From the IMG/VR virus record IMGVR_UViG_3300042397_000933, positions 1 to 29,233 of that record: a DNA stretch of 29,233 bases. One strand, given 5' to 3'. The DNA comes from a virus. Under the pieces are notes generated by a model. That model was not told where the DNA came from and did no database searches. It saw only the letters and a program-made list of their open reading frames with translations. Position numbers and translations under genes: made by a program. Below are positions 1 through 29,233 of the stretch, in pieces. Numbering within the stretch: the first letter of the stretch is position 1; every line of letters starts with the position of its first letter.

Positions 1-150
1 AATTTTCAAAGTCTAAGAATTGATATTGGAATTACAGATTTTGTTCGTAGTGGAGAAAATACAGATCAGGCTCTTGATAGAGTATATGAGTTTGTAGAAA
101 ATAAAGTAATTCAAAAGGTTGAAGAAGCTAAGAAAGAACTAGAGGACTAG
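1..150 (+). CDS. C-terminal part of a small hypothetical phage protein (5' end outside window)
   Basis: An open frame runs from the first base to TAG at 148-150 and gives 49 residues. It begins with a beta-like stretch (SLRIDIGITDFV) and ends in a highly charged helix rich in Lys and Glu. The stop codon overlaps the GTG start of the next gene by one base, which supports it as real coding sequence in the same transcript. The beta-then-charged-helix form resembles small conserved phage proteins of unknown function found near replication genes. I do not recognise a specific family. Confidence 0.6.
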   Translation, partial: NFQSLRIDIGITDFVRSGENTDQALDRVYEFVENKVIQKVEEAKKELED

Positions 151-458
151 TGGCGGATAAGAAAGATCGCTTTGCACTAATATCTAGATATAAGAAATTA
201 CTTAAAGAAAAAAACTTAAACGAAGAAAACATCAACATTCACATCCAGCAGTGGGCTGCAGACTCGTTGATCGAATCATACGGTATAGAGCAAAGTTATG
301 ATCTGATTGAATACTATGTCAGTGTGTCTGCATCCCCAACTTGGAAATGGTTAGTAAATAATGCTGATAAAGTTTATGATGCAAAAAGAATTAAAGAAGA
401 GGATCTTGCAACAAGAAAGTTGTTAAGAGAACAAGCAAAGGAATGGCTAAATAGGTAA
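150..458 (+). CDS. Hypothetical protein directly upstream of the helicase; possible helicase loader or accessory factor
   Basis: This 102-residue protein looks almost entirely helical and is rich in Lys, Glu, Trp and Tyr, with no signal peptide, membrane segment or cysteine cluster. It starts at GTG overlapping the previous stop by one base. Its TAA overlaps the ATG of the DnaB-like helicase (TAATG), so translation of the two is probably coupled. In phages such as SPP1 a small helical helicase loader lies just upstream of the DnaB-like helicase. Gene order and size are the only basis for proposing a loader here, since no AAA+ loader motif (Walker A) is present. Function is otherwise unknown. 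Confidence 0.75.
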   Translation: MADKKDRFALISRYKKLLKEKNLNEENINIHIQQWAADSLIESYGIEQSYDLIEYYVSVSASPTWKWLVNNADKVYDAKRIKEEDLATRKLLREQAKEWLNR

Positions 459-1672
459 TGTCTGATTTAGAAGCAAAGGTACTATCTGCAGTTTTAAATG
501 ATAAGCAAATTCATGTGCTGTTTCAGGCAAACCCAGATACTTTGTTTAGAACTCATAAAGACGTATGGGACTTTATAAAAAATTATTATGAGCAAAACTC
601 TACAGTTCCAACACAGTCCCTTTTGGTAGAAAAGTTTAGAGACTTTCATCCTGTAGGAGAAATTGGCACAACAAAGCATCACCTAGAAGAGTTAAGAACT
701 CAATTTTTAGAAGACCATTTAAGAAATGCACTAATGACCAGTGCAAAGCAATTGAATGAGCATCAGCCAATCGAAGCTCTTAATTCAATAATTTCAAAAA
801 CATCAGACCTTAAAAGAATCAGCTCTGATGTAAGAGATATTGATGCAACAGATGTAGAAGATGCTTCTGCACACTTTATACACATTAAGGAGTTAAGTGA
901 AAAAGGCATACATGGTGTTAGAACAAATCTTGCAGGTTTTGATAACTACTTACCTGGTGGTATTGCTCCTGGTCAGTTTGGTATTCTCCTTGCTTATCCT
1001 GCCATTGGTAAGTCTTGGCTCGCTATTTTTATGGCTGTACAGGCGTGGAAGGCTGGGAAAAAGCCACTAATAGTTTCTCTTGAAATGACAGAAAAAGAAG
1101 TAAGAAATCGTGTCTATACAATTATGGCTGAAGGATATTTTTCACACAGAAAATTAAGTGCAGGTATGATTGATATTGAAGGATTTGAAAATTGGGCTAA
1201 GCAAAATTTAAAAGACAAGCCACCATTCTATATTATTTCTAATGATGGTCTTGCAGACGTTTCTCCCTCTGTTATTAGAGGAAAGATAGATCAGTATTCC
1301 CCAGATGTAGTATTTGTTGATTACATTCAGCTAATGAATTCAAATCAAGGAAATGATAATGAGGTTGTAAAGATTAAGAATATCTCTAGAGAGTTAAAGG
1401 TTCTTGCAATTTCTTCTCAAGTTCCAATTGTTGCAATTGCCTCTGCTACACCTGACGATGCAACTGACATGAATAGCGTTCCCTCACTTGGTCAAGTTGC
1501 CTGGTCAAAGCAGTTAGCATATGATGCTGACTGGGTTTTGGCACTTGGTCGTGCTACTGGAAGCACAATTCTAGAATGCATCTTTAGAAAAAATCGCCAT
1601 GGATTCTGTGGAGAATTTATGGTAGATATTGACTTTGACTCAGGTCGCTTTATTTACAAGGATTTTGAATAA
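458..1672 (+). CDS. dnaB: DnaB-like replicative DNA helicase
   Basis: This is the ATP-dependent hexameric helicase that unwinds the fork ahead of the phage polymerase. The 404 residues comprise a helical N-terminal domain (about 1-110), a linker, and a RecA-fold motor domain (about 150-404). The Walker A is AYPAIGKS at 179-186, the A-x-P-x-x-G-K-S/T form typical of DnaB rather than the general GxxxxGK form. The Walker B, VVFVDYIQLM, is at about 284-293 and has the diagnostic VDYIQL core. A basic RKNRHG segment near 378 fits the nucleotide-sensing arginine region. It is slightly shorter than bacterial DnaB (about 470). The ATG overlaps the upstream stop and a primase lies downstream. Confidence 0.95.
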   Translation: MSDLEAKVLSAVLNDKQIHVLFQANPDTLFRTHKDVWDFIKNYYEQNSTVPTQSLLVEKFRDFHPVGEIGTTKHHLEELRTQFLEDHLRNALMTSAKQLNEHQPIEALNSIISKTSDLKRISSDVRDIDATDVEDASAHFIHIKELSEKGIHGVRTNLAGFDNYLPGGIAPGQFGILLAYPAIGKSWLAIFMAVQAWKAGKKPLIVSLEMTEKEVRNRVYTIMAEGYFSHRKLSAGMIDIEGFENWAKQNLKDKPPFYIISNDGLADVSPSVIRGKIDQYSPDVVFVDYIQLMNSNQGNDNEVVKIKNISRELKVLAISSQVPIVAIASATPDDATDMNSVPSLGQVAWSKQLAYDADWVLALGRATGSTILECIFRKNRHGFCGEFMVDIDFDSGRFIYKDFE

Positions 1673-1688
1673 AAGTAGTTAATTTCAT

Positions 1689-1697
1689 TGATATAAT
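1689..1697 (+). promoter_or_regulatory. Extended -10 promoter, predicted leaderless start for the gene at 1705
   Basis: TGa-TATAAT is a perfect extended -10 element (TG at 1689-1690, hexamer 1692-1697). Exactly seven bases separate the hexamer from the ATG at 1705, so transcription should begin at or next to the A of the start codon. No Shine-Dalgarno sequence lies in the gap. No good -35 box is visible, as expected for an extended -10 promoter. Confidence 0.7.
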
Positions 1698-1704
1698 TGA
1701 TAGT

Positions 1705-2016
1705 ATGTACGCTCATAAGTCAATAAAAAGATTTAGCCTTGATGGTGAAATTTATGATGATTCCCATATTGTAAGGCTAAAAGAGCAGTACTACAACATG
1801 ATTGTTGCTGGAATGAAATCTGATGGATATGTTCCAAGATATGACATTGACACAGACTTTACAATTAGTTATAATGGTAAGACGTTTAATTTTGAGATAT
1901 CAATATATGGCGTATATGTAGGAAAGAGAACAGCAGAGTGTATATCAGGGATAGACAAAAACAAGCCAGTGATGGCTTCCTCTACTCAGAGGATCAAGTC
2001 AGAAGAAGTCTGCTAG
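1705..2016 (+). CDS. Hypothetical protein between helicase and primase
   Basis: This 103-residue protein of unknown function has a beta-rich middle (DFTISYNGKTFNFEISIYGVYVG) flanked by charged segments. It begins at ATG right behind a perfect extended -10 box and has no ribosome binding site, so it is probably translated from a leaderless transcript. Its 3' 79 bases overlap the start of the primase in another frame. A consensus -35/-10 promoter for the primase lies inside it (1847-1875). I recognise no family. Confidence 0.7.
   Translation: MYAHKSIKRFSLDGEIYDDSHIVRLKEQYYNMIVAGMKSDGYVPRYDIDTDFTISYNGKTFNFEISIYGVYVGKRTAECISGIDKNKPVMASSTQRIKSEEVC
1847..1875 (+). promoter_or_regulatory. Consensus sigma70-type promoter inside the upstream gene, driving the primase
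   Basis: TTGACA (1847-1852), a 17-base spacer and TATAAT (1870-1875) match the bacterial housekeeping consensus at all twelve positions. The predicted start is near 1882, about 55 bases ahead of the primase GTG at 1938. The element lies inside the coding sequence of the 1705-2016 gene. Confidence 0.75.
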
Positions 2017-2891
2017 CTGCAGGTATTGATGTAGTCTATGAAGTAGAATCTGACTTCATAATCTTTTGTCCCTATCATAATAATTATAGATCTCCTGCTG
2101 CAGAAATTTCAAAAGAAAGCGGATTGTTTTATTGCTTTGGATGTCAAGAATCTCATTCTTTAATTGAAGTAGTTATGCATGTAACTAAAAGATCATATTT
2201 TGAATCTGCAAGAATGATTGATTCTAAATCAGAAAATGTTAATTTTATTGAAAGCATAGAAGCAAAGCTTAATAAGAAACCAGACTTTGTTGAATTTGAT
2301 ATTGAATTAGTTAAGAGGCTAAACACATCTGCACTTAATTCACAAAGAGCTGCAAGCTACTATCTTGGTAGGGGAATTACGAAAGATAGTGTTGAAAAGT
2401 ATCTGCTTGGATACTCTGAGTCTCAGGATATGGTTACTATTCCAGTACACTCTCCAGATGGAATGTGTCTGGGATTTGTTGGCAGGTCTATAGAAGGAAA
2501 AGAGTTTAAGAATACTCCAGGACTTCCAAAAGCTAAAACAATGTTTAATTTATTTAGAGCAAAAAGATTTGATAAGGTTTTTGTTGTAGAGTCATCCTTT
2601 GATGCAATACGCCTAGAACAGGCAGGAGCACACGCTGTAGCCACTTTGGGAGCTTCTGTGTCAGGTAAACAGAGGGAACTTTTAAAGCAGTATTTTAATA
2701 ATGTAATTATTTTAGGAGATAACGATGATGCTGGAAGAGAGATGGCTAAAAAACTATCAAACATTTTGGGATCAAGTGCAATTAATGCAAGTCTTCCAGA
2801 GTCAGTAAAAGATGTATCAGATTTATCAGATGAAGATCTAAAAAAGTTTGTGTCACAATTTGACGATCTAGTAGCAAATGTGTTACAATAG
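1938..2891 (+). CDS. dnaG: DnaG-like DNA primase (CHC2 zinc finger plus TOPRIM), lacking a helicase-binding C-terminal domain
   Basis: This enzyme makes RNA primers for lagging-strand synthesis. A CHC2-type zinc-binding motif occupies C44-x2-H47 and C66-x2-C69. The RNA polymerase/TOPRIM core follows, with the glutamate motif VVESSFD (E218) and the acidic motif GDNDDAG (261-266). At 317 residues it is about half the length of bacterial DnaG; the missing part corresponds to the C-terminal DnaB-interaction domain. The start used is GTG 1938 behind AGGAAAGAG; no ATG occurs in frame before the zinc motif. The start overlaps the previous gene by 79 bases, and a perfect promoter sits just upstream. 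Confidence 0.93.
   Translation: MYIRDRQKQASDGFLYSEDQVRRSLLAAGIDVVYEVESDFIIFCPYHNNYRSPAAEISKESGLFYCFGCQESHSLIEVVMHVTKRSYFESARMIDSKSENVNFIESIEAKLNKKPDFVEFDIELVKRLNTSALNSQRAASYYLGRGITKDSVEKYLLGYSESQDMVTIPVHSPDGMCLGFVGRSIEGKEFKNTPGLPKAKTMFNLFRAKRFDKVFVVESSFDAIRLEQAGAHAVATLGASVSGKQRELLKQYFNNVIILGDNDDAGREMAKKLSNILGSSAINASLPESVKDVSDLSDEDLKKFVSQFDDLVANVLQ
2860..2889 (+). promoter_or_regulatory. Strong extended -10 promoter for the gp32-like gene
   Basis: TTGACG (2860-2865), an 18-base spacer ending in TGt, and TACAAT (2884-2889) form a strong extended -10 promoter overlapping the end of the primase gene. The predicted start, about 2896-2897, falls at the base of a hairpin. It drives the ssDNA-binding protein gene at 2934. 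Confidence 0.75.
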
Positions 2892-2896
2892 TAAAA

Positions 2897-2915
2897 CTGT
2901 CCATGTATAGGACAA
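2897..2915 (+). other. Hairpin at the predicted 5' end of the gp32-like mRNA
   Basis: TGTCC (2898-2902), loop ATGTATA and GGACA (2910-2914) form a perfect five-pair stem. It begins within a base or two of the predicted transcription start, ahead of the AGGAG ribosome binding site at about 2922-2926. There is no T-tract, so it is more likely a 5' mRNA-stabilising or regulatory stem-loop than a terminator. Confidence 0.5.
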
Positions 2916-2933
2916 AATATTAGGAGAAATAGT

Positions 2934-3584
2934 ATGGCAATTGTAAAAGGGCTAAAGAATATCGAAGCAATGCTAGATAAGCCAAAATTTGAAAATAACG
3001 GTCCACGAGTAACGTGGCTAAAACTAGAAGATAATCAGAGTGTATCCGTTCGTTTTGTTAACGAACTTGATGCAGACTCCCCAAGCTATGACGAAAAGAA
3101 TGGTCTTGCCATTGTCGTTTCTGAGCACACAAATCCAAAGGACTATAAGCGTAAGGCAGCTTGTTCTGCTGAAAGTGAAGGTCGTTGCTTTGGTTGCGAA
3201 ATGCACAGAAAAGACATGAAGGCTGGCTGGAGAGCACGTCTACGATTCTACATTAATGTTTTAGTTGATGATGGAGTTAACGATCCTTACATCGCTGTAT
3301 GGAGCATGGGTGTGGCAAAGTCTGCAACTTTTGATACAATTCGTGAATACGTTCAAGACTCGCAAAGTCTTTCAAGCATGACATGGAAGCTAAAGCGAAA
3401 TGGTAAGGGAACTGAAACAACCTATATTCTAATTCCAATTAAGCAGGATGAAGAAAAGTTTGATTGGTCTAAGCAAGAAATCCCAGACCTTGAGGCAGTA
3501 GTAAGAGAAGTTCCTTACGCTGAGCAAGAGTCTTTCTATCTTGGCTTTGACAATCCATCCGTATCTACTTCTGTAGATTGGTAA
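2934..3584 (+). CDS. gp32-like single-stranded DNA-binding protein
   Basis: This 216-residue protein fits the T4 gp32-type ssDNA-binding proteins of phages, which coat template DNA and recruit replication and recombination enzymes. Support comes from its place between primase and polymerase, the beta-rich OB-like core, and an embedded zinc-binding motif C-x7-C-x2-C-x2-H near residues 78-92 (CSAESEGRCFGCEMH). The C-terminal quarter is acidic and ends SVDW, which suits a protein-protein tail. It has its own promoter, a good AGGAG site and a strong terminator immediately after its stop, so it is a separately tuned, probably abundant monocistronic unit. A second, bacterial-type SSB is encoded at 19095. 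Confidence 0.8.
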   Translation: MAIVKGLKNIEAMLDKPKFENNGPRVTWLKLEDNQSVSVRFVNELDADSPSYDEKNGLAIVVSEHTNPKDYKRKAACSAESEGRCFGCEMHRKDMKAGWRARLRFYINVLVDDGVNDPYIAVWSMGVAKSATFDTIREYVQDSQSLSSMTWKLKRNGKGTETTYILIPIKQDEEKFDWSKQEIPDLEAVVREVPYAEQESFYLGFDNPSVSTSVDW

Positions 3585-3588
3585 TTGT

Positions 3589-3618
3589 GGTGGGGGAGAA
3601 GTACTCCCCCACCCTTTA
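3589..3618 (+). terminator. Strong intrinsic terminator after the gp32-like gene
   Basis: A perfect ten-pair GC-rich stem pairs GGTGGGGGAG (3589-3598) with CTCCCCCACC (3604-3613) around a five-base AAGTA loop. It is followed by a short CTTTATA tract. It begins five bases after the stop codon. The weak T-tract may allow some read-through into the polymerase gene. Confidence 0.85.
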
Positions 3619-3634
3619 TAACTGAAAGGTTAAA

Positions 3635-6600
3635 ATGACTTACGTTCCACTACACGTTCACACACACTACTCTCTAATGGATGGTGTTGCAACTCCAGAA
3701 GAGTATGCAAAACGTGCTTCTGAAATTGGGCTATCAGCAATAGCAATAACTGACCATGGCGTTCTGTCTGGTCATAGACCTATGTACAGGGCTGCAAAAG
3801 CAAATGGCATTAAACCAATTTTAGGAATTGAAGGATACATAACTGCAGACAGATTTGATAACAGAGATAAGTCTGAAAGAACAGATCCCCTAGACATGGT
3901 ATATAACCATATTGTTCTTCTTGCAAAAAATGACAAGGGTTTAGAAAATTTAAATAAACTTAATGAACTTGCTTGGACTGAAGGATATTATAGAAAGCCA
4001 AGAATTGACTTTGAAATCCTATCAAAGTATAAAGAGGGAATTATAGTTTTATCAGCATGTATGAGTGGACTTCTTGCAAAAGCAATTGAGCATAAAGAAT
4101 ATGCTGCTGCTAAAAAACACATGACCTGGTTTAAAGAAACTTTTGGTGAAGATTTTTATGTAGAAGTTATGCCACATAACTCTGCAGAATTAAATAAAGA
4201 ACTTCTTGAAATGGCTGATATCTATGATGTAAAGCCAGTAGTAACTCCTGACTGCCACCACTCTGATAAAAGCCAAAAGGTCATTCAAGAAATGATGCTA
4301 CTTTTAAATACACACGCAAAGATTAATAAAGAATCTACTTTTGATAAGGCTTCAAAGATTGAAGACCCAATGAAAAGACTTGACTATTTGTACGGTGAAG
4401 ATAGAATAATGTCTTTTAGAAGTTTTGACATTCACTTACTTTCTTATGAAGAGATTAAATCAGCAATGCAACAACAAGGTATTAAGCGTGAAGACATTTA
4501 TGAAAATACTGTTGAGATTTCAAATAAGGTAGAAGAGTATACTATTAAGAGTGGCTTAGACCTGCTTCCAATAAACGTTGAAGATCCAGATAACGAGCTG
4601 CTCGCACTTGCATCTAGAGGACTAGTCTTAAAAGGTTTGTCTGAAAACAAGGAGTACTTAGATAGATTAAATCTAGAACTTGATGTTATCAAGAGTAAAA
4701 ACTTTTCACCATACTTTTTAGTTGTTCATAATATGCTTAACTGGGCAAAAGATCAGGGTATCATGGTGGGTCCAGGTCGTGGTTCAGCAGCAGGTTCTTT
4801 GGTTTGTTATGCGTTGGGAATTACAGAAATTGATCCAATTGAATACGGTCTTTTGTTTTTCCGTTTTATTAATCCAGATAGAGATGACTTCCCTGATATT
4901 GATTCTGATATTGCAGATGATAGAAGAGATGAAGTAAAAGCATATCTTGAACGTGAATATAAAAACGTTGCATCCATTGCTACATTCCTTGCATTTAAAG
5001 ATAAAGGTGTTGTTAGAGATGTTGCTAGAGCTTTCAACATTCCCCTTAATGATGTTAACAAGGTTCTTAAGGGTGTAGACAGTTGGGATGATTTTACAAG
5101 GTCAACCAATGCTCAATGGTTTAGAATGAAGTATCCTGAAATTGTTAAGTATGGAGAGCAACTGCGTGGAAGAATTCGTGGAACTGGAATTCATGCTGCA
5201 GGTGTGGTTACTGCAAAAGATTCAATCTTTAAATATGCCCCACTTGAAACAAGAATTGCACCAGGAAGCAAGGAAAGAATCCCTGTTGTTGCAGTTGATA
5301 TGGAAGAGGCTGCAGAGATTGGACTAATTAAGCTTGATGTTTTGGGTCTCAAAACCCTAACTGTAATTGACCAAACTATTAAAACAATTAAAGAACGTCA
5401 CGGAATTGATATTGACTTAAAGAAAATACCCCTGAATGACAAGAAAGTCTTTGAGATGCTCTCTGAGGGTCGTACAAAGGGTGTCTTTCAATGTGAAGCA
5501 ACTCCTTACACAAATCTATTAGTTAAAATGAGAGTTAATAATTTTGACGAACTAGTTGCATCAAATGCACTGGTTAGACCAGGTGCTATGAATACAATTG
5601 GAAAATCATATATTGCTCGTAAGCATGGCAGAGAGATGGTTGAATACATTCATCCCTCTATGAATGATTATCTAAAAGATACTTATGGATGTGTTTTGTA
5701 TCAAGAGCAAGTTATGCAAGCCTGTGTAGTTCTTGGTGAAATGACAATGGTTGAAGCTGACAAAGTTAGAAAAATTATTGGTAAGAAAAAAGATGCTAAA
5801 GAGTTTGACATATTTAAAGATAAGTTTGTTAAGAATGCAGAAAAGCATATTGGAATTAGAGCAAGTGATCTTTGGCACGACTTTGAAGCACACGCTGGGT
5901 ATTCTTTTAATAAGTCTCACGCTGTTGCCTATTCCACACTTTCTTATTGGACTGCTTGGCTGAAGTATCATTACCCTATTGAGTTTATGTTTTCATTGTT
6001 AAAGAGTGAAAAAGATAGTGACACCCGTACTGAATATTTAATTGAATCTAAACGCATGGGGCTATCTTTAAAACTTCCTCACATTAATGAGTCTGACTCA
6101 GATTTTAAAATTGAAGGTAAGGGTATTAGATTTGGACTTGCTGCAATTAAGTGGCTTTCTGAAGGAGTAGCAACTAAGATTATTTCAGGCAGACCCTTTG
6201 AATCTAAAGAGCAGTTTAAAAAATTTGCAATGCAAAAAGGTAGTGGAATTAATTCAAGAGCAGTAGAGGCACTAGATCTTATTGGTGCTTTAACATTTGA
6301 AGATAACCCTAGAAATGAAGTTAAGGTAAGAGAAAATCTTTATGAATATCTAAATCTTCCAGAACTAAATACAAGTGTTCCACAACATTATTATGCATAC
6401 ATAGATCTTGTAGAAGACTTTGATGAGCAAGGTGTTTTTGTTTTGCTTGGTATTGCAAAGAACATTAAGCGTGGCAAGGGTTGGTCAAGAGTAGAGATCA
6501 TGGACTCTACTGGTGTAATTGGAATATTTGATGATGAAGAGACTAAGATTGAGCCAGGAAGAACTTATCTAATCCTTGCAGGTGCAAATAGAATTTCTGA

Positions 6601-6904
6601 AGCTATTCCAATTGATGAATTAAAAGACCATAAGGAAAGTCCTCTTATAAAGTTTTTAAACTATAAGCAGATTCCATTTGCAAACGATGAGCACTTTGTG
6701 CTATCATTTACTCCTAGAGTTACTAAGGCTGGAAAAAGAATGGCTAACATGATTGTTGCTGACAGTTCAAGAGAGATGACTGCTGCAATGGTGTTCCCAA
6801 CAATGTTCTCTACTGGATATATGAAGTGTCAGCCTGGAAAAGTAGCAAAGATTAATTTTGGTGAAACAAAAGAAGGAACTATTACATTGAAGGAAGTATT
6901 ATAA
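3635..6904 (+). CDS. dnaE: DNA polymerase III alpha subunit (DnaE-type)
   Basis: This is the phage replicative polymerase, 1089 residues. An N-terminal PHP domain opens with HVHTHYS (about 7-13) and ITDHG (about 38-42). Its metal-binding histidines and aspartate look intact, and intact PHP sites provide proofreading exonuclease activity in actinobacterial DnaE1. The C-family catalytic core follows, with GPGRGSAAGSL (near 381), the two-aspartate PDIDSDIADDRR motif (about 419-430), GVFQCE and SFNKSHAVAYS. An OB-fold-like segment (VFVLLGIAKNIKRGKG) lies near 935-950. It is a little shorter than bacterial DnaE. It follows a terminator, with GAAAGG ahead of its ATG, so it may depend on read-through. 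Its stop abuts the MazG ATG with no gap. Confidence 0.97.
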   Translation: MTYVPLHVHTHYSLMDGVATPEEYAKRASEIGLSAIAITDHGVLSGHRPMYRAAKANGIKPILGIEGYITADRFDNRDKSERTDPLDMVYNHIVLLAKNDKGLENLNKLNELAWTEGYYRKPRIDFEILSKYKEGIIVLSACMSGLLAKAIEHKEYAAAKKHMTWFKETFGEDFYVEVMPHNSAELNKELLEMADIYDVKPVVTPDCHHSDKSQKVIQEMMLLLNTHAKINKESTFDKASKIEDPMKRLDYLYGEDRIMSFRSFDIHLLSYEEIKSAMQQQGIKREDIYENTVEISNKVEEYTIKSGLDLLPINVEDPDNELLALASRGLVLKGLSENKEYLDRLNLELDVIKSKNFSPYFLVVHNMLNWAKDQGIMVGPGRGSAAGSLVCYALGITEIDPIEYGLLFFRFINPDRDDFPDIDSDIADDRRDEVKAYLEREYKNVASIATFLAFKDKGVVRDVARAFNIPLNDVNKVLKGVDSWDDFTRSTNAQWFRMKYPEIVKYGEQLRGRIRGTGIHAAGVVTAKDSIFKYAPLETRIAPGSKERIPVVAVDMEEAAEIGLIKLDVLGLKTLTVIDQTIKTIKERHGIDIDLKKIPLNDKKVFEMLSEGRTKGVFQCEATPYTNLLVKMRVNNFDELVASNALVRPGAMNTIGKSYIARKHGREMVEYIHPSMNDYLKDTYGCVLYQEQVMQACVVLGEMTMVEADKVRKIIGKKKDAKEFDIFKDKFVKNAEKHIGIRASDLWHDFEAHAGYSFNKSHAVAYSTLSYWTAWLKYHYPIEFMFSLLKSEKDSDTRTEYLIESKRMGLSLKLPHINESDSDFKIEGKGIRFGLAAIKWLSEGVATKIISGRPFESKEQFKKFAMQKGSGINSRAVEALDLIGALTFEDNPRNEVKVRENLYEYLNLPELNTSVPQHYYAYIDLVEDFDEQGVFVLLGIAKNIKRGKGWSRVEIMDSTGVIGIFDDEETKIEPGRTYLILAGANRISEAIPIDELKDHKESPLIKFLNYKQIPFANDEHFVLSFTPRVTKAGKRMANMIVADSSREMTAAMVFPTMFSTGYMKCQPGKVAKINFGETKEGTITLKEVL

Positions 6905-7231
6905 ATGGCTATCGTAATTGATGAATTTGCAGCAGTACTACATGCAAATGCAAGGGACAAGGGTTTTTGGGATGATAACAATGGAACTATATTTTATCTA
7001 AAGCAACTTGCAATGGTGCACTCAGAAGTGTCTGAGGTGCTTGAGGCAATACGCAAGGAGAAGGGTGATGATCAAGTGGTAGAAGAACTAGCTGACATCA
7101 TTATTAGAGTCTTAGACTTGTATGCTGGTTTAGTTAGAGACGGATATACAGAATTGTCTCTCGAAGAGTCTTTAAAGAATAAGGCTAAAATAAATACAGA
7201 ACGCCCAAAGATGCACGGTGTGCTAGCATGA
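6905..7231 (+). CDS. MazG-like nucleoside triphosphate pyrophosphohydrolase
   Basis: This 108-residue all-alpha protein carries the MazG-type metal-binding pattern: EVSE (41-44) followed by the E61-x2-D64 motif in EELADIIIRVLD. Such enzymes hydrolyse NTPs or dNTPs to monophosphates and pyrophosphate. In phages they are proposed to adjust nucleotide pools or to lower host (p)ppGpp signalling. The ATG follows the polymerase stop directly, and its TGA overlaps the recA ATG by four bases, placing it in the replication operon. The substrate cannot be read from sequence. Confidence 0.85.
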   Translation: MAIVIDEFAAVLHANARDKGFWDDNNGTIFYLKQLAMVHSEVSEVLEAIRKEKGDDQVVEELADIIIRVLDLYAGLVRDGYTELSLEESLKNKAKINTERPKMHGVLA

Positions 7232-8241
7232 GTAAAATAGACCTAGATGATTTCTTATCTCAATTAGATCCAAAGTTGCGTAAAAAAATTACAAGTGGTA
7301 ACACCATTGAAATAACTAAACAAAAGACCCCCAGTATTAGTTTAAACAATGCCCTTAAAGGTGGCTTTGGATATGGTCGTCAGGTTCTTATTTGGGGAAA
7401 TAAGTCTGCAGGTAAATCTTCGTTCTGTTTGCAAATGATTGCTGATGCACAAAAGGATGGAAAGGTATGTGCCTGGATTGATGCAGAAGCATCCTTTGAT
7501 CCAGAGTGGGCAAGAAAACTTGGAGTAGATGTTGACCAACTTATTTATTCAAATGCTAGAAGTATGAATGAAATGGTAGATGTTGGAGTCCAGTTAATGA
7601 AAGCTGGGGTAGACATTTTAATTGTTGATTCTATTTCTGCACTTCTTCCTGCTATATATTTTGAAAAAGATTCAGAAGAATTGAAACAGTTAGAAAACAC
7701 TAAGCAAATTGGTGCAGAGGCAAGAGACATGACGAATGCAGTAAAGATGCTAAACTATGCTAATAACAATGATAAGCCCACTCTTCTTGTTTTAATTTCT
7801 CAACAAAGAAATAACATTGGTGCAATGTTTGCATCACACCAGCCAACTGGAGGTCATGCCGTTAAATTCTTTAGTAGCACAATTGTTAAATTGTGGTCAA
7901 GTGAGTCTGACAATCAAGCGATCAAGGGAAAGATAGTTTCAGGAGATAAGGTTATCGAATCTAAGATTGGTCGTGTAGTTAACTGGCATGTTGATTTTAA
8001 CAAAACTGGTCCAGCATTTGTTGCAGGTTCTTATGACTTCTATTTTGATGGAGAAGGTTCTATGGGGGTTGATAAGGTTGCAGACCTTGTTGATACTGCA
8101 GAGCTTGTGGGTGCAATTCAAAAGGGTGGTGCTTGGTATACTGTTGGAGAAGAAAGACTTCAGGGTAGGGCAAAAGTTATTGAATGGCTAAAAGAAGATC
8201 CCCAAAGAGTTTTAGACTTAGAAGCAAAACTAAATGTATAA
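7228..8241 (+). CDS. recA: RecA-like recombinase
   Basis: This ATP-dependent strand-exchange protein serves phage recombination and replication restart. The 337 residues include the Walker A GNKSAGKSS (57-65), the Walker B ILIVDSISALLP (about 129-140), and an L2-region ISQQRNNIG where host RecA has an N-Q-I-R-type segment. It is slightly shorter than bacterial RecA (about 350) and diverged, as phage recombinases usually are. It overlaps MazG by an ATGA junction, and its last eight bases overlap a small cysteine-rich gene. Confidence 0.95.
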   Translation: MSKIDLDDFLSQLDPKLRKKITSGNTIEITKQKTPSISLNNALKGGFGYGRQVLIWGNKSAGKSSFCLQMIADAQKDGKVCAWIDAEASFDPEWARKLGVDVDQLIYSNARSMNEMVDVGVQLMKAGVDILIVDSISALLPAIYFEKDSEELKQLENTKQIGAEARDMTNAVKMLNYANNNDKPTLLVLISQQRNNIGAMFASHQPTGGHAVKFFSSTIVKLWSSESDNQAIKGKIVSGDKVIESKIGRVVNWHVDFNKTGPAFVAGSYDFYFDGEGSMGVDKVADLVDTAELVGAIQKGGAWYTVGEERLQGRAKVIEWLKEDPQRVLDLEAKLNV

Positions 8242-8389
8242 AAACTTTTCTGAATACAGGGGAAAATTCTCTTGCCACTCATGCAAACAATTAGTGCTGA
8301 TTGCAAGATTTTATAGCGAAGATATGAAGCTAACTTGGCTTTGTTCAAATAGACACATGTCTGAAGTTATTTTAACAAGGGGGGCATAG
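8234..8389 (+). CDS. Small putative zinc-binding protein (51 aa)
   Basis: An ATG overlapping the last codons of recA opens a 51-residue frame ending at TAG 8387-8389. The next gene's GTG overlaps that stop by one base. The protein carries C-H-S-C near residues 14-17 and C-S-N-R-H near 37-41, enough ligands for one zinc site of short zinc-ribbon type. It fills an otherwise empty 147-base gap exactly. Function unknown; a nucleic-acid or replisome adaptor is plausible. Confidence 0.7.
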   Translation: MYKNFSEYRGKFSCHSCKQLVLIARFYSEDMKLTWLCSNRHMSEVILTRGA

Positions 8390-8688
8390 TGAGTGAACGT
8401 GCTGAGCTTAAAAGAGCAGGGCTAAAAGCTCACAAGAATTCTGGTAGAGGTGCTGTCAAAGCTGACGGTAGTGATGATGAATTTGTTGTAGATGTAAAAG
8501 AGTATAGTAAATCATTTTCTATTAGCCAAGATAACTGGGCTAAGATTGTTACTGATACTTTAAAAGTAGATAGATCAAAAAATCCAGCACTAATGTTAGT
8601 AATTGGTGAAGGTAATAAAAAAGTTAGACTTGCTGTTATTGAATGGGAAGTGTTTGAAGAATTGAGGAATAATGGAAACAACAGTTGA
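8389..8688 (+). CDS. Small PD-(D/E)XK nuclease-like protein, possible Holliday junction resolvase
   Basis: This 99-residue protein shows the compact pattern of archaeal-Hjc-like or phage PD-(D/E)XK endonucleases. NSGRGAVKADG (17-27) contributes a candidate acidic residue, D26. FVVDVKEYS (32-40) contains the D35-x-K37 catalytic pair. SFSISQDNWAKI (about 43-54) matches the serine-rich segment that precedes a lysine-bearing helix in this group. It would cleave branched or recombination DNA. It starts with GTG overlapping the previous stop, between recA and the Cas4-like nuclease. The family call rests on motif spacing only. Confidence 0.65.
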   Translation: MSERAELKRAGLKAHKNSGRGAVKADGSDDEFVVDVKEYSKSFSISQDNWAKIVTDTLKVDRSKNPALMLVIGEGNKKVRLAVIEWEVFEELRNNGNNS

Positions 8689-8989
8689 ATTATTAAATCA
8701 GGTAAATGGATTTAATGAAATATCTGAGCATATGCAAGATGAGGAATTAACTCAGACTCTTGCTCTTGTTGCAAAGCTTATTTCCAAGCCAGATGTTCCA
8801 GCATCAATTGGAGTAGAACTAATTGTAAAACTGCAAGCATACTCTGCTAAATTTGCAATGCTCGCTTCCTGGTATACTAATGTTAAGAAAGATGAAAGAG
8901 CAAAAAAGAATATATACTATTCAGCTAAAGAAGCAACGGATAGACTAGTGGATGCATTAAAATATGCAGTTAGGATTAACAATGGCTAA
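8672..8989 (+). CDS. Hypothetical helical protein in the recombination operon
   Basis: This 105-residue protein appears wholly alpha-helical, with no cysteines or membrane segments. It contains an unusual run of hydrophobic helices (LALVAKLIS, VELIVKLQAYSAKFAML). It overlaps the upstream nuclease gene by 17 bases and the downstream Cas4-like gene by eight, so it is probably co-translated with both. No family recognised. Confidence 0.7.
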   Translation: METTVELLNQVNGFNEISEHMQDEELTQTLALVAKLISKPDVPASIGVELIVKLQAYSAKFAMLASWYTNVKKDERAKKNIYYSAKEATDRLVDALKYAVRINNG

Positions 8990-9761
8990 AAGCCTTATTA
9001 ACAAGTTGGTTGAAAAACCAAAGAAGAGTGAAGAGAATTTAATTGATAGTCAAGCAATTGTTGACAAGATTAAAGAAGGATATGCTTTACAAAGAAAGTC
9101 ATCTTTTAAAAAGAGAGATAGCTTTACCCCATCAACGCTTACTTATGGTGCAGGTAAGTGTCCTAGATTTTGGTATTTATGGTTTGAAGGAAATGAATCT
9201 GATGTAAAGACAGACTGGTACTCAGTTGCAAACATGGACAGTGGTACGGATCGTCATGGTCGTATTGAAAAAGCCATGGAGTCTGCAGGTATCTTGGTAA
9301 CAAATGAAGAGCGTTTGACTTATCAAGATCCTCCAATTTCTGGTAGAACAGATGCAATTATTAAGTGGAATGACATGGACATTCTTACTGAAATTAAAAC
9401 ACTTAACGAAGATTCTTTTCATTATCTAAATGTAAAGGGGGAGGCAAGAAAGTATCACGTTGAACAGCTTCTTATCTATATGAAGATTTTAAAGAAGAGC
9501 TTTGCTTTCCTTGTTTATGAATCAAAGAATAGCCATGAGCTTTCCATGTTCCCTGTTAAACTAAGTGAGCATTACAAAAACTTTATAAACTACTTCTTTG
9601 ATTGGATGAGAGAAGTTAAGAAAGCTTCTGACGATGGTCTTCTTCCTGAAAATCCTTATCGTTCTAACTCCAAGGTGTGCAAGGGTTGTGATTTTGAAAC
9701 AGTTTGTCGCACAAAGCCAAAGGGTGATATTAAGATAGCTCCAAGGAAAGACCTTGAATAA
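8982..9761 (+). CDS. Cas4/RecB-like Fe-S exonuclease (PD-(D/E)XK superfamily)
   Basis: All RecB-family nuclease motifs can be placed: H92 with E96 (RHGRIEKAME), D124 (SGRTDAI), E137-x-K139 (TEIKT) and Q162-x3-Y166 (QLLIY). Four cysteines, C60 (GKCPRFWY) and C233, C236, C242 (CKGCDFETVC), match the 4Fe-4S arrangement of Cas4 and AddB. It is likely a ssDNA-end nuclease for recombination or DNA-end processing; no cas1/cas2 or CRISPR is present. ATG 8982 is preferred because AGGAT lies five bases upstream. An in-frame ATG at 8964 would add six residues but has no such site. Confidence 0.88.
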   Translation: MAKSLINKLVEKPKKSEENLIDSQAIVDKIKEGYALQRKSSFKKRDSFTPSTLTYGAGKCPRFWYLWFEGNESDVKTDWYSVANMDSGTDRHGRIEKAMESAGILVTNEERLTYQDPPISGRTDAIIKWNDMDILTEIKTLNEDSFHYLNVKGEARKYHVEQLLIYMKILKKSFAFLVYESKNSHELSMFPVKLSEHYKNFINYFFDWMREVKKASDDGLLPENPYRSNSKVCKGCDFETVCRTKPKGDIKIAPRKDLE

Positions 9762-10047
9762 ATTTTGTAAACTATGCGATAAACAATTTGAAACAAATAA
9801 TAAGAATCAAATATATTGCTGCTCTGATTGTAGATCTAATGCTACTAAGGAAAAAATTTTACAAAGGTATAAGGTTTCTAAAGTAAAGTCTCGTGCAAAC
9901 AAATCAAGGAAATGTGCTGGTGGATGCGGTATTGATATTAGCATTTACAATGATGTTGGTTTTTGCAACATCTGCATGATGAGTAAGAAAAAACTTGATC
10001 AAGCTTTAAAAGATATAAAAGGACTTTTTGATTATGAGCAAAAGTAG
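9754..10047 (+). CDS. Zinc-ribbon protein with two cysteine clusters
   Basis: This 97-residue protein has CKLCDKQF near its start paired with CCSDC at about 22-26. A second set, C-x3-C (CAGGC) and C-x2-C (CNIC), lies in its second half, so two zinc sites are likely. The linker between them is strongly basic, consistent with nucleic-acid binding. It starts at TTG 9754 behind AAGGAAAG and overlaps the Cas4-like gene by eight bases; the RuvC-like gene overlaps its end. The first module resembles zinc ribbons that accompany phage nucleases. No enzymatic motif is seen. Confidence 0.75.
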   Translation: MNKFCKLCDKQFETNNKNQIYCCSDCRSNATKEKILQRYKVSKVKSRANKSRKCAGGCGIDISIYNDVGFCNICMMSKKKLDQALKDIKGLFDYEQK

Positions 10048-10621
10048 TTGGAAAGATATTGGTAAGCCAAAAAGATTTATGTCAATAGACGCTTCCTCTA
10101 CTTCTGCTGCCTTTGCAATATTTGAAAACAGTGAATTGGTAAAGTTTGGAAAGATTAATTTTACTGGAAACGATCATTATAAAAAAGCTGGAGATGCTTG
10201 TAAAAAGCTAACTCCATTGTTTAAAACATTTGATGTTGAGGCAGTTGTAATAGAAAATACTATTTTTGCAAACTCTCCAAAGACATCTATGCAATTAGCA
10301 CTTGCACAGGGTGCTATTGTTAGTGCAGCATACATTAATGGGGTGAAGGAAATATATCCATGCGTACCAGTTGCTTGGCAAAACTGGATTGGAAACAAGG
10401 TTCTAACAAAAGAAGAAAAGTTTGAACTAAGAAAGAAGACTCCTGGAAAATCAGAATCTTGGTACAAAGGCAAGGAAAGAGAGTTCAGAAAGAATAGGAC
10501 TATTAGACTTGTTAATATAGAATTTATGACTGATGTAGATGACAACGATGTTGCTGATGCAATTGCAATTGGATGGTACTCTACAAACAACTGGAATAAA
10601 ATAACTAAACTTGACTCATAA
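10034..10621 (+). CDS. RuvC-like Holliday junction resolvase / RNase H-fold nuclease
   Basis: The 195 residues show the four acidic positions of the RuvC fold: D19 in MSIDASS, E74 in AVVIENT, and D172 and D175 in NDVADAIAIG. It should cut four-way junctions or branches before packaging. The start is set at ATG 10034, ten bases behind AAAGGA. An in-frame TTG at 10028 would leave only four bases. It overlaps the zinc-ribbon gene by 14 bases. Compared with bacterial RuvC (about 170) it carries a lysine-rich insert near 127-156. Confidence 0.87.
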   Translation: MSKSSWKDIGKPKRFMSIDASSTSAAFAIFENSELVKFGKINFTGNDHYKKAGDACKKLTPLFKTFDVEAVVIENTIFANSPKTSMQLALAQGAIVSAAYINGVKEIYPCVPVAWQNWIGNKVLTKEEKFELRKKTPGKSESWYKGKEREFRKNRTIRLVNIEFMTDVDDNDVADAIAIGWYSTNNWNKITKLDS

Positions 10622-10625
10622 AGGA

Positions 10626-10631
10626 TATAAT
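10626..10631 (+). promoter_or_regulatory. -10 box, predicted leaderless start for the HTH gene at 10638
   Basis: TATAAT lies exactly six bases ahead of the ATG at 10638. An overlapping alternative is TTGACT (10611-10616), 17 bases, TATTAT (10634-10639), which would start transcription inside the first codons, near Met3 at 10644. Either way there is no room for a normal leader with a ribosome binding site. Confidence 0.6.
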
Positions 10632-10637
10632 GATATT

Positions 10638-10790
10638 ATGAAAATGTACACTAATGAAAATTGGCTTAGAAAAAGATTCTTAATGGATAAAAAAACTCCA
10701 GAAGAGATTGCAAAAGAATGTGGAGTTTCACTTGAAACTATATATGTTTATCTTGGTAAGTTTGGATTGAGAAAGAGTAGAAGGAAGTAA
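10638..10790 (+). CDS. Tiny helix-turn-helix DNA-binding protein (50 aa)
   Basis: A 50-residue open frame fills the gap between the RuvC-like gene and the Nmad1-like gene. The segment KTPEEIAKECGVSLETIYVYLGKFGLRK is a textbook helix-turn-helix with the A-x3-G-V-S turn. The tail is strongly basic (RKSRRK). It is essentially just the DNA-binding unit and may act as a small repressor, activator or terminase helper. Its TAA overlaps the next ATG (TAATG). It is preceded by TATAAT six bases from the ATG. Met3 is an alternative start. Confidence 0.8.
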   Translation: MKMYTNENWLRKRFLMDKKTPEEIAKECGVSLETIYVYLGKFGLRKSRRK

Positions 10791-11125
10791 TGGCTGAATA
10801 CCCATCAGAAGCATTCTTTGTAAATAAGAATGAAGAAAAGATTAAAAAGATTTTTGAACTTTCTAAAACTGCACCAGCTGGATACAGTATCCTTGCTGCC
10901 TGTTTAGATATTACAGAAATGTTGCTAGAAAAGAATGTAGCATACGGAAACTCTGCTCTTAATCCTATTCGCATCTTTAGCAACGCAGACGATATGGAGC
11001 AGTTAAATGTTCGTATTGATGATAAGTTAAATAGAATTAAAAATAAAAAGCTGTATGCAGGTGACAATGACGAAGATGATTTAATTGGATACCTATTGCT
11101 AAAGAAGGCTAAAAAGCGTGGCTAA
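10790..11125 (+). CDS. Nucleotide-modification-associated domain (Nmad1/DUF1599)-like protein
   Basis: The 111 residues follow the pattern of the Nmad1 (DUF1599) family. LLEKNVAYGNSALNPIRIF (about 44-62) is followed by a helix with VRIDDKLNRIKN (about 74-85) and a closing DDLIGYLLL (about 96-104). This family was named from its association with phage nucleotide-modification systems; its chemistry is not established. Here it lies between a small HTH gene and the terminase genes. MazG and IMPDH/GMPR enzymes elsewhere in the window also act on nucleotides. It starts at a TAATG junction. Confidence 0.75.
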   Translation: MAEYPSEAFFVNKNEEKIKKIFELSKTAPAGYSILAACLDITEMLLEKNVAYGNSALNPIRIFSNADDMEQLNVRIDDKLNRIKNKKLYAGDNDEDDLIGYLLLKKAKKRG

Positions 11126-11405
11126 AAGAAAAATTACTTACATAGATCGTTTTGAAAGAAAGTTTTCTATGGTAACTGAAACTGGTCACGAAGTAAACAA
11201 GGGTGACTTAATAAAGATTGTTGGGGAACATGGAGCTACTTTTAAGTTTCAATGCCTAGTCAAAAATCCTGAAAATGGTGTAGAATGGATAGACTGCTTT
11301 CAAATGCTAAAGGATATGTCTGGACCAACTAGGTCTTTTTATCCTGACAGAGTTAAGGCAGTAAAGAAGAGAGGTAAACGTGTCAAGCGAAGCAGCACTA
11401 GTTGA
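11118..11405 (+). CDS. Small basic hypothetical protein upstream of terminase (SH3-like fold possible)
   Basis: This 95-residue protein is beta-rich with basic ends (MAKRKIT; KKRGKRVKRSS). The middle (GDLIKIVGEHGATFKFQCLVKNP, WIDCF) looks like a small SH3-type barrel. It starts at GTG overlapping the upstream gene by eight bases and overlaps the terminase small subunit by 26. The charge suggests DNA or RNA binding. Similar small proteins occur just ahead of terminase in actinobacterial phages as far as I recall, but I cannot name a function. Confidence 0.7.
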   Translation: MAKRKITYIDRFERKFSMVTETGHEVNKGDLIKIVGEHGATFKFQCLVKNPENGVEWIDCFQMLKDMSGPTRSFYPDRVKAVKKRGKRVKRSSTS

Positions 11406-11904
11406 TCATTTAGATCTTGTTAATAAGGTTGCATCAGAATACCTAAAAGGTTCAGATGCTTCAGAGATTGCAAAAACTTTAAGTCTTCCAAGAGCAAAGG
11501 TAACAGAGTTACTTACTGACTGGAGAGTAATGGCTGCAAACAATCAAGCTATTCATGCTCGTGCAAAAGAGGCTCTTGCAGGTGCAGACCAGCACTACTC
11601 TTCGCTAATTAAAAAGGCTTATGAAGTTATTGACTCTGCAGATCAAACTGCAAATCTAACAGCCAAAACAACATCTATTAAACTTATTGCTGACATTGAA
11701 AGCAAAAGGCTTGAGATGCTACAAAAGGCAGGTCTGTTAGATAACCAAGAGTTGGCAGATGAACTTTTAGAAACAGAAAGAAAGCAAGAAATTCTTATAT
11801 CTATTCTAAAAGAAGTAACATCTTCTTGCGAAACCTGTAGACCAAAGGTTCTTAAAAAGCTTTCTCAGGTTAATGAGGGTGGAGTTGTTATAATTGACAA
11901 TTGA
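11380..11904 (+). CDS. Terminase small subunit-like protein
   Basis: This 174-residue helical protein lies directly before, and overlaps, the terminase large subunit. An N-terminal helix-turn-helix (about 17-48, EYLKGSDASEIAKTLSLPRAK in outline) is followed by long helices suited to ring oligomerisation. This matches small subunits that recognise phage DNA and start packaging. A C-terminal CETC pair is unusual and could bind metal or form a disulfide. The start is GTG 11380 behind GAGAGG. The call combines position, HTH and helical make-up; sequence alone is not diagnostic. Confidence 0.75.
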   Translation: MSSEAALVDHLDLVNKVASEYLKGSDASEIAKTLSLPRAKVTELLTDWRVMAANNQAIHARAKEALAGADQHYSSLIKKAYEVIDSADQTANLTAKTTSIKLIADIESKRLEMLQKAGLLDNQELADELLETERKQEILISILKEVTSSCETCRPKVLKKLSQVNEGGVVIIDN

Positions 11905-13678
11905 TATTAGTGACTTTATGGAGGCTCTTGATGAGTCACCTTTTGCAGAAACTCCTGTTGATGTTGTAACTTTTGTTACTGGAGAAAAGTTTTTAAATCA
12001 GCCAGACCTATCTGAGTATCAATACACCCTTGTTGAATGTATGAGTCAAATTTTTGAAGAAAAAGATTTGATTAGATTTATGGGAGAAGAGGCTGGTAAA
12101 GAACATTATAAAAAATATACCAAGAGCGAGATTATCATGCAGCTTGGAAAAGGTAGCGGAAAAGACTACACCTCTACAGTAGGATGTTCTTATTTAGTTT
12201 ATAAGCTACTATGCTTAAAAGATCCATCAAGATATTTTGGCAAACCATCTAATGATGCTATTGATATTATGAATGTTGCTATCAATGCTCAACAGGCTAA
12301 GAATGTTTTCTTCAAAGGATTTAGAAGTAAGATAGAAGGATCTCCGTGGTTTGCGGGAAAGTTTTCTGCTCCAAAAATTGATAGTATTGAGTTTGACAAA
12401 GCAATTACCGTTTACTCTGGTCACTCTGAAAGAGAGTCTGCTGAAGGTTTGAACTTAATGCTTGCAATCCTTGATGAGATTTCTGGCTTTGCAATGGAGT
12501 CTGCAAGTGGAAACGATCATGCTAAGACGGCTGATAATATTTATAAAGCATTTCGTGGATCTGTTGACTCACGTTTTCCAGACTTTGGAAAAGTTGTTCT
12601 ATTGTCATTCCCTCGTTTTAAAGGTGACTTTATTTCAACAAGGTATGAAGATGTTATTGCAGAAAAAGAAACTGTGGTTAGGTCACATGAATTTATTTTA
12701 AACCCTGCCCTATCAGAAGATGATCCTCAAAATAAGTTTACTGTAGAGTGGGACGAGGATCATATCAACTCATACAAGCTCCCTGGAGTTTTTGCACTTA
12801 AGAGACCAACTTGGGAAATTAATCCAACAAGAAAAATTGAAGATTTTAAGTTAGCATTTTTTACAGATATGGCTGATGCACTAATGCGTTTTGCCTGTAT
12901 GCCAACTACATCATCTGATGCATTTTTTAAGAACAGGGAAAAGCTAGGGATGGCTTTTAAAAAGAATAATCCAATTGATAGTGCAAAAAGAATAGAAGAA
13001 TCTTTTGTTCCAGATGCAGAGACAACATACTATGTTCATGCTGACCTTGCTCAAAAACATGATAAGTGTGCTGTAGCAATATCCCATGTTGACAAGTGGG
13101 TAAGCGTACAGTCTTTTAATGGATATGAACAAGTAGTTCCATTCGTTGTTGTTGATGCGATAGTTTATTGGGAGCCAAGGAAAGAAGGTCCAGTAGATTT
13201 ATCAGAAGTAAAAAACTGGATCATTAATCTTAGAAGACTTGGATTTAATTTAGGAATGGTTACTTTTGACCGTTGGAATTCTTTTGACATTCAAAGAGAC
13301 TTGACAAGTGTTGGAATTAAAACAGAAACTCTTTCGGTAGCTAAAAAGCACTACGAAGATCTTTCTATGCTGGTTTATGAAGAAAGAGTTGTTCTTCCTC
13401 AAATAGATTTATTACTTGAAGAAATGCAGGAACTTAGAATTATGAATAATAATAGAGTAGATCACCCTAGAAAGAAGTCTAAGGACCTTGCAGATGCTAT
13501 GTGTGGCTCAGTATATAATGCAATTAGTCATACAAGAAGAGAAAAAATTCAGGAAGTAGAAGTTCATACTTATAAGTCTCGTCCAAAGGTTGACAAGGAC
13601 GATGAAAAAATGGTACAATCGAAACCTGAAATGACAGAAGATATTAAAGAATATCTTATGAACTTTAATTTAATTTAG
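11894..13678 (+). CDS. terL: Terminase large subunit (packaging ATPase and nuclease)
   Basis: This is the motor that cuts concatemers and pumps DNA into the prohead. The 594 residues contain the ATPase Walker A LGKGSGKD (84-91) and a Walker B with catalytic acid, LAILDEISG (about 190-198). The C-terminal RNase H-fold nuclease provides acidic residues in YYVHADLA (about 377-384), VTFDRWN (near 460) and KDLADAMCG (about 532-540). It starts at TTG 11894 with GAGGGTGGAG eight bases upstream and overlaps the small subunit by 11 bases. Its 3' end contains a consensus promoter for the next operon. Confidence 0.95.
   Translation: MTIDISDFMEALDESPFAETPVDVVTFVTGEKFLNQPDLSEYQYTLVECMSQIFEEKDLIRFMGEEAGKEHYKKYTKSEIIMQLGKGSGKDYTSTVGCSYLVYKLLCLKDPSRYFGKPSNDAIDIMNVAINAQQAKNVFFKGFRSKIEGSPWFAGKFSAPKIDSIEFDKAITVYSGHSERESAEGLNLMLAILDEISGFAMESASGNDHAKTADNIYKAFRGSVDSRFPDFGKVVLLSFPRFKGDFISTRYEDVIAEKETVVRSHEFILNPALSEDDPQNKFTVEWDEDHINSYKLPGVFALKRPTWEINPTRKIEDFKLAFFTDMADALMRFACMPTTSSDAFFKNREKLGMAFKKNNPIDSAKRIEESFVPDAETTYYVHADLAQKHDKCAVAISHVDKWVSVQSFNGYEQVVPFVVVDAIVYWEPRKEGPVDLSEVKNWIINLRRLGFNLGMVTFDRWNSFDIQRDLTSVGIKTETLSVAKKHYEDLSMLVYEERVVLPQIDLLLEEMQELRIMNNNRVDHPRKKSKDLADAMCGSVYNAISHTRREKIQEVEVHTYKSRPKVDKDDEKMVQSKPEMTEDIKEYLMNFNLI
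13590..13619 (+). promoter_or_regulatory. Strong promoter inside terL for the dehydratase and IMPDH/GMPR genes
   Basis: TTGACA (13590-13595), an 18-base spacer ending TGG, and TACAAT (13614-13619) combine a perfect -35 with an extended -10. Predicted start is near 13626, giving a leader of about 68 bases to the ATG at 13694. A six-pair stem, GATATT with AATATC (13640-13655), lies in this leader. Confidence 0.7.
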
Positions 13679-13693
13679 TAGAAATGGAAAATA

Positions 13694-14707
13694 ATGAGTA
13701 AGAGAGTTCTTTTAACTGGTGCTAGTGGTTTTGTTGGAAGCCATGTATTGAGACACCTATTGGTTAACACAGATTGGTTTATTGTTTGTCCAACTACATT
13801 TACACACAAAGGTTTGACAGATAGAATTAACGTTGCTTGTGACGATTTTCCAGATGCTTACAAACGTATCAAGGTAATTAAGACAGACTTAACAGCTCCA
13901 ATTTCTCCAGTAACTTATCATGCATTTGGAGAAATTGATTATGTTATAAATGTTGCTAGTGAAAGTCATGTTGATAGAAGTATTGAAGAGCCTACTCCTT
14001 TTATCTTAAACAATGTTTCTTTAATATGTAATCTGCTTGATTGGGCAAGAGTTTCAAAACCAGAAAAGTTTTTGCATATATCAACTGATGAAGTTTATGG
14101 TCCAGCTCCAAAGGGACACGCTCACAAAGAATGGGTAGATCAATACTTCCCAAGCAATCCATACTCTGCTTCTAAAGCAGCACAAGAAAGCATTGCGTTT
14201 TCATACTGGAGAACATACGGTGTTCCAGTTGCAATTACAAACACAATGAATATTATTGGAGAAACTCAGGATACCGAAAAGTTTATGCCAATGGTAATTA
14301 AAAAGGTTCTTAATGGCGATACAATGAAGATACATGCATCTCCAGAGGGAGAAGTTGGAAGTCGCTTTTATCTACATGCTAGAAATCAAGCAGATGGTCT
14401 TTTGCACGTTCTTAAGCAGCACTTCCCAGCCTACGGAGAATCTGATGTTCCAGCAAAGTTTCACATTGTTGGTGAAAGAGAAGTTGACAATTTAGAAATG
14501 GCTCAGTTAATTGCTTCAGCAGTAGGAAAGCCTTTACGCTATGAGTTAGAAGACTTTCATTCATCACGTCCAGGACACGATCTAAGGTACGCCTTGGATG
14601 GAAAAAAGATAGCTGACACAGGATGGGTATCACCAATGCCACTAGAAGAATCTATTAGAAAGACAGTTGAGTGGACTCTTAAGCATCCAGAATGGCTTAA
14701 TTTGTGA
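13694..14707 (+). CDS. dTDP-glucose 4,6-dehydratase-like NAD-dependent epimerase/dehydratase (RmlB-like)
   Basis: This extended short-chain dehydrogenase has 337 residues. GASGFVGSH (9-17) binds NAD. SHVDRSIEEP and STDEVYG carry the dehydratase Asp-Glu pair, and PYSASKAAQ the catalytic Tyr-x3-Lys. RPGHDLRYALD near the C-terminus is a hallmark of nucleotide-sugar 4,6-dehydratases such as RmlB. It would make a 4-keto-6-deoxy sugar nucleotide for phage or host glycan modification. It shares a promoter and a GTGA overlap with the IMPDH/GMPR gene, and glycan genes lie at 22993-25398. The exact nucleotide-sugar substrate is uncertain. Confidence 0.9.
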   Translation: MSKRVLLTGASGFVGSHVLRHLLVNTDWFIVCPTTFTHKGLTDRINVACDDFPDAYKRIKVIKTDLTAPISPVTYHAFGEIDYVINVASESHVDRSIEEPTPFILNNVSLICNLLDWARVSKPEKFLHISTDEVYGPAPKGHAHKEWVDQYFPSNPYSASKAAQESIAFSYWRTYGVPVAITNTMNIIGETQDTEKFMPMVIKKVLNGDTMKIHASPEGEVGSRFYLHARNQADGLLHVLKQHFPAYGESDVPAKFHIVGEREVDNLEMAQLIASAVGKPLRYELEDFHSSRPGHDLRYALDGKKIADTGWVSPMPLEESIRKTVEWTLKHPEWLNL

Positions 14708-15735
14708 AAGAGTACTTAGTTAACAACGACATTTGTTTTGATGATATCTTAATGGTTCCACAGTACTCAGAGGTAATAAGTAGATCTTTGGTGGACTTAA
14801 AAATGCATACTGGTGGATACACATGGTTAGACCTACCAGTAATTGCTTCTCCTATGGATACTGTTTGTGAAAAAGATATGGCAATTGCAATTGCTGAATC
14901 TGGTGGTATTGGAATTATTCATAGATTTATGTCAGTAAAAAATCAGATAAAAATGGTTGAACAGGTTTTTAGCCATAAGAATCTTGGACTTCCTGTTGGT
15001 GCAGCTTTGTCAACTAACTTTATTGAAGAGCATGTTGATAAGTTAATTAAAGCAGGAGCTTCAATGCTTTTAATTGATACTGCTAATGGTCATAGTAAAG
15101 TAGCAATTGATGCAGTTGCTAGGCTTAAAAACCTTGTTGAAGATTCTGTTCATATTATGGCTGGAAATGTTGCTACCGTTGAAGGTTATATTGCATTAGA
15201 TTCTGCAGGTGCTGATTCTATTAGAGTTGGCATTGGTGGAGGTAGCATGTGCACAACAAGGATTGTATCTGGTCATGGTATTCCAACACTATCTTCAATT
15301 ATAAACGTGCGAGAGGCAAAAGATAAGTTTGGCTTAAATGCTGCTATTGTAGCAGATGGTGGCATTAGAAATACTGGAGACATGGTTAAAGCATTTGCAG
15401 CAGGAGCAGACTCCGTGATGCTTGGCTCAATGTTGGCTGGTACTGATGAATCTCCAGGATCTTTACATTTTAAAGGTGATAAAAAATTTAAAGTATTTAG
15501 GGGAATGGCTAGTAAAGAAGCTAATAAAGATAAAGACATTGCAGTTGCAGAAGGAATCTCTACAATGATTCCATACAAAGGATCTGTAAAAGATATTTTT
15601 AAAGATATTAAGGGTGGCATTGGAAGTGGATGCTCCTATAGTGGAGTAGACTATCTTTGCAATTTATATCAAGAATCTATGTATGTTAGGGTATCGCCAC
15701 TAACTGTAAAGGAGTCAATGCCACATGGAAAATAA
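14704..15735 (+). CDS. IMP dehydrogenase / GMP reductase family enzyme (GuaB/GuaC-like, no CBS domains)
   Basis: This TIM-barrel enzyme acts on purine nucleotides. [11 protein letters not shown] places the catalytic cysteine at C183, [11 protein letters not shown] and MLGSMLAGT are phosphate-site loops, and [11 protein letters not shown] (283-293) is the conserved late loop. At 343 residues it lacks the CBS pair of most IMP dehydrogenases and has the length of GMP reductases. The flap between GMAS (268-271) and EGI is very short and has no Arg-Tyr dyad of IMPDH, which points toward GMP reductase chemistry. The C-terminal ESMPHG resembles IMPDH. Direction (IMP to XMP, or GMP to IMP) is therefore open. 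GTG start overlaps rmlB-like by four bases. Confidence 0.93.
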
Positions 15736-16084
15736 TGAAGAAATAAATGAGCAAGAACTTTCAGAAATGATTGAGTACCTTATTGAACTAGGTGCTATGG
15801 AAATTATGGGGTACGACTCTGTATCAGATAATTTTACATACAGAATTACTTCAAAGTGTAAAGAGATATATCCAGAACTATATTACTCACACTATGAGGC
15901 TGTTGGAGAGCTAGCACAAAGCCTTTGGATGCAAGATATTATTGACATAGTATTTACTGAGGGTGAAACAATTGTTGGCGTTACTCAAGAACAGATAGAT
16001 TTTATAAAAGAAACCATGCACACTTTTACTGATGATGAAAGATTTTTTCTTGAAACAATTTTATCCCACTACGATCAAAAATAA
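15725..16084 (+). CDS. Acidic hypothetical protein
   Basis: This 119-residue, strongly acidic protein is probably helical. Its N-terminal half (ELSEMIEYLIELGAMEIMGYDSVSDNFTYRIT) has the feel of a small winged-helix or structural-accessory fold. It overlaps the preceding enzyme by 11 bases. Its stop lies 14 bases before a TATAAT-driven gene. Such acidic small proteins often lie next to head genes, but I recognise no family. Confidence 0.65.
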   Translation: MENNEEINEQELSEMIEYLIELGAMEIMGYDSVSDNFTYRITSKCKEIYPELYYSHYEAVGELAQSLWMQDIIDIVFTEGETIVGVTQEQIDFIKETMHTFTDDERFFLETILSHYDQK

Positions 16085-16086
16085 GA

Positions 16087-16092
16087 TATAAT
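16087..16092 (+). promoter_or_regulatory. -10 box, predicted leaderless start for the gene at 16099
   Basis: TATAAT ends six bases before the ATG at 16099 and no ribosome binding site lies in the gap. A -35 at normal spacing is not obvious. The geometry is the same as at 10626 and 22050. Confidence 0.6.
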
Positions 16093-16098
16093 GTAGTT

Positions 16099-17304
16099 AT
16101 GAGTATTATCAAGGCTGATGAGTGGGAGGGTGAACCCCTTTACAATATGCTTTCAGAAGATGAAAAGGCTTTTGCAGACTCATTACTAAAATTAACAGAA
16201 GACGTTGGACCACTAGATCAATCAGAGGGTATCTGGATTGGATATGAAGATGGTGCTAATAATGAAAATCTTTCAATTGGTGTTAAGTGTGGAAACTGTG
16301 CTCTTCACAAATCTGCTATTGCTTGTGCAATAATTTCACAACAGATTGAAGAAAATGGTATTTGTAGACTTGCAGTAATTCCAGACGGATATGTAAATTC
16401 TGATATGAAAAATTCTGGAGAAGAGTTTGAAGAAATGAATCCTGAAATGTATAAGTCTGATAATGAAGATGAAGATAAGTGGGACAACCTAGAAAAGAAA
16501 TGCTGGGTTGGATACAGACAAGATGGAATGAAAGAAAAGAATGGAAGAATGGTTCCAAACTGTGTACCAGTTAAAAAATCAGAAGATGGCGTTCTTGGAA
16601 ATGATGACACTCCAAATAAAAATCCTCACAGCATGGAAGATTGTACAGATAAAAATTGTCCAGAGCATCATATGGGAAAGAAAGATTACTCTGATAAAGA
16701 AAGACAGATGCTAGCTCGTAGAGACATGGCTTTACCTGATGGATCTTTTCCAATTGTTACGGTGGCAGATTTAAGTAATGCAATTCAAGCAGTTGGACGT
16801 GCCTCAAATTACTCAAGGGCTCGTAATCATATCATTAGAAGAGCCAAAGCCCTTAACAGAGAAGACTTACTTCCAGAAGATTGGAAGCCAAAGTCTGCAA
16901 GAAAGTCTTTTGAAATTGAAAAAAGAGATGTATCAGATATTGATTTAAAGCCAACTGAAACAATGGCTAACAATGCAAAAAGAGGTCTTGAGCTTAGAGC
17001 TAAGTTTGGTAGAGGTGGAACTGCAGTTGGAGTTGCTCGTGCTCGTGATCTAAGTAACCGTACAAATCTAAGCCCAGAAACTGTTGCAAGAATGTATTCT
17101 TTTTTCTCAAGACATGAGGTAGATAAAAAGGGTAAAGATTGGGACAATGCAGAGCGTCCATCAAATGGTAAGATAGCCTGGCTACTCTGGGGTGGAGATG
17201 CTGGATATGCTTGGTCAACACAAAAATGGAAAGCTATTCAAAATGCAAGAGCATCTAAATCAGATGACACTTGGAAAGACTCACCATTTTCTTTTTATAA
17301 ATAA
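16099..17304 (+). CDS. Multi-module phage protein, likely virion or head-associated (function unknown)
   Basis: The 401 residues fall into at least three modules. Residues 45-98 hold a four-cysteine patch (C64, C67, C76, C89) in a context ending CRLAVIPDGY. Residues 134-160 contain CWVGYRQDGMKEKNGRMVPNCVP, a motif common in phage structural proteins and proteases. Residues 200-262 (MALPDGSFPI to LLPEDWK) and 285-385 (GRGGTAVGVARARDLSNR, FSRHEVDKKGK, IAWLLWGGDAGYAW) match two domains often attached to phage capsid-maturation or portal-region proteins. No protease active site is evident. A leaderless-type promoter precedes it. Confidence 0.75.
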   Translation: MSIIKADEWEGEPLYNMLSEDEKAFADSLLKLTEDVGPLDQSEGIWIGYEDGANNENLSIGVKCGNCALHKSAIACAIISQQIEENGICRLAVIPDGYVNSDMKNSGEEFEEMNPEMYKSDNEDEDKWDNLEKKCWVGYRQDGMKEKNGRMVPNCVPVKKSEDGVLGNDDTPNKNPHSMEDCTDKNCPEHHMGKKDYSDKERQMLARRDMALPDGSFPIVTVADLSNAIQAVGRASNYSRARNHIIRRAKALNREDLLPEDWKPKSARKSFEIEKRDVSDIDLKPTETMANNAKRGLELRAKFGRGGTAVGVARARDLSNRTNLSPETVARMYSFFSRHEVDKKGKDWDNAERPSNGKIAWLLWGGDAGYAWSTQKWKAIQNARASKSDDTWKDSPFSFYK

Positions 17305-17316
17305 TTGGAGGCAGTT

Positions 17317-17679
17317 ATGAAAAAAATATCCCCCTTTAGAACTTTTTCAGGATGCCTAGTTGCCATAAACTTTTTTGCAGTAAATGTATTTGTTCTAATA
17401 GAATCTTTTTATAGAAAAGATGAGTTAGAAATATTCTTCACCAAATCCTTGCCAAACTCTACAAAGAGCCAGCTAGACAAGGTTCTAGATGAAGAGACTG
17501 TAAGGGTAGCCATTCAAGATAATAGTGCCTATTGGGTGGTAGACAACATACTTTACAAGTGTGACATAAATGAAGAAGGAAGAATTGATAATGAAAATGC
17601 TGAAAAGGTTGACGTTTTTAACTTATCAGAAAAAGAAATAAGTAATTTAATTTCTATAATAGATAGCATAAATAGCTAA
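17317..17679 (+). CDS. Membrane-anchored hypothetical protein
   Basis: The start is set at ATG 17317, with GGAGG six bases upstream. An in-frame TTG at 17305 overlaps that ribosome site and is less likely. The 120-residue product has one hydrophobic segment at about 13-31 followed by an acidic soluble domain, so it is probably a single-pass membrane protein of N-in topology. It starts 12 bases after the previous stop and ends seven bases before a consensus promoter. Function unknown. Confidence 0.7.
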   Translation: MKKISPFRTFSGCLVAINFFAVNVFVLIESFYRKDELEIFFTKSLPNSTKSQLDKVLDEETVRVAIQDNSAYWVVDNILYKCDINEEGRIDNENAEKVDVFNLSEKEISNLISIIDSINS

Positions 17680-17685
17680 ATAAAG

Positions 17686-17714
17686 TTGACAAAGGTCAAA
17701 TAAAAATGTATAAT
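17686..17714 (+). promoter_or_regulatory. Consensus sigma70-type promoter for the 17741-19505 gene group
   Basis: TTGACA (17686-17691), a 17-base spacer and TATAAT (17709-17714) match consensus at all twelve positions in a true intergenic gap. The predicted start near 17721 leaves a 20-base leader with GAGAAAAGG ahead of ATG 17741. Genes from 17741 to the SSB terminator at 19513 are tightly packed and probably form this transcription unit, which includes whiB and ssb. Confidence 0.85.
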
Positions 17715-17740
17715 AGTGTTTTAAGAGAAAAGGTATAGCC

Positions 17741-18091
17741 ATGGTTATTGTAGTTGAGGGAACAAAAGCGTTCTCTGATTATGAAATATTTATGAGAGCA
17801 ATGACAGTAGCTTTGTCAACTCCAAATGATAACAATCAAATTCAGGTATGGAGTCTTGGACCTCATAAGATTAATAATTTTACTGCATCTTTTTGTAACT
17901 CTTCAGAAAATTATTTAAAGCAAAAAGGTTTTAAGGTTTCTTTTTCCAAGGTTGCTGAACAATGGGTTAGACAAAATATTGAGCATATAACATATTATGC
18001 ATATTTTAGTTTGCCAAAAGAACCGTTGTCAAAATTTGCAACACACATGGAACATCAAGAAGATATTGAGATGGGAATATTTAGATACTAA
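17741..18091 (+). CDS. Hypothetical protein with a SLOG/Rossmann-like N-terminus
   Basis: The 116 residues begin VIVVEGTKAFSDYEIFMRAM, which resembles the opening strand-loop-helix of SLOG (YspA/DUF2493-type) nucleotide-ligand folds (form: hydrophobic strand, G-S/T-R/K, F-D-Y). The glycine pattern of the family is incomplete, so this is a weak match. It is the first gene behind the consensus promoter at 17686. Its TAA overlaps the next ATG (TAATG). Confidence 0.7.
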   Translation: MVIVVEGTKAFSDYEIFMRAMTVALSTPNDNNQIQVWSLGPHKINNFTASFCNSSENYLKQKGFKVSFSKVAEQWVRQNIEHITYYAYFSLPKEPLSKFATHMEHQEDIEMGIFRY

Positions 18092-18354
18092 TGAGTCTTT
18101 CAACCTGGTCACTAATAGTTTTTACAGCACACTGTTTATTTTATTCTTCAATGTTTATTGCAGTTACATTTAAAGCAAGTGTAACTAAAATATCTTTGAT
18201 GATTATTTTTTGGATTATAAATCAAGTAGTAATTCTTTGGTATGGCATTGCAACAAATCAAATAGGGTTCATTTTAATATTTATATTGCAATTTATTGTC
18301 ACCCTATTAACATTAATCATTACTACAGAAAGATCTATTAGTGAAAATATCTGA
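18091..18354 (+). CDS. Small integral membrane protein
   Basis: This 87-residue product is almost entirely hydrophobic, with about three membrane helices (near 5-27, 31-50 and 56-80). It has a short charged C-terminus. It is translationally coupled at TAATG to the upstream gene and overlaps the next by 14 bases. It could be a superinfection-exclusion or membrane-modifying protein. It is far from the lysis cassette, so holin is less likely. No family recognised. Confidence 0.7.
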   Translation: MSLSTWSLIVFTAHCLFYSSMFIAVTFKASVTKISLMIIFWIINQVVILWYGIATNQIGFILIFILQFIVTLLTLIITTERSISENI

Positions 18355-18568
18355 TCTAAATAAAATGGAATCAATAGTAGGTAACAACCCTTCTTTAAAA
18401 TGGGAAGGTTGGAGCGTAGTATTTATTGAAGAGGATGGAGATGCTAACTTGAAAAAGAATGCAGCCTTCATTGACTCTAAGTGGCACAAGAAGATTGTGT
18501 TTGAAAATATTGATGGGGTATGGGATATTCCAGACTCTATATTAAGGAAGGGCGATGTACAAGTTTGA
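18341..18568 (+). CDS. Hypothetical protein upstream of whiB
   Basis: This 75-residue protein starts at GTG 18341, overlapping the membrane protein gene by 14 bases, and overlaps whiB by 14 bases. The middle (WEGWSVVFIEEDGDANLKKNAAFID) suggests a small beta fold. No cysteine or membrane signature is seen. No function proposed. Confidence 0.6.
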   Translation: MKISDLNKMESIVGNNPSLKWEGWSVVFIEEDGDANLKKNAAFIDSKWHKKIVFENIDGVWDIPDSILRKGDVQV

Positions 18569-18836
18569 TGAAAAAGCTTTATGCCTTAATATGGATACAA
18601 ATCTTTTCTTTGATCAATATGAAGAAAATCCAGAAGTTTCAAAAAAAGTAGATCTTTTATGTATAAAATGTCCAGCACAAAGACAGTGCCTAGCTTATGG
18701 AGTCAGTAATTCTGAGTGGGGTGTTTGGGGCGGTGTTTACCTAGAAGGTGGAAAGATATCTAAAGAGTTTAACAGTCATAAAGAAAAGACTGACTGGTTT
18801 AATGTTTGGTCTGGAATAACTTTGGAAAATAGCTAA
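18555..18836 (+). CDS. whiB: WhiB-family iron-sulfur transcriptional regulator
   Basis: The four cysteines that hold the WhiB 4Fe-4S cluster are C10, C36, C39 and C45, the last three in the C-x2-C-x5-C spacing of the family. The turn GVWGG (56-60), which packs on the RNA polymerase sigma-4 domain, follows. WhiB-like proteins are essentially confined to Actinobacteria and their phages, making this the best host clue in the window. In mycobacteriophages such proteins alter host gene expression. The C-terminal DNA-binding tail here is short and only mildly basic. It overlaps neighbours by 14 and one bases. Confidence 0.95.
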   Translation: MYKFDEKALCLNMDTNLFFDQYEENPEVSKKVDLLCIKCPAQRQCLAYGVSNSEWGVWGGVYLEGGKISKEFNSHKEKTDWFNVWSGITLENS

Positions 18837-19084
18837 TGTACACAGCACAAATGAAAAAGGCTGTACACTCAGTAAAGCCTCCAAATGATTTTCACATGGA
18901 CATAGTTGACTACAAACACTTCCTTGCTATACAATTTTATGAGAGTCATTGGAGACATATGAACGACTCAGAAAGACTTCGTTGTATAAAGTATATGACG
19001 AAAATAAAAACAATGCTGGAGAGTCTTGGAGCACAGGTAGCCCTGGATCCAATTCTTGACATAACACACCCAGGTAAGGGTTAA
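18836..19084 (+). CDS. Hypothetical protein between whiB and ssb
   Basis: This 82-residue helical protein contains a Tyr/His/Arg-rich central helix (HFLAIQFYESHWRHMNDSERLRCIKYMTKIK). It begins at TAATG with the whiB stop and ends 10 bases before the ssb ATG, where AAGGAG serves ssb. Its position suggests expression with the regulator and SSB. No family recognised. Confidence 0.65.
   Translation: MYTAQMKKAVHSVKPPNDFHMDIVDYKHFLAIQFYESHWRHMNDSERLRCIKYMTKIKTMLESLGAQVALDPILDITHPGKG
18906..18935 (+). promoter_or_regulatory. Possible internal promoter ahead of ssb
   Basis: TTGACT (18906-18911), an 18-base spacer and TACAAT (18930-18935) lie within the gene upstream of ssb and could add independent ssb expression, with a leader of about 150 bases. 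The sequence matches are good but it lies in coding sequence of an AT-rich genome, so chance is possible. Confidence 0.35.
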
Positions 19085-19094
19085 GGAGAAAAAA

Positions 19095-19505
19095 ATGGCT
19101 ACACTAATTACAGTAGTTGGAAATCTAGTAAAAGATCCAGAAATTAAGGATCTTGGCTCTGGAAAAGTTCTTGCAAAGCTTAGAGTTGCAAGTACTGAAA
19201 GGTTTCAAGATTCTGATGGATCTTGGAAAGATGGGGACACAGCATTCTATGATGTTGTATGTTGGAGAACGTTAGCAGAAAATGTCTCATCAAATCTTTC
19301 AAAGGGCAATAAGGTAATTGTTCATGGTAAATTAAAGTATCGTGAATTTGATCGCAAAGATGGAACAAGAGGAAATGCTTTTGAAATTGATGCCACAGAT
19401 GTTGGTGCATCTTTATCAATCAAGTCTGGAACATTTAATAAAACTAGTAATGTTTCAAACTCAACAGTTTCAGTTGGAGCAGAAGAGCCTGATCCCTGGG
19501 CTTAG
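19095..19505 (+). CDS. ssb: Bacterial-type single-stranded DNA-binding protein
   Basis: The 136 residues begin with a classic SSB OB fold: TVVGNLVKDPEIK, AKLRVAST, FYDVVCWRTLAENV, GNKVIVHGKLKYREF. A short Ser/Thr/Asn linker leads to the tip EEPDPWA, a shortened form of the acidic interaction tail of bacterial SSB, without the usual final Pro-Phe. It should bind ssDNA as a tetramer and recruit partners. It is the second ssDNA-binding protein of the window, in a different operon from the gp32-like one. It has an AAGGAG site and is followed by a strong terminator. Confidence 0.95.
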   Translation: MATLITVVGNLVKDPEIKDLGSGKVLAKLRVASTERFQDSDGSWKDGDTAFYDVVCWRTLAENVSSNLSKGNKVIVHGKLKYREFDRKDGTRGNAFEIDATDVGASLSIKSGTFNKTSNVSNSTVSVGAEEPDPWA

Positions 19506-19512
19506 TTTAATT

Positions 19513-19550
19513 GGTACTCCCTCATTATAAACATGGGGGAGTATCTTTTA
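19513..19550 (+). terminator. Intrinsic terminator after ssb
   Basis: An 11-pair stem joins 19515-19525 (TACTCCCTCAT) to 19533-19543 (ATGGGGGAGTA) with one G-T pair, a seven-base TATAAAC loop and two further outer pairs (13 in all). It is followed by TCTTTTA. It closes the operon starting at the 17686 promoter. Confidence 0.85.
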
Positions 19551-19568
19551 TAAAAGAATGAGAGTATT

Positions 19569-20078
19569 GTGAATAAAGTTTGTTATAAATGTAAAGAAGA
19601 AAAGTCTATAGATCTTTTTTATAAGAAAAGCTCTACTAAAGATGGACTTACGTCTCATTGTAAAAAATGTATAAATTTATATAACTCTGAAAAGAAAGAA
19701 CAAAAAAGAGAGTATGACTATTACTATCGTATAAGAAATAGAAAACGAATTAAAAAAGTTAAAGACCTTTATTATTTAAATAATCATGAGTTGTATAGAG
19801 ATAAAGCTCATGGTCGCAGAGCTAAAGTAAATCAAAATGGAGTTTTTAAAATACTTAGAAAAGAACTAAAAAGGTTGTATAGCTCACCATGTTTTTATTG
19901 TGGATCATTAAATAAAATTACTATAGATCATGTTATTCCAATCAGCCGTGGTGGAACTCATGGAATAGGAAATTTGGTTGCAGCCTGTGCTTTTTGCAAC
20001 AGAAGTAAAAATAAAAAGTTTTTAATTGAATGGAAGAGAGATTTGACATTTTTAAAGAATTCTGGTAAAGTAGATTAA
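19569..20078 (+). CDS. HNH endonuclease with N-terminal zinc finger
   Basis: The 169 residues contain an N-terminal C5-x2-C8 ... C31-x2-C34 zinc finger, a very basic Lys/Arg/Tyr-rich linker (about 42-105), and an HNH nuclease. The HNH part has C108-x2-C111, the ID-H pair (D120, H121), H131, N135 and C140-x2-C143-N144. It could be a free-standing homing endonuclease or a packaging-associated HNH; the distance from terminase favours the former. It starts at GTG right after the ssb terminator with no clear promoter. Its end contains a strong promoter for the next gene and overlaps it at TAATG. Confidence 0.9.
   Translation: MNKVCYKCKEEKSIDLFYKKSSTKDGLTSHCKKCINLYNSEKKEQKREYDYYYRIRNRKRIKKVKDLYYLNNHELYRDKAHGRRAKVNQNGVFKILRKELKRLYSSPCFYCGSLNKITIDHVIPISRGGTHGIGNLVAACAFCNRSKNKKFLIEWKRDLTFLKNSGKVD
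20043..20071 (+). promoter_or_regulatory. Full promoter positioned for a leaderless start at 20078
   Basis: TTGACA (20043-20048), a 17-base spacer ending TGG, and TAAAGT (20066-20071) are followed by exactly six bases and the ATG at 20078. A perfect -35, extended -10 and -10 with this spacing place transcription start at the A of the ATG. It lies in the 3' end of the HNH gene. Confidence 0.75.
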
Positions 20079-20251
20079 TGCCAGTATATTTATATGCATG
20101 TGAAAAATGCGAGGATAACAAAGAGTTGGTAAAGGGTATGAATGACCCTGATCCAATAATTTGTCCAGATTGTAGTAGTAACATTAAAAGAATTTTTGGT
20201 GTAGGTGGAATTCAATTTAAAGGAAAAGGCTTTTATAGCACAGGAGGATAG
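20078..20251 (+). CDS. FmdB-like zinc-ribbon protein (57 aa)
   Basis: The 57 residues match the FmdB/CxxC_CxxC zinc-ribbon family. The start MPVYLYACEKC has the usual M-P-x-Y-x-Y-x-C form, a second knuckle CPDC lies near residues 29-32, and the end GGIQFKGKGFYSTGG is the family's signature tail. Members are small zinc proteins of unclear, possibly regulatory role and are frequent in Actinobacteria and phages. It has a leaderless-type promoter. The AGGAGG in its last codons is the ribosome site of the next gene. Confidence 0.88.
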   Translation: MPVYLYACEKCEDNKELVKGMNDPDPIICPDCSSNIKRIFGVGGIQFKGKGFYSTGG

Positions 20252-20252
20252 T

Positions 20253-20411
20253 ATGTTAAAGAATAGAGGATTTCAATACGACTTCTTTGCAGAAGAGTGG
20301 TCATTTGATTGTAGTGCATGTGGAGAAAAACTTTATGCTCCAACCAAAAAACACATGGAAGGTAATTTCTGGATTCATACTCACTCAGATGATTGTTTAG
20401 GTGGATGGTAA
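20253..20411 (+). CDS. Small putative zinc-binding protein (52 aa)
   Basis: ATG 20253 is chosen because AGGAGG lies six bases upstream; an upstream in-frame ATG at 20205 would run through the FmdB-like gene without such a site. The 52-residue product has CSAC near residues 19-22 and later H-T-H and D-D-C (about 43-48), giving a possible zinc site of zinc-finger size. Its stop overlaps the next ATG (TAATG). Function unknown. Confidence 0.75.
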   Translation: MLKNRGFQYDFFAEEWSFDCSACGEKLYAPTKKHMEGNFWIHTHSDDCLGGW

Positions 20412-20677
20412 TGAATAAAGAAGAACTTGAAGAAGCACTTTCATATATAGATGAAGAAGTTATGGTAATGGATGGTTTTGAAGAAGCATTTATAGGACTA
20501 TCCTTAAGATGTGGTCAGCCAACTCTTGCAACATACTCGTGGCAAAAAATGGTAGATGTTTTAATGGACAGAGATGACATGGAATATGAAGAGGCAGTAG
20601 AATACATTTCTTACAACTGCCTTGGTGCTTGGATGGGAGAACTTACCCCAGTTGTAGTTCTACCTTTGGAGTTTTAA
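20411..20677 (+). CDS. Acidic hypothetical protein (88 aa)
   Basis: The start is set at ATG 20411 in a TAATG junction; an in-frame ATG at 20393 lies inside the upstream gene and is less likely. The product is strongly acidic and mostly helical, with EELEEALSYIDEE at the start and VVVLPLEF at the end. It may be a protein-interaction or nucleic-acid-mimic type factor, but this is only a charge-based guess. Stop overlaps the next ATG. Confidence 0.65.
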   Translation: MNKEELEEALSYIDEEVMVMDGFEEAFIGLSLRCGQPTLATYSWQKMVDVLMDRDDMEYEEAVEYISYNCLGAWMGELTPVVVLPLEF

Positions 20678-20796
20678 TGTCTGATAAAAAAGAAGTATTT
20701 AATCAATGCTATATGTGTGAAGAAATGTTTATAGACATACTAGATTTAATCAATCACATTAAGACAGTACACAAAAATGAAACAGGAGTTTTTTAA
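20677..20796 (+). CDS. Miniature C2H2-type zinc finger protein (39 aa)
   Basis: A 39-residue frame sits between two TAATG junctions. Its core follows the classical eukaryote-like C2H2 spacing exactly: C11-x2-C14-x12-H27-x4-H32, with the hydrophobic positions F18 and L24 also in register (C-x3-F-x5-L-x2-H). Apart from short tails it is a single finger. Single C2H2 fingers are uncommon in bacteria but known in phage and Ros/MucR-type proteins. Probable role is DNA, RNA or protein contact. Confidence 0.75.
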   Translation: MSDKKEVFNQCYMCEEMFIDILDLINHIKTVHKNETGVF

Positions 20797-20975
20797 TGTC
20801 ATTAGTTGCAAAAATTAAACAAATGTTGAAAGAGTACCAAGAAGAAAATGGAACTCTTGATGATAAAGAATATGAAAAGTTATTTGTGCATTTTTATTTA
20901 CAGCATGAAGATGAGTACTTAAAGAAAAGAATTAGCTCTATTAGATCAGATGGAAAAAGTAGGAACTTTAGATGA
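20796..20975 (+). CDS. Small charged hypothetical protein (59 aa)
   Basis: The frame begins at the TAATG junction at 20796 and ends at TGA 20973-20975, overlapping the next ATG by four bases. The 59 residues are helical and highly charged (KIKQMLKEYQEENG; EDEYLKKRISSIRSDGKSR) with no cysteine. Continuous packing with both neighbours supports it as real. Function unknown. Confidence 0.65.
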   Translation: MSLVAKIKQMLKEYQEENGTLDDKEYEKLFVHFYLQHEDEYLKKRISSIRSDGKSRNFR

Positions 20976-21253
20976 AAGTTAGAATAAGCAAGAGAGAGTA
21001 TTCAGACTATATCGAAAACGATACAGACATTGCCCTTGCAGCAGAGATGGCTGTTATAGTTGCAAAGTCAAACCCGATGGTTATTGGAGAGCCTGTTGCT
21101 GAAATTAGTCCAGGATGTCCTATGGGATATGCCAGACCAAAAGTAATTCTGAACTATGATATTATTAACCCTAGTGCCTTTGATAAATTAAAAATGATTT
21201 TAACAGGAAAATCTTTAAATGATATTGTCAAAGAAATCAAGGGAGAAGTTTAA
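20972..21253 (+). CDS. Hypothetical protein (93 aa)
   Basis: An ATGA overlap joins it to the gene before, and the next ATG follows its stop directly. The middle contains EPVAEISPGCPMGYARPKVILNYDII, a mixed strand-loop pattern, and the C-terminus is a helix. There is no membrane segment or recognised motif. Confidence 0.65.
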   Translation: MKVRISKREYSDYIENDTDIALAAEMAVIVAKSNPMVIGEPVAEISPGCPMGYARPKVILNYDIINPSAFDKLKMILTGKSLNDIVKEIKGEV

Positions 21254-21496
21254 ATGGATTTTGAATTACATCATGAAAAAGATGCTGGACCAATAGTTCG
21301 TTGGTTTGCAAATAAAATGTTAATCCTGTTGCATAAGGTTGAAAAGCCTTTGTATGACTATGCAGATATGTATACAGCAGTATGGGATGACTATGAAGAA
21401 GATGTGGATCTTTATACTCCTCATAATCAAATGGCATTCTTTGATAACCTTGAACCACTGCCTCAGTTTGAGCACTTAACAGATGACCTACTATAA
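21254..21496 (+). CDS. Acidic hypothetical protein (80 aa)
   Basis: It begins directly after the preceding stop (TAA-ATG) with GGAGAAG upstream. The product is rich in Asp, Glu, Tyr and Trp, with helix RWFANKMLILLHKVEK followed by an acidic region (WDDYEEDVDLY). A TAATG junction couples it to the next gene. Family unknown. Confidence 0.65.
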   Translation: MDFELHHEKDAGPIVRWFANKMLILLHKVEKPLYDYADMYTAVWDDYEEDVDLYTPHNQMAFFDNLEPLPQFEHLTDDLL

Positions 21497-21693
21497 TGTG
21501 CGATGAAGTTTATTATTATAAAGATCAGGTAAGAGAGCTTCAAGCTATTAATGGTTTTGTTAAAAGAAACACCTTGCTTTCTGTGCAAAGTAGAATAGAA
21601 TATGTTAGAGACGAACGAGTCAAATTAGGATTACCAGTTCATGGTGTCGCTATGGCTCTTGAAATAGTTAGGACAATGTTGAATGAAAAATAA
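21496..21693 (+). CDS. Hypothetical protein (65 aa)
   Basis: This short helical protein starts at TAATG and overlaps the next gene by 11 bases. A charged helix (YYYKDQVRELQAINGFVKR) leads into an amphipathic second half. Nothing in it points to a function. Confidence 0.6.
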   Translation: MCDEVYYYKDQVRELQAINGFVKRNTLLSVQSRIEYVRDERVKLGLPVHGVAMALEIVRTMLNEK

Positions 21694-21904
21694 AAAAGAA
21701 GTAAAAGATGCAAGAACAATAATTTATGAAAACAATTTATACACAGTAGATGAGTTTGTTAATAAATATTCTCAAGCTTTAAAGTCATATTTACTTACAA
21801 GACAACTTGGAGATAAGAGCAAGAAGTCTCACATAGTTGATCTTGCGGTAGAAAATGCATCCTTTGCAGAATCTCTTTATATTTCAGTGGATAGTTTTAG
21901 ATAA
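21683..21904 (+). CDS. Hypothetical protein (73 aa)
   Basis: The start at ATG 21683 overlaps the previous gene by 11 bases. A lysine-rich N-terminus is followed by helices (YTVDEFVNKYSQALKSYLLTRQ), which could be a small DNA-binding or interaction domain. It is coupled to the next gene at TAATG. Family unknown. Confidence 0.6.
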   Translation: MKNKKEVKDARTIIYENNLYTVDEFVNKYSQALKSYLLTRQLGDKSKKSHIVDLAVENASFAESLYISVDSFR

Positions 21905-22047
21905 TGTTTCTTACAAAGATGATTAGGTTTGCAGAAAAAATTGGCATGGACGTAGACGAACTTATGGAAATGACAGTCCTTGATGCCATAATGAAAATAG
22001 AAGATACAAGAACAATGTGGGCAGAATTAAAAAAGGATATTGGTTAA
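21904..22047 (+). CDS. Very small hypothetical protein upstream of ftsZ (47 aa)
   Basis: The frame runs from the TAATG junction at 21904 to TAA 22045-22047 and encodes 47 residues forming about two amphipathic helices, rich in Met (MIRFAEKIGMDVDELMEM). It fills the gap before the ftsZ -10 box exactly. Being adjacent to ftsZ it is a candidate FtsZ-associated factor, on position alone. Confidence 0.6.
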   Translation: MFLTKMIRFAEKIGMDVDELMEMTVLDAIMKIEDTRTMWAELKKDIG

Positions 22048-22049
22048 GG

Positions 22050-22055
22050 TATAAT
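22050..22055 (+). promoter_or_regulatory. -10 box, predicted leaderless start for ftsZ
   Basis: TATAAT ends six bases ahead of the ATG at 22062, and no Shine-Dalgarno site lies between. It also lies inside a longer 5' extension of the frame (in-frame ATG 22017), arguing that the extension is not translated. A -35 at normal spacing is weak. Confidence 0.65.
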
Positions 22056-22061
22056 ACTTAT

Positions 22062-23000
22062 ATGAATAAAATAATTGACATAAAGGTAATAGGATGCGGT
22101 GGCGGTGGAGTAAATGCCGTTAATAGCATGATCACTTCTGGTCTGTCTGGAGTAGAGTTTATTGGAATAAATACAGATGCTCAAGCACTTCTACCAAGCT
22201 TAGCAGATGTAAAAATTGATATTGGAAAAGATAGAACTCGTGGTCTTGGTGCAGGTGCAGATCCAAACATTGGTAGGCTTTCTGCAAAAGACAGTGTAAA
22301 TGAAATATCCGAAGTTGTTCATGGTGCAGACGTTGTTTTTGTAACTGCTGGAATGGGTGGTGGAACTGGAACTGGTTCTGCTCCAATAGTTGCTAACTGT
22401 GCTAAAAAGGCTGGTGCATTAACTGTAGGCGTTGTAACTACCCCATTTGCATTTGAGGGAAAGAAAAGAATGAACAATGCCTTAGAAGGAATTAATAGTT
22501 TTAGTAAGGAAGTTGACACCCTTATAGTTATTCCAAATGAAAATTTAATTCAGATGCTTGATCCAAATATTTCTATGGAAGATGCATTTAAAGAGGCTGA
22601 TGACGTTCTTCTTAAAGCAGTAGCAGGTATTTCAGATCTAATTACTACACCTGGTCAAATTAATATTGACTTTGCAGATATAAAAAGGGTAATGAAAGAT
22701 GCTGGTTCTGCTTTTATGGGAATTGGATACGCAGAGGGAGAGGATCGTGCTGAAGTTGCAGGTAATAAAGCAATTACTAGCCCTATTCTTAATGTTGATT
22801 TGCATGGTGCTACTGGTGTCCTAATTTCAATCGCATCCTCTGGTCAAATAAAGATGCAAGAAGTAAATAAAATTGCATCCCTTGTAGGAGATAAGGCACA
22901 CGAAGATGCTGATATTATTTTTGGAACAGTTTTAGATGAAGATTTAGAAGACGGAATTTTAGTAACGGTAGTAGCTACAGGATTTGTTGGCAGTGAATAA
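22062..23000 (+). CDS. ftsZ: FtsZ cell-division GTPase, core only (C-terminal tail absent)
   Basis: This is a genuine bacterial FtsZ, not a PhuZ-type phage tubulin. The tubulin signature GGGTGTG is at 99-105, the N-terminal nucleotide loop GCGGGGVNAV at 11-20, TRGLGAGADP at 59-68, and the T7 synergy loop N201-I-D203-F-A-D206. It should bind GTP and polymerise. At 312 residues it stops right after the core (ATGFVGSE); the disordered linker and conserved C-terminal peptide that bind SepF, FtsA or FtsW are missing. Start is ATG 22062 from the -10 box spacing and homology (MNKIIDIKVIG). It overlaps the methyltransferase gene by eight bases. Confidence 0.96.
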   Translation: MNKIIDIKVIGCGGGGVNAVNSMITSGLSGVEFIGINTDAQALLPSLADVKIDIGKDRTRGLGAGADPNIGRLSAKDSVNEISEVVHGADVVFVTAGMGGGTGTGSAPIVANCAKKAGALTVGVVTTPFAFEGKKRMNNALEGINSFSKEVDTLIVIPNENLIQMLDPNISMEDAFKEADDVLLKAVAGISDLITTPGQINIDFADIKRVMKDAGSAFMGIGYAEGEDRAEVAGNKAITSPILNVDLHGATGVLISIASSGQIKMQEVNKIASLVGDKAHEDADIIFGTVLDEDLEDGILVTVVATGFVGSE

Positions 23001-23730
23001 TTTAGTAGAAAAAAATACTCAATACGGATACATGTCTTATTTTAAAAATGATATGGCATTTGCAGATAGCCTAAATGCTGGACAAGTTTATGAACAAGAC
23101 TTTGTAATGGAATTTTTGCAGGACGTAGTTAAGTCTAGTAAAACTATTTTAGATATAGGATCCCACGCTGGATCTCATACAGTATTATATAAGCATATAA
23201 ATCCAGATTGTAAAATATACTGCTTTGAACCTCAGTCAGAAATGTTCAAACTACTTGAGCATAATATTTCTAAAAACTCTTTTAAAGATGTTATTGCTCA
23301 TAACAAAGGGGTAGCCAATGTAGCAATTAAATCAAGCATGAGCAAGTCCGTTCTTGATGGTGATAATGTTGGAAAAGCTATTGAGTATGGGACTGGTAAA
23401 AGATTTAATTTAGGTGGGCTACAGGTAGGAAATGGTGGAGAAGAAATTGAAACCCTTACTGTTGATAGTTTAAATCTTACTGAGTGTGACTATATTAAAA
23501 TTGACGTTGAAGGCTTTGAACCACTTGTTTTGATGGGGGCAGAACAAACAATAAAAAAGTTTAAGCCAACTATATTGTTTGAGTCTAATCACAAGGTTAT
23601 TTCAAAAGAAATGGCTGAAAGTTTTGGACTTTCTTATCCAGTAGCAAGTTCATTTGACATCTTAAAATCGTATGGGTATAAAGACATAGTTTTAATTGAC
23701 GGTCTTTGGAATTATTTAGCTAGGTATTAG
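22993..23730 (+). CDS. FkbM-family methyltransferase
   Basis: This SAM-dependent methyltransferase has 245 residues. The motif I glycine loop is ILDIGSHAGSHT (about 52-63), the ribose-binding acid is in YCFEPQSEM, and the family's IKIDVEGFEPLVLMGA motif lies near 169-184. FkbM enzymes O-methylate sugars or other hydroxyls. With the propeller protein and glycosyltransferase downstream it suggests glycan modification. The start is uncertain: GTG 22993 has AGGA at a normal distance, while TTG 22984 and TTG 22987 lie too close to it. Confidence 0.9.
   Translation: MNNLVEKNTQYGYMSYFKNDMAFADSLNAGQVYEQDFVMEFLQDVVKSSKTILDIGSHAGSHTVLYKHINPDCKIYCFEPQSEMFKLLEHNISKNSFKDVIAHNKGVANVAIKSSMSKSVLDGDNVGKAIEYGTGKRFNLGGLQVGNGGEEIETLTVDSLNLTECDYIKIDVEGFEPLVLMGAEQTIKKFKPTILFESNHKVISKEMAESFGLSYPVASSFDILKSYGYKDIVLIDGLWNYLARY
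23654..23682 (+). promoter_or_regulatory. Promoter inside the methyltransferase gene for the glycan genes downstream
   Basis: TTGACA (23654-23659), 17 bases and TATAAA (23677-23682) match consensus at eleven of twelve positions. Predicted start near 23690 gives a leader of about 49 bases to ATG 23739, which has a TAGG ribosome site. Confidence 0.55.
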
Positions 23731-23738
23731 GTTAATAT

Positions 23739-24641
23739 ATGCTATTTGATAATACAGGAAAAAATGTTGTAAACAATTTAAATGAAAACTATATTAGAAA
23801 AACCCTTGTTCCGTTAAAACACCACTTTAATTTTTCTGAAACCAAACTATTGTACGATGAAAAAGATTTATATTTTAACATGAGCTTAATCTCTTTTGAA
23901 AATGAACTTCACTATGCTGTTAGAGGAGGTCACAAACATATTGGAAAAATGTATTTACATCCAGAGTTTACTAGCACTGTTCATGTTGGAGTAGTTGACG
24001 AAGCTATAAAAAATAGAAGGCAGATAAATGTTACATTCCCTAAAGTAAAAAATGGAACACTTGGAATGGAAGACCCTAGAATATTTGAATGGAAAAACAA
24101 ACTATTCTTTTCTGGAGACATTCCTTTTAACTTAAGAGGCAGAAGTCAAAAAAATGCTTTTGTAAATATTGAAACTAATGAGTGTGAAGTTTTTGTAGAC
24201 CCACTCAATAGAAAGATGAGTAAAAATTGGATGCCATATGTAAATGAAGATAATCTTTATTTTGTTATTGATGTTTTACCAACAAGAATTTTAGACACAA
24301 AAACAAGGAAGGCTCAGGCTTATAATGATAAGGTTGTTACAAACACACCAGTCTATGGTGGTCCAAGAATTATAAACATAGATGGGATTAAAACTTCAAT
24401 CGTTCATGGAAGAGCTAACAATGCTTACTGGCACTCTATAGCTCAGTGGGATGATAATTGGAATTTAAAAATTTCTGATCCTTTTTATTTTACCAAGCCT
24501 GGAGTTGAATTTTGCACAGGATACGAAGTTCATAATGGAAAACTATATTTTACATATTCAGAGTATGATGATGGAGTTGTGTTGTGCAGCATAGATCTTG
24601 ATTCATTTTTAAATAGTGCTATTTGGAGCAGAAATGTTTAA
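23739..24641 (+). CDS. Beta-propeller glycosidase/phosphorylase-like protein (GH130/GH43-type fold)
   Basis: The 300 residues have the repeated strand pattern of a five-bladed propeller. GMEDPRIFEWKNKLFFSG (about 108-125) carries the E-D-P-R motif of GH130 and related GH32/43/68 enzymes. GGPRII (near 207) and FCTGYEVHNGKLYFTYSEYDDG (about 260-281) fit later blades. GH130 members cleave or phosphorolyse beta-mannosides. In this context it more likely trims or recognises a glycan. No signal peptide, so it acts in the cytoplasm or on the virion. Catalytic assignment is uncertain. Confidence 0.75.
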   Translation: MLFDNTGKNVVNNLNENYIRKTLVPLKHHFNFSETKLLYDEKDLYFNMSLISFENELHYAVRGGHKHIGKMYLHPEFTSTVHVGVVDEAIKNRRQINVTFPKVKNGTLGMEDPRIFEWKNKLFFSGDIPFNLRGRSQKNAFVNIETNECEVFVDPLNRKMSKNWMPYVNEDNLYFVIDVLPTRILDTKTRKAQAYNDKVVTNTPVYGGPRIINIDGIKTSIVHGRANNAYWHSIAQWDDNWNLKISDPFYFTKPGVEFCTGYEVHNGKLYFTYSEYDDGVVLCSIDLDSFLNSAIWSRNV

Positions 24642-25398
24642 AGAAATAGATTATAACAAGCACTTTGTTATTGGTACACCGCTCGTTGGATGGAAAGTTG
24701 ACAGAAAAGAACACCTTGCCTGGATTCAAGATAGTAAAGAAATATTGGAAAGGTTTCCAAATGCAAAATTTTTTGCTGCTCTTGAGTTAGACTCTAGAGG
24801 AGAACAAGTTTTTTATGAAATTATAGATAGACTAAAAGATATAGATGGAGAGTATTGGACGTACTCAATAAATGATAAGGAAAGTATAGTTACCTCTTAT
24901 AATAGATGGATAAGAATTGAAACTGGTAGAAATCTTATTAGAGAGTTTGCACAAAGACATAGAAAAATGTCAGGACATCATTGGGGAGAAAATTCTTCAA
25001 AAGAAAATAAGGGTGCAATAAACTATGATGCAATTTTATATGTTGATTCAGATACAATAGTTAATGTAGAAATTATTGAAAAAATGATGGAAATAGATCA
25101 TCCAGTTGTAAGCGTAAACGTACCAGCTTATGGTTTAAAAGGTAAAGTTATAAATGAAAATCCAAGAATAGAAGAGCATTGGAATACTGCTGGAATGTTA
25201 TTAGTAAATTCTCCAGCTTTTTATGACCTTTCTTGGGGGTATAATGCTATAGAAAATTTGAGTGACGATCCAACTTTTCAAAACCATGCAGAAAGACTTG
25301 GATATGGGCAAACTTGGGTTAGGAAAGACATCAATGCAAAGCATATTGGAAAATTACTTCCAGTAGAAAATAGAAGAATTCCTCCTAGAGATCTATAG
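24634..25398 (+). CDS. Glycosyltransferase, GT-A type
   Basis: The 254-residue protein contains ILYVDSDTIV (about 133-142), a D-x-D metal and nucleotide-sugar site of GT-A glycosyltransferases. TSYNRWIRIETGRNLIREFAQ is an upstream helical region and WNTAGMLLVNSPAF a following acceptor-side segment. Start is ATG 24634, with GGAG six bases upstream; an in-frame GTG at 24616 has none. It overlaps the propeller gene by eight bases and is followed by a terminator. It probably glycosylates host envelope material or a phage component. Confidence 0.82.
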   Translation: MFKEIDYNKHFVIGTPLVGWKVDRKEHLAWIQDSKEILERFPNAKFFAALELDSRGEQVFYEIIDRLKDIDGEYWTYSINDKESIVTSYNRWIRIETGRNLIREFAQRHRKMSGHHWGENSSKENKGAINYDAILYVDSDTIVNVEIIEKMMEIDHPVVSVNVPAYGLKGKVINENPRIEEHWNTAGMLLVNSPAFYDLSWGYNAIENLSDDPTFQNHAERLGYGQTWVRKDINAKHIGKLLPVENRRIPPRDL

Positions 25399-25422
25399 AT
25401 TTCCTTAGGATGGGAAACGACC

Positions 25423-25454
25423 TAGACAAGTCGTAAAACTGTCTAATTTTTATT
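25423..25454 (+). terminator. Intrinsic terminator after the glycan gene group
   Basis: TAGAC-A-AGT (25423-25430 region) pairs with ACT-GTCTA (25439-25445) as eight pairs with one bulged A, around CGTAAA. It is followed by ATTTTTATTT. The stem is modest but the T-rich tail is strong. Confidence 0.65.
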
Positions 25455-25456
25455 TA

Positions 25457-25465
25457 TGATAAACT
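25457..25465 (+). promoter_or_regulatory. Possible extended -10, leaderless start for the gene at 25472
   Basis: TGa-TAAACT (hexamer 25460-25465) lies six bases before ATG 25472, the same geometry as other leaderless candidates here. An overlapping TATGAT (25455-25460) is an alternative -10. No Shine-Dalgarno sequence is visible upstream of the ATG. Confidence 0.5.
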
Positions 25466-25471
25466 AGATAG

Positions 25472-25981
25472 ATGCACAAAAAGTTTTTAGCCTTTATATT
25501 TTCAATAGTCTTAGTTTTTTCTTATATTCCACCAGCAAATGCTTCTTCAGATTCTATAAGATACAAGACGGAAAGTAATCAAACAATTAAAAAGGGTAAG
25601 TGGACAACTTTAAGATTTGATGGTGGAAAAACAGCAATTCAGGGTAATGGAAAAAGATCTTTGTTTTGTTATCAAGCTGGTATTGATACAAAGGGAAAGA
25701 AAAAGCCTTCATATATTAAGTTAAGAATAACTAGAATAGTTCCAGGACCAAATGATCCTAGTGCAACAAATACATACTTCTTTACAGATAAGCCAGGAAG
25801 TAAGTTTGTTGCATCTAATTGTTGGAACATTGTAACTAAGCATCCAGTAGTTGTTCAAATAAGAATTGTTGGCGGAAGTAAAACATATAACTCTGACATA
25901 AGACAATTTAAAATGTGGACACCTAATGCAGAATATCCATCAGACTTTTCTGACTTTATGCCTGAAACAACCATTAATTAG
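25472..25981 (+). CDS. Secreted hypothetical protein with signal peptide
   Basis: The 169 residues begin with a standard Sec signal (KK, hydrophobic stretch about 5-18, cleavage likely after ANA at 23-25). The mature part is beta-rich and contains two cysteines (about 71 and 121) that could form a disulfide once exported. It begins a block of secreted and lysis genes, suggesting a role in the host cell wall or surface. It lies between a terminator and a promoter, so it may be a single-gene unit. No family recognised. Confidence 0.8.
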   Translation: MHKKFLAFIFSIVLVFSYIPPANASSDSIRYKTESNQTIKKGKWTTLRFDGGKTAIQGNGKRSLFCYQAGIDTKGKKKPSYIKLRITRIVPGPNDPSATNTYFFTDKPGSKFVASNCWNIVTKHPVVVQIRIVGGSKTYNSDIRQFKMWTPNAEYPSDFSDFMPETTIN

Positions 25982-25992
25982 TTTATTAGTAA

Positions 25993-26001
25993 TGATATAA
26001 T
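25993..26001 (+). promoter_or_regulatory. Extended -10 promoter for the secreted repeat protein and holin genes
   Basis: TGa-TATAAT (hexamer 25996-26001) is a perfect extended -10. The predicted start, about 26008, coincides with the first base of a hairpin. No convincing -35 is visible. Confidence 0.7.
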
Positions 26002-26007
26002 AGATTT

Positions 26008-26023
26008 GTTAGATACGTCTAAC
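26008..26023 (+). other. 5' mRNA hairpin directly upstream of the ribosome binding site
   Basis: GTTAGA (26008-26013), loop TACG, TCTAAC (26018-26023) form a perfect six-pair stem. It starts where the transcript should start and ends immediately before GAGGAG (26024-26029). It could stabilise the mRNA 5' end or affect access to the ribosome site. Confidence 0.55.
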
Positions 26024-26042
26024 GAGGAGTCTATGCAATAAA

Positions 26043-27605
26043 TTGAAGAAAATCTTTTCCTACCTACTATTAATTCCAATGATTTTAATTGGTACGATGT
26101 TTTTAGCATCTCCAATTACACAAGCAAATACTCCTCTTACTTGTAATATGTCTACTATTACTGGTGATGACGATGGATCATTTGAAATGCTATTGCCTTT
26201 TTCTTTAAAGCTTGGACCAACAGAATATAATAGAATTTATTACAGTACTAATGCAACTGTAACCTTTGGTCAGCCAGATGGAACTTTTCACGACTACCCT
26301 CAGACCCCTTCTGTTTCTGTAGCAGGTAGAGACTGGGTATCTTTTGGAGAAGGTGCATATACTTCATACGGATATAATCAAAACTCTTTTTGTATAGAAT
26401 GGTCAGTTCGCCCATTTCCACAATCAAGTGGTCCACTAACTCAAATTAGATTGGTTGTAAATAAATTTACTAATGGTAACTGGCATGGTGAAATTACTAC
26501 AATGACAGACCTTCCAGGAGATGCAAGAAGAGGAATTAGGTACGAGTATGGTCAGCCAGTTGTAACTATGGAAGCAGCCTTTGACGTTGGCAACGGAGGA
26601 ATTCCAGTTGAAGTTGAACCTGCACCAACCCCATCAAGTTTTACAGAACCACCTGCAATTCCAACTCAATGTTGGGATGGTAGTACGGTTTATTCTCCTA
26701 CCACTTGCCCTACAGAACCAGCCCCTACTGAATGTTGGGACGGGTCTTCTGTTACTTGGAGAGATACTTGCCCTCCTACACCACCAGATGTAGTTTGCTG
26801 GAACGATGAGGTGGTTCCTTGGAATCAATCCTGTCCACAAGTTCCACCATTAGTTGAGTGTTGGAATGGAACATCTGTAAACTGGAACGAACAATGTCCA
26901 GTTCAGCCAACACCTACGCCCAGCCCTGAGCCACAGCAGTCAGAATCACCAGAGCCAACAGTAGAACCGTCACCCCAGCCATCAGAGCCAAGCCCAGAGC
27001 CGTCAGAACCTGTTGTGCAACCTTCAGAAACTTCTTCACCTACTCCAACTCCTTCTTTAAGTCCCTCAGAATCTCCGTTGCAGCCTGTAGCACCTGTTGT
27101 AACTCCATCCCCAACTCCTGAGCCAGAGACTTCATCTCCAGAACCATCAGTTCCAGACTCAGATGAGAGTCCATCTCCTGATCCAAGTCCTTCATCCACT
27201 GATCTTCCATCTAATAATAATATCATAGATGGTCTAACAGCAGAGGAATCAGCTGCTTTAAATGAACTACTTACAGAGTATGGTCCAATGGATGCAATAT
27301 CTTTTGAAGACTTTGAAGCATCAGGTCTTGACTATGAAGATTTGCCACCAGATCAGCCAGTTATGTTAGATAACGGAGTTATTCTTACAGCAGAAGTTGC
27401 GGATGCAATTGAGATGTTTGAAAATCCCTCTGAATTACTACTAACAGTTTTAACTGATCCAGGTAAGGCATTAAAAGCTTTTGCTAATGTTGGTGCAGAC
27501 ATGACACCAGAACAACGCAAAGAATCGCAAGCTGTAGTTGTTGCTTCTGTAATTGTTGGACAATTAATAGCATCAACTAATTTAATAACAGGGAGGATAA
27601 GATAA
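26043..27605 (+). CDS. Large secreted modular protein: nidogen-like domain, Cys-Trp repeats, Pro/Ser/Glu stalk, hydrophobic C-terminus
   Basis: This 520-residue protein has a signal peptide (about 1-29, cleavage near TQA). A beta-rich domain (about 33-200; YYSTNATVTFG, RDWVSFGEGAYTS, RLVVNKFTNGNWHGEI) resembles nidogen-like domains. Four exact 21-residue repeats with CW[DN]..V and CP follow (about 210-293), then a Pro/Ser/Glu/Thr-rich stalk (about 290-395) and an acidic C-terminal domain ending in a hydrophobic helix (about 497-512). It is probably exported to, or anchored at, the host surface. The start is TTG 26043, with GAGGAG 13 bases upstream and a two-codon ATG-CAA-TAA in between. Confidence 0.85.
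   Translation: MKKIFSYLLLIPMILIGTMFLASPITQANTPLTCNMSTITGDDDGSFEMLLPFSLKLGPTEYNRIYYSTNATVTFGQPDGTFHDYPQTPSVSVAGRDWVSFGEGAYTSYGYNQNSFCIEWSVRPFPQSSGPLTQIRLVVNKFTNGNWHGEITTMTDLPGDARRGIRYEYGQPVVTMEAAFDVGNGGIPVEVEPAPTPSSFTEPPAIPTQCWDGSTVYSPTTCPTEPAPTECWDGSSVTWRDTCPPTPPDVVCWNDEVVPWNQSCPQVPPLVECWNGTSVNWNEQCPVQPTPTPSPEPQQSESPEPTVEPSPQPSEPSPEPSEPVVQPSETSSPTPTPSLSPSESPLQPVAPVVTPSPTPEPETSSPEPSVPDSDESPSPDPSPSSTDLPSNNNIIDGLTAEESAALNELLTEYGPMDAISFEDFEASGLDYEDLPPDQPVMLDNGVILTAEVADAIEMFENPSELLLTVLTDPGKALKAFANVGADMTPEQRKESQAVVVASVIVGQLIASTNLITGRIR
26670..26921 (+). repeat. Four tandem 63-base repeats encoding a Cys-Trp module
   Basis: The CW motif codons recur at 26670, 26733, 26796 and 26859, exactly 63 bases (21 residues) apart. 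Each unit follows C-W-[DN]-[GD]-x2-V-x-[YWP]-x-(N)-C-P then a Pro-rich spacer. DNA identity between copies is only partial, so the repeats are old or under protein-level selection rather than recent duplications. Confidence 0.9.
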
Positions 27606-27802
27606 TGAAGAAATGGTTAAAAGATAAGTTTCGTGAAACACTAAACCAAACATTTACCCTTCTTGGTATGTTCGTAGCATGGGCAGTCCTTGATGGGTCT
27701 GCTAAAACAGTAGTAGGATGGGCAATTGTAGTATGCGTAATCATATGGTTATTTTCAATGAAATTCAGAGAACAAGAGGAGGAAAAAAATGACAAAGAAT
27801 AA
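27605..27802 (+). CDS. Holin-like small membrane protein
   Basis: The 65 residues have a basic N-terminus (KKWLKDKFR), two hydrophobic segments (about 17-31 and 36-52) with a short turn, and a charged acidic/basic tail. This is the class II holin form. GGGAGG lies eight bases upstream, and its end contains the AGGAGG site of a second membrane protein. Position before the M23 endopeptidase supports a lysis role. Two adjacent candidates may form a holin-antiholin pair. Confidence 0.65.
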   Translation: MKKWLKDKFRETLNQTFTLLGMFVAWAVLDGSAKTVVGWAIVVCVIIWLFSMKFREQEEEKNDKE

Positions 27803-28067
27803 AGAAGAAGTTATTGGATCAACATCAGTAACAAATGTCTGGAACATATTTTTTAGAATAGTTGCAGTATTTGCTGCATCTGGACTTTCAATCATTGGTG
27901 CAGGTTCTTTAGTTGGAATTGATACACTAACAGCCGTAATTATGGCTGGAACTCTTGGAGTTGCAACGGTAGTAGAAAAACTTGCTAGAGCTTTTCTAGA
28001 TGATGGCAAGTTAAGTGCTAAAGAAATTAATTCAGCATTTAGTTCAGTAGACAAGAAAGCAGAATAG
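27789..28067 (+). CDS. Holin candidate with two membrane helices
   Basis: The 92 residues contain two long hydrophobic helices (about 19-42 and 44-63; FFRIVAVFAASGLSIIGAGSL, LTAVIMAGTLGVATVV). A soluble charged tail follows (LARAFLDDGKLSAKEINSAF). This matches holins of actinobacterial phages in size, topology and tail. It lies directly before the peptidoglycan endopeptidase. It has a strong AGGAGG site and overlaps the upstream membrane protein by 14 bases. Confidence 0.75.
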   Translation: MTKNKEEVIGSTSVTNVWNIFFRIVAVFAASGLSIIGAGSLVGIDTLTAVIMAGTLGVATVVEKLARAFLDDGKLSAKEINSAFSSVDKKAE

Positions 28068-28076
28068 TAAGTAGGC

Positions 28077-28082
28077 TATAAT
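28077..28082 (+). promoter_or_regulatory. -10 box ahead of the M23 endopeptidase gene
   Basis: TATAAT lies ten bases after the holin stop. Predicted start, about 28089, is at the base of the hairpin at 28088. A -35 is not evident. Confidence 0.5.
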
Positions 28083-28087
28083 AGAGT

Positions 28088-28118
28088 AGGGGAGTCCTCC
28101 AAAGGGCTCCCTTATTTT
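28088..28118 (+). terminator. Hairpin with T-rich tail between holin and endopeptidase; terminator or 5' stem-loop
   Basis: AGGGGAGTCC (28088-28097) and GGGCTCCCTT (28104-28113) form about ten pairs with two G-T pairs around TCCAAA, followed by ATTTTAT. It can end the holin transcript. Because it begins at the predicted start of the next transcript it may also be that mRNA's 5' hairpin, either protective or attenuating. Confidence 0.7.
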
Positions 28119-28139
28119 ATAAAAAAGGAAATGATTCAA

Positions 28140-28529
28140 ATGGGTTCACCAATTGTTGGAGGTAAGGTTACAACACCTTACAAGAAGCTTGGAAAAATGT
28201 GGAGCAAAGGCTATCACACAGGCGTAGACTATGCTTGCAAAGTTGGAACAGACATTGTTGCTGTTGCTGATGGCAAGATTGAAAATGCTACCTGGGGAGC
28301 CAGCTATGGCACTCAGTTAGTCCAGAAAGTTGAGGGTGGATGGGTAATCTATGCACACCTTTCAAAGGCTCTAGTTAAGGCTGGAGACACAGTAAAGAAG
28401 GGGCAGCATATTGCTGAGTCTGGTAATACAGGCAACTCTTCAGGTCCTCATCTTCACTTTGAAATGAGAGATAATATTAGATGGAGTGCAGGTAAAGACA
28501 TTGATCCTGCTAAGATTCTTGCATCTTAA
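28140..28529 (+). CDS. M23-family peptidoglycan endopeptidase (endolysin)
   Basis: This zinc metallopeptidase of the LytM type has 129 residues. The zinc ligands are H26-x3-D30 (GYHTGVDY) and H106 in GPHLHFE, with the second active-site histidine H73 (YAHLS) and H104. It is just the catalytic domain, with no signal peptide and no wall-binding domain, so release through a holin is expected. ATG 28140 is preferred with AAAGGAA ten bases upstream; the in-frame ATG at 28131 is only one base from that site. Confidence 0.9.
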   Translation: MGSPIVGGKVTTPYKKLGKMWSKGYHTGVDYACKVGTDIVAVADGKIENATWGASYGTQLVQKVEGGWVIYAHLSKALVKAGDTVKKGQHIAESGNTGNSSGPHLHFEMRDNIRWSAGKDIDPAKILAS

Positions 28530-28547
28530 TATATCAAATTAACAATT

Positions 28548-28569
28548 GCCCCTAGAAATAGGGGCTTTT
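28548..28569 (+). terminator. Intrinsic terminator after the endopeptidase gene
   Basis: GCCCCTA (28548-28554), a GAAA tetraloop and TAGGGGC (28559-28565) form a perfect seven-pair stem followed by TTTT. The GAAA loop is of the stable GNRA class. Confidence 0.92.
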
Positions 28570-28598
28570 GTATTTAATAAAACTATTTATCATTTTGT

Positions 28599-28639
28599 TA
28601 TAATAAAAACTTGATTTTATTAAGTATTAGTGGTATTCT
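28599..28639 (+). promoter_or_regulatory. Two overlapping promoter candidates for the secreted transglycosylase, one leaderless
   Basis: The first is the extended -10 TGt-TATAAT (hexamer 28599-28604). The second is TTGATT (28611-28616), 17 bases ending TGG, and TATTCT (28634-28639), followed by six bases and ATG 28646, which predicts a leaderless mRNA. There is no Shine-Dalgarno site before the ATG, which favours the second. Confidence 0.65.
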
Positions 28640-28645
28640 AGAATA

Positions 28646-29185
28646 ATGCGTATCAGAACCTTGGTTCCGATTGCCCTTGTTGCGGTTCTTGCAATTGCAT
28701 CCCTACCAACAAGCCACAGTCAGACCAGTGCTAATGCACCGCAAAATGTAGCAAGTATAATAAATCAAGATAGAAGTATCAGGATTGCTGAACTTGCAAC
28801 ATATGATAAAGAAAAGAAGAAAGAAAAAACTAGAGGTAATGAAAAAGCTTCTAGATCCAAGAGAGCTAACTCTCTTGCTGCTAAAGCTAATCAAGCTTTT
28901 GCAAAGTCCTATATGGAGTCTAAATACTCTTGGGGCGAAGACCAGCACTCTTGCCTTGTGAATCTATGGAATCGTGAAAGTGGGTGGAGGCATACTGCTG
29001 ACAACCCAACTTCAAGTGCCTATGGAATTCCACAAGCCTTGCCTGGAAAGAAAATGGCAAGTGCAGGGGCAGATTGGAGAACAAATCCAGAAACACAAAT
29101 CAAATGGGGTCTAAAGTATATTAAGCATAGATACGAGACCCCCTGTGGAGCATGGGGTGCATTCAAGAAAAAGGGCTGGTATTAA
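28646..29185 (+). CDS. Secreted lytic transglycosylase-like protein (lysozyme fold)
   Basis: The 179 residues begin with a Sec signal (about 1-25). A strongly basic Lys/Arg/Glu coiled-coil-like linker follows (about 50-90), then an SLT/lysozyme-like domain. The catalytic glutamate is E111 in NLWNRESGW; TSSAYGIPQALPG and WRTNPETQIKWGLKYI are the matching signature regions. The C-terminus GAWGAFKKKGWY is typical of actinobacterial wall hydrolases. It should cleave glycan strands outside the membrane without needing a holin, complementing the cytoplasmic M23 enzyme. It has its own promoter. Confidence 0.9.
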   Translation: MRIRTLVPIALVAVLAIASLPTSHSQTSANAPQNVASIINQDRSIRIAELATYDKEKKKEKTRGNEKASRSKRANSLAAKANQAFAKSYMESKYSWGEDQHSCLVNLWNRESGWRHTADNPTSSAYGIPQALPGKKMASAGADWRTNPETQIKWGLKYIKHRYETPCGAWGAFKKKGWY

Positions 29186-29198
29186 TTTACTAGTTTAA

Positions 29199-29233
29199 TT
29201 AGATGTCCTGAGCAAAGACATTAAACTGCTCAT
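29199..29233 (-). CDS. Possible C-terminal end of a convergent gene
   Basis: Reading leftward from the right edge, one frame gives EQFNVFAQDI and then TAA at 29201-29199. It would be the last ten codons of a minus-strand gene facing the lysis module. Composition is plausible, and the plus strand has no gene here, but ten codons cannot prove coding. Another minus frame also stays open to the edge. Confidence 0.25.
   Translation of the reverse strand, partial: EQFNVFAQDI

Follow-up and report, generated by a model that had tools for sequence, protein, structure and literature searches.

Why would a phage carry the core of the bacterial division protein FtsZ and leave out the tail? The question is raised by the window analyzed here, a stretch of 29,233 nucleotides (positions 1 to 29,233 of IMG/VR virus record IMGVR_UViG_3300042397_000933), where a plus-strand gene at 22062-23000 encodes a 312-aa FtsZ that ends almost immediately after its core. 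In FtsZ, the end peptide of the tail binds membrane anchors and partners (excerpt of PMC8142252).

The tail-less ftsZ gene and its protein

The ORF begins with an ATG at 22062 and ends with a stop codon at 22998-23000; a GTG at 22017, 45 bases upstream on the same strand, is a possible alternative start. The Tubulin/FtsZ GTPase domain (PF00091, residues 7-166, 22080-22559) contains the loops GCGGGG and GGGTGTG, and is followed by a T7 (synergy) loop recognized by its sequence NIDFAD (22662-22679), which is catalytic for the neighboring FtsZ subunit (excerpt of PMC13423816). The FtsZ_C core domain (PF12327, residues 215-308, 22704-22985) covers positions 1-94 of the 95 in the model. Both Pfam matches are above cut-off, and the protein reaches 390.6 bits against the NCBIfam model TIGR00065 (ftsZ, cut-off 295.2), with a match that also ends at residue 308. 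After the core there are 4 residues, VGSE, and the stop (22986-23000), with neither linker nor end peptide. The sequence-only reading had described a true FtsZ with GGGTGTG and NIDFAD in its core and no C-terminal tail, and all of this holds.

The same reading had set the protein apart from PhuZ, the phage tubulin, and every comparison agrees. The window protein scores only 29.4 bits with the PHROG profile for PhuZ, and BLASTP finds 22% identity over 157 residues with phiKZ PhuZ against 61% over 293 residues with the FtsZ of Tsukamurella. An AlphaFold2 model (pLDDT 75.7, a moderate value; pTM 0.76) was compared by Foldseek, and M. tuberculosis FtsZ takes the two top places among the PDB matches, at TM scores of 0.93 (61% identity) and 0.92; as modeled, the fold of the phage protein is the FtsZ fold. 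Among the ten best viral models, two carry an FtsZ or cell-division annotation (TM 0.79 and 0.72, identity 21% and 17%), and the remaining eight have TM scores of 0.57-0.64, three of them being named tubulin, tubulin-like or PhuZ (Noxifer PhuZ, 0.58). The phage tubulins found by fold here are thus far from FtsZ in sequence. In the tree, PhuZ stands well outside, at the end of a very long branch. The profile, the BLASTP identity, the TM scores (0.58 against 0.93) and the tree position lead us to reject a PhuZ identity.

Tail loss across the phage clade

Three ftsZ scans of the IMG/VR viral contigs recovered 70 distinct contigs with an ftsZ of the window type (the tail tally spanned 93 loci, some contigs being in duplicate). 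Group 1 has 48 contigs whose ftsZ is 78-100% identical to that of the window, and group 2 has 22 contigs at about 64%. One of the group 1 contigs, the 72,942-bp record L002, contains the window base for base at positions 29357-58589, without mismatch, so it represents the window's phage again and adds no independent case. The scans do not favor tail-less copies, since the search peptides all lie within the core.

In all 70 contigs, 69 of them records other than that of the window's phage, the stop codon comes 2-5 residues past the core. On the other hand, cellular FtsZ extends 34-152 residues past the core in 80 of 80 bacterial loci (median 64), a set of 80 out of 178 loci in which none is titled Actinomycetota and many come from few groups. 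The motif P.F[LI] is found within the last 20 residues in 73 of these loci; of the other seven, four have IPDFV at the end and three show neither ending. The actinobacterial references are plasmid-collection and phage-collection records plus one PDB sequence, the FtsZ of the host itself not being among them. The three actinobacterial-type references have 75-171 residues past the core: 75 in Tsukamurella, with the end motif DVPSFL, and 171 in Nonomuraea, with DVPDFL. The phage-collection record MT835570, which groups with actinobacterial FtsZ, has 131 and an end peptide.

A tail lost through a sequencing frameshift or an assembly error near 22990-23000 had been named as a risk to the description. 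The error is excluded by the identical stop in 70 of 70 contigs together with the dN/dS values given below. The tail loss is old and maintained, since it is present in all 70 contigs, including two groups that are just about 64% identical. The absence of the tail is a conserved trait of the clade. The claim had concerned a single copy; the gene exists as described, and it is conserved in a phage lineage.

We also looked for the missing functions elsewhere in these phages. In seven sequences scanned, no end-peptide-like ORF recurred: a loose end-peptide pattern occurred in 3 ORFs, one in each of three records, and these are attributed to chance because their sequences and positions are unlike. 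A tail supplied by a separate phage protein was rejected on this basis. No SepF-type anchor was above cut-off in 12 phage records, some of which may be fragments; the best match was a single sub-threshold one of 12.4 bits against a cut-off of 27.

Selection and conserved residues

Full-length copies are available from 66 of the 70 contigs, the 4 fragments being excluded from the dN/dS, cluster and motif counts. A threshold of 95% nucleotide identity sorts them into 36 clusters (25 in group 1 and 11 in group 2), and dN/dS was calculated by the Nei-Gojobori count with one representative per cluster. The median is 0.130 in group 1 (maximum 0.234, 300 pairs) and 0.168 in group 2 (maximum 0.230, 55 pairs), so ftsZ is under clear purifying selection in both groups. 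None of the 66 copies is interrupted.

Each of GGGTGTG, N[IV]DFAD, NTD.QAL and the glycine-rich first loop is present in all 66 copies, and the looser pattern PN[EDQ]NL in 63. Across 84 cellular FtsZ sequences, 124 positions are at least 90% uniform; at least 90% of the 36 phage representatives retain the residue at 94 of them, while the other 30 fall short of this. Other residues are specific to the phages, such as C12, S106, N161, K185, A188 and I271, each occurring in no more than 1% of cellular sequences. Because the motifs of both subunit faces are intact, a polymerizing subunit seems favored over a one-sided cap.

Distribution and gene neighborhood

The WhiB-like regulator of the window (18555-18836, plus strand), an actinobacterial host marker, served as an ftsZ-independent bait, and the contigs chosen with it offer a fairer denominator since they were selected independently of ftsZ. 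We took the best 80 of 151 contigs and applied one rule for the presence or absence of ftsZ, which required at least 7 kb downstream of whiB and sought ftsZ up to 10 kb downstream. Where whiB is at least 90% identical, ftsZ is present in 22 of 22 such contigs (one being the window's phage), and at 76-82% in 3 of 3, so 25 of 25 testable contigs with a whiB of at least 76% identity carry the gene. At 60-75%, ftsZ is found in 1 of 8. Another 47 of the 80 contigs have less than 7 kb downstream, and 8 of these also contain ftsZ.

Several different genes come after ftsZ among the 29 loci mapped. In 21 of them, a glycan-type gene pair lies downstream of ftsZ, immediately so in 20, namely a family 2 glycosyltransferase and a HAD/nucleotidyltransferase fusion, and in L022 this cassette pair is followed by an FkbM methyltransferase and proteins of 153 and 265 aa. 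The window is among the eight loci without the pair. Its first downstream glycan-type gene is an FkbM-family methyltransferase (22984-23730, plus strand), read in another frame from a TTG start with a 17-base overlap with ftsZ, and then come a 300-aa gene and a 260-aa protein with no Pfam match (24616-25398, plus strand), a 70% relative of the 265-aa protein that is the last cassette gene in many relatives. In ftsZ-less L262, L263 and L267, a 92-aa ORF occupies the ftsZ position and the same cassette follows, with four of its six genes 71-78% and two 47-55% identical to those of the ftsZ-carrying phages. From the whiB-based counts and this shared cassette, ftsZ appears to be fixed in a single lineage, cleanly gained or lost at the cassette junction. 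L256, an ftsZ-less contig read gene by gene, has no such cassette. The related phages without ftsZ (L262, L263, L264, L266, L267 and L268) constitute a natural ftsZ-minus comparison group.

Directly upstream of ftsZ, the window has small ORFs of 47-93 aa (20972-22047) that are common to most mapped group 1 loci and without match in the mapped group 2 loci; the phage FtsZ may have partners among them. In L034 (8486-9978), L123 (a pair) and L128 (one), the conserved 47-aa gene is separated from ftsZ by genes of about 250 aa, and the one tested had no Pfam match. Elsewhere in the window, a 343-aa enzyme of the IMPDH/GMP reductase type (14704-15735; PF00478, 334 bits) stays below cut-off with each of the 22 NCBIfam models listed.

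The terminase large subunit (11894-13678, plus strand) has its best matches in Streptomyces phages such as Genie2 and StarPlatinum (54% identity), and the best match of DnaE is Streptomyces phage BillNye (51%). These similarities and the presence of WhiB indicate that the carrier viruses probably infect actinobacteria. The neighbors of ftsZ in the window are phage genes, and the terminase, the polymerase, whiB and the conserved phage synteny reject host contamination, so the gene is phage-encoded, as had been proposed. It lies outside any division or wall gene cluster, whereas Tsukamurella ftsZ is within one (ftsQ, murC and sepF type).

Phylogeny and origin

In the larger tree, the phage FtsZ sequences form one clade with support of 100/98 (36 rows). 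Their sister group is a few actinobacterial sequences in one tree (88/84) and again in a tree that includes PhuZ (82/88), the comparison that the sequence-only reading had called for. In the larger tree, the placement of the phage clade relative to actinobacterial sequences is not resolved, and none of five alternative placements was rejected at 0.05 (p = 0.054, 0.064, 0.067, 0.159 and 0.217). Microbacterium L163, recovered in pieces, was excluded from the trees. The highest cellular identity to the window FtsZ is about 61% among the sequences compared.

Phage FtsZ shares 3 of 20 diagnostic sites with Actinobacteria; in the other groups the counts are 2 of 45, 0 of 24, 1 of 10 and 0 of 17, which lends slight support to an actinobacterial origin. 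The T7 segment is the most actinobacterial-like region (83%; the four remaining regions are at 52-64%), in a loop that is conserved in FtsZ generally. Taken together, the sequences are suggestive of a phage ftsZ derived from actinobacterial FtsZ. The earlier idea of a host-derived gene is thus backed by the two sister-group placements, while the larger tree and the placement tests do not settle it.

Other viral ftsZ sequences

Four further sequences from the scans were kept out of the clade counts. L199 carries a viral FtsZ-like protein of another type (9986-10921; 311 aa, 32-33% identity, no tail) on a 126-kb IMG/VR contig, with a Tubulin domain at 105.8 bits and FtsZ_C slightly below cut-off. 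L196, a 13-kb IMG/VR contig, has a tailed FtsZ (180-1301) that continues 58 residues past the core and ends in FDIPTFLRKK; it either comes from contaminating host DNA or is a phage FtsZ of another sort. The L142 sequence (45% identity, GC 58%) has 75 residues past the core, and L143 is an ftsZ fragment without its end.

A tblastn search of the window FtsZ against 50,697 phage records returned 25 matches, none of them in a record named as a Streptomyces or Gordonia phage. The ftsZ in human fecal contigs and in Listeria, Enterococcus and Acinetobacter phage records is of the ordinary host type by appearance. Apart from MT835570, the one of the 25 that was looked at closely, these matches are probable cellular contamination.

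Possible role of the phage FtsZ

Judging from its sequence, we would give even odds to the phage FtsZ being a polymerizing, unanchored subunit that joins the Z-ring filaments of the host and blocks division. The core would keep GTP binding, GTP hydrolysis and filament stacking and, with no linker or end peptide, nothing would bind the protein to SepF, FtsW or the membrane; an unanchored polymer is expected because the FtsZ tail carries the anchor-binding end peptide. The phage FtsZ would then enter host filaments and dilute their membrane anchors, the Z-ring would become unstable or non-functional, and the infected cell would grow without dividing and remain whole until lysis. The complete reading, in which a captured FtsZ lost its tail before the two groups diverged, was kept so, joins the Z-ring unanchored and stops division, has in our estimate a probability of about 0.45. 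Polymerization, mixing with host FtsZ, loss of anchoring and the division block are all steps that we infer.

We favor this division block because the tail loss is kept, the gene is under purifying selection, its motifs are intact, neither a SepF nor an end-peptide ORF was found in the records searched, and there are precedents. In E. coli, a GFP-FtsZ without residues 375-383 enters rings and causes mild filamentation, with multiple rings in some cells (excerpt of PMC3983244, which also places ClpXP degradation sites in the tail and linker). Plant FtsZ1 has no end peptide and constrains FtsZ2 assembly; it presumably joins the ring by assembling together with FtsZ2, although the sedimentation test in that study gave no direct evidence for the co-assembly (excerpt of PMC8142252). 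T7 Gp0.4 and Kil block division through FtsZ (excerpt of PMC13423816). Phage WhiB-like proteins are reported as septation inhibitors (excerpt of PMC10202952), a report that bears on the proposed division block since the window's phage also carries whiB. Some points weigh against it. A pure poison need not retain GTPase chemistry so strictly, co-assembly requires compatibility with a host FtsZ when the best cellular identity is about 61%, and the confidence of the model is moderate. Regarding the precedents, the E. coli construct retained its linker, and the plant case has the sedimentation result just mentioned.

The main rival is an independent phage filament, a polymer of the phage protein with itself that would place or transport phage DNA, replication sites or virions in the manner of PhuZ, and for which a tail would be dispensable in the absence of an anchor. 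It would produce an identical sequence picture, with assembly motifs intact and the tail lost, and the residues fixed in phages alone (N161, K185, A188 and others) could mean self-assembly only; phages do use tubulin-family filaments in this way (excerpts of PMC7824862 and PMC8597652). We still consider it unlikely, since sequence and fold are near bacterial FtsZ (61%, TM 0.93) and not PhuZ (22% over 157 residues, TM 0.58). Less probable again is a regulated partner that co-assembles with host FtsZ and speeds its turnover, as plant FtsZ1 does, so that septum synthesis is redirected, growth or wall synthesis continues, and there is no full block. The plant precedent and the strictly conserved GTPase motifs fit such a partner, but SepF, the sole phage division partner sought, was not above cut-off in the 12 records.

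The two other readings are weaker. A published defense system senses FtsZ bound to a phage inhibitor (excerpt of PMC13423816), and the phage protein might thus be a decoy that binds host factors aimed at FtsZ, such as division inhibitors or FtsZ-sensing defense proteins, and shields the infection; we regard this as improbable, because a decoy does not need the T7 motif that all 66 full-length copies have. The host-like sequence and the shortened end could also recall a passenger host gene that has no role and is decaying. This is hardly credible with dN/dS medians of 0.13-0.17, no interrupted copy among 66 and ftsZ in 25 of 25 testable contigs picked by whiB, and we discarded it since purifying selection and lineage-wide presence contradict it.

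Comparison with known systems

To our knowledge, phage attacks on division are made by small unrelated inhibitors in all known cases. An FtsZ core without a tail seems to be undescribed in phages, although the viral model library has two remote phage proteins under the names FtsZ or cell division protein. A search of the literature by title and opening of the abstract, with subscription papers and preprints outside its scope, found no description of a phage group with tail-less FtsZ; matching by exact phrases led to a single paper, on an FtsZ inhibitor; the main text of a freshwater actinophage paper (PMC6802176) mentions neither FtsZ nor tubulin, and a hot-spring study has tubulin/FtsZ among its viral protein clusters (excerpt of PMC8597652). 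The conserved tail-less core is a natural counterpart of the laboratory truncations that probe tail function, and it makes testable the behavior of an unanchored FtsZ in live cells, the gain for a phage from halted division, and the takeover of uncultured actinobacteria.

The closest known proteins are the FtsZ of Actinomycetota (M. tuberculosis, Tsukamurella and Nonomuraea), which have the same whole core, motifs and fold at about 60% identity. They differ in what follows the core, 75 residues in Tsukamurella and 171 in Nonomuraea against 2-5 in the phages, and the phage gene stands outside a division cluster. FtsZm of Magnetospirillum is an FtsZ-like second copy reported as a likely interaction partner of the ordinary FtsZ. 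It has no tail, is chromosomal and acts in magnetosome formation. PhuZ of the phiKZ-type phages is also a phage-encoded tubulin-family protein, distant from the window FtsZ by all the measures given above. Chloroplast FtsZ1 resembles the phage protein in having no end peptide and is the presumed partner of a tailed FtsZ (excerpt of PMC8142252), but it is a plastid protein with extensions of its own, required for division and not viral. T7 Gp0.4 and lambda Kil share with the phage FtsZ the proposed outcome, a halted division, while they bind or act on FtsZ and are not FtsZ themselves (excerpt of PMC13423816).
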